Source of the DNA: Saccharopolyspora gregorii
GTDB lineage: Bacteria; Actinomycetota; Actinomycetes; Mycobacteriales; Pseudonocardiaceae
Length of the DNA: 64,000 bases
Assembly (NCBI RefSeq): GCF_024734405.1
Contig: NZ_CP059556.1
Location: 1,488,001 to 1,552,000 of the forward strand
Reading direction: 5' to 3'
Part shown: piece by piece, positions 1 through 64,000 of the stretch
Numbering within the stretch: the stretch's first letter is position 1
Layout of the letters: each line of letters begins with the position of its first letter
The notes under the pieces: generated by a model
The model's database searches: none
The model's input: only the letters and a program-made list of their open reading frames with translations
Told to the model about the DNA's origin: nothing
Program-made: the position numbers and the translations under genes

Positions 1-71
1 CGGATCTCCTGCGCCGCGGTGCGCCGGGCCCCCTGCCCGGCGGAACCGTCGTGGGCGCGGTCTCCGGTCAT
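1..71 (-). CDS. Possible N-terminal fragment of an unidentified protein (runs off the window)
   Basis: Reading leftward from an ATG at 71 there is an open frame to the window edge. It encodes about 23 residues, beginning MTGDRAHDGSAGQGARRTAA. A GGAGG lies immediately before the ATG, which is too close to be an ideal ribosome site. The Arg/Ala-rich start would suit a small regulator, but nothing diagnostic is visible. It would be transcribed in the same direction as the HAD gene that starts at 817. Confidence 0.3.
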   Translation of the reverse strand, partial: MTGDRAHDGSAGQGARRTAAQEI

Positions 72-124
72 CCTCCACGTATAGCGCAGGAGATCACCTC
101 GGACACCGCGTTCGCGCGGATCGA

Positions 125-817
125 TCAGCCCTGGACGGCCTTGAGCACCGCGCCGGTGTCGGTGAGGTCGGACAGCACCACGTGCGCGCCCGCGTCCCGC
201 AGCTCCTGCTCGTCGCTGCGCCCGGTGGCCACGCCGACCGCCACCGCCCCGTGGTGCAGCGCGCCCGCCACGTCGCGCGGGGTGTCGCCGACGACGACCA
301 CGGTCTCCGGGGCGAACTCGGCACCGTGCTTGGCGGCGGCCTTGCCGACCGCGGCGCTGATCAGGTCGTGCCGGTGCGGGGAGTCGGCGCCGAACCCGCC
401 GATGTCGAAGTCCACGTGCCGGTGCAGGCCGAACGCGTCGAGCTTGTGGAACGCGACCTCCGGCAGGTTGCCGGTGACGAGGCTCTGCACCACGCCGGGC
501 ACCTCGGCGAGCGCCGCCAGCGCCTCCGCCGCCCCCGGCATCGCGCTGCCGCGCAACGACAGCGAGTCCAGGTCGGCCAGCACCACGTCGGTGAGGGTGC
601 GGAACATCGCGCGCACGGTGTCGGTGGCGGCGTCGATGCCGTGCGCGGCGAGCACTTCGCCGGTGATCGCCAGCTCGGTCTTGCCCGCCATGTCCGGCAC
701 GTGCCGCAGCGACGTCCCGGTGACCTCGGCGAGGGTGCGCCGGTACCAGTCGACGCCGATGCCGCGCGCGTCGATCAGGGTGAGGTCCACGTCCCACAGC
801 ACGAGTCGGGAGGTCAT
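125..817 (-). CDS. HAD-superfamily hydrolase (phosphoglycolate-phosphatase-like)
   Basis: This 230-residue cytoplasmic hydrolase carries the four HAD landmarks. Motif I is D9-V-D11-L-T13 (nucleophile and acid/base Asp), motif II is the Thr of VTGN near 115, motif III is a Lys near 125, and motif IV is GDTPRD at about 177-182, which binds Mg2+. The inserted helical cap between motifs I and II fits subclass I, the Gph/PGP-like phosphatases. The substrate cannot be read from sequence. An in-frame extension reaches 838, but the ATG at 817 starts MTSRLVLWDVD, the usual distance from motif I, so I chose it. Family assignment is firm; the substrate is open. Confidence 0.88.
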   Translation of the reverse strand: MTSRLVLWDVDLTLIDARGIGVDWYRRTLAEVTGTSLRHVPDMAGKTELAITGEVLAAHGIDAATDTVRAMFRTLTDVVLADLDSLSLRGSAMPGAAEALAALAEVPGVVQSLVTGNLPEVAFHKLDAFGLHRHVDFDIGGFGADSPHRHDLISAAVGKAAAKHGAEFAPETVVVVGDTPRDVAGALHHGAVAVGVATGRSDEQELRDAGAHVVLSDLTDTGAVLKAVQG

Positions 818-904
818 CGCCCCATCCTGGCACGACACCTCGCGACCATGATCAAGATGTGAGCCATCTCCGCGCCCGGCCCGGTTTCACCCGAAGAGGT
901 GGAA

Positions 905-1315
905 TCAGCCTTCGACGAAGCTCAGCCGGACCCGCCGCACCGGGTTGTCCACGTTGGTGTCCACCAGGCAGACCGACTGCCAGGTGCCCAGCGCCATCCG
1001 CCCGTCCAGCACCGGCACCGTCGCGTAGGGCGGCACCAGCGCGGGCAGCACGTGATCGCGCCCGTGCCCCGGCGAACCGTGCCGGTGCCGCCACCGCCGG
1101 TCCGCGGGCAGCAGCTCCCGCAGCTGGGCCAGCAGGTCGTCGTCGCTGCCCGCACCCGTCTCGATCACCGCGAGGCCCGCCGTCGCGTGCGGCACCCACA
1201 CGTTCAGCAGGCCGTCCCCGGCCCCCGCCGACCGCAGGAACCGGTCGCACTCGGCACCCAGGTCGTAGACCACCTCGACGGAACCGGTCCGGATCTCCAC
1301 TTCCTCACTGCGCAT
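905..1315 (-). CDS. YjbQ/UPF0047 family protein
   Basis: A 136-residue protein matching the small YjbQ (UPF0047) family in length and motifs. Visible landmarks are the central VPHATAGLAV, the GRDHVLPAL segment, and the C-terminal LGTWQSVCLVDTN. Family members show weak thiamine-phosphate-synthase-like activity and are mostly uncharacterised; they form trimers with conserved His and Asp residues at a putative metal site, all present here. The ATG at 1315 gives the family's usual N-terminus. It lies between a HAD phosphatase on the same strand and a divergent aminotransferase, so no pathway is implied. Confidence 0.85.
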   Translation of the reverse strand: MRSEEVEIRTGSVEVVYDLGAECDRFLRSAGAGDGLLNVWVPHATAGLAVIETGAGSDDDLLAQLRELLPADRRWRHRHGSPGHGRDHVLPALVPPYATVPVLDGRMALGTWQSVCLVDTNVDNPVRRVRLSFVEG

Positions 1316-1463
1316 ACCGCCACGGTAGAACGGAGCGCCGCGCGGCCCGTCCTGCCGCTCCGGTTGCGGGGGCGCGCTTCCCCGGCCGCGCGTGGTCGGC
1401 GGTCCCGCCGGGCCGCGCATCCGGTGCTGGCGCACCGGCCACCGCGTCGACGAGGATCGGAAC

Positions 1464-2489
1464 ATGCGCACCGCCTTCGGCCTCCGGTTCGACGTCCCCG
1501 GCGGATACCTGAACACCGCGAGCATCGGCGTGCCCTCCACCGGCACCGTCGAGGCCGTCACCGCCGCGGTCGCCACCTGGGGCGCGGGCGGGGCCCGGCC
1601 CACCGACTTCGACGCCGACACCGACGCGGGACGAGAACTGTTCGGCCGGCTCGTCGGCGTGCCCGCCGACCGCGTCGCCGTCGGCGCCACGGTCTCCCAG
1701 CTGGTCGGGATCATCGCCGCCGACCTGCCGGACGGAGCCCGCGTACTGGTCGCCGAGGACGAGTTCACCAGCGTCACCTTCCCGTTCGCCGCGCAGGCCG
1801 ACCGCGGCGTGCAGGTGGAGGAGGTCCCGCTCGAAGCGATCCCGGAGAAGGCCGCCGACCACGACCTGGTGGCGGTGAGCGTCGTGCAGTCCGCCGACGG
1901 CAGGCTCGTCGACCTGGAGGCGCTGCGCGAAGCGGTGCGGGACCGGCCGACTCGGGTGCTGCTGGACACCACCCAGGCCGCGGGCTGGCTGCCGATGCGG
2001 CTCGACTGGGCCGACCACGTCGTCGGCACCGGCTACAAGTGGCTGCTCGCGCCGCGCGGGTCCTCCTGGCTCGCGCAGCACCCGGACGCTCCCGCGCCGC
2101 GGGCGAGCCACGCCAACTGGTACGCCGGGGGCGGCATGGACAGCATCTACGGGCTGCCGCTGAAGCAGGCCCCGGGCGGGCGCGGGCTCGACCTGTCGCC
2201 GGTGTGGCTGGCCCAGGTCGGCGCGGCCGCCGCGATGCGGGAGCTCGCCGCCCTCGACCTGGAGCAGGTGCGGGCGCACTGCACCGGGCTGGCCGACCGG
2301 GTGCGCGCCGAACTCGGCCTCGCCCCCGCCGGCTCGCCGATCGTGGCGGTGCCCGGCGACGACGCCGCCCGCAGGCTCGCCGACGCGGGCATCGCGTGCG
2401 CGGCCCGGGCGGGCAAGGCGCGGCTGGCGTTCCACCTGTACAACACCGACACCGACGTCGACCTGGTGCTCCGCGCGTTGCGCGGCTGA
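1464..2489 (+). CDS. Class V aminotransferase (PLP-dependent, cysteine-desulfurase-like fold)
   Basis: A 341-residue fold-type I PLP enzyme. The internal aldimine Lys is K192 in GTGYKWLLAPRG. The Asp contacting the pyridine nitrogen and its partner Gln are D168 and Q171 in LLDTTQAAGW. An N-terminal YLNTASIGVPS segment fits substrate/cofactor binding. It is shorter than IscS/NifS and lacks a clear catalytic Cys loop, so an amino-acid or isopenicillin-epimerase-type aminotransferase is more likely than a desulfurase. I chose the ATG at 1464; an upstream GTG at 1392 would add low-complexity sequence. The substrate is unknown. Confidence 0.85.
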   Translation: MRTAFGLRFDVPGGYLNTASIGVPSTGTVEAVTAAVATWGAGGARPTDFDADTDAGRELFGRLVGVPADRVAVGATVSQLVGIIAADLPDGARVLVAEDEFTSVTFPFAAQADRGVQVEEVPLEAIPEKAADHDLVAVSVVQSADGRLVDLEALREAVRDRPTRVLLDTTQAAGWLPMRLDWADHVVGTGYKWLLAPRGSSWLAQHPDAPAPRASHANWYAGGGMDSIYGLPLKQAPGGRGLDLSPVWLAQVGAAAAMRELAALDLEQVRAHCTGLADRVRAELGLAPAGSPIVAVPGDDAARRLADAGIACAARAGKARLAFHLYNTDTDVDLVLRALRG

Positions 2490-2552
2490 GCAGCCGGAAC
2501 GTCTTCGCTGCGCACGTGCTGTTCTGCGCGCGATCCGCAACCGCTACCGTTA

Positions 2553-3782
2553 GTGCCCGTGCCGGACCCCCAAGGTGCACCCGAAGAGATGACAGGCTCG
2601 CCGCAGAACGCGCAGCGAGCTGACACTGCGCCACTCCAGCGCGACAACTCCCTGGTGAACCACGAGCACCGCAGCGCCAGTCCCACCGACTTCAGCCCGG
2701 ACACCCTGGGCGGACCCGGCGAGACGACCCGCCCCGCGTTCCAGCAGCCGCCGGCCCAGCAGCTGTCGGCCCAGCAGCCGCACGCGCCGCAGCCCGGACC
2801 CGGCACGCCCGGCTACGGCCAGCCGCAGCAGCACCAGGGCCAGAACCACGCGGCGCAGACCGCGCACCAGCAGGCCTACCCGCAGCACTACCAGGGCTGG
2901 GGCGGCCAGTACGCCGCGCAGCACCCCGGCCAGCAGCAGTACCCGCAGCAGGGCTACGGCCAGCAGAACCCGGCCCAGCAGACACCGGTGCAGCAGCAAT
3001 CCCCGCAGCAGCACTCGGCCCCGCAGCAACCCGCCCAGCAGGCCCCGGCGCAGCAACCAGGCGGGCAGCCGAACGGAGCGGCCCAGCAGCACGGCGACAT
3101 CAACCGGCGCGCCTACCCCTCCACCAGCAGGCAGGCACCCGTCCGTCCCGAACCGGCGGAGCGCGCGGGCGGCGGCCTGCTCGCGGGCACCTCCATCACC
3201 CCCTCCGGCTGGGTGCTGCGCGGGCTCGTGCTGTTCGGCGTGGCCGTCGTCTCCGGGCTGCTCTGGCTGCTGATCAAGCCCTCCTCCGGTGACGACCAGG
3301 CGGCCGACCCGCCTGCGCCCGTCCCGCAGACGCAGAACCGGTTCAACCTGGAAGTGCGCGAAGAGGGGCGCCAGGGCTGCGCCAACGTCTCCACCGGCCA
3401 GATCAAGGCGTTCTTCGGCGAGCACGGCTGCGAGCACCTCACCCGGGCGCTCTACACCACCACGCTGCCGGACGGGCAGCGCGTGCTCACCTCCGTGGTC
3501 ACCGTGCGGCTGGCCGACTCGGCGAGCGCCGCGCAGCTCAACGAGCTCGTCACCCAGGACGACACCGGCAACGTGATGGACCTGGTCTCCTCGGGCCCGG
3601 ACCTGCCCGACGACTTCCCGGGGCTCACCAGCGACGTCGGCTACCACTCCGAGCAGCAGGACCGGCTCGTCGTCGTCGGTGAGTCCGGGTACTTCGGGCA
3701 GCCCGACAACTACGAGGACCAGCGGCTCACCGACGTCACCAAGGACGCCGTGCGCCTCGGCTGGCCGCAGGACAGCGGCTGA
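2553..3782 (+). CDS. Single-pass membrane protein with long Gln/Pro-rich cytoplasmic tail
   Basis: A 409-residue protein of unknown function. Residues about 50-190 are low-complexity, dominated by QQ, PAQQ and QQYPQQ repeats. One transmembrane helix follows near 210-232 (WVLRGLVLFGVAVVSGLLWL), then an extracytoplasmic domain of about 170 residues with two Cys (QGCANVS and EHGCEHL), likely a disulfide. This layout is common among actinobacterial membrane proteins of unknown role. GTG codons at 2553 and 2559 both follow a TACCGT -10-like hexamer at 2545-2550, so translation may be leaderless; an ATG at 2589 is an alternative start. Confidence 0.75.
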   Translation: MPVPDPQGAPEEMTGSPQNAQRADTAPLQRDNSLVNHEHRSASPTDFSPDTLGGPGETTRPAFQQPPAQQLSAQQPHAPQPGPGTPGYGQPQQHQGQNHAAQTAHQQAYPQHYQGWGGQYAAQHPGQQQYPQQGYGQQNPAQQTPVQQQSPQQHSAPQQPAQQAPAQQPGGQPNGAAQQHGDINRRAYPSTSRQAPVRPEPAERAGGGLLAGTSITPSGWVLRGLVLFGVAVVSGLLWLLIKPSSGDDQAADPPAPVPQTQNRFNLEVREEGRQGCANVSTGQIKAFFGEHGCEHLTRALYTTTLPDGQRVLTSVVTVRLADSASAAQLNELVTQDDTGNVMDLVSSGPDLPDDFPGLTSDVGYHSEQQDRLVVVGESGYFGQPDNYEDQRLTDVTKDAVRLGWPQDSG

Positions 3783-3799
3783 ACCTCCTGCCGCGCGGA

Positions 3800-3827
3800 C
3801 GGCGGAACCCCAGCGGTACCTCCGCCG
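3800..3827. terminator. Hairpin between convergent genes
   Basis: A perfect 7-bp inverted repeat (CGGCGGA / TCCGCCG, loop 14 nt) lies just past the stop of the Gln-rich membrane protein and before the end of the opposing DUF4439 gene. It has no U-tract. Position favours a bidirectional terminator, but the stem is modest. Confidence 0.35.
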
Positions 3828-3891
3828 CAGGAACCCCGAGGACCCGCGTGCGCACCGCCGGTCAGCGGCTCCCGGGCCAGCGGGGCGCCGG

Positions 3892-4353
3892 TCAGGGCTT
3901 GCCGGGCTGGGCTTCCGCCGCCGGGTCCTGGCCGATCGTGATGCGCCAGCGGGTGGCGCGGGTGGCGGCCGTGGTCAGGGCGGTGAGCGCCAGCCGCCGC
4001 ACCGCGGGGTCGACCTCGCCCGGCGCGGTGTTCTCCAGCACCGCGCGCCAGCCGATCGCGCACTCCCGCTCGGCGACGACGAGCGCGCGGATGGCCGAGC
4101 CCTCGTCGGTGACCCGGTCCGGCAGCGAGTAGGCGGGCGCGGCCGCCGGGGGAGTGGCTCCGGTGGCGCTGATCAGGCGCTGCACCTCGTCCCGGTGCCC
4201 CTCGTGGACCCCGGTGGCCTCGGCGACGGCCGCTTGCACCTGCGAGCGGGTCACGAACGCGGTCACCAGCTCGTAGGTCCACACCGCGGCGTTCTCCGCG
4301 TCCAGCGCCGCGTTCACGGCGGTCTTGGCCTCGTCCGGCAGTTCTCCGCTCAC
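3892..4353 (-). CDS. DUF4439 ferritin-like domain protein
   Basis: A 153-residue helical protein matching DUF4439, an actinobacterial ferritin-like family. The visible pattern is paired helices with acidic/His residues: ALDAENAAVWTYELV near the N-terminus, TGVHEGHRDEV in the middle, and VVAERECAIGWRAVL. The function of the family is not established, and metal binding is inferred from the fold. The GTG at 4353 overlaps the TGA of the upstream lipoprotein gene as GTGA, so the two are translationally coupled and probably work together. Confidence 0.75.
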   Translation of the reverse strand: MSGELPDEAKTAVNAALDAENAAVWTYELVTAFVTRSQVQAAVAEATGVHEGHRDEVQRLISATGATPPAAAPAYSLPDRVTDEGSAIRALVVAERECAIGWRAVLENTAPGEVDPAVRRLALTALTTAATRATRWRITIGQDPAAEAQPGKP

Positions 4354-4847
4354 GCCAGCACCTCCGCCAGGCTCGCGCAGCTCGCCGAGATCGATCCGGT
4401 CAGTCCCGCCCGGTAGCCGGGCAGGCTCGGGCACAGCTTCGCGGCGGCCTGCTCCGCCGTGGCCAGCGCCTGCTTCAGCGCGGCCTGCGCCTCGGGCGCC
4501 GAGGCGGGCACCTGCGCGGCGGGAGCCCGGTGCTCGCGGGGCTCGTCGGGCGGATCGAGGCGGTCGATCTCCTGCTGCAGCAGCCGCGCGTGCTCGGCGC
4601 GGATCTCCGCCACCGCGCCGGCGCCCGCCCCCAGCGAGGGGTGGCTGCGCGCGACGCCCTGCGCCAGCGCCGCATCGGAGCGGGCGGCGGTCGCGAGGGC
4701 CGTCAGCGGGTCCGGCGCGTCCTCGCCGCTCGCGCACGCGGCGCTCACCGCGGCCACCGCGGGCAAGGCCGCCAGCAGCCGCAACACCGCGCGACGTCCG
4801 ATACGCGCAGACCCGTTCGAGTGACGGGAGGGGAGGGGGGCTCGCAC
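4350..4847 (-). CDS. Exported lipoprotein, partner of DUF4439 protein
   Basis: A 165-residue protein with an N-terminal signal: [21 protein letters not shown]. The lipobox Cys near residue 38 follows Ala-Ala, and the RR before the hydrophobic core leaves Tat export possible. The mature part is helical, with CASG, acidic helices and two further Cys (LCPSL and SASCASL). It overlaps the DUF4439 gene by 4 nt, so the pair is one transcription unit. This lipoprotein-plus-ferritin-like pairing recurs next to rimP in actinomycetes as I recall; its role is unknown. Confidence 0.7.
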   Translation of the reverse strand: MRAPLPSRHSNGSARIGRRAVLRLLAALPAVAAVSAACASGEDAPDPLTALATAARSDAALAQGVARSHPSLGAGAGAVAEIRAEHARLLQQEIDRLDPPDEPREHRAPAAQVPASAPEAQAALKQALATAEQAAAKLCPSLPGYRAGLTGSISASCASLAEVLA

Positions 4848-5085
4848 GCTGATCCATCCTGCCAGGCAGGCCCCCGGCCGCCGCGCTGGGCCGGACGGAG
4901 GCCATGCCGCGCCGTGCCTGGAACCGACCAGATAAGCTGGACGACCGCGGCCCGCGCGCCCAGCGCCGGACGTGGGTTTCGCGAGTCCGGCCGAAGGCGG
5001 CGCCGCCCGAACCGGGCGTCGCCGGACCGCCCGGCCCGATCACCTCCGAAGTGACCCGATCATCCCCGAATCTAGGAGTGCCAAC

Positions 5086-5637
5086 GTGTCCAGCCCGCCG
5101 CGCGATGAGGCCGTCGCGCTGCTGGAGCCCGTCGTCGCCGACGCCGTGTCCCAAGCCGGTTTCGACCTCGAGGAGCTCGACGTGCAGCAGGCGGGCAGAC
5201 GCCGCCTGGTGAAGGTCGTCGTGGACTCCGACGACGGGGTGGGTCTCGACGAGATCTCCGAGCTGAGCCGAGCCGTCTCGCAAGTGCTGGACGCGCACGA
5301 GCACGTGCTCGCCGGGGCGTACACCTTGGAGGTGACCTCGCCCGGCACCGACCGACCGCTGACCAGGCCCCGGCACTGGCGCCGCGCCCGGCACCGGCTG
5401 GTCAAGATCAAGCTCTCCGGCGGCGGCGACCTGACCGCGCGCGTCGGAGCCGCCGACGACGAAGGCGTGCAGGTGCTGGCCGACCAGCAGATCCGCACGC
5501 TGGCCTACCGCGACATCGAGCGCGCGGTGGTCGAGGTGGAATTCCAGCAGCCACCGGCGCAGGACCTCGTCCTGCTCAAGCGGGCGGCCGACGGCCCGGA
5601 AGGCGACGACCGGGAAGACACGGAGGAGTCGAGGTGA
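5086..5637 (+). CDS. rimP: Ribosome maturation factor RimP
   Basis: A 183-residue protein needed for 30S subunit maturation. It contains the RimP N-terminal alpha/beta domain ([21 protein letters not shown] through [12 protein letters not shown]) and the C-terminal SH3-like domain ([24 protein letters not shown]). I chose the GTG at 5086 because TAGGAG lies 7 nt upstream; longer in-frame extensions are not RimP-like. The stop overlaps the nusA GTG as GTGA. Gene order rimP-nusA-ylxR-infB is the standard bacterial block. Confidence 0.95.
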
Positions 5638-6704
5638 ACGTCGACATCGCCGCGCTGCGAGCGATCGAACGCGACAAGGACATCCCGTTCGAGACGGTCC
5701 TGGAAGCGATCGAATCAGCGCTGCTGACGGCATACCGGCACACCGAGGGGCACCAGCAGCACGCCCGGGTGGAAGTGGACCGCAAGACCGGCGTGGTGCG
5801 GGTGCTCGCGCACACCCTCGACGCCGAGGGCGAGGTCGAGGAGGAGTGGGACGACACGCCCGAGGGCTTCGGGCGGATCGCGGCGACCACCGCGCGCCAG
5901 GTCATCCTGCAGCGGCTGCGCGACGCCGAGCACGAGCGCACCTTCGGCGAGTTCTCCACCAAGGAGGGCGAGATCCTCGGCGGCGTCGTGCAGCGCGACG
6001 CCAAGGCCAACTCGCGCGGCATGGTCGTCGTGCAGGTCGGGGACAGCGAGGGCGTCATCCCCGCCGCCGAGCAGGTGCCGGGCGAGCGCTACGAGCACGG
6101 CACGCGCGTCAAGTGCTACGTCGTCGGCGTCTCCCGCAGCGCCCGCGGCCCGCAGATCACCCTGTCCCGCACCCACCCCAACCTGGTGCGCAGGCTGTTC
6201 GCGCTGGAGGTCCCGGAGATCGCCGACGGCACCGTCGAGATCCCCGCGGTCGCCCGCGAGGCCGGCCACCGCTCGAAGATCGCGGTGCGCTCCGCGGTCG
6301 GCGGCGTCAACGCCAAGGGCGCCTGCATCGGCCCGATGGGCGCGCGGGTGCGCAACGTGATGAGCGAACTGGGCGGCGAGAAGATCGACATCATCGACTT
6401 CTCGGAGGACCCGGCGACGTTCGTCGGCAACGCGCTGTCCCCGGCCAAGGTGATCTCGGTGGAGGTCGTCGACGAGCGGACCAAGACCGCCCGCGTCGTC
6501 GTCCCCGACTTCCAGCTGTCGCTGGCCATCGGCAAGGAGGGGCAGAACGCCCGCCTCGCCGCCCGGCTCACCGGATGGCGGATCGACATCCGCAGCGATG
6601 CCGACCCGGCCTCGCCGACCACCTCGGCGGGCCAGGCCGTCGCGCCGCCTGCCGGTGGCGCGCCCGGGGTCGACGAACTGCCCGCGGTCGGTTCCGCGGA
6701 GTGA
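5634..6704 (+). CDS. nusA: Transcription termination/antitermination factor NusA
   Basis: A 356-residue NusA that binds RNA polymerase and nascent RNA to modulate pausing, termination and antitermination. The N-terminal RNAP-binding domain begins [20 protein letters not shown]. An S1 domain follows (about 110-185), then two KH domains: the first near [19 protein letters not shown], the second ending in [20 protein letters not shown]. It lacks the C-terminal acidic repeats of E. coli NusA, as is normal in actinobacteria. The GTG start is coupled to rimP by a 4-nt overlap. Confidence 0.96.
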
Positions 6705-6734
6705 TCTGACCGGCCCGCCGACGCCCGGCACCGG

Positions 6735-6759
6735 GTCCGCCGCCACCTCGGTGGCGGAC
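6735..6759 (+). terminator. Hairpin downstream of nusA
   Basis: GTCCG and CCACC pair with GGTGG and CGGAC around a 2-nt TC turn, leaving a 3-nt bulge on the left arm. It sits 30 nt after the nusA stop and about 30 nt before a -10-like box for ylxR. It may be a terminator or attenuator; there is no U-tract. Confidence 0.35.
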
Positions 6760-6787
6760 TCGGATACGAGCACTGGCGGCGGCGGGT

Positions 6788-6801
6788 TAGAATCATTGGT
6801 G
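6788..6801 (+). promoter_or_regulatory. Putative leaderless promoter of ylxR
   Basis: TAGAAT at 6788-6793 is a good actinobacterial -10 hexamer. A GTG begins 6 nt downstream at 6799, the distance expected for a leaderless transcript that starts at the initiation codon. No convincing -35 is seen. This is the only sensible initiation point near the 5' end of ylxR, but it is one base out of frame with the conserved domain. Confidence 0.4.
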
Positions 6802-7231
6802 GCTCGACGCGAGGGGAGCGAGAATCCGCACGACAACGTCCGGTACGCACGGCGAACGCCGTGATCGAGGACCGGTTCGCACCTGTGTGGGATGTCGCGT
6901 CCGGACGTCGGCCGCCGAGCTGCTGCGAGTGGTGGCCGAGGACGGTTCCGCGGGTCCCGCGGTCGTCCCCGATCCTCGAAGCAGGAAACCGGGTCGGGGC
7001 GCGTGGTTGCACCCCGATCCCCGTTGCCTGCGGCTCGCCGAGCGACGTCGGGCGTTCCCCCGCGCACTTCGCGTGCCGGGGCCGCTGGACCTCTCCGCCG
7101 TGCAGGGACACCTGGGCTCCACTCCGGAATCCGGGGAGCTCGCGGCGAGCGGCTCATCACCAGACCGACGCGGGAACCGCCCGCGCGGAAGCAGTAAGGA
7201 AGCAGGTCGACCCGTCATGAATCAGCCGTGA
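6799..7231 (+). CDS. ylxR: YlxR family RNA-binding protein (5' end shows an apparent +1 frame anomaly)
   Basis: The reading frame ending at 7231 encodes the YlxR (DUF448) fold: GPVRTCVGCRVRTSAAELLRVV, then RKPGRGAWLHPDPRCL. YlxR/RnpM is a small RNA-binding protein encoded between nusA and infB, linked to RNase P in Firmicutes. That frame has no ATG, GTG or TTG between the TAG at 6788 and the GTG at 6887, and the latter lies inside the CxxC motif. The GTG at 6799 opens a different frame, MARREGSENPHDNVRYARRTP, closing at TGA 6862. Removing one base near there would join both parts smoothly. Identity is secure; the start is not. Confidence 0.75.
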
Positions 7232-7311
7232 AGCTGAAGACATGAACGCGCATCGGCGATAGGACGAGGTCGAGCGGGACTGCCGCCCGGCCTCACCAGA
7301 TGAGGAGTGCA

Positions 7312-10300
7312 GTGGCAGGCAAGGCCCGCGTGCACGAGCTCGCGAAAGAGCTCGGTGTGACTAGCAAGGAAGTTCTCAACAAGCTCGCCGAGCAGGGCGA
7401 GTACGTCAAGTCCGCGTCGTCCACCGTGGAAGCCCCGGTGGCGCGCCGACTTCGCGACGCGTACCCCAAGGCAGGCAAGCCCGGCGGTCGCTCCGGCGGG
7501 GCGAAGCCCGCGCCGCCGCGCAAGCCCGAAGGCCAGTCCGGTGACGGCGCGCCCAAGCCCGGTCCGAAGCCCGGTCCGCGGCCGCAGGCACCCGCCCCGC
7601 AGTCCGGTGACCAGCAGGGCGGCGGTCAGCAGTCCGCTGGCCAGCCGGCCCCCGCAGGCGCGCCCAAGCCCGGTCCGAAGCCGGGCCCGAAGCCCGGTCC
7701 GAAGCCGCCGGCCCCGGAGACCGCTCCGTTCGAGCAGGCTCCCGCCGCGCAGGCGTCCGCCGGTCCGGCCGAGGCCCCGGCCCCGCAGCAGGGCGGCGAG
7801 CAGCGTGCCGCCGCGCCGCGTCCCGGTGCCCCGAAGCCCGGCCCCCGGCCCGGTCCGAAGCAGGAATCCAAGCAGGGCGGCGACGCCGGTGACGGCACCG
7901 TCCCGCCGAAGCCGCAGGGCGCCAAGCCCAAGCCCGGCCCGCGCTCGCCGCGCGTCGGCAACAACCCGTTCGGCGTCGGCTCCGGCTCCCCGGCGCAGCG
8001 TCCGCCGCGTCCCGGCGGTGCCGGTGGCGGTCAGCAGCGCCAGGGCGGCGGCCAGGGCGGCCCCGGCCGCGGCGGTCCGCAGGGGCAGCGCCCCGACCGC
8101 GGTGGTCAGGGCGGCGCCGGTACGGCTCCGGCGGCCGGTTCCCCCGCCCCGCGCGGCGGCGGTGAGGGCGGCGGCAACCGTCCGAACCCGGGCATGATGC
8201 CCCCGCGTCCGAACCCCGGCATGATGCCGTCCCGCCCGGCCCGCTCCGGCGGTCCCGGTGGACCCGGCGGTGGCCGCGGTGGCGGTCGTCCCGGTGGTGC
8301 CGGTGGCGGTCGTCCCGGTGGCGGCGGTGGCCGTCCCGGTGGCGGTGGCGGCGGTTTCCGCGGCGGCCCCGGTGGCGGCGGCGGTGCTCCGGCCGGTGGG
8401 CCTCCCGCCGGTGGTGGCTTCCGCGGCCGTCCGGGCGGCGGTGGCCGTCCCGGTGGTGGCGGTCGCGGTGGCGCGGCCGGTGCCTTCGGCCGTCCCGGTG
8501 GTCCGGCGCGTCGTGGCCGCAAGTCCAAGCGGCAGAAGCGCCAGGAGTACATGGACAACATGCAGGCGCCGTCGGTGGGCGGTGTCCGGCTGCCGCGCGG
8601 CAGCGGCGAGACGCTGCGCCTGCGCCGCGGTGCTTCGCTGACCGACTTCGCCGAGAAGATCAACGCCAACCCGGCTTCGCTGGTGCAGGCGATGTTCCAC
8701 CTCGGTGAGATGGTCACCGCGACCCAGTCCGTCTCGGACGAGATCCTGGAGCTGCTCGGCCAGGAGATGAACTACCGGGTCGAGATGGTCAGCCCGGAGG
8801 ACGAGGACCGCGAGCTGCTGGAGTCGTTCGACATCAGCTTCGGCGACCCGGACAGCAGCGAGGAGCAGCTGGCCGCCCGGCCGCCGGTGGTCACCGTCAT
8901 GGGTCACGTCGACCACGGCAAGACGCGCCTGCTGGACACGATCCGGAAGGCGAACGTGCAGGCCGGCGAGGCCGGTGGCATCACCCAGCACATCGGTGCC
9001 TACCAGGTCGTGACCGAGCTGGAGGGCAACGAGCGCCCGATCACCTTCATCGACACCCCGGGTCACGAGGCGTTCACCGCCATGCGTGCTCGTGGTGCGA
9101 AGTCCACGGACATCGCCGTGCTGGTGGTCGCCGCCGACGACGGCGTCATGCCGCAGACGGTGGAAGCGATCAACCACTCGCAGGCCGCGGGTGTGCCGAT
9201 CGTGGTGGCGGTCAACAAGATCGATGTCGAGGGTGCGAACCCGGACAAGATCCGCCAGCAGCTCACCGAGTACAACCTGGTGGCCGAGGAGTACGGCGGC
9301 GACACCATGTTCGTCGAGATCTCCGCCAAGCAGGGGACCAACATCGACGGTCTGCTCGAGGCGATCCTGCTGACCGCGGACGCTTCGCTCGACCTGCGGG
9401 CCAACCCCGACATGGAGGCCCAGGGCGTGGCGATCGAGGCGCACCTGGACCGCGGTCGCGGTCCGGTGGCCACGGTGCTGGTCCAGCGCGGTTCGCTGCG
9501 CGTGGGTGACTCGATCGTCGCGGGCAACGCGCACGGCCGGGTCCGCCGGATGATCAACGAGCACGACGAGGACGTCGCGGTGGCGATGCCGGCGCGTCCG
9601 GTGCAGGTCATCGGGTTCACCTCGGTGCCCGGTGCCGGTGACACGTTCCTGGTCGTCGACGAGGACCGGGTGGCGCGGCAGATCGCCGACCGCCGGGGTG
9701 CTCGCATCCGGGAGGCGCAGAACGCCGCCAAGCGCAAGCGCGTCAGCCTGGAAGACCTGGACAAGGTGCTCAAGGAGACCAACCAGCTCAACCTGATCAT
9801 CAAGGGTGACAACTCCGGTACCGTCGAGGCGCTGGAAGAGTCGCTCATGAAGATCGAGGTGGGCGAGGAGGTCGAGCTCCGGGTCATCCACCGCGGCGTC
9901 GGTGGCATCAACGAGTCCGACATCAACCTGGCCACCGCGGAGAACACCATCGTCCTGGGCTTCAACGTCCGGGCCGAGGGCAAGGCGGCCGAGGTCGCCA
10001 ACCGCGAGGGCGTGGAGATCCGGTACTACTCGGTGATCTACCGCGCGATCGAGGAGATCGAGCAGGCGCTCAAGGGCATGCTCAAGCCCGAGTACGAAGA
10101 GGTCGAACTCGGCAAGGCGCAGGTCCGCGAGGTCTTCAAGTCCTCGAAGGTCGGCACGATCGCCGGTTGCATGGTCACCGAGGGCATCATGCGTCGGAAC
10201 GCCAAGGCCCGGCTGCTGCGCGACAGCGTGGTCGTCGCCGAGAACCTCAGCCTCAACTCGCTGAAGCGGTTCAAGGACGACGCCACCGAGGTCCGCGACG

Positions 10301-10395
10301 GGTTCGAGTGCGGTCTGACGCTCGGCTCCTACTCCGACATCAAGGTCGACGACATGATCGAGACCTACGAGATGCGGGAGAAGCCGCGCAACTGA
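7312..10395 (+). CDS. infB: Translation initiation factor IF-2
   Basis: A GTPase of 1027 residues that recruits fMet-tRNA to the 30S subunit. The N-terminal IF2_N domain starts [22 protein letters not shown] linker of about 400 residues follows, made of GPKPGPKPG repeats and then a Gly/Arg/Pro-rich tract. The GTPase domain has G1 GHVDHGKT near 531, G3 DTPGHEAF and G4 NKID; domains II-IV end in [14 protein letters not shown] chose the GTG at 7312 because GAGGAG lies 4 nt upstream and it gives the canonical N-terminus. The long linker is typical of actinobacterial IF-2. Confidence 0.97.
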
Positions 10396-10402
10396 TCCGC
10401 TA

Positions 10403-10439
10403 CCGCCGGGGGTCGTCCTTCGTGGGCGGCCCCCGGCGG
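10403..10439 (+). terminator. Hairpin after infB
   Basis: A perfect 10-bp stem (CCGCCGGGGG / CCCCCGGCGG) with a 17-nt loop begins 8 nt after the infB stop. There is no U-tract, as is common in GC-rich actinobacteria. It lies before the DUF503 start and may attenuate readthrough. Confidence 0.55.
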
Positions 10440-10474
10440 TCGTGCTGGTGCGTGGTGATCCGAGGAGCGAGCTG

Positions 10475-10768
10475 ATGTACGTCGGTGCGCTGGAGCTGGA
10501 CGTGCTGCTCGGCGACGTCCACTCGTTGAAGCAGAAGCGCGCCGTGGTGCGGCCCGTCGTGGCCGAGCTGCGGAAGCGCTTCGACGTGGCCGCGGCGGAA
10601 GCGGGCGATCAGGACCTGCACCGCCGGGCGCTGATCGGGGTGAGCGCGGTCTCCGGCGACGCCTCGCACGTGCGCGAGGTGCTGGACGCGTGCGAACGCG
10701 CCGTCGCCGCGCGCCCCGAACTGGAACTCCTGTCGGCCCGGCAGCGGATGCTGGGGCCGGAAGACTGA
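10475..10768 (+). CDS. DUF503 domain-containing protein
   Basis: A 97-residue protein matching DUF503 (YlxP-like): [36 protein letters not shown], then [26 protein letters not shown]. It is almost always encoded between infB and rbfA, and members are small ferredoxin-fold proteins without a firmly assigned role; a link to ribosome assembly is inferred from context. I chose the ATG at 10475, preceded by CGAGGAG; the upstream GTG at 10442 would overlap the infB terminator region. Confidence 0.9.
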
Positions 10769-10928
10769 CGGGCCCTGGCGGGTTCTCCCCACGAGGGACC
10801 TGCCCGGTCGCCCGCACCGCCCCGCGGCCGGCAGCCCGGGAGCCCCGCCGCGGCGGCTCGACCGCCGGTGGCGCGGACACTGTTCACGCCCGGACCACCG
10901 GGCGCAGGATCGACGGAGGAGGTGCGCC

Positions 10929-11438
10929 GTGGCCGATACGGCGCGCGCCCGCAGGCTCGCGAAGCGCATCGCGCAGATCGTGGCCTCGGGACTGGAGTAC
11001 GAGGTCAAGGACCCGCGGCTGGCGATGGTGACGATCACCGACGCCCGCGTCACCCCGGACCTGCGGGACGCCACGGTGTACTACACCGTGTTCGGCGACG
11101 AGAGCGACTACGCGTCGACCGCCGCCGCCCTGTCCAGCGCCACCGGTGTGCTGCGGTCCCGGGTGGGGGCGCAGACGGGCGTGCGGTTCACCCCGACGCT
11201 CACGTTCGTCGCGGACACCGTGCCGGACGACGCCCGCCGGATGGACGAGCTGGTCGCGCGGGCCAAGGAGGCCGACGCGGAGGTCGCCCGGCTGGCTTCG
11301 GGAGCGGAGCACGCGGGGGAGGCGGATCCTTACCGTGCGGCACCGGAGGACACCGCGGATGACGACGAGGAAACCGCAGGTGACGAGCCGTCGACCGGCG
11401 AGGATGCCGATCTGCGGCATCGGCCACAGAGTGGTTGA
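10929..11438 (+). CDS. rbfA: 30S ribosome-binding factor RbfA
   Basis: A 169-residue RbfA required for late 16S rRNA 5'-end maturation. The KH-like core runs through [30 protein letters not shown] and ends near [10 protein letters not shown]. The last 45 or so residues are an acidic, disordered tail ([19 protein letters not shown]), longer than in E. coli. The GTG start follows GGAGGAGG. It lies in the conserved infB-DUF503-rbfA-DHH order. Confidence 0.94.
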
Positions 11439-11468
11439 ACCGCCCGCGCGGATGCGGTGCGTTGAAGG

Positions 11469-11492
11469 CGGCACCGCGGTCGTGCGGTGCCG
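11469..11492 (+). terminator. Hairpin between rbfA and DHH phosphoesterase
   Basis: A perfect 9-bp stem (CGGCACCGC / GCGGTGCCG) with a 6-nt loop, located between the rbfA stop and the ribosome site GGAGGTG of the next gene. It may be an attenuator within the operon or a processing site. Confidence 0.42.
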
Positions 11493-11513
11493 TTCGGCGT
11501 GGAGGTGAACCCT

Positions 11514-12536
11514 GTGGACGGGCATTCCGGAACCGCTGCGGAGCCGACGCCGGATGAGGTGGCGGCAGCCGCGCGGCTGCTCGCCGACGCCTCCGACGTG
11601 ACGCTGCTCGCGCACGTCAACCCGGACGCCGACGCGCTGGGCAGCGCGCTGGCGCTGGGCCGGGCGTTGCGTGCCCGGGGAGCGCGGGTCCGGGTGTCGT
11701 TCGGCCACCCGGCCGAGGTGCCCGCGTCGCTGCGGATCCTCGACGCCGACGGACTGGTCGTCCCCGCCGCCGAGGTGCCCGCGGCGGCACCGCTGCTGGT
11801 GGTGTGCGACGCGGGCAGCCTGCAGCGGTTGGGGGCGCTCGCCGACCGGGTCCGGACCACGATCGACGCGGGCGGCTCGGTGCTCGTCGTCGACCACCAC
11901 GTGGCGAACCCGCGGTTCGGCACGCACCACGTGATCGACGAGACGGCCGTGGCGACGGTCGTGCTGGTGCTGAGGTTGCTCGACGAGCTCGGCGCCCCGC
12001 TGGACCTGCCGATCGCGCGCTGCCTGTACGCGGGGCTGGTCACCGACAGCGGCCGGTTCCGGCGGGCCACGGCGGCCACGCACCTGATGGCGGCGCGGCT
12101 GCTGGAGGCCGGGGTCGATCCGGATGCCCTGACCCGCTCGCTGATGGACACCCACCCGTTCGCCTGGCTGCCGATGCTGTCGGAGGTGCTGGGCCGGGCC
12201 GCGCTGGAGCCCGCGGCGGCGCAGGGGCTGGGGCTGGTGCACGCGGAGGTGCGGCTCGCGCAGTCCGGCGACGTGCGCAGCGAAGAACTCGACGGCGTGA
12301 TCGACATCGTGCGCACCACGGCGGAGGCCGAGGTGTCGGTGGTGCTGAAGGAACTGGCCGCGGACCGCTGGTCGGTGTCGTTGCGCGCGGACAGCAAGGT
12401 CGACGTCGGCGCGGCCGCGAGCCTCTGCGGCGGTGGTGGTCACCGGCTGGCGGCCGGGTTCACCGCCGACGGGTCGGCCGACGACGTGCTCGACTCGGTC
12501 CGCGCGGCGCTGGAGCAAGCCCCGCTGCTCGGCTGA
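11514..12536 (+). CDS. DHH-family bifunctional oligoribonuclease/pAp phosphatase (NrnA-like)
   Basis: A 340-residue DHH/DHHA1 phosphoesterase. The N-terminal DHH domain has LAHVNPDADALGSALALG (metal site), VVCDAGSLQRLG, and the signature VVDHHVANPRFG near 125. The C-terminal DHHA1 domain holds the GGGGHRLAAGF substrate loop. NrnA-type enzymes hydrolyse oligoribonucleotides and 3',5'-bisphosphates such as pAp; members in this genomic position may also act on cyclic dinucleotide intermediates. I chose the GTG at 11514, 7 nt after GGAGGTG. Confidence 0.9.
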   Translation: MDGHSGTAAEPTPDEVAAAARLLADASDVTLLAHVNPDADALGSALALGRALRARGARVRVSFGHPAEVPASLRILDADGLVVPAAEVPAAAPLLVVCDAGSLQRLGALADRVRTTIDAGGSVLVVDHHVANPRFGTHHVIDETAVATVVLVLRLLDELGAPLDLPIARCLYAGLVTDSGRFRRATAATHLMAARLLEAGVDPDALTRSLMDTHPFAWLPMLSEVLGRAALEPAAAQGLGLVHAEVRLAQSGDVRSEELDGVIDIVRTTAEAEVSVVLKELAADRWSVSLRADSKVDVGAAASLCGGGGHRLAAGFTADGSADDVLDSVRAALEQAPLLG

Positions 12537-12547
12537 CCGGAGGTCAG
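12533..12547. terminator. Short dyad at convergent gene ends
   Basis: CTGACC-GGA-GGTCAG overlaps the stop of the DHH gene and the stop of the convergent CGNR gene. The stem is only 6 bp, so it is a weak candidate for a bidirectional terminator. Confidence 0.25.
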
Positions 12548-13056
12548 GTGCGCCGGCGGGCGCGGAACGCGGCCACGTGCACGCGGTTCGCGCAGCGCGC
12601 CGAGCAGAACCGCTTCGCCCGGTTCGTGGACGTGTCCAGGAAGTACGTGCCGCAGCCCGCGGCCTCGCACCGGCCCCACCGGTCCGTCCCGTGCAGCACG
12701 ACGCCTTGCGCCAGGCCCCAGGCGGCCGCGGCCGCGACCTCGGTGGCGGGTGGCGCGTCGGGCCCGGCCACGTGCACGTGCCAGCGCGAACCGTGCCCGG
12801 ACAGCCGGGGGTGCGGTGGGTGCCGCGCCAGCAGGTCGTTCACGGCGTCCTGCGCCCGCGCCGCGGCTCCGGCCAGCAGCGCGTCCAGCGCGTCCCGCAG
12901 GCCGGTCGCCACCGTGCGCAGCACCGCCAGGTCCTGTTCGTGCACCCGCTCGGACCACCACGGCTCGTCGTGCAGCGCCGCGCGCAGCCGGTCCAGGTCG
13001 GTGAGGTCGGCGTTCGCGAGCCGCAGCGCCAGCTCCGCGTAGTCGGCGCTGTCCAT
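12544..13056 (-). CDS. CGNR zinc-finger protein (ABATE-domain regulator)
   Basis: A 170-residue putative DNA-binding regulator. The C-terminal CGNR zinc finger reads CEAAGCGTYF, then a basic linker, then FCSARCANRVHVAAFRARR; four Cys bind Zn2+. The N-terminal part (LALRLANADLTDLDRLR) corresponds to the ABATE, ligand-sensing-like region of the family. Such proteins are common stress-type regulators in actinomycetes; targets are unknown. It is convergent with the DHH gene and divergent from the MATE exporter 67 nt away, so control of that exporter is plausible but inferred. Confidence 0.83.
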   Translation of the reverse strand: MDSADYAELALRLANADLTDLDRLRAALHDEPWWSERVHEQDLAVLRTVATGLRDALDALLAGAAARAQDAVNDLLARHPPHPRLSGHGSRWHVHVAGPDAPPATEVAAAAAWGLAQGVVLHGTDRWGRCEAAGCGTYFLDTSTNRAKRFCSARCANRVHVAAFRARRRT

Positions 13057-13123
13057 CCGGGCTCCTCACGGCTAGCCTGCGTCAGGGTCGAAATGCGGTT
13101 TCACAGCTTACCGGGAGGATGTC

Positions 13124-14437
13124 GTGAGCGAGGTCGCCGAACGGGTGCCGGTGCGGACGGTGCTCGGATTGGCCGTGCCCGCGCTGGGCGTGCTGGCCGC
13201 CGAGCCGCTGTACGTGCTGGTGGACACCGCCGTCATCGGCCACCTCGGGGCGGTGCCGCTGGCCGGGCTCGCGCTCGGCGGCACCTTGTTCACCCTGGTG
13301 TCCAGCCAGCTCACGTTCCTGTCGTACGGCACCACCGCCCGCACGGCCCGGCTGCACGGCGCCGGTCGCCGCAAGGACGCCGTCGCCGAAGGCGTGCAGG
13401 CCACCTGGCTCGGCATCGCCGTCGGCGTGCTGCTGCTGGTGCTGGCGCAGCTGTTCGCGGTGCCGGTCGCCGAGCTGCTCGCCGGGGAAGGCCCCATCGC
13501 GGACGCGGCGGCGAGCTGGTTGCGGATCGCGCTGCTCGGCGCGCCGCTGGTGCTGATCACGATGGCGGGCAACGGCTGGATGCGCGGGGTGCAGGACACC
13601 CGGCGCCCGCTGTGGTTCGTGCTGGCGGGAAACGGGACCTCGGCGGTGCTGTGCCCGCTGTTCGTGTACCCGCTCGGGTGGGGGCTGGAGGGGTCGGCGG
13701 TCGCGAACCTGATCGGTCAGAGCATCGCGGCGGCGCTGTTCCTGCGCGCGCTGGTGGTGGAGCGGGCCGGGATGCGCCCCGATCCGGCGACGATGCGCGC
13801 CCAGCTGGGCATGGGGCGGGACCTGGTGCTGCGCACCCTCGCCTTCCAGGCGTGCTTCCTGTCGGCGACCTCGGTCGCCGCCCGCACCGGCGCGGACGCG
13901 GCCGCCGCGCACCAGGTGGTGTGGCAGCTGTGGTCGTTCCTGGCGCTGGTGCTGGACTCGCTGGCGATCGCCGCGCAGTCGCTGGTCGGCGCGGCCCTCG
14001 GCGGTGGTGCGGCGCAGCGCGCGAAGGGCGTGGCGCGGCAGGTCAGCTGGTACGGGCTCGGGTTCGGGGTGCTGCTCGGCCTGGTGTTCGCGGCGCTCGC
14101 CGCGGTGCTGCCGCGGGTGTTCACCAGCGATGCGGCGGTGCTCGCGCAGCTGCCGAACGCGTGGTGGTTCTTCGTGCTCCAGCAGCCCGTCGCCGGGGTG
14201 GTGTTCGCGCTGGACGGGGTGTTCCTCGGCGCGGGCGACGCGCGCTACTTGCGCACCGCGACGATGCTCAGCGCCGCCGTCGGCTACCTGCCGCTGATCT
14301 GGTTGTCGCTGGCCTTCGGCTGGGGGCTCGCCGGGATCTGGACCGGGCTGAGCCTGTTCATGGTGCTGCGGCTGATCACGCTGCTGCTGCGGGCCAGGTC
14401 GGGGAAGTGGGCGGTCGTCGGGGCCGCCCCGGCCTGA
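13124..14437 (+). CDS. MATE family efflux transporter (DinF-like)
   Basis: A 437-residue inner-membrane protein with about 12 predicted helices in two homologous halves. The first helix contains the MATE/DinF motif LAVPALGVLAAEPLYVLVDTAVIGHLG; later repeats include TSVAARTGADAAAAHQVVWQLW. MATE proteins export cationic drugs and metabolites using H+ or Na+. DinF-like members are often neighbours of truB and rbfA in actinomycetes, and this one precedes truB by 67 nt. The GTG start is supported by GGGAGG upstream. Confidence 0.9.
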   Translation: MSEVAERVPVRTVLGLAVPALGVLAAEPLYVLVDTAVIGHLGAVPLAGLALGGTLFTLVSSQLTFLSYGTTARTARLHGAGRRKDAVAEGVQATWLGIAVGVLLLVLAQLFAVPVAELLAGEGPIADAAASWLRIALLGAPLVLITMAGNGWMRGVQDTRRPLWFVLAGNGTSAVLCPLFVYPLGWGLEGSAVANLIGQSIAAALFLRALVVERAGMRPDPATMRAQLGMGRDLVLRTLAFQACFLSATSVAARTGADAAAAHQVVWQLWSFLALVLDSLAIAAQSLVGAALGGGAAQRAKGVARQVSWYGLGFGVLLGLVFAALAAVLPRVFTSDAAVLAQLPNAWWFFVLQQPVAGVVFALDGVFLGAGDARYLRTATMLSAAVGYLPLIWLSLAFGWGLAGIWTGLSLFMVLRLITLLLRARSGKWAVVGAAPA

Positions 14438-14504
14438 GCCGGCGTCGCCGCCTGGGCGGGGTCGCTGCGCGACGCGCGGACGCGGTCGGGGAGGATTGCC
14501 AGCC

Positions 14505-15446
14505 GTGTCCGAGCACTCCCGAACAGCACGCAACCGTCCCGCCGTCCCGCCCGGCCTGCTCGTGGTGGACAAGCCCTCCGGCATGACCTCGCACGACGTG
14601 GTGTCCCGCGTCCGCCGCATCATGGGCACCCGCAAGGTCGGTCACGCGGGCACCCTCGACCCGATGGCCACCGGGGTGCTGGTGCTCGGCCTGGAACGGG
14701 CCACAAAGCTGCTCGGGCACCTGGCGCTGGACACCAAGGCGTACCTGGCGACGATCCGGCTGGGCGCGGCGACCAGCACCGACGACGCCGAGGGCGAGGT
14801 GCGGTCGCGGACCGACCCGTCCGGGGTGACCGAGCAGGCCGTCCGGGACGGCATCGCCGAGCTCACCGGGGACATCCAGCAGGTGCCGAGCTCGGTGAGC
14901 GCGGTGAAGGTCAACGGCAAGCGCGCCTACGAGCTGGCCCGCGAGGGCAAGGACGTGGAACTGGCCGCGCGACCGGTCACCGTCTCCCGGTTCGACCTGC
15001 TGGCGCTGCGCGAACCGGCCGAAGCCACCGGTGAGCCGGACGAGGACGGGTTCGTCGAGCTGGACGTGCTCGTGGAGTGCTCTTCGGGCACCTACGTGCG
15101 CGCGCTGGCCCGGGACCTCGGTGCCCGGCTGGGCGTCGGCGGCCACCTCGGCGAGCTGCGCCGCACCCGCGTCGGCCCGTTCGGCCTGGCAACGGCCCGC
15201 ACCCTGGAGCAGCTGGAGGCCGAGCCGGGCCTGTCGATGGACCTGGACCGCGCGATCGCCACCGCCTTCGCCCGGTACGACACCGACGCCGTCACCGTCC
15301 GCGCTCTCATGCACGGCCAGACCATCCCGGCGACCGGCGTCGCGGGCACCTGCGGCGTGTTCGGCCCGGACGGCCGGGCGGTCGCGCTGGTGCAGGACCA
15401 GGGGCGGACCGCGCGGCCGGTGCTGGTGCTGACCCCGGCGGGCTGA
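14505..15446 (+). CDS. truB: tRNA pseudouridine(55) synthase TruB
   Basis: A 313-residue enzyme that isomerises U55 of the tRNA T-loop. The family landmarks are LLVVDKPSGMTSHDVV, then the catalytic motif VGHAGTLDPMATGVLVL, whose Asp is the nucleophile near residue 50. Further conserved segments are TKAYLATIRLG, VPSSVSAVKVNGKRAYELAR and CSSGTYVRALARDLG. The C-terminus matches the actinobacterial TruB extension. The GTG at 14505 lies 10 nt after GGGGAGG, while the TTG at 14496 is too close to it. Confidence 0.96.
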   Translation: MSEHSRTARNRPAVPPGLLVVDKPSGMTSHDVVSRVRRIMGTRKVGHAGTLDPMATGVLVLGLERATKLLGHLALDTKAYLATIRLGAATSTDDAEGEVRSRTDPSGVTEQAVRDGIAELTGDIQQVPSSVSAVKVNGKRAYELAREGKDVELAARPVTVSRFDLLALREPAEATGEPDEDGFVELDVLVECSSGTYVRALARDLGARLGVGGHLGELRRTRVGPFGLATARTLEQLEAEPGLSMDLDRAIATAFARYDTDAVTVRALMHGQTIPATGVAGTCGVFGPDGRAVALVQDQGRTARPVLVLTPAG

Positions 15447-15483
15447 GCGGCCGATCGGGAGGCAACCAGTAGGCTTGCCAGCC

Positions 15484-16470
15484 GTGCAGCGTTGGCGCGG
15501 TTTGGAGCAGCTCCCGGGCGGTTGGGGCCGGTGCGTCGTCACCATCGGCGTCTTCGACGGGATCCACCAGGGACACCAGCAGTTGATCACGCACGCGGTG
15601 CGGGCGGCGCGCGAGCGCGGCATCCCCTGCGTGCTGATGACGTTCGACCCGCACCCGGCGGAGGTGGTGCGGCCCGGCAGCCATCCCGCGCAGCTGACCA
15701 CGCTGCGGCGGCGCGCGGAGCTGGCCGAGCGGCTCGGCGTGGACGTGTTCTGCGTGCTGCCGTTCACCGCGGAGCTGTCCCGGATGCCCGCCGACGAGTT
15801 CGTGCACGAGCTGCTGGTGGACCGGTTGCACGCGGCCGTGGTCGTGGTGGGGGAGAACTTCACGTTCGGCCACCGCGCCGCCGGTGACATCGAGCTGCTG
15901 GCGCAGCTGGGGGAGCGGTTCGGCTTCGAGGTGGCGTCGGACCGGCTGCTCAGCGGCACCACCGAACGCGCCGACGGCCCGTCGGAGGCGCCGGTGACGT
16001 TCTCCTCGACCTACATCCGGTCCTGCATCGACGCCGGGGACGTGGTGGCGGCGGCGTCCGCGCTGGGCCGCTACCACCGGCTGGAGGGCATCGTGGTGCG
16101 CGGCGCCGGGCGCGGCGGCAGCGAGCTCGGCTTCCCGACCGCGAACCTGTCCAGCCCGGAGCATTCCGCGGTCCCCGCCGACGGCGTGTACGCGTGCTGG
16201 TTCACCCACCGGCGCCGCGGGTCCGCCGAGCCCGGCGAGACGCTGCCCGCCGCGGTCTCCGTCGGCAGCAACCCGACGTTCTCCGGTACGGAGCGGACGG
16301 TGGAGGCGTTCGTGCTCGACGTGGACGCCGACTTCTACGGGGAGCACGTGGCGCTGGACTTCGTGCGCAGGCTGCGCGGGATGGAGCGCTACGACTCGGT
16401 GGAGGCGCTGATCGAGCAGATGGATCAGGACGTCGTGGACACCCGTGAGATCCTCGGTGCTCGTGGCTGA
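15484..16470 (+). CDS. ribF: Bifunctional riboflavin kinase/FMN adenylyltransferase RibF
   Basis: A 328-residue enzyme making FMN and FAD. The N-terminal FAD synthetase domain has VVTIGVFDGIHQGHQQLI (nucleotide-binding HxGH type) and MTFDPHPAEVVRPG. The C-terminal flavokinase has GRGGSELGFPTANL and VGSNPTFSGTERTVEAFVLD. I prefer the GTG at 15484; a TTG at 15475 is possible, and the GGGAGG upstream is about 20 nt away. The order truB-ribF is conserved across bacteria. Confidence 0.95.
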   Translation: MQRWRGLEQLPGGWGRCVVTIGVFDGIHQGHQQLITHAVRAARERGIPCVLMTFDPHPAEVVRPGSHPAQLTTLRRRAELAERLGVDVFCVLPFTAELSRMPADEFVHELLVDRLHAAVVVVGENFTFGHRAAGDIELLAQLGERFGFEVASDRLLSGTTERADGPSEAPVTFSSTYIRSCIDAGDVVAAASALGRYHRLEGIVVRGAGRGGSELGFPTANLSSPEHSAVPADGVYACWFTHRRRGSAEPGETLPAAVSVGSNPTFSGTERTVEAFVLDVDADFYGEHVALDFVRRLRGMERYDSVEALIEQMDQDVVDTREILGARG

Positions 16471-16601
16471 TCGACCCGCTGGGGGCGGGGCAATTCGCCG
16501 AACCGGTCCGGTGCGGCGCGATGGCCTGGCAGTATTCAGTACCGGTCGCCCCGGGGAACGTTCCGGTGGCGGCGATCGACGGTGGCACCGGGGGAGCTGA
16601 G

Positions 16602-17087
16602 GTGGCGGAACACAAGAGCGTCCAGCGCAATCTGGCGCTGCAGCGCGAGTGGTACGGCGAGCCGTTGGGCGATCGGGTTCGGCGGCTCGTGGTGGCGTTC
16701 CGGATCTCGCAGGCCCAGCTCGCCGAGGTGCTCGGCATCAGCGCGCCGATGCTCAGCCAGGTGATGAGCGCCCGCCGCGCCAAGATCGGGAACCCGTCGG
16801 TGCTGGCGAGGCTCGTGATGCTGGAGCGCAAGGTGCTGGTGCCGGGCGTGGCCGCCGGCGAATCGGAGGCGATCCAGGCGGCGCTGGCGGACGTGCGCGA
16901 CTCCCGGCCGTCGGTGGGCCGGGACACGCTGCCGGTGCGGGCGGCGAACGGTGAGGAGGCGGCGTGGCCGGTGCTGCGGGGTGCGGCGAAGCCGAGCGAA
17001 CTGGAGGCAGCGGCCGCGCTGATCGACGGCCGCTACCCGGAGCTGGCGGGCCTGCTGCGCCGGGCCGCCAACGGCGAACCGGCCTGA
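16602..17087 (+). CDS. HTH (XRE-type) DNA-binding protein
   Basis: A 161-residue protein with a lambda-repressor-like helix-turn-helix near residues 25-60: RVRRLVVAFRISQAQLAEVLGISAPMLSQVMSARRAK. The C-terminal half is Ala-rich and helical without a recognised domain. The GTG at 16602 follows GGGGAG by about 6 nt; a longer GTG/ATG extension from 16521 is poorly supported. Similar HTH proteins sit between ribF and rpsO in related genomes as I recall. Targets are unknown. Confidence 0.78.
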   Translation: MAEHKSVQRNLALQREWYGEPLGDRVRRLVVAFRISQAQLAEVLGISAPMLSQVMSARRAKIGNPSVLARLVMLERKVLVPGVAAGESEAIQAALADVRDSRPSVGRDTLPVRAANGEEAAWPVLRGAAKPSELEAAAALIDGRYPELAGLLRRAANGEPA

Positions 17088-17118
17088 CCCGGCGGCCCCG
17101 GACCGGCGGGGCGGGCGG

Positions 17119-17697
17119 ATGAGCGGGAGCGCGCCGCCGCGGTTGTTCACCGCGGTGCGGCCGCCGCCCGCCGCGGTCGAGCACCTCGCCGCCGCGCTCG
17201 GCGAGATCCCGCACGACGAGCGGTTGCGGAGGTTCCGCCGGACGGATCCCGCGCAGTGGCACCTGACGTTGTGCTTCCACGGCCCCACCGAGCCGGCGCC
17301 GCTCGCGGCCGAGCTCGACCGCCGGGTGCCCGCGGCCGGCCCGGCGCCGCGGCTGCGGCTGGCCGGTGCGGGCACCTTCCGCGGGGTGCTGTGGATCGGC
17401 GTCGAGACCGCCACCGACGCCGACACGCGCGGGCTGCACGAGCTGGTGCGGATCGCGGGCGGGGATCCCGGCGGGTTCCGGGCGCACCTCACCGTGGCCC
17501 GGTGGAACGCGGGCCTGCCGGACCCGGCGCGGCTGATCGGGCCGCTCAGCGGGTACGCGGGTCCCTGGTGGGCCGCCGCCGAGGTCGAGCTGGTGCGCAG
17601 CGACCCGGGGCCGGCGGGTTCGGAGCACCGCGTGCTGCACGTGGTCCCGGTGCCACGCCGGGCGGCAGGGGACCAGGGTGGACCGTTCGGCCCCTGA
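17119..17697 (+). CDS. thpR: RNA 2',3'-cyclic phosphodiesterase (2H superfamily, ThpR/LigT-like)
   Basis: A 192-residue 2H phosphoesterase with the two HxT motifs that define the active site: HLTLCFHG near 51 and HLTVARW near 123. It starts with the typical RLFTAVRPPPAAVEHL. Such enzymes open 2',3'-cyclic phosphates on RNA and can perform reversible 2'-5' ligation. Its location between an HTH gene and rpsO suits RNA metabolism. The ATG at 17119 sits after a GGCGGGGCGGGCGG run. Confidence 0.86.
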   Translation: MSGSAPPRLFTAVRPPPAAVEHLAAALGEIPHDERLRRFRRTDPAQWHLTLCFHGPTEPAPLAAELDRRVPAAGPAPRLRLAGAGTFRGVLWIGVETATDADTRGLHELVRIAGGDPGGFRAHLTVARWNAGLPDPARLIGPLSGYAGPWWAAAEVELVRSDPGPAGSEHRVLHVVPVPRRAAGDQGGPFGP

Positions 17698-18080
17698 TAT
17701 CCTGACCGCGGATCCGGCTGTAGTCCGTGGCGGCCGAATCCGGTGTGCCGATACCCGGCGTGCACGCGACCAGCGTGCCCGTGACCAGCCCGCGCCAGTG
17801 GAGACACCGGCCCGGGGCGTCCGACCGGCGGAGCCGCTCCGGCGGCCGCGCGAGCTCGGGACTGGGGGCGGAGCTCGGGAAGCTCCCGGCGACCTGGACC
17901 CCAGGTCGCGTCCGGGATCGGGACGGCGATCTCCGGTGTGGACCGCCCGGGGCGCGCGACGTGGCGATGGCCGTGAGTCGTGTCCGGTGCGTTCCGCACC
18001 CGGTGCCCGTCCCGGCTCCGAGTTCGAGACCGGCGCACCAGCAGCACTTGACACGGCACGCGAAACAAGGAGAGTCAGTC
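17698..18080 (+). promoter_or_regulatory. 383-nt leader/intergenic region upstream of rpsO
   Basis: No gene is supported here. A perfect 9-bp inverted repeat with a 3-nt loop (GCGACCTGG-ACC-CCAGGTCGC) occupies 17889-17909, and a GAGCTCGGG motif occurs twice at about 17849-17880. In other bacteria S15 represses its own mRNA through leader structures, so a structured leader would make sense, but no known S15 site is recognisable. AAGGAGAG before 18081 is the ribosome site. Confidence 0.45.
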
Positions 18081-18350
18081 GTGGCGCTGTCCACTGAGCA
18101 GAAGAAGCAGATCCTCGCCGACTACGGTCTGCACGAGTCCGACACCGGTTCGGCGGAGGCCCAGGTGGCCCTGCTGACCAACCGGATCTCGGGCCTGACC
18201 GAGCACCTCAAGCAGCACAAGCACGACCACCACTCGCGTCGTGGCCTGCTGCTGATGGTCGGTCGTCGCCGCCGGCTGCTGAACTACCTGACCAAGGTCG
18301 ACATCGAGCGCTACCGCTCGCTGATCCAGCGGCTCGGTCTGCGTCGTTGA
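18081..18350 (+). CDS. rpsO: 30S ribosomal protein S15
   Basis: The 89-residue S15 binds 16S rRNA helix 20-22 junctions and nucleates the 30S platform. The sequence is canonical: [32 protein letters not shown], then [25 protein letters not shown]. The GTG at 18081 follows AAGGAGAG at the right spacing and gives the exact family length. rpsO-pnp is the conserved order. Confidence 0.97.
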
Positions 18351-18357
18351 CCTACGT

Positions 18358-18390
18358 CGGGGGAGCGTTCCACAGTGGAGCGCTCCCCCG
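18358..18390 (+). terminator. Hairpin between rpsO and pnp
   Basis: A perfect 10-bp stem (CGGGGGAGCG / CGCTCCCCCG) with a 13-nt loop that can pair further (TCC/GGA). It starts 7 nt after the rpsO stop. In many bacteria an rpsO-pnp hairpin is an RNase III site and part of PNPase autocontrol; this is a plausible role here in addition to partial termination. Confidence 0.6.
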
Positions 18391-18588
18391 ATGCACAACC
18401 GAATGCACGAAGGCGGGCCACCAGGCTCGCGCACGCACGATCCGGGTCCACGCCCACGGCGGGTCATCATCCGCCGGTCCTCGGTAGTGGCCCCCGGGCG
18501 CATCCCGCCCGGTGGCTTCGATCGATGACCGGCCTCGTCGGAAAGATTCCCCCGCACGACCGTGGACCCCTGAAACTAGGAGTTCCAC

Positions 18589-20850
18589 TTGACACAGGCC
18601 CACAACGTCGACGAAGGCGTCTACGAAGCGACCGCGGTGCTGGACAACGGTGCCTTCGGCACCCGCGAGGTCCGGTTCGAGACCGGTCGGCTGGCCAAGC
18701 AGGCCGCGGGCAGCGTCGTCGCCTACCTGGACGACGACACGATGCTGCTGTCGGCCACCACGGCCTCGAAGCACCCCAAGGACAACCTCGACTTCTTCCC
18801 GCTGACGGTGGACGTCGAGGAGCGGATGTACGCCGCCGGCCGCATCCCCGGCTCGTTCTTCCGCCGCGAGGGTCGTCCCTCCACCGACGCGATCCTGACC
18901 TGCCGGTTGATCGACCGGCCGCTGCGCCCGTCCTTCGTGGACGGCCTGCGCAACGAGATCCAGGTCGTGGTCACGGTGATGAGCCTGGACCCGAAGGACC
19001 CGTACGACGTGCTCGCCATCAACGGCGCGTCCGCCTCCACCCAGCTGTCCGGCCTGCCGTTCTCCGGCCCGGTCGGCGGCACCCGGATGGCGCTGATCGA
19101 CGGGCAGTGGGTGGCCTTCCCCACCTACGAGCAGCTCGAGCGCGCGGTGTTCGACATGGTCGTCGCCGGTCGCATCGTCGGTGACGACGTCGCGATCATG
19201 ATGGTCGAGGCCGAGGCCACCGACAAGACGATCGACCTGGTCGGCCAGGGCGCGCAGGCGCCCACCGAAGAGGTCGTCGCCGCCGGCCTGGAGGCCGCGA
19301 AGCCGTTCATCCGCACGCTGTGCCAGGCCCAGCAGGCGCTGGCCCAGGCCGCGGGCAAGGCGACCGCCGAGTACCCGCTGTTCCCCGCCTACCAGGACGA
19401 CGCCTACAGCGCCGTCGAGGGCGCCGTCTCCGCCGACCTGGCGCAGGCGCTGTCCATCGCGGGCAAGCAGGAGCGCGAGAACCGGCTCGACGAGATCAAG
19501 CAGGTCGCGCTGGAGAAGGTCGGCATCGAGGAGGGGCAGCCCTTCGCCGGTCGCGAGAAGGAGATCGGCGCGGCGTTCCGCTCGCTGACGAAGAAGCTGG
19601 TCCGCCAGCGGATCATCACCGAGAAGGTCCGCATCGACGGTCGCGGCCTCACCGACATCCGCAGCCTCTCCGCCGAGGTCGGCGTGGTGCCGCGGGCGCA
19701 CGGCTCGGCCCTGTTCGAGCGCGGCGAGACCCAGATCATGGGCGTGTCCACGCTGAACATGCTGCGGCTGGAGCAGACGATCGACTCGCTCGGTCCGGAG
19801 ACCAGCAAGCGGTACATGCACCACTACAACTTCCCGCCGTTCTCCACCGGTGAGACCGGCCGGGTCGGCAGCCCGAAGCGCCGCGAGATCGGCCACGGCG
19901 CGCTGGCCGAGCGGGCGCTGCTGCCGGTGCTGCCCACGCGCGAGGAGTTCCCCTACGCGCTGCGGCAGGTCTCCGAGGCGCTGGGCTCCAACGGTTCCAC
20001 CTCGATGGGCTCGGTCTGCGCCTCGACGCTGTCGCTGCTCAACGCCGGTGTGCCGCTGAAGGCGCCGGTCGCGGGCATCGCGATGGGCCTGGTCTCCGAC
20101 GAGGTCGACGGCAAGACGCACTACGTGGCGCTGACCGACATCCTCGGTGCCGAGGACGCGTTCGGCGACATGGACTTCAAGGTCGCGGGCACCAAGGAGT
20201 TCGTGACCGCGCTGCAGCTGGACACCAAGCTGGACGGCATCCCGTCCGAGGTGCTGGCGCAGGCGCTGGGCCAGGCCAAGGACGCCCGGTTCACCATCCT
20301 GGAGGTCATGGCCGAGGCCATCGGCACCCCGGACGAGATGAGCCCGCACGCCCCGCGCGTCACCTCCGTCTCCATCCCGGTCGACAAGATCGGCGAGGTC
20401 ATCGGGCCGAAGGGCAAGATGATCAACTCGATCACCGAGGAGACCGGCGCCGAGATCACCATCGAGGACGACGGCACCATCTACGTCGGTGCCGCCGACG
20501 GCCCGTCCGCGGAGGCCGCGATCGACAAGATCAACGCCATCGCGAACCCGCAGCTGCCGAAGGTCGGCGAGCGCTTCCTGGGCACCGTGGTCAAGACCGC
20601 GGCGTTCGGCGCGTTCGTCTCGCTGCTGCCGGGCAAGGACGGCCTGGTGCACATCTCCAAGCTGGGTCAGGGCAAGCGCATCGGCAAGGTCGAGGACGTC
20701 GTCAACGTCGGCGACAAGCTGCGCGTCGAGATCGCCGACATCGACAACCGCGGCAAGATCAGCCTGATCGTCGTCGACGAGGAGGCCGACAAGGCCCCCG
20801 CCGGCGAGCAGGCCGACGCCGAGGCTCCGGCGGAAGCCCCCGCCGAGTGA
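18589..20850 (+). CDS. pnp: Polyribonucleotide nucleotidyltransferase (PNPase)
   Basis: A 753-residue phosphorolytic 3'-5' exoribonuclease that can also add tails. Two RNase PH domains are visible: the first through [17 protein letters not shown] and [25 protein letters not shown], the second, catalytic, through [28 protein letters not shown] and the DMDFKVAGT metal site. A KH domain ([18 protein letters not shown]) and an S1 domain ([21 protein letters not shown]) follow. The start is TTG at 18589, supported by TAGGAG 6 nt upstream. The acidic C-terminal tail is short. Confidence 0.97.
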
Positions 20851-20866
20851 TCTCCTGACGCGATGA

Positions 20867-23119
<2,253 letters not shown>

Positions 23120-23605
23120 ATGTCCGAGGGTGAGCGGCGGCGCGGGCTCGGGCCGCGCACCGCGGCGTTCGTGCTGGCCGCGGTGCTGCTGGTGTACCTG
23201 GTGCTGATGGGCGGCCGCGCGATCACGATGATCGTCACGGGCCGCCCGGTGTTCGTGGTGCTCGGGTTGGCGATCTTCGTGCTCCCGGTGCTGGGCGTGC
23301 TGCTGGTGGTGGACCAGCTGCGCTTCGGCGCCAGCACCGAGCGGCTCGCGCGGCTGCTGCACGACGAAGGTGCGCTGCCGGACGTCTCGCACCTGCCGCG
23401 CCGCCCGTCCGGGCGCGTCGAGCGGGCGGCGGCCGACGCCTGGTTCGACGAGAAGCAGGCCGAATTGGAGCGCTCTCCCGGCGATTGGCGGTGCTGGTTC
23501 GCCGTGGCGCAGGCCTACGACCTGGCGGGCGACCGGAACCGGGGGCGCAAGGCGATGCGCCGGGCGATCGAGCTGCAGCGCGGGGAAGCGGACGCGGAAC
23601 GGTAG
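23120..23605 (+). CDS. Membrane protein with C-terminal TPR-like repeat
   Basis: A 161-residue protein with two N-terminal transmembrane helices (TAAFVLAAVLLVYLVLM and PVFVVLGLAIFVLPVLGVLL). A cytoplasmic tail follows with a tetratricopeptide-like pair near 115-155: DWRCWFAVAQAYDLAGDRNRGRKAMRRAIEL. The ATG directly abuts the dapB stop (TGAATG), so it is coupled to dapB. Similar genes follow dapB in other Pseudonocardiales as I recall; the role is unknown. Confidence 0.75.
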   Translation: MSEGERRRGLGPRTAAFVLAAVLLVYLVLMGGRAITMIVTGRPVFVVLGLAIFVLPVLGVLLVVDQLRFGASTERLARLLHDEGALPDVSHLPRRPSGRVERAAADAWFDEKQAELERSPGDWRCWFAVAQAYDLAGDRNRGRKAMRRAIELQRGEADAER

Positions 23606-24178
23606 AGCGTCCGGTCCACCCGCGGTACCTGCTTCCGGGTGATCGTCGCCCGCCGACGTTGAATTCCGCAGGTCCGAACCGCGTGGATCTCACGGTTTGG
23701 GCGCTTAGTTGACATCGCGTACAGTTGCGCCGCATGATCTAGCGCATGTCCAGGTTCGCCTCTCTGGTGGTCCGCTTGCACGTGGATTTGCAGCACCAGT
23801 CCAGCGCCCTCTGTAGTAGTCGCTGATCGGCCGCCGCGCCCGCGCGAAGAAATCGCGAATGGCGTGTTCTGCGAACGTGTCGACTCAGCAGCAGGCCCGC
23901 TGAGCAGCGGTTCCAGTCGTCGCTGGTGGTTCGTGCCCGGCCGGGGTGACAGCCCTCGGGGTTGAAGAATTCCCCCGAAAACCATTCCTCCCCAACCGCG
24001 GGCGATGCCGCCTGCCTCACTCCGGTGAATTCCGGAGACCAGGTGTGCCCTGAATCGGTTTCGGTCCGAATTCGGCAAACCGATTTTGGGGACACGTGTG
24101 TCCGAATCCACAACCACCCGTCCGAGAAGAAACGGTTGCCGAGACCTTGGTGGAACCGAGATGGAGACCGGAGAGAAG
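23606..24178. promoter_or_regulatory. 573-nt gene-free region upstream of the SBP56-like gene
   Basis: No convincing gene on either strand; the base composition is less biased than in neighbours. TTGACA at about 23708 is a good -35 hexamer but has only weak -10 partners 17-19 nt downstream. The 3' part holds a dense group of inverted repeats, listed separately. A leftward open frame (23739-24200) ends in a basic, Cys-containing stretch without recognisable family features. Confidence 0.45.
24020..24103 (+). promoter_or_regulatory. Nested palindromes, probable operators of the sulfur/copper cluster
   Basis: Four dyads lie within 84 nt, 75 to 160 nt upstream of the exported protein's start. 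They are CTCCGG-6-CCGGAG (24020-24037); AATCGGTTT (24053-24061) paired with AAACCGATT (24077-24085); the palindrome CCGAATTCGG inside that pair (24066-24075); and GGACAC-GT-GTGTCC (24090-24103). The spacing suits a dimeric regulator or a structured leader. No matching regulator gene is adjacent. Confidence 0.5.
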
Positions 24179-26011
24179 ATGAGAACCCCCTCGCGCGCAT
24201 GGCGGAAAGGACTGACCGGAGCGGCCGCCGCGCTGCTCGCGGTCGGCGCCGTCACGCTGCCCGTCGGCGGCACCGACGCCTACGCCGACGTGCAGGTCAC
24301 CACGCAGCAGGTGCCCGGAGCCGACGGCAAGAACTACACCGTCACCAACCACGTCGTCAGCAAGACCGCCACGAAGGCCGCCGATGGCAAGCGCAAGGAA
24401 TGGCTGCTGGTGTGGGCCGGTGACGAGAACATCGCCGACACCGCGGTCAAGGACGTCAAGGGCCTGCCCGGGTCGCTCGGCGACGGCCTCGGCAAGGTGC
24501 GGGACGCCCTGCCCGGACCGGACTTCCTCGCCGTCATCGACGCCACCAAGGGCTCCGAGACCTACGGCGAAGTCGTCAACACCGCCACCGTCGGCCCGCT
24601 GGTGGAGAACGAGCCGCACCACATGCAGTACGTGTGGCACAAGGGCGACACCATCTTCGCCGGTGCGCTGTTCCTCGGCGCCACCTACGCGTTCGACGTC
24701 ACGAAGCTGCCGAACCTGGAGCTCAAGGGCGTCAGCCTGCCGACCCAGACCCTCGGCGGATCCGTCCCCGACGCGTACTGGACGCTGTCCGACGGCACCT
24801 CCTACGGGACCTACATGGGCGGTCCCGTCGTCCCCGGCCCGTACCGGTACGACGACGGATCCGTGCACGTCGGCAACGGGTTCGCGGGCAGCCCCGGCGA
24901 GGTCGTCCGGTTCGACCCGAACGGCAAGGTGCTGTCCCAATCGCCCGCGGCGACCCCGCAGGGCGACAACCCGAAGCTGTGCGACAACCTGCCGCAGCTC
25001 GGCAAGCCCACCTGCGCCAACCCGCACGGCATCCAGGCCCGCGAGGACCTGAACACGCTGATCACCAGTGACTACGCGGAACCGCGCAACATCATCCTGG
25101 ACCCGGTCAAGCAGCCCTCGCCGTACCTGCGGCGGCCGACCGTGCGCACCTGGGACATCTCCGACCGCAACCACCCCAAGCTGCGGGCCGTGTCCTACCT
25201 GCCGGACGGGCCGCGCGCCGACCCGGCGGACCCGCTGCACTCCGAGAGCCGCGCCGTGATGGAGACGACCGTCACCAACCTGCCCGGCCACAAGGGGGCG
25301 TTCGCCGAGACCATGCAGGGCGGTGCGGTGTTCTACACGCCGGACATCACCGCACCCGCGCCGCGCTGGACGCAGGTCTTCGACGACGGGCAGGCGCTCA
25401 AGGCCATCGACCCCGCCAACAACGACGCCCGCGGCGGCAGCTCCAACGGCGGCTGGATCCAGACCAGCCCCGACGACAGGTTCCTGTACCGCGCGGTGCA
25501 GGGGCGGCAGAAGGGCGCGCTCGGCCCCGACGACCCCGGCTCCACCGGCGGTGTCTACACCCTCGACATCTCCAAGATCGTCGCGGCCGGGAACGACTTC
25601 CAGTGCACCATCGACACCGTCGAGAAGGCCGAGAACGGCGGCGGGCAGGACTGCCCGACGCTGGCCGGCGCGGCACCCATCAACCCCGGTCAGCCGGGCG
25701 CGGGACCGCACTGGGGCGCCTACGACAACTTCACCGAAGGTGCCGACGGGCGGTACGAGGAGACCAAGCAGCCCAGCAGGCTCGCGGTGTCCAACTACTT
25801 CGTCGCCCGCTCCGGGCTCGACGGCGACCACAAGGTCAACATGGTCGACCTCGCACCCGACGGGAAGGTCAGCGTCGACGAGTCCTTCAAGGACGAGGTG
25901 ACCGGGGAAACCGGGATCAACTTCAACCGGGAACGCTGGCCGCACGGGCCGTTCGGCAACGCGAAACCGCACTCCGAACTGTTCGTCGTCGCCGACGAAG
26001 ACCTGAAGTGA
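24179..26011 (+). CDS. Exported SBP56 (selenium-binding protein/methanethiol oxidase-like) protein
   Basis: A 610-residue protein with an N-terminal signal peptide (RAWRKGLTGAAAALLAVGAV, cleavage after DAYA). The mature part resembles the SBP56/SELENBP1 beta-propeller family: HHMQYVWHKGDTIFAGALF, CANPHGIQAREDLNTLITSDYAEPRN, then GGWIQTSPDDRFLYRAVQG. Characterised members are copper-dependent methanethiol oxidases that yield H2S, formaldehyde and H2O2; methanethiol as substrate here is inference. I chose the ATG at 24179 with GGAGAG upstream. A CopD-like protein and a YeeE-type transporter follow, fitting extracytoplasmic sulfur and copper chemistry. Confidence 0.7.
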   Translation: MRTPSRAWRKGLTGAAAALLAVGAVTLPVGGTDAYADVQVTTQQVPGADGKNYTVTNHVVSKTATKAADGKRKEWLLVWAGDENIADTAVKDVKGLPGSLGDGLGKVRDALPGPDFLAVIDATKGSETYGEVVNTATVGPLVENEPHHMQYVWHKGDTIFAGALFLGATYAFDVTKLPNLELKGVSLPTQTLGGSVPDAYWTLSDGTSYGTYMGGPVVPGPYRYDDGSVHVGNGFAGSPGEVVRFDPNGKVLSQSPAATPQGDNPKLCDNLPQLGKPTCANPHGIQAREDLNTLITSDYAEPRNIILDPVKQPSPYLRRPTVRTWDISDRNHPKLRAVSYLPDGPRADPADPLHSESRAVMETTVTNLPGHKGAFAETMQGGAVFYTPDITAPAPRWTQVFDDGQALKAIDPANNDARGGSSNGGWIQTSPDDRFLYRAVQGRQKGALGPDDPGSTGGVYTLDISKIVAAGNDFQCTIDTVEKAENGGGQDCPTLAGAAPINPGQPGAGPHWGAYDNFTEGADGRYEETKQPSRLAVSNYFVARSGLDGDHKVNMVDLAPDGKVSVDESFKDEVTGETGINFNRERWPHGPFGNAKPHSELFVVADEDLK

Positions 26012-26102
26012 CCACCGCCGCCGGGCGGATCCCCCCGGACCCGCCCGGCGGCCCTCCCGGGTTCCCGGAACCCTCCCGCACCCGTTCGGAACGAGGAACA
26101 CG

Positions 26103-27854
26103 ATGGACATGAGCGGTATGCACGCCGGCACCGGAGTGACCGGAGTGGACGCCGCGGGGCTCGTGCTGCGGGTGCTGCTGCTCGGCGGCACCGTCGTCGC
26201 CGCCGGGCTCGGGCTGCTGCGCCCCGCCGTGCGCGGCACCGGCCGCGCCACCACCTGGACCGCGTGGGCCGCCGCCGGGGTGGGCGCGGTCGCCGCGCTG
26301 CTGTCGATCCCGCTGCTCGACATCAACGTCCCCGTCGCCGTCGTGCACGCGGTGCTGCTGCTGGCGCTGCCGGTCGCGCTGCGCGCGCCCACGCCCGCCG
26401 CCTACCTCGGATTCGCGCTCACCGCGCTCGTCGTCGTGGAGAGCGCGCTCGGGCACTCGCCCGCGGAATTCCTCGTCACCACCCTCGTCACCGCCACTGC
26501 CGTCACCTGGCTCGGGCTCTCCGGGTTCGCGCTCACCCTGCCCGCCGAGCGGCGCCCCGAAGGCGGACTGCGGCTGCGGCCGCTGGCGATCGTGCTCGCC
26601 GTGGTGCTGCTCGCGGCCGCCGCGGCGCAACTCCTGCTCACCGGCATCGCCGACCGGCGGCTGCTCGGCGCGCTCGGCGCCGTGCTGCTGCTGATCACGG
26701 CGTCCGCGATCGCCGCCGGCATCGTCGTGGTGCTGCTGCGCCGCGGCGACCCGTGGCGGACCTACCGGATCGGGGCCGTCGCCGTCGCCGTCGCCTTCGT
26801 CGCCTGGACCGTGCTGCCCGGCATCCCGGCGCCCGGGGAACTCCCGCTGCCGGGAGTGCCGCGACTCGCGCACGCCGCCGTCGGCGACCAGGACGTGCCG
26901 GTGCTCGTCACCCCGCACCGGCCCGGCAAGAACCTCGTGCACCTGCCGGAGAGCGCGGGCGACGAGTTCACCGTCGACGCGGGCGGCGGCCCGGTGCGCG
27001 CCGTGGCGCGCCCTGGCACCTCCGGCACCTGGGCCGAAGTGGACCTGCCCGCCGGGCGCGGCGAACTGGAGGTCCACGGCCCCGGTGCCACCACCGGTGA
27101 CGTCGAAGTCGACACCGGCAGCGGCCCCGGGCTGCCTGCCGCCACCTCCGGCGACGGGCCGGAATGCGCCAGCACCGCGCTCGCCGCCCTCGTCGCCGGG
27201 CAGCGCGTCCCGCTCGACGGGTGCCCCGCCGACTCGCTGTCCGAGCAGGACGCCGCCGCGCTGCGCACCCTCGTCGGCTACGTCCAGCGCAACGGGGCGC
27301 CCGGCATCACCGTCCTCGGCGACGACTCGCCCCGATCCCGCGCCGCCGCCGACGTCGTCCGCGACGCCGCCCGGCAAGCCCGGATCCCCGTCGGCGACCG
27401 CCCGGCCCCCGACAACGCGCTCATCCTCGTCGGCAGCTGGACCGACGCGGCCCGGCGGCTCGACACCGTCGCCGCGACCCAGCACACCGCGCCCACCTAC
27501 GCCTACGGCGTGCACCTCGCGCCCTGGCTGCTGCACAGCCCCGTCACCACCGGCATCGCCAGCTCCGCGGTGCCGCTGCGCTTCGACCCCCGCGAATACC
27601 GCTCGCTGGAATACGGCATGGCGCTGTCCACGTCGTTCGGTGGCGAACCGCCGTCCGTCGCCGGATTCCACACCTGGCTCGCCGCCCGCGGGCAACGCGC
27701 GCACGACCCCGTCGTGATCTACGCCTCCGCCCAGGTCGACGCGATGCAGATGGACATGCCCGGCATGCGTGGCGGAATGCACGGTTCCGAACCCGCCGGT
27801 CAGTGGGTTCCGCATGGCACCGTGGTCGCGGTCTCCGGGCCGCTGGCCCCCTGA
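26103..27854 (+). CDS. Polytopic membrane protein, CopD-like, with Met-rich ends
   Basis: A 583-residue protein. It opens with MDMSGMHAG, then about seven or eight transmembrane helices to residue 240 or so, then a large extracytoplasmic part. That part contains VPVLVTPHRPGKNLVHL, like the CopC/YtkA-type domain of CopD fusions, and DGPECASTALAALVAGQ. The C-terminal third resembles no family I recognise. Near the end is MQMDMPGMRGGMHG, a His/Met cluster typical of periplasmic copper sites. A role in copper delivery to the preceding SBP56-like protein is inferred. The order is operon-like, with a 91-nt gap. Confidence 0.6.
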   Translation: MDMSGMHAGTGVTGVDAAGLVLRVLLLGGTVVAAGLGLLRPAVRGTGRATTWTAWAAAGVGAVAALLSIPLLDINVPVAVVHAVLLLALPVALRAPTPAAYLGFALTALVVVESALGHSPAEFLVTTLVTATAVTWLGLSGFALTLPAERRPEGGLRLRPLAIVLAVVLLAAAAAQLLLTGIADRRLLGALGAVLLLITASAIAAGIVVVLLRRGDPWRTYRIGAVAVAVAFVAWTVLPGIPAPGELPLPGVPRLAHAAVGDQDVPVLVTPHRPGKNLVHLPESAGDEFTVDAGGGPVRAVARPGTSGTWAEVDLPAGRGELEVHGPGATTGDVEVDTGSGPGLPAATSGDGPECASTALAALVAGQRVPLDGCPADSLSEQDAAALRTLVGYVQRNGAPGITVLGDDSPRSRAAADVVRDAARQARIPVGDRPAPDNALILVGSWTDAARRLDTVAATQHTAPTYAYGVHLAPWLLHSPVTTGIASSAVPLRFDPREYRSLEYGMALSTSFGGEPPSVAGFHTWLAARGQRAHDPVVIYASAQVDAMQMDMPGMRGGMHGSEPAGQWVPHGTVVAVSGPLAP

Positions 27855-27889
27855 TACCGCCACCGCCCCCCGAAACGAGGAGCAACGAC

Positions 27890-29137
27890 ATGTCCGCAGT
27901 GGACACCGCTGAAGCACCCAGAACACCGGCGCCACCCGCGCCGCAGGCACCACCCGCACGCCCCGGCGTCGTCACCATCGGCATCCTGCTCGCCGCCGTC
28001 GTCGGCCTCGCCGTCGCCAGCGCGGCCGGCTGGAAGCTCGCCGTGCTCTACGTCGTCGGCCTCGCGCTCGGTGGCGTGCTGTTCCACTCCCGGTTCGGGT
28101 TCACCTCCGCCTGGCGGCAGCTCGTCGCCGTCGGGCAAGGGCGTGCACTGCGCGCGCACATGCTGATGCTGGCCGTAGCGTGCGTGCTGTTCGCCGTCAT
28201 CCTCGGCACCGGCGCCGGGCTCTCCGGCACCCCGGAAGGGACCGTGGCGCCCGCCGGGCTGGGCGTGGTCCTCGGCTCGTTCCTGTTCGGCGTCGGCATG
28301 CAGGTCGGCGGCTCCTGCGCCTCCGGCACCCTGTTCGCCGTCGGCAGCGGGCAGACCGCGATCCTCTACACCCTCGGCGGGTTCATCGCCGGGTCCGTGC
28401 TCAGCGCCTTCCTCACCCCGTGGATCAGCGCGTTGCAGGAGACCGGGCCGACCGTGTCCTTCGCGGACACCCCGCTCGGCTACCCGGGGGCGTTGCTGAT
28501 CTCGCTGCTCATCATCGGTGCGGTCGTGGGCGTCTCGCTGCTCGTCGAACGTCGCCGCACCCCGCCGCCGATCGAAGCGCCGCCCACCGCGCAGGGCCTG
28601 CTGCGCGTGCTGCGCGGCTCGTGGCCGCTGTGGGCCGGCGCGCTGCTGCTCGCCGGGCTGAACGCGCTGACCCTGTTCATCTCCGGGGGACCGTGGGGCA
28701 TCACGTCCGCGTTCGGCCTGTGGGGCGCGAAGTTCCTCGGCTGGATCGGCGTCGACATCTCCGGTGCGCCGTTCTGGACGGTGCCGGAGAACGCCGCGAA
28801 GCTGGACGCGTCCGTGCTCGCCGACAAGATCTCGGTGATGGACTTCGGCATCATGATCGGCGCCCTGGTGGCCTCCGCCGCGGCCGGCGCGTTCGTGCTG
28901 CACCGCCGCATCCCGTGGCGGCTCGCCGTCGGCGCCGTGCTCGGCGGGATCCTGATGGGACTCGGGGCTCGGCTCGCCGGTGGCTGCAACATCGGCGCCT
29001 ACTTCTCCGGCATCGCCTCGTTCAGCCTGCACGGCTGGCTGTGGGGCGTCGTCGCCATCATCGGGACCTACGCGGGACTGCTGCTGCGGCCGTTGTTCGG
29101 GCTGGGCAATCCGAAGCCCACCGACTCGGTCTGCTGA
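27890..29137 (+). CDS. YeeE/YedE (TsuA-type) sulfur-compound transporter
   Basis: A 415-residue inner-membrane protein with about 9-10 helices in two repeats. Each repeat carries a conserved Cys motif: GVGMQVGGSCASGTLFAVGSG in the first half and GLGARLAGGCNIGAYFSG in the second. In TsuA (YeeE) such Cys residues pass thiosulfate through the membrane; YedE relatives are linked to selenium. The N-terminus is a Pro-rich tail. The ATG at 27890 follows CGAGGAG. Context with an SBP56-like protein supports uptake of a sulfur species, but the exact substrate is not determined. Confidence 0.83.
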   Translation: MSAVDTAEAPRTPAPPAPQAPPARPGVVTIGILLAAVVGLAVASAAGWKLAVLYVVGLALGGVLFHSRFGFTSAWRQLVAVGQGRALRAHMLMLAVACVLFAVILGTGAGLSGTPEGTVAPAGLGVVLGSFLFGVGMQVGGSCASGTLFAVGSGQTAILYTLGGFIAGSVLSAFLTPWISALQETGPTVSFADTPLGYPGALLISLLIIGAVVGVSLLVERRRTPPPIEAPPTAQGLLRVLRGSWPLWAGALLLAGLNALTLFISGGPWGITSAFGLWGAKFLGWIGVDISGAPFWTVPENAAKLDASVLADKISVMDFGIMIGALVASAAAGAFVLHRRIPWRLAVGAVLGGILMGLGARLAGGCNIGAYFSGIASFSLHGWLWGVVAIIGTYAGLLLRPLFGLGNPKPTDSVC

Positions 29138-29221
29138 ACCGCCCGCGCGGTGGCGAGCCGCCGTGGGGCGTCCGACTTCCCGCCGGTTCGGGCGGGATGG
29201 AGAGAAACGAGGAGAAGCACC

Positions 29222-29425
29222 ATGTCGAAGAGCCTCGCCAGGCTGACGGCCGCGACCGTCACCAGCCTCGCCCTGCTCGGGCTCGGCGCCGGAGTGGCGC
29301 AGGCCGACCCGCCGTCGATCTGGGTCATCCCCGGTGTCGACGCGGGCGGGCTGCTGAGCCCCACCGTCGGCCTGCCCACCGCCGCGCTCAACCCCGTCGT
29401 CGGCCTGCTCGACGCCCTCAGCTGA
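29222..29425 (+). CDS. Tiny exported hydrophobic peptide
   Basis: A 67-residue product with a signal peptide (SLARLTAATVTSLALLGLG, predicted cut after AQA). The mature peptide is about 39 residues, uncharged except for two Asp, and rich in Pro, Gly, Leu and Val (PSIWVIPGVDAGGLLSPTVG). It ends VGLLDALS. A strong GAGGAG ribosome site precedes the ATG. It resembles the next gene's product in layout and in the LLDAL/LLDSL tail. No known family is recognised. Confidence 0.65.
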   Translation: MSKSLARLTAATVTSLALLGLGAGVAQADPPSIWVIPGVDAGGLLSPTVGLPTAALNPVVGLLDALS

Positions 29426-29463
29426 CCCACCGCCAGCTGCCCGATCGGAGAGGAACACCGCTG

Positions 29464-29709
29464 ATGAACACCGCTGTGCGCCGCGGCCTGGCCGCCACCG
29501 CGCTCGCCGGGACCGCCCTGCTCGGTTCCGCCACCGCCGCCATCGCCGCACCGCAGGCCGCCCCCGACCCGGGCGGCGTCGTCATCGTCGACGAGCCCGA
29601 CACCGGCGACCTGAACAACATCTGGACGTTCGCGCCGCTGGGCGTTCCGGTGCTGGGCCTGCTCGATTCGCTCGCCGACGTGCCCGGGAAGCTCCTGCCG
29701 CTGCCCTGA
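29464..29709 (+). CDS. Tiny exported peptide, related to the preceding one
   Basis: An 81-residue product with signal peptide RGLAATALAGTALLGSATAAIA, cut near AIAAPQA. The mature peptide of about 51 residues has VVIVDEPDTGDLNNIWTFAP followed by LGVPVLGLLDSLADVPGKLL. The ATG follows GGAGAGG. Spacing of 38 nt from the previous gene suggests one transcript with the YeeE-type transporter. The function is unknown; surface, cell-wall or signalling roles are possible. Confidence 0.65.
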   Translation: MNTAVRRGLAATALAGTALLGSATAAIAAPQAAPDPGGVVIVDEPDTGDLNNIWTFAPLGVPVLGLLDSLADVPGKLLPLP

Positions 29710-29772
29710 TCGACATGAGCGCCGATCCGTGCTGTTCACGAGCAGCGGGCGCCGTTGCACCGGACGTGGACC

Positions 29773-29794
29773 GCGTGCGGCGGCGTCCGCACGC
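29773..29794. terminator. Hairpin between convergent genes
   Basis: A perfect 8-bp stem (GCGTGCGG / CCGCACGC) with a 6-nt loop abuts the stop of the leftward VTT gene and follows the rightward peptide gene. It is positioned to act in both directions. Confidence 0.55.
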
Positions 29795-30286
29795 TCACAA
29801 CCAGGCGATCATCGCTCCTGGTGCGACCGCCAGCGCCGCGAACCGGACGAAGCGCCCCATCAGGCCGGTCACCAGGAAGGTGCTCAGCGGCACCCGCGCC
29901 CAGCCGGCGGCCACGCAGGTCGCGAGGAACGGGGGCAGGCTCGCCACCGCGCTCAGCAGCAGCACCCCGCCCGTCCACATCGGACGGTGCTGGCAGCCGA
30001 GGCGGAACCGCTCCAGCCACGCCGCCCACCGGCCGCGGGGCTCGCCCGGCTCGCTCTTGCGCTGCAGGAACCGCGGCAGCCGGATCACGCCGCGCGCCGC
30101 GTAGAAGTACAGCAACTTGCCGCCGATCTGGCCGATCGTCACCACCAGCGCCAGCAGCCACCACGGGACTTCGGGGCTCTTCACGACCAGGCCGATCACG
30201 AAGATCTCCACGCTGATCACGGGGAGGAGCGCGGAGGCCACCGCCATGCCGAAAGCGGTCGCGATCAAGCCGATCGAGGTCAGCAC
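29795..30286 (-). CDS. VTT/SNARE-associated-type membrane protein
   Basis: A 163-residue protein with four to five hydrophobic segments. It resembles the DedA/YqaA/VTT group: ALLPVISVEIFVIGLV, then IGQIGGKLLYFYAARGVIRLP, and VASLPPFLATCVAAGWARVPLSTFLVTGLMGRFVRF. VTT proteins are linked to lipid scrambling or envelope homeostasis. I chose the GTG at 30286, preceded by GGTGG; an ATG at 30394 would add a basic, unconserved extension. It is convergent with the secreted-peptide genes. Confidence 0.75.
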   Translation of the reverse strand: MLTSIGLIATAFGMAVASALLPVISVEIFVIGLVVKSPEVPWWLLALVVTIGQIGGKLLYFYAARGVIRLPRFLQRKSEPGEPRGRWAAWLERFRLGCQHRPMWTGGVLLLSAVASLPPFLATCVAAGWARVPLSTFLVTGLMGRFVRFAALAVAPGAMIAWL

Positions 30287-30494
30287 AGGTCCACCCGGGC
30301 GTCGGAGTGCGGTCCGCCACAGGCTAGCAATGCGTGACGGGGTGCTGACGCCGAACTCGGCCCGCGCTGCGCGGCGGGTGGCGGTCCGCCGCATCCCGCG
30401 CGGTCGGAGCAGGTGAACGGCCCACCGGCCCGGTCCGCTCGGGAACCCGCCTCGGCGGAGGGCCCGGTCTCGGCGGGCTGGCCGCTCGGTGGCG

Positions 30495-31052
30495 TCAGTG
30501 CAGGTCCAGGTCCAGCGGGCCGGTCAGGCGCAGCTCGCGCATCGGTCGGCCGCCCGCGTCCAAGGTGCGGACCGTGCCGTCCGGCGACCAGCCCGCGTGC
30601 TCGAAGAACGCCAGCGACACCGAATCGGCCTCCGGGACCCAGCTGATGCCGCGGGCCGCGCCACCGTCGGCGAGGCGCTGCGCCATCGTCGCCAGCAACC
30701 GTCCGCCGTGGCCGCGACGTCCCCACCGCGGCTCCACCAGCAGCGTGCTCACCCACGCCACCTCGGCGAGGTCCGGCGGCACCGCGCCGTCCGCCGCCGC
30801 GGCCTCCTGCTCGGGAGCGGCGCCCGCCGCGCAGAAACCGACCAGGTGGTCGCCTTCGGTGGCGACCAGCACCGCCACCGGGCCACCGGCGACCGCCTCG
30901 GTCCACTGCCGCGTCGTCTCCGCCTCGTCCAAGCCCGCCAGCACTTCCGCTGGCAGCAGGTCCGCGTAGGCGCTGCGCCAGGTGGAGAGCTGCACTCGGG
31001 CGATCTCGGGGGCATCGGCGGGCGTCGCGGCCCGCACCTCGGCATCGGCCAT
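30495..31052 (-). CDS. GNAT family N-acetyltransferase
   Basis: A 185-residue acetyltransferase. The acetyl-CoA binding motif A is VSTLLVEPRWGRRGHGGRLLATMAQRL, with the R/Q-x-x-G-x-G/A loop as RRGHGG. Motif B is ISWVPEADSVSLAFFEHAGW. The N-terminus (VRAATPADAPEIARVQLSTWRSAY) is a typical GNAT start. The ATG at 31052 is preferred to a TTG at 31061. The substrate cannot be inferred. Confidence 0.87.
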   Translation of the reverse strand: MADAEVRAATPADAPEIARVQLSTWRSAYADLLPAEVLAGLDEAETTRQWTEAVAGGPVAVLVATEGDHLVGFCAAGAAPEQEAAAADGAVPPDLAEVAWVSTLLVEPRWGRRGHGGRLLATMAQRLADGGAARGISWVPEADSVSLAFFEHAGWSPDGTVRTLDAGGRPMRELRLTGPLDLDLH

Positions 31053-31097
31053 GCGCGCCAACCTAGCGCCCGAGGCGGGGCGGTCGGGTGGCCCGGC

Positions 31098-31150
31098 CCG
31101 GCGAAGCGGGTGGGGCCGGCGAAGCTGGCCGGCGAAGCGGGTGGGGCCGG
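31098..31150. repeat. 22-nt perfect direct repeat with a partial third copy
   Basis: A 22-nt unit starting CCGGCGAAGCGGGTGGGG occurs at 31098-31119 and again, identical, at 31129-31150. A third copy of its first 10 nt begins at 31116, overlapping the first. Further on, a 14-nt unit beginning GGCGTGTCGG recurs twice near 31203-31235. All lie between the GNAT start and the glycosylase start. Confidence 0.7.
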
Positions 31151-31243
31151 TTGGAGGTTTCGGCTGGTCCGCCGGTGCAGCTGGCTCCGCCTGTGCGAAC
31201 CGGCGTGTCGGTGCGAGCGGGCGTGTCGGTGCGGGATGGCAGC

Positions 31244-32482
31244 ATGCGGCGGATGCAGACCATGAGCACCGCGGCGGCCCGGCGCACCGCGTTGGCCGCG
31301 CAGGGGTTCGCCGACAGCCGCCCCACCGGACGACCCACCCGCCAGCACCTGAACCGGGCGCTGGGGCGCACCAAGCTGTTGCAGCTCGACTCGGTGAACG
31401 TCGCGGTGCGCGCGCACTACATGCCGCTGTTCAGCCGACTCGGCTCCTACCCGGCCCGGCTCGTGGACGACGCGGCCTGGGCGCCGACCGCCGCGAAACC
31501 CCGGTTGCTCGTCGAGTACTGGGCGCACGAAGCCTCGCTGATCCCGGTGCGGGACTGGCCGCTGCTGCGCTGGCGGATGCGGGAGCACGGCGGTTCCTGG
31601 CGCAGTCGTTCCCGGGAACTGCTGGAGACGGCGCCCGGGCTCGTCGACGACGTGCTCGCCGCGGTGAAGGACCTCGGCCCGGTGGGCGCGGGCACCTTGG
31701 AACGCGAGCTCGGCGGCGGAGTCCGGCAGGGGCGCGGGCCGTGGTGGAACCGCACCGACACCAAGCGGGTGTGCGAGCTGCTGTTCGCGATGGGCGAGCT
31801 CACCACCGGCACCCGCAAGGGCTTCGAACGGCTCTACGACCTGCCGGAGCGGGTGCTGCCGCCCGAGGTGCTGGCCCAGGACCCGGCGGTCGAGGACGCG
31901 GTCCGCGAACTGGTGCGCCGCTCCGCCGAAGCCCACGGGGTGGCCACCGAGACCGATCTGCGCGACTACTACCGGCTGAGTCCGCAGCAGTCCAGGCAGG
32001 CCGTCGCCGAGCTCGTCGAAAGCGGTGAGCTGGAGCCGGTCGCCGTCGAGGGCTGGAGCAAGCAGGCGTACCTGCACCGCGACGCCCGCACCCCGCGCGC
32101 GGTCCGCGGCCGAGCCCTGCTGTGCCCGTTCGATCCGCTGGTCTGGGAGCGCTCCCGCGCGGAGCGGTTGTTCGGCTTCCGCTACCGCATCGAGATCTAC
32201 GTGCCGGAACCGAAGCGGCAGTACGGCTACTACGTGTTCCCCTTCCTCCTCGACGGTGAGCTCGTCGGTCGCGTGGATCTGAAGGCCGACCGGGCGGCGA
32301 AGGTCCTCCGGGTTCCGGGGGCCTTCGCCGAGCCCGGTCACGACCTCGGTGCGGCTGTTCCGGAACTCGCGGGTGCTCTCACCGAGATGGCCGACTGGCT
32401 GGGACTGGACGGGGTGGAGGTCGGCTCGCGCGGTGACGCCCACCTCGTCGAGGCGTTGCGCGCGCTCACACCGCGGAGGTGA
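31244..32482 (+). CDS. YcaQ-like DNA glycosylase (HTH_42 winged-helix family)
   Basis: A 412-residue protein of the AlkZ/YcaQ superfamily, built of tandem winged-helix domains and a beta-barrel. The active-site motif is Q47-L-D49 in LLQLDSVNV, the QxD form of YcaQ-like members (AlkZ itself has QxQ). Other family landmarks are HYMPLFSRLGSY, WAHEASLIP and LLCPFDPLVWERSRAERLFGF, then YYVFPFLLDGELVGRVDLKADR. Such enzymes excise bulky or cross-linking N7-alkylpurines and can protect antibiotic producers. ATGs at 31244, 31253 and 31262 are all possible starts. The 3' end overlaps the opposing DUF4097 gene by 17 nt. Confidence 0.85.
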   Translation: MRRMQTMSTAAARRTALAAQGFADSRPTGRPTRQHLNRALGRTKLLQLDSVNVAVRAHYMPLFSRLGSYPARLVDDAAWAPTAAKPRLLVEYWAHEASLIPVRDWPLLRWRMREHGGSWRSRSRELLETAPGLVDDVLAAVKDLGPVGAGTLERELGGGVRQGRGPWWNRTDTKRVCELLFAMGELTTGTRKGFERLYDLPERVLPPEVLAQDPAVEDAVRELVRRSAEAHGVATETDLRDYYRLSPQQSRQAVAELVESGELEPVAVEGWSKQAYLHRDARTPRAVRGRALLCPFDPLVWERSRAERLFGFRYRIEIYVPEPKRQYGYYVFPFLLDGELVGRVDLKADRAAKVLRVPGAFAEPGHDLGAAVPELAGALTEMADWLGLDGVEVGSRGDAHLVEALRALTPRR

Positions 32483-33494
32483 GCAGGGCGTCGCCGCTGC
32501 CGGTGCGCCCGAAGATCCGCAGCGCCGGTTCCTGCGCGGTCGGTTGCCCGGACACGTCGAGCTCGCTGTCCACGGTGCCGGTGCTGGAGGTCAGGTCGAC
32601 CTCCGCATCGGTGCCCCGCGGGAGGGCGATCCGCAGCTCTCCGGAACCGGTGATCAGCTCGACCTGACCGGAGCGGGCCTCGGCGATGCCGACGTCCCCG
32701 CTGCCGGAACGCACCAGCACGTCCGAGTCCACGGTGCCCAGCCACACCGCGCCGCTGCCGGTGACCACCGACGATGCGGAGCGCACCGCGGCGATCTCCA
32801 CGTCCCCGCTGCCGCTGCGCGCCTGCACCCCACCGGCCATCTCGCCGAGGTGCAGCGCACCGGAACCGGTGCGGGCGACGGTGCTGCCACCGGCCCGCTC
32901 GACCGACACCGCGCCACCGCCGGACTGCACGTGCACCCGGCCCGCCGGCCCGGTCACCCGTACTTCCCCGGCGCCCGCGCGGATCGCGAGCTGGGAATCC
33001 TCGGGCGCTCGGACGAGCACGGACAGCGGTACGGCGCGCAGCGGCACCGTGGTGGGGGCGCGCACCGCCAATCGGTTGCCGGTGAGGTCGATGCGGGTCT
33101 GCCGCACCGCCTCGGCCACCGGTTCGCGAGGCCCGGAGCGGCCGAAGGGCCGGTCGCCGAAGGGCCGCTCGCCCGGGCCGCGCTCGCCGGGACCGCGAAC
33201 ACCGGCGCCGCGGTCACCGGTGCCGCCGCGCGTCGCCGCCTCCCCGAACTGCTCGCTGACCCAGCTGAGCAGCCCGGTGAGCCCGCTGCGCCAATCGCCA
33301 CCGCCCGGGGCCGAATCGTGGCGGACCTCGACGTGCGTGACCGCCGTGGCGCTCAGCTCGACCGTGATCGAGCCGAGGCTGTTGCCGATGTCCACCTCGA
33401 TGGGTGCCGCCGTGTCGAAGTCCTGCGTGCGCACCAGATCGGCCGATTCCTCGGCGTCCCGGGGGTCCTGCTCGTCCGCGCCGTTGCCGTTCAT
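32466..33494 (-). CDS. DUF4097 family beta-strand repeat protein
   Basis: A 342-residue protein whose C-terminal 170 residues are a regular beta-helix-like repeat of about 20 residues: [52 protein letters not shown] and [13 protein letters not shown]. This is the DUF4097 putative-adhesin pattern. The N-terminal region precedes a disordered [19 protein letters not shown] linker. No signal peptide or transmembrane segment is seen, so it may be cytoplasmic. It follows the ribbon-helix-helix gene by 22 nt on the same strand, so the two are probably co-transcribed. Confidence 0.78.
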
Positions 33495-33516
33495 CACCAC
33501 CACCGCCTTCCCGCGC

Positions 33517-34095
33517 TCAGCCGTGCACCCAGCCGTGCAGCCGCGACCCGGGACCGTCGTCGGGTCCGTCGGGGCGCCAGCGGCCCGCCCCGGGCGGTCC
33601 CCAGCCACCGGGTCCCCGACCCGGGCGGTGGTGGTCCCACGGTCCGCGCGGCCTGCCGCCGTGCAGCGCGCCCTGCACCGCCTGCGCGACCCACGTGTTC
33701 AGCGAGACGCCCTGGGTGGAGGCGGCCTGCTCGGCCTGCGACTTGATCTCGTCGAGCAGTCGCAGCGTGATGCGGCTGATGTCGCCACCGTCGGCGCCGG
33801 GCGGCGGAGGTGGTGGTCGTTCCTCCTCGGCGGCCGCGGCGCGCGGGGCGCCGCCACCACCGCTGACGACGACGCGGACGTCCCGGCCGTCGAGCCGGAG
33901 GTCGACGACTTCCCCGTCGAGGTGCGTGGTCACCTCGGCGGCGAGGTCGGAGAGCGCGTTCATGATCGCCAGGCGGGCCGCCGGTTCGATCGCGGCGGAG
34001 AGCGCCGCGGCGGTCTGCCGGGTCTGCTCGTCGCCCGCCGAGGCGGCGGAACCGAGGTCGTCCCGGAGCTGTGCGATGTACGGGCTGAGGTCCAT
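33517..34095 (-). CDS. Ribbon-helix-helix (HicB-like) regulator with Gly/Pro-rich tail
   Basis: A 192-residue protein. A ribbon-helix-helix DNA-binding motif lies near 105-145: [35 protein letters not shown], where ISRITL is the likely DNA-contacting strand. The N-terminal 70 residues ([21 protein letters not shown]) are helical, and a PPPPPP linker separates the parts. The last 40 residues are rich in Gly, Pro, Arg and His. The promoter overlapping its start contains direct repeats in the -10/-35 spacer, suggesting autoregulation. Confidence 0.75.
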
Positions 34096-34146
34096 GACAC
34101 CACTATGGCGTCATGGATGGCGTCGCGCAACGACACGATGGTGTCA
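34095..34146 (-). promoter_or_regulatory. Leaderless promoter with operator-like repeats for the RHH gene
   Basis: On the minus strand, TTGCGC (34125-34130) and CATAGT (34102-34107) are separated by exactly 17 nt, and the ATG at 34095 lies where the transcript should start. The spacer holds two direct copies of GACGCCAT 12 nt apart (34105-34112, 34117-34124). TGACACCA (34095-34102) and TGGTGTCA (34139-34146) form an outer inverted repeat. Paired half-sites at helical spacing are typical RHH operators. Confidence 0.55.
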
Positions 34147-34294
34147 GCAGGTCCCGGGCGTGCCGCCATCGCCGGTCCCCGGCCGGATCCCGCCGCCCCG
34201 GCCGCCGGATACGCTCGGGAAACCGCCGCCGCCCGCCCGGGGCGCGGCGGGACCATCCGGGTTCGTCCGCGAGGCAGAAGGGGATCCGCGCACC

Positions 34295-35047
34295 GTGACC
34301 GACATCGTGCCGCCGAAGGTCCAGCTCATCGGCAAGACCGAGTTCTTCCCGCCCGCCGACGTGGACTGGTCCACCGACGCGGACGGCGGCCAGGCGCTCG
34401 CGGAGTTCGCCGGCCGGGCCTGCTACCAGTCGTGGCACAAGCCGAACCCGGCCACGGCCACCAACGAGGGCTACCTGCGGCACGTCATGGAGGTCGGCCA
34501 CCTCTCGGTGCTGGAGCACGGGTCGGTCACCTTCTACCTGACCGGGATGTCCCGGTCGCTGACCCACGAGCTGATCCGCCACCGGCACTTCTCCTACTCG
34601 CAGCTCTCGCAGCGCTACGTACCCGAGCGGGACGCGGCCGTGGTCGAGCCCGACGTCATCGCCGAGGACCCGGAGCTGCACGCGAGGTTCGTCCGCGCGA
34701 CCGAGGCGAGCGTCGCCGCCTACACCGAACTCCTGGACGCTCTGCAGGAGAAGTTCGCCGACGAGCCGCAGGCCACGCTGCGCCGCAAGCAGGCCAGGCA
34801 GGCCGCGCGCTCGGTGCTGCCCAACGCGACCGAGACCCGGATCGTGGTCACCGGCAACTACCGCGCCTGGCGGCACTTCGTGGCGATGCGCGCCAGCGAG
34901 CACGCCGACGTGGAGATCCGGGCGCTGGCCGTCGAATGCCTGCGGCAGCTGCAGCGGGCCGCCCCGAACGTGTTCGGCGATTTCGAGATCACCGCGCTCC
35001 GGGACGGCTCCGAGGTCGCTTCCAGCCCGTTCGTCGCCGAGGGCTGA
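34295..35047 (+). CDS. thyX: FAD-dependent thymidylate synthase ThyX
   Basis: A 250-residue flavin-dependent enzyme making dTMP from dUMP with methylene-THF and NADPH. The ThyX signature RHRxxSxxxxSQRY appears as [15 protein letters not shown] near 94. Other landmarks are [22 protein letters not shown] and [18 protein letters not shown]. The GTG at 34295 follows GAAGGGGA by 9 nt. thyX near dapA and rnj is a typical actinobacterial arrangement; here two kinases and a TIGR03085 gene intervene. Confidence 0.96.
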
Positions 35048-35069
35048 ACGCGGAACCGCGCGAGCCCCT

Positions 35070-35110
35070 CCCACGTCCGATGAGATGATCTCGACCAGGA
35101 CTGACGTGGG
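35070..35110 (+). promoter_or_regulatory. Imperfect hairpin between thyX and the first kinase
   Basis: CCCACGTC (35070-35077) pairs with GACGTGGG (35103-35110), and flanking C/G runs could extend the stem with a bulge. The right arm overlaps the GGGGGAGGG ribosome site of the kinase gene, so folding could hide it. It may be a thyX terminator, a translational control element, or both. Confidence 0.35.
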
Positions 35111-35119
35111 GGAGGGTCC

Positions 35120-36541
35120 GTGGTGGAGCGGACGGACGCGCTGGCGCGCACCATCGGCGACCGCTACCGGGTGACCGGTGAGCTGGGGCGCGGTGGCATG
35201 GGCATCGTCTGGCGGGCCTGGGACCAGGTGATCGGTCGCGAGGTCGCGATCAAGCAGCTGCACGTGCCGGACGGGGTGCCGCCCGCCGAACGCGCCGTGT
35301 TTGAGGAGCGGGTGCTGCGGGAGGCCCGCACCGCCGGGCGGCTCAGCGACCCCGGCGTGGTCACCGTGCACGACGTGCTCAGCGAAGGCGGCGGCACGTT
35401 CATCGTCATGGAGCTGGTGCAGGCCGGGACGCTCAGCGAGCTCGTCGCCCGGTGCGGGCCGATGCCGCCGGAGCGGGTCGCCGACCTCGCGCGGCGGTTG
35501 CTGTCCGCGCTGGAGGCGGCGCACGCGGCCGGGATCGTGCACCGTGACGTGAAGCCCAGCAACATCATGATCGCCGACGGGGTCGTGAAGCTCGCCGACT
35601 TCGGCATCGCGCAGACCGTGGACGACCCCCGGCTGACCAGCAGCGGCAGCATCGTCGGCTCGCCGTCGTTCATGGCTCCGGAGCGCATCCAGGGAGCCGA
35701 TGCCACCCCGGCGGGTGATCTGTGGTCGCTGGGCGCGACGTTGTTCTTCGCCGCGGAGGGCTGGTTGCCGTTCGAGCGGCGGACCACGGCGGCGACGCTG
35801 CACGCGGTGCTCAACGAGACGCCCGCGCTGACCCGCACCCAGGGCCCGCTCGGTTCGTTGATCATGGGTCTGCTCATCGCGGACCCGCGCGCCCGGTTCA
35901 CCCCGGCGCAGGCCCGCGCGCTGCTGGCGGGCGATCAGGTGGGCACCCGGGCGCAGGCCGCGCCGACCGCGCCGCTGCCCGCCGGCCGCCGGACCCCGTG
36001 GCGCGCCGCGGCGGTGGCGGTGGTGCTGCTGGTGGCGGGCCTGCTGATCGGGCGGTTCGCGCTGGTGCCGGGGCCGCCGGAGGCAGAGCTGCCGACGCTG
36101 ACCTACGGGCCGGACGGCGACCTGACCACCTTCGAAGCCAGCAAGATCGAATCCTGCGGCACGGGCGTGCCCGCCGCGGGTGCGAGCGTGCCCGAGGAAC
36201 AGGTCGGGTCCTGCTCGGAACCGCACGACTTCGAGGTCTACACCGACGGTTCCCCGTTCGGCAGCAGCGCGAGCAGCGACACCGCCTACCCCGGCGCGGA
36301 GCAGCTGGCGCGGTTCGGCGAAGCGCTGTGCGGCGCCTACTTCGCCTCCGCCGAGGTCGAGCTGCCGGGCAAGGACGCGGCGCTGCGCTACGGGGCGCTG
36401 GTGCCGACCGAGCAGGCGTGGGAGCTGAAGCGGCGGACCGCCGCGGACGATGACTCCGACACCGACGGCGGCGCGCAGACCGTGCTCTGCTACCTGCGCA
36501 GCACCGACGGCACGAAGCTCACCCGATCGCTCGCGAACTGA
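35120..36541 (+). CDS. Membrane Ser/Thr protein kinase with septum-formation-type outer domain (copy 1)
   Basis: A 473-residue Hanks-type kinase. The ATP loop is GRGGMG, the catalytic Lys about K45 (VAIKQL), the catalytic loop HRDVKPSN near 141 and the DFG motif near 160, followed by GSPSFMAPERIQG. After a juxtamembrane stretch comes one transmembrane helix (AAAVAVVLLVAGLLIGRFAL). The outer domain has paired Cys in ESCGTG and GSCSEPHDFEVY, matching the Septum_form family. Ligand and substrates are unknown. A near duplicate follows 79 nt downstream. GTG at 35120 or 35123 may start it. Confidence 0.88.
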   Translation: MVERTDALARTIGDRYRVTGELGRGGMGIVWRAWDQVIGREVAIKQLHVPDGVPPAERAVFEERVLREARTAGRLSDPGVVTVHDVLSEGGGTFIVMELVQAGTLSELVARCGPMPPERVADLARRLLSALEAAHAAGIVHRDVKPSNIMIADGVVKLADFGIAQTVDDPRLTSSGSIVGSPSFMAPERIQGADATPAGDLWSLGATLFFAAEGWLPFERRTTAATLHAVLNETPALTRTQGPLGSLIMGLLIADPRARFTPAQARALLAGDQVGTRAQAAPTAPLPAGRRTPWRAAAVAVVLLVAGLLIGRFALVPGPPEAELPTLTYGPDGDLTTFEASKIESCGTGVPAAGASVPEEQVGSCSEPHDFEVYTDGSPFGSSASSDTAYPGAEQLARFGEALCGAYFASAEVELPGKDAALRYGALVPTEQAWELKRRTAADDDSDTDGGAQTVLCYLRSTDGTKLTRSLAN

Positions 36542-36620
36542 CCCGGATTCGGCCGGAGGGGTGGAATCCGGCACGCATAGTGCGATGATCGCCACGCAGG
36601 GCGATCAGGGGGTGCTGAGC

Positions 36621-38030
36621 GTGTCGAACGGGCGGATCATCGCGGGTCGCTACCAGTTGCTGGACGAGCTCGGGCGCGGCGGCATGGGCGTCGTGTGGCG
36701 GGCGAGGGACGACTGGATCCACCGCGAGGTCGCGATCAAGCAGCTGCACGTCCCGGCGGGCCTGCCGGTGGAGGAGCGGGACGTCATCGAGCAGCGGCTG
36801 CTGCGCGAGGTGCGCGCGGCGGGCCGGCTCACCGTCCCGGGCGCCATCACCGTGCACGACGTGCTCCACGACGACGGAACCACGTTCATCGTGATGGAGC
36901 TGGTGCCCGGCGCGGTCACCCTCGCCGACCGCGTCGCCGGGGACGGGCCGATGTCGACCTCCGAGGTGGCGGCGCTGGCGGAGCGGTTGCTGTCCGCGCT
37001 GGCGGCGGCGCACGAGGCGGGGATCGTGCACCGCGACGTCAAGCCCGGCAACGTGCTGCTCACGGGTGCGGGCGCGAAGCTGGTCGACTTCGGCATCGCG
37101 CAGGCCGTGGACGATCCGCGGCTGACCGCGACCGGGGCGCTCATCGGCTCGCCCGCGTACCTGGCGCCCGAGCGCATCCAGGGGTCGGACGCGACCCCGG
37201 CCTCGGACCTGTGGGCGCTCGGCGCGACGTTGCTGTTCGCGGTGGAGGGCCGGTCGCCGTTCGAGCGGCAGTCCACGGCGGCGACGTTGCACGCGGTGCT
37301 GCACGAGACGCCCCGCCCGTCCCGGGACCACGGAGCGCTCGGCAAGCTGATCGCGGGCCTGCTGGTCGCGGACCCGCGCGCCCGGCTGACGGTGGACGGG
37401 GCCCGCGCGCTGCTGTCGGGCTCGGCGGCGGATCCGGTGCGGGCGGTGCGGCCCCGGGCCTGGTTGGTGGCGGTGCCCGCGGCGGTGCTGCTGTTCGTGG
37501 CGGGACTGCTGCTGGGCCGGGGCGCGAGGGCGGGCGAGGAGCCCGCGCACGTCCCGGCCGCGGTCGGCGGCCCGTCGGCGCGGTTGCCCACGCTGACCTA
37601 CGGCGGAGGCGGCGACCTGGAGCCGTTCGACATGGGCGAGGAGCACCCGTGCGCCGACACCGGGCTGGAACCGGGTGCGGCGGTCACCTCGGCGCGGTTC
37701 CGGTCCTGCTCGGAACCGCACGAGGTCGAGATCTACGCGGCGGCCGACGTGTTCGGCGGCCGGTCCGGCAGCGACGTCTCCCATCCCGGCGACGTGGCGC
37801 TGGCGCGGTTCGCGGAGGGCCTGTGCGGCGCCCACTTCGCGAGCGACGCGGTCCGGGACCCGGGCGGGCTGCGCTACGGCGCGGTGGTCCCCACCCGGAC
37901 GGCGTGGGAGGCGAAGCGGGTCACCTCGTTGGACGGCGACCCGTCCCACGACCGGGGAGCGCAGGTCTCGTACTGCTACGTGCGCAGCGCCGACGGCACC
38001 CCGCTGATGACCTCCGTCACGGGGAGCTGA
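36621..38030 (+). CDS. Membrane Ser/Thr protein kinase with septum-formation-type outer domain (copy 2)
   Basis: A 469-residue paralogue of the preceding kinase with the same order: GRGGMG loop, VAIKQLHVP, HRDVKPGN, DFGIAQ, GSPAYLAPERIQG, one transmembrane helix (WLVAVPAAVLLFVAGLLLG), then the outer domain with CSEPHEVEIY. I chose the GTG at 36621, which follows AGGGGG and gives a length and N-terminus equal to copy 1. An ATG at 36585 just after a CATAGT -10-like box is an alternative. The pair arose by tandem duplication. Outer-domain loops differ, so the two may sense different cues. Confidence 0.87.
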   Translation: MSNGRIIAGRYQLLDELGRGGMGVVWRARDDWIHREVAIKQLHVPAGLPVEERDVIEQRLLREVRAAGRLTVPGAITVHDVLHDDGTTFIVMELVPGAVTLADRVAGDGPMSTSEVAALAERLLSALAAAHEAGIVHRDVKPGNVLLTGAGAKLVDFGIAQAVDDPRLTATGALIGSPAYLAPERIQGSDATPASDLWALGATLLFAVEGRSPFERQSTAATLHAVLHETPRPSRDHGALGKLIAGLLVADPRARLTVDGARALLSGSAADPVRAVRPRAWLVAVPAAVLLFVAGLLLGRGARAGEEPAHVPAAVGGPSARLPTLTYGGGGDLEPFDMGEEHPCADTGLEPGAAVTSARFRSCSEPHEVEIYAAADVFGGRSGSDVSHPGDVALARFAEGLCGAHFASDAVRDPGGLRYGAVVPTRTAWEAKRVTSLDGDPSHDRGAQVSYCYVRSADGTPLMTSVTGS

Positions 38031-38037
38031 ACCCCGG

Positions 38038-38050
38038 TAAGGTGGTCGCA
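38038..38050 (+). promoter_or_regulatory. -10 box for leaderless TIGR03085 gene
   Basis: TAAGGT at 38038-38043 lies 6 nt before the ATG at 38050, so transcription should start at the initiation codon. No ribosome-binding site precedes the ATG, which agrees with leaderless translation. Confidence 0.4.
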
Positions 38051-38676
38051 TGGGTGTGGCCAACGACGAACGCCGGGAACTGTGCGACCTGTTCGACCAG
38101 GTCGGGCCGGACGCGCCGACGCTGTGCGGCGAGTGGAAGACCAAGGACCTCGCGGTGCACCTGGTGCTGCGGGAACGCCGCCCGGACGCGCTGGCGGGCA
38201 AGTTCGTCAAGGCGCTCGCCGAGCGCGGCGACAAGATCGAGCAGGAGCTGCGGGACAAGCCGTGGCCGGAGCTGATCGGCACCGTCCGCGAAGGCGCCCC
38301 CAAGTGGAACCCGCTGGCGATCGGCGCCGTGGACGAGGCCGTCAACACCGCCGAGTTCTTCGTGCACCACGAGGACGTCCGCCGCGCCCAGCCCGGCTGG
38401 CAGTCGCGCCCCACCGACCCGGAGCGGGAGGAGGCGCTGTGGAAGTCGCTGAGCAGGGTCGCGAAGGTTTTCTACGGCCGCAGCCCGGTGGGCGTGGTGC
38501 TGCGCCGCCCCGACGGCACCGAGATCGCCGCGAAGCGCGGGCCGCGCACGGTGCGCTTCAGCGGTGAGCCCAGCGAGCTGCTGCTGCACGCGTTCGGCCG
38601 CAAGCAGGCGCGGGTGGACATCGACGGCAACGACGCGGACGTCCTCGCGGTCGAGGACCTGCGCCGCTCGTTCTGA
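38050..38676 (+). CDS. TIGR03085 family metal-binding protein (DinB/mycothiol-type fold)
   Basis: A 208-residue protein of the actinobacterial TIGR03085 group, related to DinB-like mycothiol-dependent maleylpyruvate isomerases. It begins with the family pattern NDERRELCDLFDQVGPDAPTLCGEWKTKDLAVHLVLRERRPDA. The conserved metal His residues are in DLAVHL and AEFFVHHEDVRRAQ. The reaction is unknown. It probably has its own leaderless promoter. Confidence 0.83.
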   Translation: MGVANDERRELCDLFDQVGPDAPTLCGEWKTKDLAVHLVLRERRPDALAGKFVKALAERGDKIEQELRDKPWPELIGTVREGAPKWNPLAIGAVDEAVNTAEFFVHHEDVRRAQPGWQSRPTDPEREEALWKSLSRVAKVFYGRSPVGVVLRRPDGTEIAAKRGPRTVRFSGEPSELLLHAFGRKQARVDIDGNDADVLAVEDLRRSF

Positions 38677-38924
38677 CGGCGGTCGCCGAACCCGTTCGGC
38701 GGCCCGGCGGCGCGCGTTCGGCCTGGTGCGCGACCTGCTCCAGCGCTGCCGCACCGGCCGATTTCGCGCGGTGGCACCGGAAATCCGCCCGTCGTGGCGC
38801 TGATCAGCGGGAACACGGCCGGTTCCGGATGGGCCCGGCCGTCGAGTTTCCGCGATCTTCGAGCCGGGCCGGGTGCGGCGCCGGTGGTGGCCGATGCGGC
38901 GCGCTGACCAGTGGGCTCACCAGG

Positions 38925-38938
38925 TAGCGTCAGGGCCA
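38925..38938 (+). promoter_or_regulatory. -10 box for leaderless dapA
   Basis: TAGCGT at 38925-38930 sits 7 nt before the ATG at 38938. CTGACC at 38904-38909 is a possible -35 at 15-nt spacing. No ribosome site is seen, consistent with a leaderless dapA transcript. Confidence 0.35.
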
Positions 38939-39879
38939 TGACCGTCTGTCCCACCGCCACTGAAGGACGGCCGTTCGGCCGGGTCCTGACCGCCATGGTG
39001 ACGCCGTTCGACGCGGACGGGAAGCTCGACCTGGCGCTGGCTCAGGAGCTCGCGACCTACCTCGTCGATCACGTCGGCAACGACGGCCTGGTCGTCAACG
39101 GCACCACGGGCGAGAGCCCCACGACCAGTGATGACGAGAAGGAGCAGCTGCTGCGCGCCGTCGTCGAAGCGGTGGGGGACCGCGCGACGGTGGTAGCGGG
39201 AGCGGGCACGAACAACACCGCCCATTCGGTGGAGCTGGCCCGCACCGCGGAGAAGGCCGGTGCGCACGGGCTGCTCGTGGTGACCCCGTACTACTCCCGC
39301 CCGCCGCAGGAGGGCCTGCTGTCGCACTTCACGACGGTGGCCGATGCGACGGAGCTGCCGGTGATGCTCTACGACATCCCGCCGCGCTCCGTGGTGCCCA
39401 TCCACACGGACACGTTGAAGCGGCTGGCGGAGCACCCGCAGATCAAGGCCGTCAAGGACTCCAAGCACGACCTGTGGGCGGGCAGCGAGGTGCTGTCGAA
39501 CAGCGACCTGGCCTACTACTCGGGCGAGGATCCGCTGAACCTGCCGTGGTTGTCCGTGGGCGCCGTCGGTTTCGTCAGCGTCATCGGGCACGTGGTCGGC
39601 GACCGGCTGCGCAAGATGCTCGACGCGTTCGAGGCGGGCGACATCGCCACCGCGCGCGAGGTGCACGTCGGGCTGATGCCGGTGTACCGGTCGATGAACT
39701 TCGTCGGCGGCGTGGTGTTCTCGAAGACGGCGATGCGGCTGTGCGGCTACGAGACGGGGCATCCCCGGCTGCCGCTGCCGCAGGCCACCGACGAGCAGGT
39801 GCGGGTGATCACGAGTGATCTGTGGGACGCCGGTCTGGTCCTGGTCAATCCCGACGCCGCAGCAGAGGTGACGCGTTGA
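38938..39879 (+). CDS. dapA: 4-hydroxy-tetrahydrodipicolinate synthase
   Basis: A 313-residue TIM-barrel lyase condensing pyruvate with aspartate semialdehyde in the DAP/lysine pathway. The GTTGE motif (VVNGTTGESPT) and the YDIPPRS segment with the catalytic Tyr are visible. The Schiff-base Lys is in IKAVKDSKHDLW. The ATG at 38938 gives the normal N-terminus. The stop overlaps the RNase J TTG as TTGA, so the two are coupled; dapA-rnj is a conserved actinobacterial pair. Confidence 0.96.
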   Translation: MTVCPTATEGRPFGRVLTAMVTPFDADGKLDLALAQELATYLVDHVGNDGLVVNGTTGESPTTSDDEKEQLLRAVVEAVGDRATVVAGAGTNNTAHSVELARTAEKAGAHGLLVVTPYYSRPPQEGLLSHFTTVADATELPVMLYDIPPRSVVPIHTDTLKRLAEHPQIKAVKDSKHDLWAGSEVLSNSDLAYYSGEDPLNLPWLSVGAVGFVSVIGHVVGDRLRKMLDAFEAGDIATAREVHVGLMPVYRSMNFVGGVVFSKTAMRLCGYETGHPRLPLPQATDEQVRVITSDLWDAGLVLVNPDAAAEVTR

Positions 39880-41600
39880 GCGCTCGCGCAACAGCTTCCG
39901 AACACCAGCCCGTGACCCCGACGGCCTCGGCGCCACCACCGGCGCTGCCCGAGGGCGGCCTGCGGGTGACCGCCTTGGGCGGCATCGGCGAGGTCGGCCG
40001 GAACATGACCGTGTTCGAGCACGAGGGCAAGCTGCTCATCGTCGACTGCGGCGTGCTGTTCCCGGAGGACGACTCGCCCGGCGTGGACCTGATCCTGCCC
40101 GACTTCGGGGCGATCGAGAACCGGCTGGACGACGTCGAGGCCCTGGTGCTCACGCACGGCCACGAGGACCACATCGGTGCGGTGCCGTTCCTGCTGCGGT
40201 TGCGCCCGGACCTGCCGGTGGTGGGGTCGAAGTTCACGCTGGCGCTGCTGGCCGCCAAGTGCAAGGAGCACCGGCAGGACCCGGTGCTGGTCGAGGTCAC
40301 CGAGGGACAGCACAGCAAGCACGGCGTGTTCGATCTGGAGTTCTTCGCGGTCAACCACTCGATCCCGGACGCGTTGGCGGTGGCGATCCGCACGCCGGCC
40401 GGGGTGGTGCTGCACACCGGGGACATCAAGCTGGACCAGCTGCCGCTGGACGGCAGGCTCACCGACCTGGCCGGGTTCTCGCGGCTGGGCGACGAGGGCG
40501 TGGACCTGTTCCTGGTGGACTCGACGAACGCCGAGGTTCCCGGGTTCGTGACGCCGGAGCGCGAGATCGGTCCGGTGCTGGACCGGGTGATCGGGAAGGC
40601 GACGCAGCGGCTGATCGTGGCGTGCTTCGCCAGCCACGTGCACCGCGTGCAGCAGGTGCTGGACGTCGCCGAGCAGCACGGCCGCAAGGTGTGCTTCGTG
40701 GGCCGGTCGATGGTGCGCAACATGGGCATCGCGAACGACCTGGGCATCCTGCGGGTGCCGCCGGGCCTGCTGGTGGAGCTGGACGAGGCGCTGGCGATGC
40801 CGGAGCACCTGGTGCTGTTCGTCTCGACCGGTTCGCAGGGCGAGCCGCTGTCGGCGCTGTCCCGGATGGCGCGCGGGGAGCACAAGCAGATCCGGATCCG
40901 CGCCGGGGACACCGTGGTGCTGGCGTCCTCGCTGATCCCGGGCAACGAGACCGCGGTGTTCGGCGTGGTCAACGGCTTGGTGCGGCTGGGTGCGGACGTG
41001 GTGCACCAGGGCGGGGCGAAGGTCCACGTCTCGGGTCACGCCTCCGCCGGTGAGCTGCTGTACCTGTACAACGCGGTGCGCCCGAGCAACGTGATGCCGG
41101 TGCACGGCGAGTGGCGGCACCTGCGCGCGAACGCGGAGCTGGCCCGGTTGACGGGGGTTCCGGCGGAGCGCGTGGTGATCGCCGAGGACGGCGTGGTGGT
41201 CGACATGGTCGACGGCATCGCGCGGGTCTCGGGCCGCGTCGAGGTGGGCCACGTCTACGTGGACGGCCTGTCCGTCGGCGACGTGGGCGAGTCGACGCTG
41301 TCGGACCGGCTGGTGCTGGGCGAGGGCGGGTTCATCTCGATCACCGTGGCGGTCGAGGCGGCGACGGGCCGCGCGGTGTCCAGCCCGACGTTGTCCGGGC
41401 GCGGTTTCTCCGACGACCCGAAGGCGCTGGACGACGTGGTGCCGCTGGTGGAGATGGAGCTGGCCCGCACCGAGTCGGAGGGCATCACCGACACGCACCG
41501 CATCGCGCAGGCCGTGCGCCGCGTGGTCGGCAAGTGGGTGGCGGACAAGTACCGCCGCCGCCCGATGATCGTGCCGAACGTGCTGCCGGTGGATTCCTGA
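39876..41600 (+). CDS. rnj: Ribonuclease J
   Basis: A 574-residue beta-CASP metallo-beta-lactamase nuclease with 5'-3' exo- and endonuclease activity in rRNA and mRNA turnover. The Zn motif THGHEDHIGAVPFLL lies near 92-97. The LHTGDIKLDQLP segment and beta-CASP motifs follow: FVSTGSQGEPLSALSRMA and HVSGHASAGELLYLYNAVRPS. The start is TTG at 39876, overlapping the dapA stop, with GAGG at a suitable distance. The N-terminal 20 or so residues are Pro/Ala-rich. Confidence 0.95.
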   Translation: MSARATASEHQPVTPTASAPPPALPEGGLRVTALGGIGEVGRNMTVFEHEGKLLIVDCGVLFPEDDSPGVDLILPDFGAIENRLDDVEALVLTHGHEDHIGAVPFLLRLRPDLPVVGSKFTLALLAAKCKEHRQDPVLVEVTEGQHSKHGVFDLEFFAVNHSIPDALAVAIRTPAGVVLHTGDIKLDQLPLDGRLTDLAGFSRLGDEGVDLFLVDSTNAEVPGFVTPEREIGPVLDRVIGKATQRLIVACFASHVHRVQQVLDVAEQHGRKVCFVGRSMVRNMGIANDLGILRVPPGLLVELDEALAMPEHLVLFVSTGSQGEPLSALSRMARGEHKQIRIRAGDTVVLASSLIPGNETAVFGVVNGLVRLGADVVHQGGAKVHVSGHASAGELLYLYNAVRPSNVMPVHGEWRHLRANAELARLTGVPAERVVIAEDGVVVDMVDGIARVSGRVEVGHVYVDGLSVGDVGESTLSDRLVLGEGGFISITVAVEAATGRAVSSPTLSGRGFSDDPKALDDVVPLVEMELARTESEGITDTHRIAQAVRRVVGKWVADKYRRRPMIVPNVLPVDS

Positions 41601-41625
41601 TCGGTCGCTCCGAAGAGCTGTGCGC

Positions 41626-41660
41626 GGCCCGTCCGACCAGGCGCACTGGTCGGGCGGGCC
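41626..41660. terminator. Hairpin after rnj
   Basis: A 15-bp stem (GGCCCGTCCGACCAG / CTGGTCGGGCGGGCC, one wobble pair) with a 5-nt loop begins 26 nt after the rnj stop. It ends just before the stop of the convergent membrane-protein gene, so it can serve both. Confidence 0.68.
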
Positions 41661-41669
41661 GTTCGGCCG

Positions 41670-42308
41670 TCAGCTCCCGGCGCCGTCGAGCAGCCAGTGG
41701 TGGCGCATCCGGAGGGCGCGTTCGGTGCTGGCCAGCGCCGCGCCGATGGTGAGGGTGGTGTTGAGCCACAGCGGCAGGTGCAGCGGCGAGGTGAAGATCC
41801 CGATGTTCTCGGCGATGGGCGGGATCCGGGAGATCGGTTCGGCGACCTGGAGCACGAGCAGGGCGACGCCGATGACCAGCAGCGCCACCGAGAGGTGGCC
41901 GAGCGCGCGGCTCGCGGCGGGGTGGTCGCGGTCGAGCCGGGCCCGGCGCCCTTCGGCGGACTTCGGGTCGGGGACGAGCTGCTGCTCGCCCGCGGCGGTG
42001 ACGTGGTGGCAGCGCTTGAGACCGGCACGGCTGACCGCGACTTCGATGGTGCCGCCGTCGACGGGGAAGACCGCAGGGAGCTTGGCGACGGCGTGGTGCC
42101 TGCCGTCGCGGTACAGGTCCGCCTTGACCTCGCCGGTGGTCTTGTCGCCCCAGAGCCGGACGTCCACGGCGTAGTCCGTGCCCTCGCCGGTGCGCAGGTG
42201 GAACAGGGAGCGGCTGAACTGCTGCCACCAGCGGAAGGGCTTCAGGGGGCGTCCGTCCCCGCTCTTGACCCGCGCTGCGGCGCGCCGGTGCCGCCAGTCC
42301 TCGAACAT
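41670..42308 (-). CDS. Uncharacterised membrane protein controlled with adjacent TetR gene
   Basis: A 212-residue protein. The N-terminal 140 residues are soluble, with RWWQQFSRSLFHLRTGEGTDYAVDVRLWGDK and AVFPVDGGTIEVAVSRAG. Two transmembrane helices follow: LSVALLVIGVALLVLQVA and LPLWLNTTLTIGAALA. No family is recognised. The ATG at 42308 has AAAAGGGG upstream. It is divergent from a TetR regulator, with a long inverted repeat in the 112-nt gap, so it is probably the regulator's target. Confidence 0.7.
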   Translation of the reverse strand: MFEDWRHRRAAARVKSGDGRPLKPFRWWQQFSRSLFHLRTGEGTDYAVDVRLWGDKTTGEVKADLYRDGRHHAVAKLPAVFPVDGGTIEVAVSRAGLKRCHHVTAAGEQQLVPDPKSAEGRRARLDRDHPAASRALGHLSVALLVIGVALLVLQVAEPISRIPPIAENIGIFTSPLHLPLWLNTTLTIGAALASTERALRMRHHWLLDGAGS

Positions 42309-42326
42309 GCCCCGCCCCTTTTCCGT

Positions 42327-42402
42327 AACACGCTGTACTAGAATTTGGAGCAGGACGCTAGCACAGCGTGTTGGAAAAGCGCCAGCACGGTGTACCAGTA
42401 CA
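42327..42402. promoter_or_regulatory. TetR-type operator in a divergent promoter
   Basis: AACACGCTGT (42327-42336) and ACAGCGTGTT (42363-42372) are perfect inverted repeats 26 nt apart. Between them is TAGAAT (42339-42344), a good -10 box for the rightward gene. A second dyad, TGTAC-CA-GTACA, is at 42391-42402, just before the tetR ribosome site. The arms could each be one operator, binding regulator dimers on both sides of the promoter. Confidence 0.6.
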
Positions 42403-42420
42403 GTGCGGGCGGAGGTGGAC

Positions 42421-43032
42421 ATGGACGACGGGGACGACCCGGTGCTGAGCACCCGGCACCGGATCCTGGTGGCAGCGGCCACGATGCTCGGCGAGGACGC
42501 CGCCGCCCGGTTGAGCGTGCGCGCGGTCGCGGCGCGGGCCGGGGTGAGCACGGGTTCGCTGCGGTACCACTTCCCGACCCAGCAGGAACTGCGGGAAGCG
42601 GTGCTCGCCGGGATCTACGGCCTGGTGGCCTCCGACGACCCGATCCACGACCGGTCGAGGTCGCCGCGGGACCGGCTGGTCGCCTGCCTGCGGCAGGTGC
42701 TCGCGCCCGCCGGGGCGGGGCAGCAGGCGCGGGCGGCCTTCGGGAAGGTCTACGAGTCGTTCATCGCCCCCGAGCCGACCGAGGAGATCAGGCAGGCGCA
42801 CCTCGGCATGGAACGTGAGGGGCGGCGCCGCACCGAGTACTGGCTGTCGGTCCTGGTGGACGAGGGCGTGCTCCCGGCGGGGGACAACGCGCGGCGCGCG
42901 AAGTTCCTGCTGACGGTCCTCAACGGCCTGGCGCTGGAGCGCGCGCTGCCCGCCGGCGACTCGCTGCTCGCCGACGAGACGAACACCCTCCACTTGGCCG
43001 TGGACAGCGTGCTGGACCCGCGGAACGCGTGA
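42421..43032 (+). CDS. TetR family transcriptional regulator
   Basis: A 203-residue repressor. The N-terminal HTH is RHRILVAAATMLGEDAAARLSVRAVAARAGVSTGSLRYHFPTQQELREAVL, the classic TetR pattern with GVS as the turn and LRYHF after the recognition helix. The C-terminal half is a helical ligand-binding domain without known ligand. The ATG at 42421 follows GGAGG. Divergent from a membrane-protein gene, with operator-like repeats between them. Confidence 0.92.
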   Translation: MDDGDDPVLSTRHRILVAAATMLGEDAAARLSVRAVAARAGVSTGSLRYHFPTQQELREAVLAGIYGLVASDDPIHDRSRSPRDRLVACLRQVLAPAGAGQQARAAFGKVYESFIAPEPTEEIRQAHLGMEREGRRRTEYWLSVLVDEGVLPAGDNARRAKFLLTVLNGLALERALPAGDSLLADETNTLHLAVDSVLDPRNA

Positions 43033-43348
43033 GCGGCGAACGGGCGGGTAGAACATTCCGGGAGTGAACTGCTCCCGGGATATTCCGAGCAGGAGCCCAT
43101 TTCGGCGAATGTTCCGAAGAGGTCAGCCCGATCCTCCGGTCGTGGCCGCTTTCGGTTTTGTTCGCCCGGATCGATGGATTGACGGTCGCGGTGGATCGAC
43201 CGCGCGTATCGCCGTGTGCTGATCAATTGCTCGATGGAGTCAGCGGTATCGGCTGATCGTGTGGTGAGTAGATATCCGCTATTGCTGGATCCGCCGCTTC
43301 GCTACCTTCGATCTCGAAGGCTCTCCGGCTGGTCGAGGAGCGCGCGAC
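43033..43348. other. 316-nt gene-free region
   Basis: This stretch is AT-richer than its surroundings and has no supported gene. It contains no long inverted repeat that I can see. GAGGAG before 43349 is the ribosome site of the next gene. A promoter for the WXG-like/DUF1023 pair should lie here, but no clear -35/-10 pair stands out. Confidence 0.4.
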
Positions 43349-43612
43349 ATGGGATTTCGAGTCGACCCGGACGTGATCGGCCGATTGGCGTTCGGCCTGC
43401 ACGGCTCCACCGCGGGAATGGCGATATCGAGTCCGCCGCCGGAGGTGGACGCGGGTCCGTCCTCCGCGGCGGTGACCGCGCTGATCGCAGAGCTCGTCCG
43501 TGCCGCGGCCGGAGCGCTGGAGATCACGGAGCGCAGTTCGGCGGAGCTGCACGCGAACGGTTCCGCCTACGCCGCCGTCGATGCGGACAACGAGCGGTTC
43601 TTCCACCGCTGA
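43349..43612 (+). CDS. WXG100-like small helical protein
   Basis: An 87-residue protein beginning MGFRVDPDVIGRLAFGLHGS, with a helix-loop-helix pattern and a C-terminal AYAAVDADNERFFHR. These are features of the small secreted or effector-like partners encoded before DUF1023 hydrolases in actinomycetes. The W-x-G turn itself is absent, so membership is by context and pattern only. GAGGAG precedes the ATG. Confidence 0.6.
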   Translation: MGFRVDPDVIGRLAFGLHGSTAGMAISSPPPEVDAGPSSAAVTALIAELVRAAAGALEITERSSAELHANGSAYAAVDADNERFFHR

Positions 43613-43698
43613 GGTTTTCGAGCGATCGTTCGGGGGAACGATGAGCCTCACCATCTTCAGCAGGAGACCCGGAATCACTTCGTCGGCTGGCGGAATCG

Positions 43699-44775
43699 AT
43701 GGGGTGGTACGCGGCCGGTGTCGACGATGTCGCCGACGGATGGTTCCGGACCCGTTCCGAATCCGAATCGGAATGGGAAGGGCCCGCGTCGGAGGCGTTT
43801 CGCTCCGCGGCGACCCGCAACGGGCGGGACATCGTCGAACTGGCCGAGCTCTGCGCGAATCTGTCGCGCGTGTTGCACGTCTTCGCCGATGATCTCGACA
43901 CGGTCGGGGCGCGGATGCGGCAGGCGGAGGGGATCGCGCACGAGGCCGGGCTGCTCGTGCTGAACGCGACGATCCACCCGCCCCACTCGTCGGCGGGACT
44001 TCCGGAGCCGAGCCTGCCGGGCACCTCGCCGCCTGCGGCTCCGCGGAAAGAAGCGGCTTACGTGGAAGCCGCCCAGACCGTCGCCGACGCACGCCGGCTG
44101 GAAGTCACCGCTCACGAGCGGCTGCTGGCGGGCCTCCGTGCGAACAGCGCAGGGCTGGAAGCCATCGGCTTGCACGCGGAGTGGGGCCGAGCGGCGGCGA
44201 CGGCGACCAGCCCGGCGGCGATCGGCCTCGCGGGGATGGCGATGGCACTGGACGAGTGGGCGGCGGGAGCTACCCGAGCGCTGTTCGAGAAGGCGGTGGC
44301 ACAGGACGGGTTCGCGGTCGAGGCGAAGGGTGAGCTGGCCCGGTTCCAGGAGGGCCTGCGCGCCACGCACGAGGGGGAACCCAGCCACAACACCGTGCTC
44401 GGGCATTCCTACGGCTCGACGGTGGCCGGTTACGCGGCGCGGGACCACGGGATGGCGACCGACGAGATCGTGTTCCTCGGTTCGCCGGGCGTCGGCGTGG
44501 AACACGCGCGGGAACTCGGCGTGCCGCCCGAGCACGTCTGGTCCGGGACATCGGGCGATGACGTGATCGATCACGCGACGCCTTCGTTGGATCCGCGGGA
44601 CTTCTTCGACGGCGAGGACGACCACTGGTTCGGGATGAACCCGTCGGATCCGCACTTCGGCGCGCGGTCGCTGGAGACCGATCCGGACGGGGGTCACACG
44701 GACTACTGGGACAGGCGGACGTCGCTCGAATCAATGGCTCGCGTCGTCGCGGGTGTGGAGAAGGGACATCCGTGA
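43699..44775 (+). CDS. DUF1023 alpha/beta hydrolase, with shifted 5' end and shortened hydrolase core
   Basis: A 358-residue open frame. Residues 1-190 are the helical WXG-like front part; the hydrolase core has the nucleophile elbow GHSYGS near 235 and FLGSPGVGVEHARELG, with a GGHTDYW His near the end. The first strands of the alpha/beta hydrolase (normally with a VPGTG-type segment) are missing between ATRALFEKAV and LARFQEGLRATHEG. Upstream, the same frame reads SSAGDPESLRRLAES without a start codon, while ATG 43641 (MSLTI) is one base out of frame. Activity is therefore doubtful. Confidence 0.7.
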   Translation: MGWYAAGVDDVADGWFRTRSESESEWEGPASEAFRSAATRNGRDIVELAELCANLSRVLHVFADDLDTVGARMRQAEGIAHEAGLLVLNATIHPPHSSAGLPEPSLPGTSPPAAPRKEAAYVEAAQTVADARRLEVTAHERLLAGLRANSAGLEAIGLHAEWGRAAATATSPAAIGLAGMAMALDEWAAGATRALFEKAVAQDGFAVEAKGELARFQEGLRATHEGEPSHNTVLGHSYGSTVAGYAARDHGMATDEIVFLGSPGVGVEHARELGVPPEHVWSGTSGDDVIDHATPSLDPRDFFDGEDDHWFGMNPSDPHFGARSLETDPDGGHTDYWDRRTSLESMARVVAGVEKGHP

Positions 44776-45089
44776 GGACCACGAGAGCGCAGCGGTTGCG
44801 GATCCTCGGCGTGGTGTTCGGGCACGTGGCCGGCTGGGCGCTGTTCGCGCTGGGCGTCGCGGCGTGGTGCGTGGTCTTCCCGGCCGCCGTGCGCGGATTC
44901 GGCGACAGCGAGGTCGAGCGGAACCTGTTGACCTTCTGGGTGTTGATCTACGCGGTGTTGGCGGGAGCGGGCGCGGCGGTGCTGATCGGGGTCCTGACGT
45001 GGCGGCGGGTGCTCGCGCGGATCGTGCTCGGCGTCTGGGCCGTGCTCTTGTGCGCCGCCGTGCTCGGAGTGGTTTTCGGCGCCCGGTGA
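44772..45089 (+). CDS. Small membrane protein
   Basis: A 105-residue protein with three hydrophobic helices: VVFGHVAGWALFALGVAAWCV, LLTFWVLIYAVLAGAGAAVLIGVL, and IVLGVWAVLLCAAVLGVVFG. The GTG at 44772 overlaps the stop of the DUF1023 gene as GTGA, so the two are co-translated. No family is recognised. Confidence 0.68.
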   Translation: MRTTRAQRLRILGVVFGHVAGWALFALGVAAWCVVFPAAVRGFGDSEVERNLLTFWVLIYAVLAGAGAAVLIGVLTWRRVLARIVLGVWAVLLCAAVLGVVFGAR

Positions 45090-45125
45090 TCACCCCGCCC
45101 CCGGGGGAAGCAGGGCGAGGTGATC
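45088..45125. terminator. Bidirectional hairpin between convergent genes
   Basis: GATCACCCCGCCC (45088-45100) pairs with GGGCGAGGTGATC (45113-45125) with one mismatch and a 12-nt loop. It overlaps the stop of the small membrane protein and precedes the stop of the leftward DUF4352-like gene. Confidence 0.6.
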
Positions 45126-45136
45126 GGTGGTGCGGC

Positions 45137-45877
45137 TCAGAAATCGCCGTGGAAGTAGGCGGTGTCCGCGGCGTAGTGGCTGGGCGCGACGGAGATCCGC
45201 AGGTCGCCCTGCTCCGGCGCGACGTCGAAGATCCGGGTGATGGTGAGCGTCCCGCCGGGCGGGATCTCGGCGTTGATGAACGGGCGGTCCTCCAGCGAGT
45301 ACTGGGCGGGCCGTCCGGCGTGCGTGGCGGTGATGTCCCAGGACAGCGGGTTGATCTCGTCGGTCGTGCCGTTGGTGATGGTCAGGTCGACCGCGATGGC
45401 GCGGGAGTCGGAGTCGTGCAGGTACGGGTTGCCCTCGTGCTCCTTCGGCTCGGCGACCTGCACGGTTTCACCGCCGCGCCAGGTGTGGGTCTGGCCGAAG
45501 CCGAGCTCGATGACCTCCGCCCCGGAGTCGTCGGCGGCCGGAACGGCGTCCTGCTGCGCCGAGACGCCCGCGGATTCGGACTGCCGCGCGACCTCGTTCG
45601 CGGCGGAGCCGAACAGGCCGACCCAGGCGAAGCACACCAGCAGCCCGATCGCGGCGAGCACGGTGCCGGTGATCGCCATGCCCTGGTTGTTCGCCAGGCC
45701 GTTGCGCGCCCGGATGATGCCGATGACGCCGAACACCAGCGCGAGGATGCTCAACGGCCAGGCGACCAGGCCGATGATCGGGATGAACGAGAACAGCAGG
45801 GCGAGCAGGCCGAGCACGAATCCGGCGGTGCCGAGACCGTTCTTCGGGGTCGTCGGCGGCGGGACCACTGCGGACAT
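45137..45877 (-). CDS. DUF4190/DUF4352-type membrane-anchored protein
   Basis: A 246-residue protein. Residues about 15-90 hold two to three transmembrane helices of the DUF4190 type: LGTAGFVLGLLALLFSFIPI, LSILALVFGVIGIIRARNGL, and MAITGTVLAAIGLLVCFAWVGLFG. The outer domain of about 130 residues has the immunoglobulin-like DUF4352 pattern (AIAVDLTITNGTTDEINPLSW, then IPPGGTLTITRIFDV). Function unknown. ATG 45877 follows GGAGGAAACC. A TTG extension to 45955 is less likely. Confidence 0.75.
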   Translation of the reverse strand: MSAVVPPPTTPKNGLGTAGFVLGLLALLFSFIPIIGLVAWPLSILALVFGVIGIIRARNGLANNQGMAITGTVLAAIGLLVCFAWVGLFGSAANEVARQSESAGVSAQQDAVPAADDSGAEVIELGFGQTHTWRGGETVQVAEPKEHEGNPYLHDSDSRAIAVDLTITNGTTDEINPLSWDITATHAGRPAQYSLEDRPFINAEIPPGGTLTITRIFDVAPEQGDLRISVAPSHYAADTAYFHGDF

Positions 45878-46348
45878 GGGTTTCCTCCGGGGAGAGCTGG
45901 AACGAGATGGCGTCGGCGCGCAAGCCGGAACGTCGAGTCCGCAAGATCGTTCCAACGGGAGCGCGCGGTGTCCGCGCTTTCGCCCCGGTCCACTCGTAGG
46001 TGTGATCCTCCTGGATGAGCCGCCCGATTCCTGCTAAAGGCCGGGCTTCGGCGCGGTTCCGGTGGGGCGTTGTCGGGGCGGACGTGTGCGGCCTCGTCCT
46101 CCCGTTTTCGTTTTCGCCTGTCCCGATCGGCGTGCCGTCGCTCGATTTCGAGGCCCACGTCAGCATGCCGAATCGTTCCCGGCGGCACTCGTTCTGCCAT
46201 TCGGGTGATCTAGGGCTTTTCACGGCAGTAGCCGCGTCAGATCAACGGGAACGCTGAGTCCCGATCATGTGACGCCGAGCGCTTGTACGCTCGGTCACCC
46301 TGTTGATACGTTGTGCGGCTGTTTCGATCACGTCTGGGGAGGGCGTCC
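45878..46348. other. 471-nt divergent region before hsdR
   Basis: No gene is supported. It lies between the leftward DUF4190/DUF4352 gene and rightward hsdR and marks the boundary of the defence island. The composition is visibly less GC-rich than in the flanking core genes. The promoter proposed for hsdR is listed separately. Confidence 0.45.
46283..46312 (+). promoter_or_regulatory. Putative hsdR promoter
   Basis: TTGTAC (46283-46288) and TACGTT (46307-46312) are separated by 18 nt, close to the actinobacterial sigma-A pattern. The hsdR ATG at 46349 follows about 30 nt after the expected transcription start, with GGGGAGG as ribosome site. Confidence 0.45.
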
Positions 46349-49300
46349 ATGGGTTCTGGCGGCGGGGACGAACTGGAGCGGTTCGCACGGCGGTCACCGA
46401 ACTTCGCGGTCTTGGTGGAACATGACGTGCTGATCGCCTGGTTGGGCGCCAGTGCCGAGTCCTATGCGCTCACTGATCCTGGCGCGGCGATGTTCAAGGC
46501 TCGCCAGTTCGGTGAGGCGATGGCGAAGTGGCTGGTGAAGAAGTCCGGTACCCGGTTCAGCGGAGATCACCAGAACGATCGGTTGCGCGCACTCGGGGAA
46601 GCGGGAGTCGTCGAGGGCAAGGTCGCCGAGGCGTTCCACGAGGTCCGTAAAGCGGGCAATGTCGCAGTGCACGAGTTCTACGCGGATCGCCAGCAGGCGC
46701 TGCGCGCGGTGGAACGCTGCTTCCAGCTGGGTTATTGGCTGCATCGTGGCGTGACGGGTGATCGGGCGGTGCGGTCGTTCGTGCCGCCGTCGCAGCTGCG
46801 CGGCCCGGATCCGGTGTCGGAGGAGGAGCGGCGTGCGCGGGACGAGCTGCAGGACGCGCTGGAGCAGCACCGCGCGAAGTTGTTCGAGACGCGCAGCGAT
46901 CTGGAGTCGGCGCAGGTCGCGCGGGAGCGGGTCGAGGCCGAGCTGGAACGGGTCGCCAGGCAGGCGCGGGAGAGCGATGAGCTCGCCAAGCACCAGTCGG
47001 ACCTGATCGAGCGCATGATCGCGGAGCGCGATGCGGCGAAGCCGGAGAAGGTCACCGCGTCGGAGCGGGAGAACTTCGTCCGTCGGATGCGCGGCGCCGC
47101 GAAGCCCCCGTTGGCGGAGCGGGAGGTCCGGACCCGGCTGGAGACGGAGCTGGAGTTGGCCGGCTGGGCGGTGCAGGAGCGCAACGTGCTTGATCTGCAC
47201 TCGTACCAGGGTGTGGCGGTCCGCGAGGTGCACATGGGGCGCGGCTACGCCGATTACCTGTTGTACGTCGACCGCAAGCCGGTCGGTGTGATCGAGACGA
47301 AGAGCGAGGGCAACGATCTGACCGCGGCCCAGGCACAGGCGGCGAACTACGCGCACGGACTGACAGAGTCTCAGCAGTCGAACGCGTGGCGGACTCCGCT
47401 GCCGTTCCAGTACGTCACCGACGGGAACGAGGTGCGGTTCTACAACGACCTGGACCCTGATCCGCGGACGCGCCGGATCTTCGCGGTCCACCAGCCGGGG
47501 ACGCTGGCGCGGTGGATGAAGGATGCGGACGAGGATCCGGCGGCCCCGACGGTGCGGGCGAAGTTGGCTCGGTTGCCGCAGTCCTCGCTGGCGGGTCAGT
47601 CGTTGCGCACGGCGCAGCGCCGCGCGATCGAGGGCCTGGAGCGGTCGCTGGCGGAGAACCGGCAGCGGGCGCTGATCCAGATGGCGACGGGTGCGGGCAA
47701 GACGTACATGGCGGCCGCCAGTACCTACCGCTGGTTGCGGCACGCGGGGGCGCGCAGGGTCTTGTTCCTGGTGGATCGCAACAATCTCGGTGATCAGGCG
47801 GCCGGGGAGTTCCGCAATTTCCGGGTTCCGGACGGTGGCCGGAAGTTCGACGAGCTCTACAACACGGAGAAGCTGGCCGGCGATGTGGTGCCGGATTCGT
47901 TGAACGTCACGGTGTGCACGATCCAGCGGCTGTGGCTGGCGTTGACGGGGAAGCAGAACCCGTCCGGGGACGACGAGGAGGCCGAGGATCGCGTCGAGGA
48001 GGTGACCGGTGACGCCCCGGTCGAGGTCGGCTACAGCTCGGCGATCCCACCGGAGACGTTCGACTTCATCGTCGTCGACGAGTGCCACCGGTCGATCTAC
48101 GGCAAGTGGCGCGCGGTGCTGGAGTACTTCGACGCGTTCCTGGTGGGGTTGACGGCGACTCCGCTGCCGATGACGTTCGGGTTCTTCGATCAGAATCTGG
48201 TCAGCGAGTACAGCTACGACGAGTCGGTCGCGGACGGCGTGAACGTGCAGTTCGAGGTGTACCGGATCGGGACTCGGATCGAGCAGGACGGTTCGACGAT
48301 CGACAAGGGCACGGTGGTGCCGGTGCGGAACACGAAGACGCGCCGGGATCGCTTGGAGGACTTGGACGACGACTACGTCTACAGCGGTAAGCAGGAGGGC
48401 CGCCAGACGATCTCGAAGTCGCGGCTGCGGGAGGTGCTCAAGGAGTTCCGGCAGAAGTTGTGGTCGGACATCTTCCCGGAGGCGCGTGGTCGGCGACTCG
48501 TGCCCAAAACGTTGATCTTCGCGAAGACCGATGAACACGCCGAGGAGATCGTGGAAGCGGTCAAGGATGTCTTCGGCAAGGGCGATTCGTTCGTCCAGAA
48601 GATCACGGCGAAGGCGAAGCAGCCGAAGCTGCGGTTGAAGAACTTCCAGACCGATCCGGAGCTGCGGATCGCGGTGACGGTGGACATGATCGCGACCGGG
48701 ACGGACGTGAAGTCGCTGGAGGTCGTGTTCTTCCTGCGGGAACCCAAGACCTGGTACCTGTTCGAGCAGATGAAGGGCCGTGGCGCGCGCACGATCGGCG
48801 AGGACGATCTGCGCCAGGTCACTCCGGACGCGACCGCGAAAACGCACTTCGTGATCGTGGACGCGGTGGGGGTGACCGACAGCCCGCGGATCGAGACGCG
48901 GCCGTTGCAGCAGTTCACCGAGCGCCAGATCAGCCTGGAGAAGTTGCTGCGCAAGACCGGCGCGGGCGAGTTGACGACGGACGAGTTCAGCACTCTGGCG
49001 GGCCGGGTGGCTGCGCTGCACGCGCAGCTCACCGACGAGGAGCGGGGCGAAGTCTCCGAGCTGTCCGGTGAACCGATCGGCGAGGTCGTCTCGACGCTGG
49101 TCCGGGCCGCCGGTGCCGACCAGCGCAGCGAGGCCTTTCACGCCGCGGGCAAGGCGGCCGTGGCGGGGCTGGAGAAGGATTCGCCCGAGTACGAGGAGAA
49201 GTACGAGAACGCCGGGAACCAGGCCGTTCAGGACATGACCGAGGCCGCGTTGCGGCCGTTGGCGAGTAACCCGGAGCTGCGGAACCGGCTGCTGGAGTTG

Positions 49301-49927
49301 CGTCGCGCGCACGACCTGGTCATCGACGAGGTCAGCCGGGACGAGGTGACGATCAGCCGCGGATTGACCGCGGAGGAACGGGCGCGGGAGAAGGTGAGCT
49401 CGTTCCGCCAGTACATGCGGGAGCACCAGGCGGAGATCGCGCCGTTGCAGCTCGCGTTCCAAGAACGGCGCGATCTGGGCCAGGTGTACGGGGCGTTGCA
49501 GCGGTTGGCGAAGCGGCTGGCCCGGCCACCGCACCAGTGGACGCCGCAGACCCTGCTGGACGCCTACGACGAACTCGGCAAGGTCGGTTCGCGGCGGACG
49601 GCGGAGGCCGGGGTACCGGAGCTGGTCGGTATCCTTCGGCACGAACTGGGCTTGGACGACGAGGTCCGGCCGTACGCCGAGTTGGTGCGGGAACGCTACG
49701 AAGGCTGGCTGCTGCGCCAAGAACAGCAGGGAGCCGTGTTCAGCGCCGACCAGCAGTGGTGGCTGAACACGATTCGCGACGTCGTCTGCCGCAACATCAC
49801 CATCGAGGCGGCGGACCTGCGCCAGGACCCGTTCACCGAACGCGGCGGAACCCAGGGCTTCCAACGCGACTTCGGGCCGAAGGCCGCTGACATCCTCGAA
49901 GAGCTGAACCAGGAGCTGAGCGCGTGA
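46349..49927 (+). CDS. hsdR: Type I restriction-modification system R subunit with N-terminal DUF4145
   Basis: A 1192-residue motor-nuclease that translocates and cleaves unmodified DNA as part of HsdR2M2S. The first 130 residues match DUF4145 (MFKARQFGEAMAKWLVKK through AFHEVRKAGNVAVHE). A coiled coil follows near 145-235. The PD-ExK nuclease has ADYLLYVDRKPVGVIETKSEG with E316 and K318. The SF2 helicase shows MATGAGKT (about 445), DECH (about 577), GLTATP and KGRGARTI. The C-terminus is helical. ATG at 46349 has GGGGAGG 7 nt before. The stop overlaps hsdS by 4 nt. hsdM is 6.4 kb downstream. Confidence 0.93.
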   Translation: MGSGGGDELERFARRSPNFAVLVEHDVLIAWLGASAESYALTDPGAAMFKARQFGEAMAKWLVKKSGTRFSGDHQNDRLRALGEAGVVEGKVAEAFHEVRKAGNVAVHEFYADRQQALRAVERCFQLGYWLHRGVTGDRAVRSFVPPSQLRGPDPVSEEERRARDELQDALEQHRAKLFETRSDLESAQVARERVEAELERVARQARESDELAKHQSDLIERMIAERDAAKPEKVTASERENFVRRMRGAAKPPLAEREVRTRLETELELAGWAVQERNVLDLHSYQGVAVREVHMGRGYADYLLYVDRKPVGVIETKSEGNDLTAAQAQAANYAHGLTESQQSNAWRTPLPFQYVTDGNEVRFYNDLDPDPRTRRIFAVHQPGTLARWMKDADEDPAAPTVRAKLARLPQSSLAGQSLRTAQRRAIEGLERSLAENRQRALIQMATGAGKTYMAAASTYRWLRHAGARRVLFLVDRNNLGDQAAGEFRNFRVPDGGRKFDELYNTEKLAGDVVPDSLNVTVCTIQRLWLALTGKQNPSGDDEEAEDRVEEVTGDAPVEVGYSSAIPPETFDFIVVDECHRSIYGKWRAVLEYFDAFLVGLTATPLPMTFGFFDQNLVSEYSYDESVADGVNVQFEVYRIGTRIEQDGSTIDKGTVVPVRNTKTRRDRLEDLDDDYVYSGKQEGRQTISKSRLREVLKEFRQKLWSDIFPEARGRRLVPKTLIFAKTDEHAEEIVEAVKDVFGKGDSFVQKITAKAKQPKLRLKNFQTDPELRIAVTVDMIATGTDVKSLEVVFFLREPKTWYLFEQMKGRGARTIGEDDLRQVTPDATAKTHFVIVDAVGVTDSPRIETRPLQQFTERQISLEKLLRKTGAGELTTDEFSTLAGRVAALHAQLTDEERGEVSELSGEPIGEVVSTLVRAAGADQRSEAFHAAGKAAVAGLEKDSPEYEEKYENAGNQAVQDMTEAALRPLASNPELRNRLLELRRAHDLVIDEVSRDEVTISRGLTAEERAREKVSSFRQYMREHQAEIAPLQLAFQERRDLGQVYGALQRLAKRLARPPHQWTPQTLLDAYDELGKVGSRRTAEAGVPELVGILRHELGLDDEVRPYAELVRERYEGWLLRQEQQGAVFSADQQWWLNTIRDVVCRNITIEAADLRQDPFTERGGTQGFQRDFGPKAADILEELNQELSA

Positions 49928-51357
49928 GCGATCTACCGGACGGGTGGGAATGGACGACGCTGGGGGAGATCGCGGAAGTGCGTCTCGGTCGGCAACGTTC
50001 GCCGAAGAACCACGCGGGTGCTCACATGCGGCCTTACATCCGGGCGGCGAACGTCGGATGGGACGGCTTGAAGCTCGATGACGTGAAGCAGATGAACTTC
50101 ACCGACGAGGAGGTGGAGACCTATCGGATGCGTCCCGGCGACATCGTGTTGAGCGAGGCGTCCGGTAGTGCCGGCGAGGTTGGGAAGCCTGCTATCTGGA
50201 ATGGTGAAATAAAGGACTGCTGCTTCCAGAACACCTTGATCCGTGTTCGCCCCTTTGCTGCTGATTCGATGTTCTTATTCTGGTTACTCAGGGCGGAGGC
50301 TCTTCGCGGGGCGTTCGTCGAGCATTCCAGAGGGGTCGGCATTCACCACATCGGAGCGTCACGCCTGGCGAACTGGCCGATCCCACTGCCGCCGCTGGCG
50401 GAGCAGCGCCGCATCGTCGCCGCCCTCGAAGGTCACCTGTCCAGGTTGGATGCGGGATCTCGTCTACTTGTTGAAGTGCGTGAGCGCTGTCGGTCGTTGA
50501 TCAAGCAGGTATTGGCCTCGGCGATTCCTGATCCCGTGCCCACTTCGTGGGAATGTGTCCCGATTGGCGAGGCGGGTTCTGTCGAACTGGGTAGGCAGCG
50601 CCATCCTGACTGGCATCACGGTGACCACATGCGTTCGTACTTGCGGGTGGCCAACGTGTTCGAGGACCGTATCGACACTGGCGATGTGATGCAGATGGAT
50701 TTTCCGCCGGATGTTTTCGAGCGGTTCCGTCTTGATGTTGGGGATATTCTACTGAACGAAGGGCAATCCCCCGAACTGCTCGGTCGTCCTGCGATGTACC
50801 GAGGTGTTCCAGAGTCGGTGGCGTTCACGAACAGTCTGCTCCGGTTCAAGTGTCACCCCGGTGTTGACCCTGAATGGGCTCTTCTGGTTTTTCGTCGGCA
50901 CATGCACGCGCGGCGGTATCTCCGTGATATGCGGATTACGACGAATATTGCGCATCTCTCGGCCGGTCGTTTTAAGAAGATCGAGTTTCCGTTGCCTCCG
51001 ATCGAGGAGCAGCAGCGTATCGTCGCGGAAGTGCATGACCAGTTGCGTTCGGTCGACCGGTTTACGGACTCACTCGGTGACGCCACTCGACGCGCAGGGC
51101 AACTGCGGCGCGGTGTCCTCCGGAAAGCCTTCGCCGGGCGGTTGGTGGAGCAGGACGCTGGGGATGAAGCTGCGTCGGTGCTGCTGGAGCGGATTCGAGT
51201 CGAGCGGGAGAGTACGCCGAAGGCGCGGCGGGGGCGGAAACCTCGGGCAGCCAAGGGGAAGTCCGCGGACGGTGCCGTGGCGACGATCGACCCGGCACGA
51301 CCGCTGCCGGAGACGGTGGGCAAGGGCACGCAGGACACGCTCGATCTGGGGCTGTGA
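49924..51357 (+). CDS. hsdS: Type I restriction-modification system specificity subunit
   Basis: A 477-residue HsdS with two target-recognition domains (about 1-160 and 205-385), each followed by a conserved helix: LPPLAEQRRIVAALEGHLSRLDAG and LPPIEEQQRIVAEVHDQLRSVDRF. Both TRDs start alike (LGEIAEVRLGRQRSPKNHAGAHMRPYIRAANV and IGEAGSVELGRQRHPDWHHGDHMRSYLRVANV), so the target may have related half-sites. TRD DNA is distinctly AT-richer than neighbouring genes, a sign of recombination. The GTG overlaps the hsdR stop. A basic Lys/Arg-rich tail (KARRGRKPRAAKGK) follows the second helix. Confidence 0.93.
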   Translation: MSDLPDGWEWTTLGEIAEVRLGRQRSPKNHAGAHMRPYIRAANVGWDGLKLDDVKQMNFTDEEVETYRMRPGDIVLSEASGSAGEVGKPAIWNGEIKDCCFQNTLIRVRPFAADSMFLFWLLRAEALRGAFVEHSRGVGIHHIGASRLANWPIPLPPLAEQRRIVAALEGHLSRLDAGSRLLVEVRERCRSLIKQVLASAIPDPVPTSWECVPIGEAGSVELGRQRHPDWHHGDHMRSYLRVANVFEDRIDTGDVMQMDFPPDVFERFRLDVGDILLNEGQSPELLGRPAMYRGVPESVAFTNSLLRFKCHPGVDPEWALLVFRRHMHARRYLRDMRITTNIAHLSAGRFKKIEFPLPPIEEQQRIVAEVHDQLRSVDRFTDSLGDATRRAGQLRRGVLRKAFAGRLVEQDAGDEAASVLLERIRVERESTPKARRGRKPRAAKGKSADGAVATIDPARPLPETVGKGTQDTLDLGL

Positions 51358-51382
51358 CGCCCCTCGGGCTCGGGTGCCGCGG

Positions 51383-52000
51383 TCAGCGCAACTTGAGTAC
51401 GTCGAGCGCACGGGTGGTGGCGGCGCCGGGGCCTCGGTGCACGGAGTGCGCGATGCCGTTGTAGACGAGGTCCCACAGCGCGCGTGTGCGCTGGATCCGG
51501 TGCAGTGGAGCGCGGGCGGAGCCGCCGTATCCGTCGGTCAGCACGAGCCACGGCTCGGAGTCTTCGGCGCTGGTCTCGATGTCGATCCGCACCAGTTCGT
51601 AGAGCCGGACGTAGGTGGTGCGGCTGCTCGCGAACCAGTCGGCTCCGGCCGAATACCCCTCGCTGCGGCCATGGAGGTAGAACGGGACGCCAGCGGCGGC
51701 GGCGATCGCCCACAACCACCAGGTCCGCGCCCACTCGAATCCCCAGTCGAGCCAGCAGTAGTGGAATATGCCGAGCCCGCTCACGAACAGGCCGGCTTTG
51801 AGCAGGGCGGGGTCCATGCCGTGGCACCACTCCAAGATCGGCCCTTCGCCCGGCGGTGCGGGCGGGAAGCGCGCGAAGGTTCGTCGAGTGCGTCCTTCGC
51901 TGCGCCAAGTCATGACCACCGGCGCCCGTGGTGGGCGTGGCAGTCCGGTGATCGGGTCGGGTTTCCGAGCGGGCGAGTGCGGCCGGGCGTGTTCGGTCAT
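51383..52000 (-). CDS. Two-TM membrane protein, tandem paralogue A
   Basis: A 205-residue protein, one of three tandem paralogues. Its N-terminal tail is Pro/Arg-rich (PPRAPVVMTWRSEG), followed by FPPAPPGEGPILEW. Two transmembrane helices follow (LLKAGLFVSGLGIFHYCW and TWWLWAIAAAAGVPFYL). The C-terminal domain has SAGADWFASSRTTYVRLYELVRIDI and LQRTRALWDLVYNGI-type sequence (here IQRTRALWDLVYNGIAHSV). That domain is reminiscent of small bacterial PH-like domains, by inference only. The ATG at 52000 overlaps the stop of paralogue B as ATGA. It is convergent with hsdS. Confidence 0.75.
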   Translation of the reverse strand: MTEHARPHSPARKPDPITGLPRPPRAPVVMTWRSEGRTRRTFARFPPAPPGEGPILEWCHGMDPALLKAGLFVSGLGIFHYCWLDWGFEWARTWWLWAIAAAAGVPFYLHGRSEGYSAGADWFASSRTTYVRLYELVRIDIETSAEDSEPWLVLTDGYGGSARAPLHRIQRTRALWDLVYNGIAHSVHRGPGAATTRALDVLKLR

Positions 52001-52596
52001 CGGAGCTCGAGCTTGTCGAGCGCGAGCTCGTTCGCGGTGGCGGTGCCGCTGTTCACCGAGTGGACGATGCCGTTGTAGACGAGGTCCCAGAGGGCGCGGT
52101 TCTGCTGCACCTCACGCAGCTTGGCTCCGGTGAAGCCGCCGTTTCGGTCGGTGAGTTCGAGGACCCACGCGTCCACGCCGGCGGGGTTCGTGACGGTGAC
52201 CTTCGTCAGCTCGTAGAGCTGCACATGACGTCTGCGGCTCGTCGCGAACCAGTCGGACCCGGCCGAGAGGCCCCCACTACGGCTGTAGAGGTAGAAGATC
52301 GGGATGGGGGCGAGGACGAATGCCCACAGTCCCCAGGTGGTGGTCCAGTCGAATCCCCAGTCCTTCAACGACAGGAATGCGGCGATCAGGGAGGCGACGA
52401 AGATCCCGGACTTGATGCCGTTCGAGTTCGACTCCTGGAACCATTCGAGGACCGGGCCTGCACCGGGTGGGGCGGATGGGAAGCGCGCCCGTGCCGGGTC
52501 TCGTTCTCCAGGTTGTTCCGGGCTGATCACCACGGGTGCGCGAGGTGGCCGAGGACTCCCGGTCGTCGCGTCCGGTCGAGGTGCTGCTTGGGGCAC
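51997..52596 (-). CDS. Two-TM membrane protein, tandem paralogue B
   Basis: A 199-residue paralogue of the flanking genes with the same order: PPRAPVVISPEQPG, FPSAPPGAGPVLEW, two hydrophobic helices (SGIFVASLIAAFLSL and TWGLWAFVLAPIPIFYLY), then SAGSDWFATSRRRHVQLYELTKVTV and LREVQQNRALWDLVYNGIVHSV. I chose the GTG at 52596: it gives VPQAAPRPD, aligning with MPKAAPMPD of paralogue C, and has GGAAGGAAA upstream. It is translationally coupled to paralogue A. Confidence 0.75.
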   Translation of the reverse strand: MPQAAPRPDATTGSPRPPRAPVVISPEQPGERDPARARFPSAPPGAGPVLEWFQESNSNGIKSGIFVASLIAAFLSLKDWGFDWTTTWGLWAFVLAPIPIFYLYSRSGGLSAGSDWFATSRRRHVQLYELTKVTVTNPAGVDAWVLELTDRNGGFTGAKLREVQQNRALWDLVYNGIVHSVNSGTATANELALDKLELR

Positions 52597-52721
52597 TGCT
52601 GGTTTCCTTCCTGGGACGGGAGTAAGGGGGACGTCCGCGACGGGGATGCTCTTGCCGAGCTTGGTCGATCGTTCGCGTGGCTGGTGTTCCAGCCGGCCTG
52701 GTTCTGTTGCATACCACGTGG

Positions 52722-53036
52722 TCAGCCGATCGCGTAGGTGATCAGCGAGACGGCGAGCATGATTCCGGTCAGCCCGAGCAGGATCCAGAGCATCCGGCGG
52801 AGCCGGCTGGCGATGGCGATCGAAACCAGGAGCAAGCCCGCCAACCACGGCACGATCCACACTGCGAAGAACATGCCGATGATCTGTTGGTTCGTCGCGC
52901 CGGGCCGGATCCGTCGGCGCTGAACCCGGTAAGCGACGCGCCCGAGCAGGGAAACCAGCCGACAAGGCTGACGGTCATGAAAGACCACCGACGACGAGGC
53001 CCGTGATTCGCAGTGGTGTGACGGTGACGTGGTCAT
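52722..53036 (-). CDS. Small two-TM membrane protein
   Basis: A protein of about 104 residues, unrelated to the paralogues around it. The C-terminal half holds two hydrophobic helices, IIGMFFAVWIVPWLAGLLLV and LWILLGLTGIMLAVSLITYA, separated by a short basic turn (ASRLRR). The start is uncertain: ATG 53036 or GTG 52988, neither with a clear ribosome site. Its 5' end overlaps the relic open frame at 52975-53079 in another frame. Function unknown. Confidence 0.5.
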   Translation of the reverse strand: MTTSPSHHCESRASSSVVFHDRQPCRLVSLLGRVAYRVQRRRIRPGATNQQIIGMFFAVWIVPWLAGLLLVSIAIASRLRRMLWILLGLTGIMLAVSLITYAIG

Positions 53037-53079
53037 CGGCTTGATGGGCGGGCGAGTGTGGCCGGGCGTGTTCGGTCAT
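52975..53079 (-). pseudogene. 34-codon relic of paralogue-A 5' end
   Basis: An ATG at 53079 overlaps the stop of paralogue C exactly as paralogue A's ATG overlaps paralogue B. It encodes MTEHARPHSPAHQADDHVTV and stops after 34 residues; the first 11 residues equal those of paralogue A. It looks like the truncated start of a lost fourth copy, left by tandem duplication. Confidence 0.45.
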
Positions 53080-53675
53080 CGGAGCTGGAGCTTGTCGAGC
53101 GCGAGCTGGTTCGCGGTGGCTGAACCATCGTGCACCGAGTGCACGATGCCGTTGTAGACGAGATCCCAGAGGGCGCGGTTGCGCTGGAGCTGACGCAGGG
53201 GTGCGCCGACACATCTGTCGTCGGCGTCGGTCAGCTCGATGCCGATGGATTGGCCACCGGCTTGGTATTCAACCTTGATCTTGGTGAGTTCGTACAGCTT
53301 GACGTGTGCTTTCCGACTGGTGGCGAACCATTCGGCACCGGCCGAGAACCCCTCGCTCCTGCCGATGAAGTACGCGGCGATGGGCGGCCAGATCGCGAAC
53401 GCCCAAAGCCACCAGGTGCTCATCCAGGAGAATCCCCAGTCCAGGATGCACAGGAAGACGACGATGGAGGCCCCGAGAACGACCCCGCCGACGGTGTGAT
53501 CGGCGTCTTCGGCTTGGTACCACTCCAACAGCGGCCCTTCGCCCTCCGGTGCGGGTGGGAACTCGGCCTTGTCCGCATGGGTTTTTCCCGCCGTCTTCCA
53601 CGTCGTGATCACAGGGGCGCGTGGTGGCCGTGGCTCACCTGACATCGTGTCGGGCATCGGGGCTGCCTTCGGCAC
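53076..53675 (-). CDS. Two-TM membrane protein, tandem paralogue C
   Basis: A 199-residue paralogue. It has PPRAPVITTWKTAGKT, FPPAPEGEGPLLEWYQ, two helices (GGVVLGASIVVFLCILDW and TWWLWAFAIWPPIAAYFIG), then SAGAEWFATSRKAHVKLYELTKIKV and LRQLQRNRALWDLVYNGIVHSVHDG. The most conserved columns across the three copies are W-F-A-T/S-S-R, L-Y-E-L and R-A-L-W-D-L-V-Y-N-G-I. The GTG at 53675 starts MPKAAPMPD. It is the first of the three in the leftward unit. Confidence 0.75.
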   Translation of the reverse strand: MPKAAPMPDTMSGEPRPPRAPVITTWKTAGKTHADKAEFPPAPEGEGPLLEWYQAEDADHTVGGVVLGASIVVFLCILDWGFSWMSTWWLWAFAIWPPIAAYFIGRSEGFSAGAEWFATSRKAHVKLYELTKIKVEYQAGGQSIGIELTDADDRCVGAPLRQLQRNRALWDLVYNGIVHSVHDGSATANQLALDKLQLR

Positions 53676-53831
53676 GTCGCGTCCGCCTTCGTGGTGATGT
53701 GTTCGGCAGGCAGGAACCCCGGTGCCTGCTGCTGATCCTCATCGTCGGACGGCCCCGCTTCCGGGACTGCCGGAGCTTCGTAGCGCGGGAAACCGCTCAA
53801 CGCCCGAACGGAGCAGTCGCGGAGCGGGGAA

Positions 53832-53869
53832 GCGGGCCGTCCCGCCGTGTGGGTGGTGGGACGGCCCGC
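53832..53869. terminator. Strong hairpin after the DUF397 unit
   Basis: A perfect 12-bp stem (GCGGGCCGTCCC / GGGACGGCCCGC) with a 14-nt loop lies 17 nt past the stop of the frameshifted DUF397 gene on the minus strand. It should end the XRE-DUF397 transcript before the membrane-protein unit. Confidence 0.65.
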
Positions 53870-53885
53870 GGGTCTTCCGGGGTGA

Positions 53886-54073
53886 TCAGGCCTTGAGGGT
53901 GCTGAGGAAGGCCGACCAGGTGGTGCTGGGGAAGATCAGGGTTCCGCCGTCGCGGTCCTTGGTGTCGCGGACCCCGGTGTTGCCGGGGGCTAATGCCACT
54001 TCAACACATTCGTTCTGCGAATTGCTATAGCGCTCTTGAACCAGGTGGCATTGATGAGGTTTCGCTCGGTCAT
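53886..54073 (-). pseudogene. DUF397 gene disrupted by a one-base deletion
   Basis: The region from ATG 54073 to TGA 53886 is 188 nt, one less than the 189-nt intact copy next door. The frame starts MTERNLINATWFKS and breaks at about 54030; past the break a second frame reads YSNSQNECVEVALAPGNTGV through STTWSAFLSTLKA. In the current frame a stop follows after 27 codons. DUF397 proteins are small partners of Scr1-type XRE regulators. A sequencing slip is the alternative explanation. Confidence 0.72.
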
Positions 54074-54113
54074 GCCTGCCTCTCGTTCAACGGGAGCTCG
54101 ACGTGTCGGGCTT

Positions 54114-54149
54114 GCGGGCCGTCCGTCCTTCCGGGGGCGAGCGGCCCGC
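54114..54149. terminator. Hairpin between the two DUF397 copies
   Basis: GCGGGCCG (54114-54121) and CGGCCCGC (54142-54149) form an 8-bp stem with a 20-nt loop. The left arm resembles the one at 53832 after the other copy, so each DUF397 unit seems to have been duplicated together with its own hairpin. Confidence 0.4.
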
Positions 54150-54161
54150 GTCGCCCGGAGG

Positions 54162-54350
54162 TCAGTCCTTCAGCGTGCTGAGGAAGGCCGACCAGGTGGT
54201 GCTGGTGAAGCTGAGCGTTCCGCCGTCGCGGTCCTTGGTGTCGCGGACCCCGGCGCCGCCCGGGACTAAGGCGACCTCAACGCATTCGTCCTGCGTGGGG
54301 CTGTAGCTGCTCTTGAACCAGGTGGCACCGGTGAGGTCTCGCTCGGTCAT
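54162..54350 (-). CDS. DUF397 domain protein (intact copy)
   Basis: A 62-residue protein with the family pattern LTGATWFKSSYSPTQDECVEVALVPGGAGVRDTKDRDGGTLSF, then TTWSAFLSTLKD. DUF397 proteins are encoded next to Scr1-like XRE regulators in actinomycetes and are thought to antagonise or modulate them; some pairs act like toxin-antitoxin modules. It lies 18 nt after the XRE stop, in one transcription unit. Confidence 0.9.
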   Translation of the reverse strand: MTERDLTGATWFKSSYSPTQDECVEVALVPGGAGVRDTKDRDGGTLSFTSTTWSAFLSTLKD

Positions 54351-54368
54351 GCTGGGACTCCTCGTTCA

Positions 54369-55226
54369 CTACGAGTACTGCTGTCCCACCGATCGTATGA
54401 GATCTTGCGACTCCCTCGGGCCGAGAGCGGCGGCTTGGAGACGGCTCCACAGCCGGTCGTACTGCGCGACCGCATCCTTGGCGTCGAGGTATCGGGCATC
54501 GTCGAAGCACTCGACGTAGACGAACTCCAGGGACGACGAGATCCCTGATGCGGGAATCTGGAGCATGGTGAAGTCGTACGAGATTCCGCCCGTCTGCGTC
54601 GCTGCGTTGAACGGCATGATCTGGATGTCCACGTCCTCGCGCTGTGCAGCCTTGTCCAGGTGATCGAGCTGCTCGCACATGACCGAGTCGTCGCCGACCT
54701 TCCTGTGGAGACACGACTCGGACAAGATGAATCGCATGGTCGGCGAGGCGGCACGATCCAACACCTGCTGGCGTTCTTGCCGAGATTCGATCAGCGCATC
54801 CACGCCTCCGTCGTCGGCCCGCACTGAGGCGGTGTGCAACGCCCGGATGTAGCCCTCGGTCTGGAGCAAGCCCGGCACGATCTCCGTCTTGGTCTGCCGA
54901 ATGCTCTCCGCGTCTGTCTCCAGGTCGACGTACATCCGGAACCATTCCGGGAACACCGCCCGGTATCCGGTCCAGCGGCCGCGGGTGCTGCGGGTGCGGG
55001 CGAGCTCGAACATCCACTGCATGTCGGCGGGATCCACGCCGTAGAACTCCAGCAGCAGCTTGAGATCGCCCTTGGTGATGCCGCCTTGGCCGAGTTCCAG
55101 CCGGGAGATCTTGCTGTGTGCGCAGTCGAGTTCCTTCGCGGCTTCGTGCTGCTCGAAACCGGCCTTCTGCCGTGCGTGGCGCAGCTCGTTGCCGAGCTGG
55201 AGCCGCCGCACCGTCGGTGTCGCCAT
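54369..55226 (-). CDS. XRE family regulator, Scr1-like (HTH plus DUF5753)
   Basis: A 285-residue regulator. The N-terminal HTH near 10-60 is LGNELRHARQKAGFEQHEAAKELDCAHSKISRLELGQGGI. The C-terminal DUF5753 domain has the typical VPGLLQTEGYIRALHTASVRADD and RFILSESCLHRKVGDDSVMCEQLDHL, then IQIMPFNAATQTGGISYDFTML. Such regulators pair with DUF397 proteins in development and antibiotic control in streptomycetes. The DUF397 genes follow on the same strand. TCCGCA-TT-TGCGGA in the divergent gap is a possible binding site. Confidence 0.9.
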   Translation of the reverse strand: MATPTVRRLQLGNELRHARQKAGFEQHEAAKELDCAHSKISRLELGQGGITKGDLKLLLEFYGVDPADMQWMFELARTRSTRGRWTGYRAVFPEWFRMYVDLETDAESIRQTKTEIVPGLLQTEGYIRALHTASVRADDGGVDALIESRQERQQVLDRAASPTMRFILSESCLHRKVGDDSVMCEQLDHLDKAAQREDVDIQIMPFNAATQTGGISYDFTMLQIPASGISSSLEFVYVECFDDARYLDAKDAVAQYDRLWSRLQAAALGPRESQDLIRSVGQQYS

Positions 55227-55313
55227 CCCGCCTCCGTCGTGATCTTCACTGGCCGGATCAGTCTCCCGCGATCAGCAATCACAGCGGAACTACACGATCA
55301 GGCGACTAGCTAA

Positions 55314-55327
55314 TCCGCATTTGCGGA
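55314..55327. promoter_or_regulatory. Palindrome in the divergent XRE/membrane-protein gap
   Basis: TCCGCA-TT-TGCGGA is a perfect 14-nt palindrome 87 nt before the XRE start (other strand) and 40 nt before the ATG at 55367. Its location suggests an operator for the XRE regulator, by inference only. Confidence 0.4.
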
Positions 55328-55366
55328 AATAGTTTTGCGTCGACAGTGATCGACAAGGGGGTTCGG

Positions 55367-55888
55367 ATGTCCTCGACGCAAGGCCAGCTGGTGCTGGTGC
55401 TGATGGGCGCCACGGCCGCGGCGCCGTGGGCGGCGCTCGCGCTCGACTCGCGCACCGTCCGCGCGAAGCTCGCCCGCCGCAAGGCCCGGCGCACCCTGCG
55501 CGCCGCCGGATTCCGGGCGGTGCCGGGAAGAACCGCGTCGATCACCGAACTCGCGATGTGGCGCGGAACGGTTCGACCGAGCTCGGCGGGCGGCGGGGGT
55601 GCGGCCATCGGCGGAGGCACGGTCGTCCGGGAGCCGGCCATCGGCCGAAGCACGGCCGTCCAGGAATCGGCCGCCGGCGGGGAAGTGGCCGTCCGGTGGG
55701 GTCCGGCCATCCAGCGGCGCTCGGCGATCGGTCGCGCCGGCGCGGTCACGCCGCTCTTCTCGTCCACAGTGGACGACTCAGGTGCGGGAGCCCGCACCGC
55801 ACCGGTCCTCGCCTCGGCCGACGAGGTCTTCGTCAGCGTCGGCGCCGTCGTCGCGCTCCCCGACGAGCCACCGGGACTCGCCGCGTGA
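55367..55888 (+). CDS. Single-TM protein with degenerate Gly/Ala/Val repeats
   Basis: A 173-residue protein. One N-terminal helix (QLVLVLMGATAAAPWAALAL) is followed by a basic stretch (KLARRKARRTLRAAGFRAVPGR). Then come short imperfect repeats of the type GGGTVVREPAIGRSTAVQESAAGGEVAV. The C-terminus is acidic and hydrophobic. AAGGGGG lies 7 nt before the ATG; GTG 55346 is an alternative start. The next gene's GTG overlaps its stop. The family is not recognised. Confidence 0.6.
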   Translation: MSSTQGQLVLVLMGATAAAPWAALALDSRTVRAKLARRKARRTLRAAGFRAVPGRTASITELAMWRGTVRPSSAGGGGAAIGGGTVVREPAIGRSTAVQESAAGGEVAVRWGPAIQRRSAIGRAGAVTPLFSSTVDDSGAGARTAPVLASADEVFVSVGAVVALPDEPPGLAA

Positions 55889-56106
55889 GCCACGAACACC
55901 AGCCGCAACGCCACTTCTGGCTGCCCGTCCCGGATTCCGGCGACCTCGTGCGGCACGCGTTCCGCGGCAGGCGCTGGGAGAACCAGCCCGCCGACGACTC
56001 GGTGTGCGGGCGGCGGCTCGCGATGGCCCAGCCCTGCGAACTCGACTGGTGCCGCGCGCCCACCTGCCCCGACTGCAACGACACCCTGAAGAACGAGCGG
56101 CCCTGA
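55885..56106 (+). CDS. Small Cys-rich (zinc-ribbon-like) protein
   Basis: A 73-residue protein with HFWLPVPDSGDLVRHAF, then SVCGRRLA, CELDWCRAPTCPDCND. The four or five Cys plus His resemble the small zinc-finger proteins often encoded beside Scr1/DUF397 clusters in actinomycetes. The GTG at 55885 overlaps the stop of the preceding gene as GTGA, so the pair is coupled. Partner unknown. Confidence 0.65.
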   Translation: MSHEHQPQRHFWLPVPDSGDLVRHAFRGRRWENQPADDSVCGRRLAMAQPCELDWCRAPTCPDCNDTLKNERP

Positions 56107-56163
56107 CCGCTCCCGCGAAACTCCCGGGGCGAGGTTCCCCTCTCCGACCCCTCGTCCCGGGAA

Positions 56164-56205
56164 GCCCGGCCGGTGCGGCGACTCCCCGACACCCACCGGC
56201 CGGGC
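56164..56205. terminator. First of two tandem hairpins before hsdM
   Basis: GCCCGGCCGGTG and CACCGGCCGGGC form a perfect 12-bp stem with an 18-nt loop, 57 nt past the zinc-ribbon gene stop. With the next hairpin it isolates hsdM from upstream transcription. Confidence 0.6.
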
Positions 56206-56216
56206 ACCCCCGCCAG

Positions 56217-56263
56217 GTGCACGGCTCGTCCGACCGAGCAGGCCGGGCGGACGAGCCGTGCAC
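56217..56263. terminator. Second tandem hairpin before hsdM
   Basis: GTGCACGGCTCGTCCG and CGGACGAGCCGTGCAC form a perfect 16-bp stem with a 15-nt loop, the longest perfect hairpin in the window. It ends about 120 nt before the hsdM start. Likely a strong terminator. Confidence 0.72.
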
Positions 56264-56381
56264 TGCGAGGAACACCGGGGCGGTGGCCACTCCGCGTGAT
56301 CGGTGCGCCATACTGGGCGGCTGCCCGCCAGGACAGCATCCGCGGAAACCGCGCGATCCCGAGCCGCACCGAGGAGAACCG

Positions 56382-57932
56382 GTGAGCACTCCCCGCACCG
56401 ACGTCGAGACCCGCCGCCTGGTCGACAAGCTCTGGAGCTACTGCAACGTCCTGCGCGACGAGGGAATCTCCACCATCGACTACGTCGAGCAGCTCACCTT
56501 CCTGCTCTTCCTCAAGATCGCGCACGAGATGGAGAGCGACGGGCTCGACCCGCAGCGCATCCTCCCGGCGTCTTGGCAAGGCCGCGGCTGGACGGAACTC
56601 GACGGCACCACCGGGCCCGAACTGCAGAACCGCTACGAGACGCTGCTGCGCGACCTCGGCAACCAGCCGAAGGACACCCCGCTGAACCTCATCTTCGGCA
56701 AAGCGCAGAACAAGGTGCAGAACCCGGCCATCCTCTCGAAGCTGATCAACGACCTGATCGGGACCCAGAACTGGTCCGGGAACGGCGACGTCAACGGCGA
56801 CGCCTACGAACAGCTCCTCGCCCGCGGCGCCGAGGACACCAAGACCGGTGCCGGCCAGTACTTCACCCCGCGGCCGCTGATCGACACCATCGTGCGCTGC
56901 ATGAAACCCACCCCGCAGGACACCATCACCGACCCGGCCTGCGGCACCGGCGGCTTCCTGCTCTCCGCCGCCGCGCACATCCGCGACGAGGAGAACCGGA
57001 AAGACCCCAGCGAACGCATGGACCGGGACGAGCGGCTCAAGCTCATGCAGCGCAACATCTGGGGCACCGAGATCGTGCACGGCACCGCTCGGCTGGCCGC
57101 GATGAACCTGCTGCTGCACGGCATCGGCAGCTGGGACGGCGAACAGGTCGTGCACGTCGGTGATGCGCTCGCCGAAGGCGGGAAGAACGCGAGCCTGGTG
57201 CTGGCGAACCCGCCGTTCGGCAAGAAGTCCTCCATCGCCGTCGTCGGCGAGGACGGCAAAGCCGCTCGGGAAGACATCTCTTACAACCGCAACGACTTCT
57301 GGGTCACCACCACGAACAAGCAGCTCAACTTCGTCCAACACATCGCCTGCCAGCTCGCCATGCCCGGCCGGGCCGCCGTCATCGTCCCCGACAACGTGCT
57401 GTTCGAAGGCGGCGCGGGGGAGACCGTGCGCAGGCGCCTGCTCAAGCAGTACGACGTGCACACCCTGCTGCGGCTGCCCACCGGGATCTTCTACGCGGGC
57501 GGGGTCAAGGCCAACGTGCTGTTCTTCGACCTGCGCCAGAACCTCGACCCCGAGCAGCCGCTGACCAGCAAGCTCGCCGTCTACGACTTCCGCACCAACC
57601 AGCACTTCACGCTCAAGACCAAAGCCCTGCGCCACGACCACCTCGACGACTTCGCGCAGTGGTACACCTCCCACGCCGACCCGGAACAGCGCACCGCGAA
57701 CGACCGCGTCCAGCTCTTCACCTACGACGAGCTGCTCGCCCGGGACAAGGTCAACCTCGACCTGTCCGGCTGGGTCAAGGACGACGCCGCCGAAGACGCC
57801 GATTCGCTGCTGCCCCCGGCGGTCATCGCCGCCGAAATCGTCGAGGACCTCCAAGCGGCGCTGACGGAGTTCGCGGCCGTCGCCGAAGCTCTGGGAGAAC
57901 CTTCCGCGACGGCCGACGGGCTGGGAGACTGA
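56382..57932 (+). CDS. hsdM: Type I restriction-modification system methyltransferase subunit
   Basis: A 516-residue N6-adenine methyltransferase. The N-terminal HsdM_N helical domain starts TRRLVDKLWSYCNVLRDEGI. The SAM motif I is DPACGTGGFLL near 184, and the catalytic NPPF (LANPPFGKKSS) near 276. The C-terminus is a coiled segment for HsdS contact. GTG 56382 has GAGGAG 5-6 nt upstream. It should modify DNA with the HsdS at 49924, yet it stands in a separate unit with an AIPR-family gene downstream. Confidence 0.93.
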   Translation: MSTPRTDVETRRLVDKLWSYCNVLRDEGISTIDYVEQLTFLLFLKIAHEMESDGLDPQRILPASWQGRGWTELDGTTGPELQNRYETLLRDLGNQPKDTPLNLIFGKAQNKVQNPAILSKLINDLIGTQNWSGNGDVNGDAYEQLLARGAEDTKTGAGQYFTPRPLIDTIVRCMKPTPQDTITDPACGTGGFLLSAAAHIRDEENRKDPSERMDRDERLKLMQRNIWGTEIVHGTARLAAMNLLLHGIGSWDGEQVVHVGDALAEGGKNASLVLANPPFGKKSSIAVVGEDGKAAREDISYNRNDFWVTTTNKQLNFVQHIACQLAMPGRAAVIVPDNVLFEGGAGETVRRRLLKQYDVHTLLRLPTGIFYAGGVKANVLFFDLRQNLDPEQPLTSKLAVYDFRTNQHFTLKTKALRHDHLDDFAQWYTSHADPEQRTANDRVQLFTYDELLARDKVNLDLSGWVKDDAAEDADSLLPPAVIAAEIVEDLQAALTEFAAVAEALGEPSATADGLGD

Positions 57933-57974
57933 TCGTTCGGTCTGCTGATCTGCAGTTGAGGGGGCATTCAACAG

Positions 57975-60065
57975 ATGACCGTGCCGATCCCGATCGCCCG
58001 GATCAAGGCTTTCCTGCACGAAGAATTCGGCTCCGCGGTCGACATGCACGACCTGGACAAGCGACCGGAACACGAACGCACCCAGTCGTTCACCTCCCGC
58101 GCACTCGCCGCTCTCGCCGTACGGCACCTCGCCGGGTTCGATCGTGACCAAGCCGCCGAAACGGTGATCGACGGCTGCGACGACTACGGCATCGACGCGG
58201 TGGCCGTCGACGACGAGAACAAGCACCTCTGGCTCGTCCAGGCCAAGTGGAGCGACAAGGGCAAGGCGGGGATCGACGAGGGCGCGGCGCACAAGCTGCT
58301 CCGCGGGCTGCGGCTGATCCTCAACAACGAACTCGACCTCTTCAACGACCGATTCCAAGTGTTCGCCGACGACGTGCGAGAGGTGGTCGGTGCTTACTCG
58401 GGGAAGATCACCCTTGTGCTCGCCGCGGCCGGCGACGCACCGCTCTCCCCGTCGGTGCAGAAGATCTTCGACGATCAGTGCGACGAGCTGAACCTCGGGC
58501 AGAAGATCGTGGACTACATCAGGCTGGGCGCCGGCGAGTTCCACGACATCGTTCGGCGCGGAGTGGCCGCACCCGAAGTCGACATCGACGTGCTGATGGA
58601 ACGGGGCTCGCACCTCGAGGACCCGTACCGCGCCTGGTACGGGTCGGTGCCGGCCGAAGTGGTGGCGTCCTGGTACGAGGAACACCGGGAACAGCTCTTC
58701 TCGAAGAACATCCGGCACTCCCTCGGCGTCACCAAGATCAACCAATCCTTGGTCTCGACGTTGCTCGCCGCCCCGGAGAAGTTCTGGTACTTCAACAACG
58801 GGATCACCGTGCTGTGCGCGACGATGGAACGCAGCAGCCGCTTCCGCGGAATGCAGGGCGGCCCGGTGGACATCCGCGCGCTCGACGCGAGCGTCGTCAA
58901 CGGGGCGCAGACCGTGGCGAGCGTGTTCGCGGCAGTGCAGGAATCGCCGGAACGGGCGGCTGAGGCCAGAGTGCTCGTCCGCCTGATCTCGCTGGAGAAC
59001 TGCGAACCGGGATTCGCGGCGGAGATCACCCGCGCGACGAACACGCAGAACCGCGTCGTGGAACAGGACTTCATCGCGCTCAAGGAAGAGCAGGACCGGC
59101 TGGAGGGCGACTTCCTGCTCGACCTGCGGAAGAAATACGTGGTCAAGCGGGGTGCCGAAGCTCCGGTGCCGGAGAACGGCTGCTCGGTCGGGGAGGCCGC
59201 GTTAGCGCTGGCCTGCGCGCACCCGGATCCGCGCTACGCCATGCGGGCCAAACGGGACCTGGAACTGCTGTGGGAGGAAGCGAGCTACTCGGCCCTGTTC
59301 CCCGCGAACATCCAGGCGCTGAAGGTCTGGCGGGCGGTGCTCGTGCACCGGGCGGTCATCGCCGAGATCGCGGCGGGATCGAACAAGCGGGAAGGGCGGG
59401 CCGAGCTGCTCGCCAGTCACGGCGACCTGATCATCTCGCACCTCGTGTCCCGGCGGTTAGGAACTGCTGCGCTCAGCGGTTCTGACGCGGAGTTCGAGGC
59501 TGAGTCCAGGAAGATCCCCGGATTGGTCGCTGACGTCTTCGCGCTGCTCATGCGTCAGGTCGATGAGGTCACCGGGCGGAGATCCGCCATTTCGGGCGTC
59601 TTCAAGGACGATCAGCTGTGCCGAGACGTGGTCAAAGCCGTCATGAACGACCTCGATTCCGGCAAGCAGATCCCGGCCCTGCTGGACGAGTACCTGCCCG
59701 TGACCCGGCGGCCGGGGAGGCGCAACGCCAACGCGGTCATGCTCATCATCGACTCGATGGCATTGGGAGACGGGACGCCATTGCATTTCGAAGCCGTGAC
59801 CGGGCCGGAACGCGTCAACCTGGCCGAATGGATCCGCGAAGACCCGCGCCGGTCGCGTGCGACCTGGGTGAACCACCGGTCCAAGCCACTGCTCTGGGAA
59901 GCCGACGGTGGCCAATACTCGCCCAGCGGCCTGGTCAAGCACATGCTCGACCAAGTGCCGGGCAAGAAGGTGAAAGCCGTGCAAGGGACGACGCGGTGGA
60001 AGGTGCCCGGACAGGGCACCTTGAAGGACATCGCGGACAAGGTGCAGCTCGACCAAGCCGAATGA
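57975..60065 (+). CDS. AIPR family abortive-infection-type protein with PD-(D/E)xK-like N-terminus
   Basis: A 696-residue protein. The N-terminal part has YGIDAVAVDDENKHLWLVQAKW with D74 and Q89-A-K91, a Mrr-like nuclease core. Residues about 246-280 carry the AIPR pattern NIRHSLGVTKINQSLVSTLL and FWYFNNGITVLC. A DASVVNGAQTVASVF segment follows, also typical of AIPR. The C-terminal 300 residues are poorly characterised. AIPR genes are linked to abortive phage resistance and often neighbour type I or II RM genes. It starts 42 nt after hsdM, so the two are probably co-transcribed. Confidence 0.82.
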   Translation: MTVPIPIARIKAFLHEEFGSAVDMHDLDKRPEHERTQSFTSRALAALAVRHLAGFDRDQAAETVIDGCDDYGIDAVAVDDENKHLWLVQAKWSDKGKAGIDEGAAHKLLRGLRLILNNELDLFNDRFQVFADDVREVVGAYSGKITLVLAAAGDAPLSPSVQKIFDDQCDELNLGQKIVDYIRLGAGEFHDIVRRGVAAPEVDIDVLMERGSHLEDPYRAWYGSVPAEVVASWYEEHREQLFSKNIRHSLGVTKINQSLVSTLLAAPEKFWYFNNGITVLCATMERSSRFRGMQGGPVDIRALDASVVNGAQTVASVFAAVQESPERAAEARVLVRLISLENCEPGFAAEITRATNTQNRVVEQDFIALKEEQDRLEGDFLLDLRKKYVVKRGAEAPVPENGCSVGEAALALACAHPDPRYAMRAKRDLELLWEEASYSALFPANIQALKVWRAVLVHRAVIAEIAAGSNKREGRAELLASHGDLIISHLVSRRLGTAALSGSDAEFEAESRKIPGLVADVFALLMRQVDEVTGRRSAISGVFKDDQLCRDVVKAVMNDLDSGKQIPALLDEYLPVTRRPGRRNANAVMLIIDSMALGDGTPLHFEAVTGPERVNLAEWIREDPRRSRATWVNHRSKPLLWEADGGQYSPSGLVKHMLDQVPGKKVKAVQGTTRWKVPGQGTLKDIADKVQLDQAE

Positions 60066-60111
60066 TCCCAGCCGATGCCGAGCCGAATCGGCGTCTCAGC
60101 TTGAGGCGCCG

Positions 60112-60150
60112 GCCTCGCCCGTCGAGAGCGGCTGCTCTCGGCGGGTGAGG
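60112..60150 (+). promoter_or_regulatory. Hairpin between the AIPR gene and the coiled-coil gene
   Basis: GCCTCGCCCG pairs with CGGGTGAGG-type sequence, and an inner CGAGAG / CTCTCG stem closes a 6-nt loop, giving a long imperfect hairpin. The 222-nt gap has no gene. It could attenuate or process the transcript before the downstream gene. Confidence 0.42.
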
Positions 60151-60287
60151 TTCGGCAACGCCTCGGTCACGGGTCCAATCGTGCCGCCATGGATGTGCTC
60201 TTCTGGTCGGCTCGAGTCCGGTGGCGCACGCGTGCCCAACCGGATTCGGGTGTCACCCTTCGGCCGACGAAACCTGAAGAGGGCCCC

Positions 60288-62132
60288 ATGCTGCAATACC
60301 GCACCCTTCTGCATTTCGAACAGGGCCACCACGACGTGCCCGAACTCGTCCGGGAACAGCTGCACTCCTGGCTGCGGAAGCACAAACGCTTGGACGCGGA
60401 TGCGTTGCGTCCCAACGAAGTCGCTCGTCTCGGCGAGGACACCGAAGGAATCCTGCTCGAACAACGCAGGCAGGACGGATCCTTCGCGCAACGCACCCGC
60501 ATCACCGAACGCAAACCGAACGGCGTGTGGCGCAGTCACCTGACCCTGCTCGTGCCGAGTCCAGAGGAACCGGCGATCGTCTGGTTCGACGTCGTCAATC
60601 CTGATCGGGCGGGCGACGCGGACGAAGAACGCCGGTGGGCCGGAACGCCGAAGGTCGTCCGCGAACTGCTCGGAATCGTGCCTGCCCACGACGGAATGGC
60701 CAAGCTGGCCGACCGGCCGCAAGTCGTCGGTATCGATGACGTACCCGAACTCGTCGACGTCGTGCGAGACGGGAAACGTCGAGTCCCCGTCTACCTAGCC
60801 GGGAGTGCTCCGGATCTGCCCAGGCATCCGTGGCTGGAGATGGTGGCGAGCCTGCTCGCCGAGACCGTCAGCATCGGTGCGGGATATGTGCTCGACGCCG
60901 AAGCGACCGAACTGTTCGCCGAAATCGTGGGGCCCAACCACGCGGTGCAGCCCGGCACCATGCGCACTTTCCTGCCCGGAGCCGATCCCGCCGACGGTGC
61001 CGACGGTCTCCGCCACCGAGTCCTCGGAACGCAGCGGTTGGTGGAAGATCCCGCGGGTCGGCTGCGCAGGCTGCTCGGCTGGCGAGCTCGGGACATGGCG
61101 ATCGAGGCGCCGCTGCCCTCGGTACTGCGGCGGTTGGACCGGTCCTTCGGGCAACAGCTCGACGAGCTCGTCATCGGTGAAAGGGCACCCGAGCCCGTCG
61201 CTCAGCCGACGGAATTGGAACCCGCCCGGCCCCTACGTCCCGTGCAGACGCAGGACAGGCCGCTCCCGATCCGGCCTGCAGCACCTGTGCTGGACGAAGC
61301 CGACCGGATCGCACTCCAGATCGGGCGTGCCCTGCGTGCCGAGTACGGAGACCTCGACCTCGACCGAGCACGCGAAATGATCAACCTTGCTCGTCACGGC
61401 GAGCGCGAACGCCAACAACGACGGGTGATCTCCGAACGCCTCAACGAACTGCGCGAGGCCGCGTCGACCTTGCAGGAGGAGAACGAGGCGCTGAACGCCC
61501 GGCTCGACCAATCCCTGTTCGACGAAGCGCTGACCTATGAAGATCTCAACAAGGCCGAGGCACGAGTCCGTCACCTGCAGAGCCGATTGCACGACGCCGG
61601 GCAGTACGCCGACGCCTGGTCCCAGCCCGAGCCCGAAGCGCCCGCGCCGAGCTCGCTGTCCGTGCTGCTCAAACAGGTCGATACCCTAGAACGAGTTGAA
61701 TTCACCTGGAACGAAGAGGACATCTTCAAGCTAGCCGAGCACGACCGCATGGACTCCTGGGCAGCGAAGGTGTGGAACGCGCTGCTCGCGTTGCAGGACT
61801 ACGCGCGCGTCGTTGCCGATGGTGAGCGTCCCAGTGGAGTGGAGGGGTACCTCAACAACCTGCCCGCCGGCTGCCGCGGCTATCCGGCCAACCGGCATGC
61901 CAGGGACGAGAGCGAAGACGTGCGAACCAACCGGAAGTTCTGGTCGCGACGCATGTTCCCGGTGCCGAACAGCCTCGATCCGGACGGTCAGGTGTTCATG
62001 GGAGCCCACTTCAAGATCGCGAACTCCGGGATGATCAGTCCACGCATGCACTACTACGACGCGACCGCTCGGGACGGGAAGGTCTACGTCGGTTACCTGG
62101 GTAGACACCTGCCGACTCAGCAGACGAACTGA
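60288..62132 (+). CDS. Unrecognised 614-residue coiled-coil protein in the RM/AIPR unit
   Basis: Starts MLQYRTLLHFEQGHHDVPELV after GAGGGCCCC. The N-terminal 300 residues are globular without a recognised domain; ADDEERRWAG-type acidic stretches and MAIEAPLPSVLRRLDRSFG occur there. A coiled coil spans about 360-435 (EREQRRVISERLNELREAASTL-like heptads). The C-terminus has FKIANSGMISPRMHYYDATA and KVYVGYLGRHLPTQ, a tail I recall from other defence-linked proteins, unverified. It lacks obvious catalytic motifs. It may be a sensor or scaffold for the AIPR effector. Confidence 0.65.
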   Translation: MLQYRTLLHFEQGHHDVPELVREQLHSWLRKHKRLDADALRPNEVARLGEDTEGILLEQRRQDGSFAQRTRITERKPNGVWRSHLTLLVPSPEEPAIVWFDVVNPDRAGDADEERRWAGTPKVVRELLGIVPAHDGMAKLADRPQVVGIDDVPELVDVVRDGKRRVPVYLAGSAPDLPRHPWLEMVASLLAETVSIGAGYVLDAEATELFAEIVGPNHAVQPGTMRTFLPGADPADGADGLRHRVLGTQRLVEDPAGRLRRLLGWRARDMAIEAPLPSVLRRLDRSFGQQLDELVIGERAPEPVAQPTELEPARPLRPVQTQDRPLPIRPAAPVLDEADRIALQIGRALRAEYGDLDLDRAREMINLARHGERERQQRRVISERLNELREAASTLQEENEALNARLDQSLFDEALTYEDLNKAEARVRHLQSRLHDAGQYADAWSQPEPEAPAPSSLSVLLKQVDTLERVEFTWNEEDIFKLAEHDRMDSWAAKVWNALLALQDYARVVADGERPSGVEGYLNNLPAGCRGYPANRHARDESEDVRTNRKFWSRRMFPVPNSLDPDGQVFMGAHFKIANSGMISPRMHYYDATARDGKVYVGYLGRHLPTQQTN

Positions 62133-62188
62133 GATGAACCTTGCGGCGAACGGTCCGTCGACTCTCATGGCGAGCGGGCCGGTCGCAC

Positions 62189-62243
62189 CCAGGTGAGCGG
62201 CCCGCCAGCCCGACCTCGCTGGGCGAGTGGGCCGCTCACCTGG
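62189..62243. terminator. Hairpin closing the hsdM-AIPR unit
   Basis: CCAGGTGAGCGGCCC and GGGCCGCTCACCTGG form a perfect 15-bp stem around a 25-nt loop that holds a second small stem (CCAGC / GCTGG). It begins 57 nt after the coiled-coil gene's stop. Confidence 0.7.
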
Positions 62244-62326
62244 AGGGAATTTGCTGGAACGGCAAGGTTTCGTGCGGGTTTTGCGCGGCTGGGGTGAGAC
62301 TGGCGCTCACCGACGAAAGGGCACCG

Positions 62327-62956
62327 ATGAGCAGCACTGAAGCGCACGCGTTCTGGGACGACGTGTACGCCGCGCGAGCCGAGCAGCAGCAGCCGAAGCC
62401 GAACCAGCGGCTCACCGAGATCGTTCCCGGGCAGGCACCCGGCGACGCGCTGGACCTCGGGTGCGGAGGCGGCGGCGACGCGCTGTGGCTCGCCGAGCAG
62501 GGCTGGCGGGTCACCGCCGTGGACATCTCGGCCGTCGCCGCCGACCGGCTCACCGCGCTGGCGAACGCGCGCGGGCTCGGCGACCGGATCACCGCCGCTC
62601 GGCACGACCTCGGCGCCGGATTGCCTGCGGGCGAGTTCGACCTGGTCTGCGCGCACTACCTGCACACCCCGTTCGACCTCGACCGGGCGAGCGTGCTGCG
62701 CGCCGCCGCGCACGCGCTGCGCGCAGGCGGGCGGCTGGTGGTCGTCGACCACGGATCGATCGCGCCGTGGTCCTGGGACCAGAACCCGGACCTGCGCCAC
62801 CCGCCGCCGCAGGAGGTCGCCGCCGACCTCGCCCTCGACCCGCGGGCCTGGGCGGTCGAGCGCGCCGACTCGCCGCGGCGCACCGCCACCGGGCCGGACG
62901 GCAGCACCGCCGAACTCACCGACCACGTGCTGGTCATCCGCCGCGCCGACGGCTGA
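62327..62956 (+). CDS. Class I SAM-dependent methyltransferase
   Basis: A 209-residue methyltransferase. Motif I is ALDLGCGGGGDALWLAEQGW near 40-60, with VTAVDISAVAADRL as motif II and HDLGAGLPAGEFDLVCAHYLHTPFD as post-I/motif III. The C-terminal VVVDHGSIAPWSWDQNPDL and LTDHVLVIRR complete the fold. The start is ATG 62327 with GAAAGGG upstream. Substrate unknown; TehB/thiopurine-like small-molecule methylation is possible. Confidence 0.87.
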   Translation: MSSTEAHAFWDDVYAARAEQQQPKPNQRLTEIVPGQAPGDALDLGCGGGGDALWLAEQGWRVTAVDISAVAADRLTALANARGLGDRITAARHDLGAGLPAGEFDLVCAHYLHTPFDLDRASVLRAAAHALRAGGRLVVVDHGSIAPWSWDQNPDLRHPPPQEVAADLALDPRAWAVERADSPRRTATGPDGSTAELTDHVLVIRRADG

Positions 62957-63320
62957 ACCGGGCAGGGACACCGGTGTCGGGGCCGTCCTCGCGAGGGAGC
63001 CGCGGAGAACCCGCGGGTGGGTTGATCGGGTGGTCGTCGGCTCAGCGGTTCCGCCGCTGACGAGCCGCGGACACGACCCGCGGCTCAACTTCCACGACGG
63101 ACCGCGAGCGCGGAGCAGCGCACTGGGCCGAACGCGGCGGAACCGACCCGCCGCACGGCCCCGTGCGCTGCTCTTTTCGTGTCATGACGGGGAAAAGTGG
63201 TGATCTCCGCAGCCCGCCCCCGGAACAGTGAGCGCCGCGCTCCCGCGAGCACCGAGCGGGAGCACCGGATCTCGCCGACGCCGCCCGGAGATCCAGCGAG
63301 CGGCACACCGAGGGGTGCTC
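62957..63320. other. 364-nt gene-free region with hairpins
   Basis: No gene on either strand has support. Two inverted repeats lie at 63042-63086 (listed separately). The ribosome site GAGGGG ends at 63315. Confidence 0.45.
63042..63086 (+). terminator. Two tandem hairpins after the methyltransferase gene
   Basis: TCAGCGG / CCGCTGA (63042-63060, 5-nt loop) is followed at once by GAGCCGCGG / CCGCGGCTC (63062-63086, 7-nt loop). Both are perfect. They lie about 85 nt past the methyltransferase stop. Confidence 0.5.
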
Positions 63321-64000
63321 ATGTTCCGACCCGGCAGGGCGCTGCCCGCACTCGCGGCAGCCGGACTGCTCGCCGCAACCGCGTGCGGCGACGTCGACGT
63401 TCCACCGCGCGAGCGGGACGGACTGCTGCTGCGGATCCGCACCGAACCGCCCGGACCCGGCAGCACGTCCGTCCCCGACTACAGCCTCTACGGCGACGGC
63501 ACCGTGATCACACCGGGCGAACCGGTCGGATCGCTGCGCCCCTTCGCGGTCACCCGCCTCCGCGACACCGAGGTGGACCAGCGGTACCGGGCCGCGCACG
63601 AAGCGGGCCTCGCCGCCGACGAGACGCACGGCGACGCCGCCGTCCCCGGCGCCACCAGCATCCGCGTCGACCTCCGCTCCGGCGGCGAGGAACACCGCAC
63701 CGAACTGGTCTTCACCGACCGGCCCGCCGGGCCACCGGAGCTCGTCGACTTCGTGCAGCGGCTCCGCACCGCGCCGCCCGCCGGCGCCGAACCGGCCGCG
63801 GACCGGATGGCCGTCATCGCCCACGACACCGACAGCGCGCCGGGCGGACGACCGTGGCCGTTCCCGTCCCCGGCGGCCGGATCGCGGGTGCCCGGCGGTC
63901 GCTGCACCGTGCTCACCGGTGGCGACGCGGCCACCGCCGCGACCTGGGCGCGCGAGACCGATCCCGGCACGCGGTGGGGGAGCGGCGGCGTCGGCTTCCG
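63321..64000 (+). CDS. Lipoprotein, 3' end beyond window
   Basis: An open frame with no stop to the window edge (226 codons visible). The signal is RALPALAAAGLLAATACGD with the lipobox Cys near 23, so the product is a lipoprotein on the outer face of the membrane. The mature part has LLLRIRTEPPGPG, YSLYGDGTVITPG and TSIRVDLRSGGEEHRTELVFTD. It looks like a beta-rich secreted domain of unknown family. GAGGGG lies 5 nt before the ATG. Confidence 0.7.
   Translation, partial: MFRPGRALPALAAAGLLAATACGDVDVPPRERDGLLLRIRTEPPGPGSTSVPDYSLYGDGTVITPGEPVGSLRPFAVTRLRDTEVDQRYRAAHEAGLAADETHGDAAVPGATSIRVDLRSGGEEHRTELVFTDRPAGPPELVDFVQRLRTAPPAGAEPAADRMAVIAHDTDSAPGGRPWPFPSPAAGSRVPGGRCTVLTGGDAATAATWARETDPGTRWGSGGVGF

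Follow-up and report, generated by a model that had tools for sequence, protein, structure and literature searches.

A candidate sulfur-scavenging operon of actinomycetes with an exported SBP56-fold protein and a cysteine-type leader peptide

To judge from comparison across related genomes, five genes of Saccharopolyspora gregorii (here g1 to g5) form a conserved unit that recurs well above chance, and they lie behind a leader peptide that ties them to the sulfur metabolism of their host. The interpretation that we hold, with a little better than even confidence, is of a sulfur-scavenging operon under cysteine-leader control, in which an exported protein of the SBP56 fold (g1), loaded with metal by a membrane protein (g2), would oxidize a sulfur compound whose product would be imported by a transporter (g3).

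The five co-directional genes proposed in the initial annotation are indeed present in the window (the whole 64,000-nucleotide stretch analyzed), with every reading frame open, on one strand and at the coordinates first given. In a set of 80 related loci, drawn from roughly a dozen genera, g2 follows g1 in 77, and across 120 genomes the co-occurrence with g1 is marked both for g2 (Fisher p = 2e-20) and for g3 (p = 5e-12), values that ignore phylogeny. Clear matches to g4 and g5 occur solely next to g1 (20/20 genomes). The expectation that the genes travel as a unit thus stood for these, but only in part for g3, which is found within 5.5 kb of g1 in 35 of the 80 loci and anywhere in the genome in 25 of 29 g1-bearing genomes. 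No neighbor beyond the cluster recurs across genera at g1-family loci, nor do solitary g3 genes have conserved neighbors. A search of a plasmid collection also located g1 homologues, annotated as hypothetical proteins, on six Streptomyces plasmids. The combination of genes appears to be undescribed so far, as a search of the mostly open-access literature returned no paper on DUF6239, the family of g2, or on the present cluster.

The leader peptide and its sulfur regulon

Upstream of g1 there is a sigma-70-type promoter, TTGACA-18-CATGAT, at 23709..23738 of the forward strand (one found against 0.2 expected), and at most loci a TTGACA precedes the leader at like spacing. The position of this promoter would place the start of transcription at or adjoining the ATG of a small reading frame on the same strand (23746..23826), MSRFASLVVRLHVDLQHQSSALCSSR, of the cysteine-attenuation leader type, and the transcript of the leader is probably leaderless. 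Its motif, RxHVDLxxxxSxLC, recurs at 52 of the 80 loci, with no match on the opposite strand and an expectation of 0.0 from shuffles, and variation across codon positions (0.08, 0.10 and 0.30) is greatest at the third. The families matched are the NCBIfam 'putative leader peptide' and Cys-rich leader entries: orthologous leaders score 35.7, 35.5 and 27.2 bits against NF042934 (cut-off 27), and the leader in the window scores 20.8 bits (E = 2e-4). It was not found at the Actinomadura, Streptomyces and Nocardioides loci. The promoter and leader frame (23709-23826) had been absent from the earlier reading of the cluster.

The region between leader and g1 (23827..24178, forward strand) has no intrinsic terminator that we could find, and a riboswitch was rejected when an Rfam scan of the operon returned nothing near threshold. 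Two other candidates were set aside: tRNA genes as the conserved upstream element, of which there are none, that element being the small reading frame; and, as an operator, the inverted repeat GGACACGTGTGTCC (GGACAC..GTGTCC, about 24090-24103), which is confined to the closest species. The leader, with its single Cys codon, would presumably work through attenuation.

The genome holds six further leader sites, and all six lie upstream of sulfur-metabolism genes, namely those for sulfite reductase/CysH, LLM-family (organosulfur-type) monooxygenases and cysteine dioxygenase; a reversed-pattern control gave none. The leader was seen neither beside any of 30 canonical SBP56 genes nor ahead of any of 18 solitary g3 genes. 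Because the cluster shares this peptide with the sulfur-assimilation genes of its genome, a role for it in sulfur metabolism is strongly supported. We found no report in the literature of an operon of this kind within the Cys-leader regulon.

The exported propeller protein and its partners

The g1 product (24179..26011, forward strand; 610 aa) is weakly but universally similar to SBP56: it scores 15.8 bits against Pfam PF05694, under the 34-bit cut-off, yet matches were obtained in all 48 relatives scanned. Structure and profile comparisons agree, as the best of 350,542 chains in a Foldseek search was the SBP56 structure 2ECE (E = 9.4e-15, TM 0.69 by target) and profile-profile alignment indicates full-length homology (probability 94%, E = 1.3e-7 for a single comparison). 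The fold is also that of lactonases and further propellers, and the other structural matches include nitrous oxide reductase, which is a propeller enzyme with copper. With a signal-like N-terminal segment in 78 of 80 homologues, g1 is by these comparisons a remote, exported SBP56-fold beta-propeller, much as first annotated, and some genomes carry it in addition to a separate canonical SBP56. Export itself is not unusual, since the known methanethiol oxidase MtoX is periplasmic (PMC5739008).

The copper histidines that the initial annotation had singled out for scrutiny are kept only in part. His147-His148, invariant in the 48-row g1 alignment, corresponds to the HH copper pair (His89/90 of the methanethiol oxidase MTO), and Glu362 (SELENBP1 Glu252) and the C-terminal His598 (MTO His412) are also retained. 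The HxxH copper motif (reference residues SELENBP1 His137/His140 and MTO His140), in contrast, is present in 0 of 51 g1-family proteins, against all 42 of the canonical SBP56 proteins compared; in the sequence alignment Asp198 occupies the ligand position in 50 of the 51, and an invariant His283 is aligned with the Asp ligand position (SELENBP1 Asp189). The assignment of SELENBP1 Asp189 and Glu252 to g1 motifs is presumptive. Neither SCO1/SenC nor MauG is among the families assigned to genes of the cluster or its flanks, and MauG is absent from the whole genome. In a different lineage, a gene remotely similar to g1 lies 223 bp downstream of a gene for a PpoB2 copper chaperone (E = 6e-51). Because the copper site is kept just in part, we do no more than infer copper use and methanethiol oxidation by g1.

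The membrane protein g2 (26103..27854, forward strand) belongs to DUF6239 (37.2 bits, cut-off 27.1) and combines a helical membrane section, an external beta-sandwich, a type-I binding-protein lobe and a conserved tail in which Met and His make up 13.1% of residues, against 1.5% elsewhere. The early description of it as Met-rich and CopD-like was right about its Met/His-rich ends, but the likeness to CopD is weak, with no Pfam match in g2 itself and 25.2 bits (cut-off 32.1) in one relative; in outgroup members the membrane domain is reduced. Its composition suggests that g2 may be the metal-loading partner of g1.

For g3 (27890..29137, forward strand), first noted as a sulfur transporter with a cysteine motif, membership of the YeeE/YedE transporter family is clear from its score against Pfam PF04143, Sulf_transp (225.7 bits, cut-off 27). 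Its invariant Cys143 and Cys366 correspond to Cys91 and Cys293 of TsuA, the two cysteines essential for transport (PMC11582611), so that two of three transport cysteines are kept; the third (Cys22) is replaced by Gly70, and a C-terminal Cys415 is invariant. More specific assignments fall short, at 84.3 bits for the TsuA equivalog (cut-off 400) and 148 bits for the best NCBIfam match, selen_YedE_FdhT (E = 6e-43, cut-off 350). Last come the two small peptides first noted as exported, g4 (29222..29425, motif PIWxLPGVDLGxLLGPTxxLPT) and g5 (29464..29709, motif VDEPDTSxLNNxWTFAPLGVPVxGLIQS), both on the forward strand, which prove to be genuine exported peptides and are conserved.

A proposed mechanism and its rivals

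In Pseudonocardiaceae and some other actinomycetes, the leader peptide would hold the operon down while cysteine is ample. On cysteine shortage, g1 would be exported unfolded via the general secretion route and loaded outside the membrane by the Met/His-rich external part of g2, most likely with copper, and the extracytoplasmic chemistry is probably copper-dependent. The enzyme would then oxidize a sulfur compound extracellularly, for which homology to the Cu-dependent methanethiol oxidase makes a thiol the first guess, and the YeeE/YedE-type channel g3 would take up the product. It is tempting to see in g4 and g5 dedicated exported partners, perhaps subunits of g1 or factors for its retention. 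External oxidation coupled to import had been suggested at the outset, and the Cys-leader lends the sulfur part of it strong support, but the partial copper site and the inconstant position of g3 weaken the rest. Several points count against the full scheme: the missing HxxH, the missing SCO1 and MauG, a transporter that is not beside g1 in about half of loci, a leader with a single Cys that was not found at the Actinomadura, Streptomyces and Nocardioides loci, no terminator found ahead of g1, and the reduced membrane domain in g2 outgroups. The known product of methanethiol oxidase, moreover, is sulfide, for which a channel is not obviously needed.

With HxxH lost and Asp198 and His283 in place, no MauG in the genome and a fold common to lactonases and other propellers, g1 might instead act on an organosulfur compound with another metal, or as a lyase or hydrolase, with no Cu-dependent thiol oxidation. 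We regard this as unlikely, though as a serious rival, given the retained HH pair, Glu and C-terminal His, the tail of g2, the copper-chaperone gene adjoining the remote homologue and the presence of nitrous oxide reductase among the structural matches. That same chaperone neighbor and the Met/His clusters of g2 would also suit a pair that binds or buffers copper with no enzyme at all, co-regulated with sulfur genes since low cysteine or thiol raises copper toxicity; this is quite improbable, as cysteine-leader control is common to sulfur acquisition genes and not copper genes, g3 is of a sulfur family and no outside neighbor recurs across genera. Least probable, and hardly to be credited, is a selenium system, with g3 as a YedE/FdhT-type selenium transporter and g1 as a selenium-binding protein: the sub-threshold top match of g3 and a SelD in the same genome are in its favor, but the leader links the operon to sulfur genes, and G020, G024 and G034 bear g1 without SelD above cut-off, on which ground an exclusive selenium role was rejected. 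The selenium substrate entertained in the initial annotation gained no positive support.

Relation to known systems

Returning to the sulfur-scavenging operon, we put forward tentatively, at not quite even chances, that it represents an undescribed actinomycete system of extracytoplasmic sulfur acquisition, made up of a secreted oxidase of the SBP56 superfamily whose metal site is re-arranged, a novel loader in g2, the g4 and g5 partners, a YeeE/YedE importer and cysteine-leader control. SBP56 proteins occur in every domain of life, and debate continues over their physiological substrates. A branch that is exported, altered at its metal site and equipped with a maturation partner and a sulfur-starvation tag would be a tractable bacterial handle on those substrates, would bring extracytoplasmic chemistry into the cysteine-leader regulon of actinobacteria and would give the DUF6239, g4 and g5 families a testable functional context. 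For sulfur cycling in soil it points to a route, beginning outside the cell, by which genera such as Saccharopolyspora, Amycolatopsis and Kutzneria may draw on the sulfur of thiols or organosulfur compounds.

The closest parallel is the Hyphomicrobium MtoX, which goes with SCO1/SenC and MauG (PMC5739008) and resembles g1 in its exported SBP56 fold, HH pair and C-terminal His, sulfur-related regulation and adjoining metal-supply gene (the last a putative likeness here). It differs in that g1 lacks the HxxH site and scores 19.2 bits against the NCBIfam MtoX model (cut-off 650), and that g2, g4, g5, a transporter and a Cys-leader stand in the place of SCO1 and MauG. With SELENBP1 and canonical SBP56 (PF05694; 2ECE; PMC10362175) g1 shares the propeller fold and a colinear profile alignment, but it is exported, falls below the Pfam cut-off and is changed at ligand residues 137, 140 and 189. 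Among TsuA/YeeE, SoxT and YedE (PF04143; PMC11073785, PMC11582611), g3 is a clear family member with invariant Cys91/Cys293 equivalents, and is set apart from TsuA by Gly70 in place of Cys22, by the extra Cys415 and by a cluster with no YeeD/TusA partner. Cysteine-responsive leader peptides are described from mycobacteria and other actinobacteria (NF042934/NF042936; Canestrari 2020, as cited in PMC9094748; PMC1262725); the leader here has one Cys codon where the known ones have a run, but it shares with them the motif R-x-H-V-D-L...S-x-L-C, a promoter set to start at the ATG and sulfur genes downstream.

A recurrent five-gene unit in actinomycetes

All five reading frames of the initial annotation are present and open: g1, an exported SBP56-fold beta-propeller (24179-26011, starting at 24179); g2, a DUF6239-type membrane protein (26103-27854); g3, a YeeE/YedE transporter (27890-29137); and two small exported peptides, g4 (29222-29425, starting at 29222) and g5 (29464-29709). 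The host is an actinomycete with a 6.34 Mb genome and Saccharopolyspora as its closest kin. In 84,980 species genomes the scan found 80 g1 loci, distributed over Saccharopolyspora, Amycolatopsis, Kutzneria, Actinokineospora, Prauserella, Lentzea, Saccharothrix, Pseudonocardia, Nocardioides, Actinomadura, Streptomyces and others. At 77 of these a co-directional g2 comes after g1; g4 is present in 62 and g5 in 63 (55 same-strand), and g3 lies within 5.5 kb of g1 in 35, all counts being lower bounds as contig ends cut some loci. Among 120 related genomes, g1 was found in 29, g2 in 34 and both in 28 (p = 2e-20, ignoring shared ancestry), and g3 orthologues, taken at about 52% identity or more, occur in 25 of the 29 g1-bearing genomes (p = 5e-12, a value that likewise ignores shared ancestry). 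Strong matches to g4 and g5 (E < 1e-18) are confined to 20 genomes, every one with g1 and always adjoining it.

The genes flanking the unit vary between genera: in Saccharopolyspora they are dapB and an AlkZ-like gene, and in Amycolatopsis, as we read the sequences, genes for ribosomal proteins and RNA polymerase; together with the co-occurrence, this indicates that the unit travels as a whole. Its core is g1-g2, with g4-g5 linked to it within Pseudonocardiaceae and g3 optional in place.

At one locus (L022:6417-6674) a g3 fragment comprising only residues 68-125 sits beside g1 and a full-length g3 is found elsewhere in that genome, an apparent case of decay and relocation of the transporter. 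A single genome carries two g1-like genes in tandem (G061:C10:15858-19353), and g1 homologues with 48-51% identity, annotated merely as hypothetical protein, are carried by large Streptomyces plasmids (NZ_CP024986.1, NZ_CP108984.1 and four others).

The SBP56-fold protein, its putative metal site and its partners

Family searches give weak SBP56 and MtoX matches over g1 residues 112-178. Because all 48 relatives scanned give the same SBP56 match (best 1.9e-6), the AlphaFold model (pLDDT 82) has 2ECE, an SBP56 structure from Sulfolobus, as its top hit among 350,542 chains (E = 9.4e-15), and the family profile aligns colinearly with 42 canonical SBP56 proteins (94% probability), g1 is an SBP56 homologue beyond the curated family limits. 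Copper-site residues are His89, His90, His140 and His412 in MtoX (PMC5739008) and His73, His74, His137, His140, Asp189 and Glu252 in SELENBP1 (PMC10362175). The copper histidines on which the initial annotation had staked its reading are half retained: the g1 family shares with these sites an HH pair (147, 148) and probably a Glu (362) and a C-terminal His (598), whereas PHTxHC, present in 42/42 canonical proteins, is found in 0/51 of the family. In an alignment with one gap near His283 positioned by hand, Asp198 occupies the SELENBP1 His137 position and His283 what is probably the Asp189 position (each residue in 50/51), an Asp/His exchange across two neighbouring blades that looks, from the aligned residues, compensatory.

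An independent copper hint comes from another lineage of the phylum (L195:4685-8248), where a PpoB2 copper chaperone-family gene (6e-51) precedes a remote g1-like gene by 223 bp on the same strand; the hint is indirect because the g1-like homologue has neither Asp198 nor His283. Further upstream, on the other strand, is a small Cys-rich ORF (CTACADACIAE) that resembles a copper-storage-type protein and has no Pfam match. The further remote homologues L193 and L194 are without g2 and g3; a cysteine dioxygenase gene is located no more than about 4 kb from one of them.

The label CopD-like first attached to g2 is weak, the Pfam assignment being DUF6239. Its model (pLDDT 91) combines a helical part in the membrane with a beta-sandwich and an alpha/beta lobe; as a lead only (best Foldseek E = 4e-3), the lobe is similar to a portion of a branched-chain amino-acid binding protein. 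Outgroup members keep the external domains with little membrane domain. Met and His make up 13.1% of the C-terminal tail (e.g. MQMDMPGMRGGMHG) versus 1.5% elsewhere, at least four such residues occurring in 62 of 77 tails, and the N-terminus is similarly enriched. These ends are compatible with extracellular metal delivery to a protein exported via a Sec-type signal. The transporter g3 is a clear YeeE/YedE protein in which Cys143 and Cys366 are counterparts of the two indispensable cysteines of TsuA (PMC11582611), whereas the third, Cys22, is replaced by an invariant Gly70 in g3 orthologues. Cys415 (NPKPTDSVC), invariant in 16 aligned orthologues and at the expected cytoplasmic end, could replace the absent third cysteine or the YeeD cysteine.

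A cysteine leader and its regulon

The 570 bp 5' of g1, outside the interval originally annotated (24179-29709), contain a consensus-like promoter (23709-23738) and, its ATG eight bases further on, a 26-codon ORF for a Cys-containing leader peptide (23746-23826, + strand). The motif R-x-H-V-D-L-x4-S-x-L-C lies 5' of g1 in 52 of the 80 loci, and was found neither on their reverse strand nor in shuffled sequence. The peptide is under selection, as third codon positions are three times as variable as either of the other two. In 37 of the 38 distinct sequences TGT serves as the Cys codon; at L045, L086, L026 and L076 the frame stops right at that codon (SSAL or ASSL, then stop), which is gone with the rest kept. 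NCBIfam matches the peptide, short of the cut-off, to a family of putative attenuation leaders, and several orthologues score above that cut-off. In mycobacteria such leaders are reported to be attenuators that respond to cysteine (Canestrari 2020, as cited in PMC9094748). Between leader and g1 the search found no intrinsic terminator; the leaders that PMC1262725 predicted 5' of cys operons likewise come without clear ones. About 80 bases 5' of g1, an inverted repeat (GGACACGTGTGTCC, 24090-24103), kept in the closest species only, is a possible second regulator site.

The motif occurs seven times in the host genome, and its reversed pattern never. The six other leader ORFs (G000:C1 1290373, 2336440, 3345558, 3489353, 5052920 and 6158261; L166-L171) each lie 5' of a sulfur-related gene, the targets being a sulfite reductase with CysH, two alkanesulfonate-type monooxygenases, an NtaA/DmoA monooxygenase with an NMT1-like binding protein, an MsnO8-family monooxygenase and a cysteine dioxygenase, and they provide a ready-made list of a cysteine-leader regulon. 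The leader was found beside canonical SBP56 genes in none of 30 loci and beside solitary g3 genes in none of 18. No other evidence speaks as strongly for a role of the cluster in sulfur supply as the leader and its regulon.

Relation to known oxidase systems

The cluster is a conserved, portable unit: its exported SBP56-fold protein is accompanied by a membrane partner with a Met/His tail, by two dedicated exported peptides and by a transporter of a sulfur family, and it carries a sulfur-regulon leader. We infer that it involves copper, thiol oxidation and import of the product. Known methanethiol oxidases release sulfide; because sulfide would not clearly need g3, the product here may be another sulfur species. 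The literature searched holds no description of this composition, in agreement with the initial annotation, and we rate the cluster as akin to known SBP56 oxidase systems that work outside the cytoplasm, for example MtoX-SCO1-MauG.
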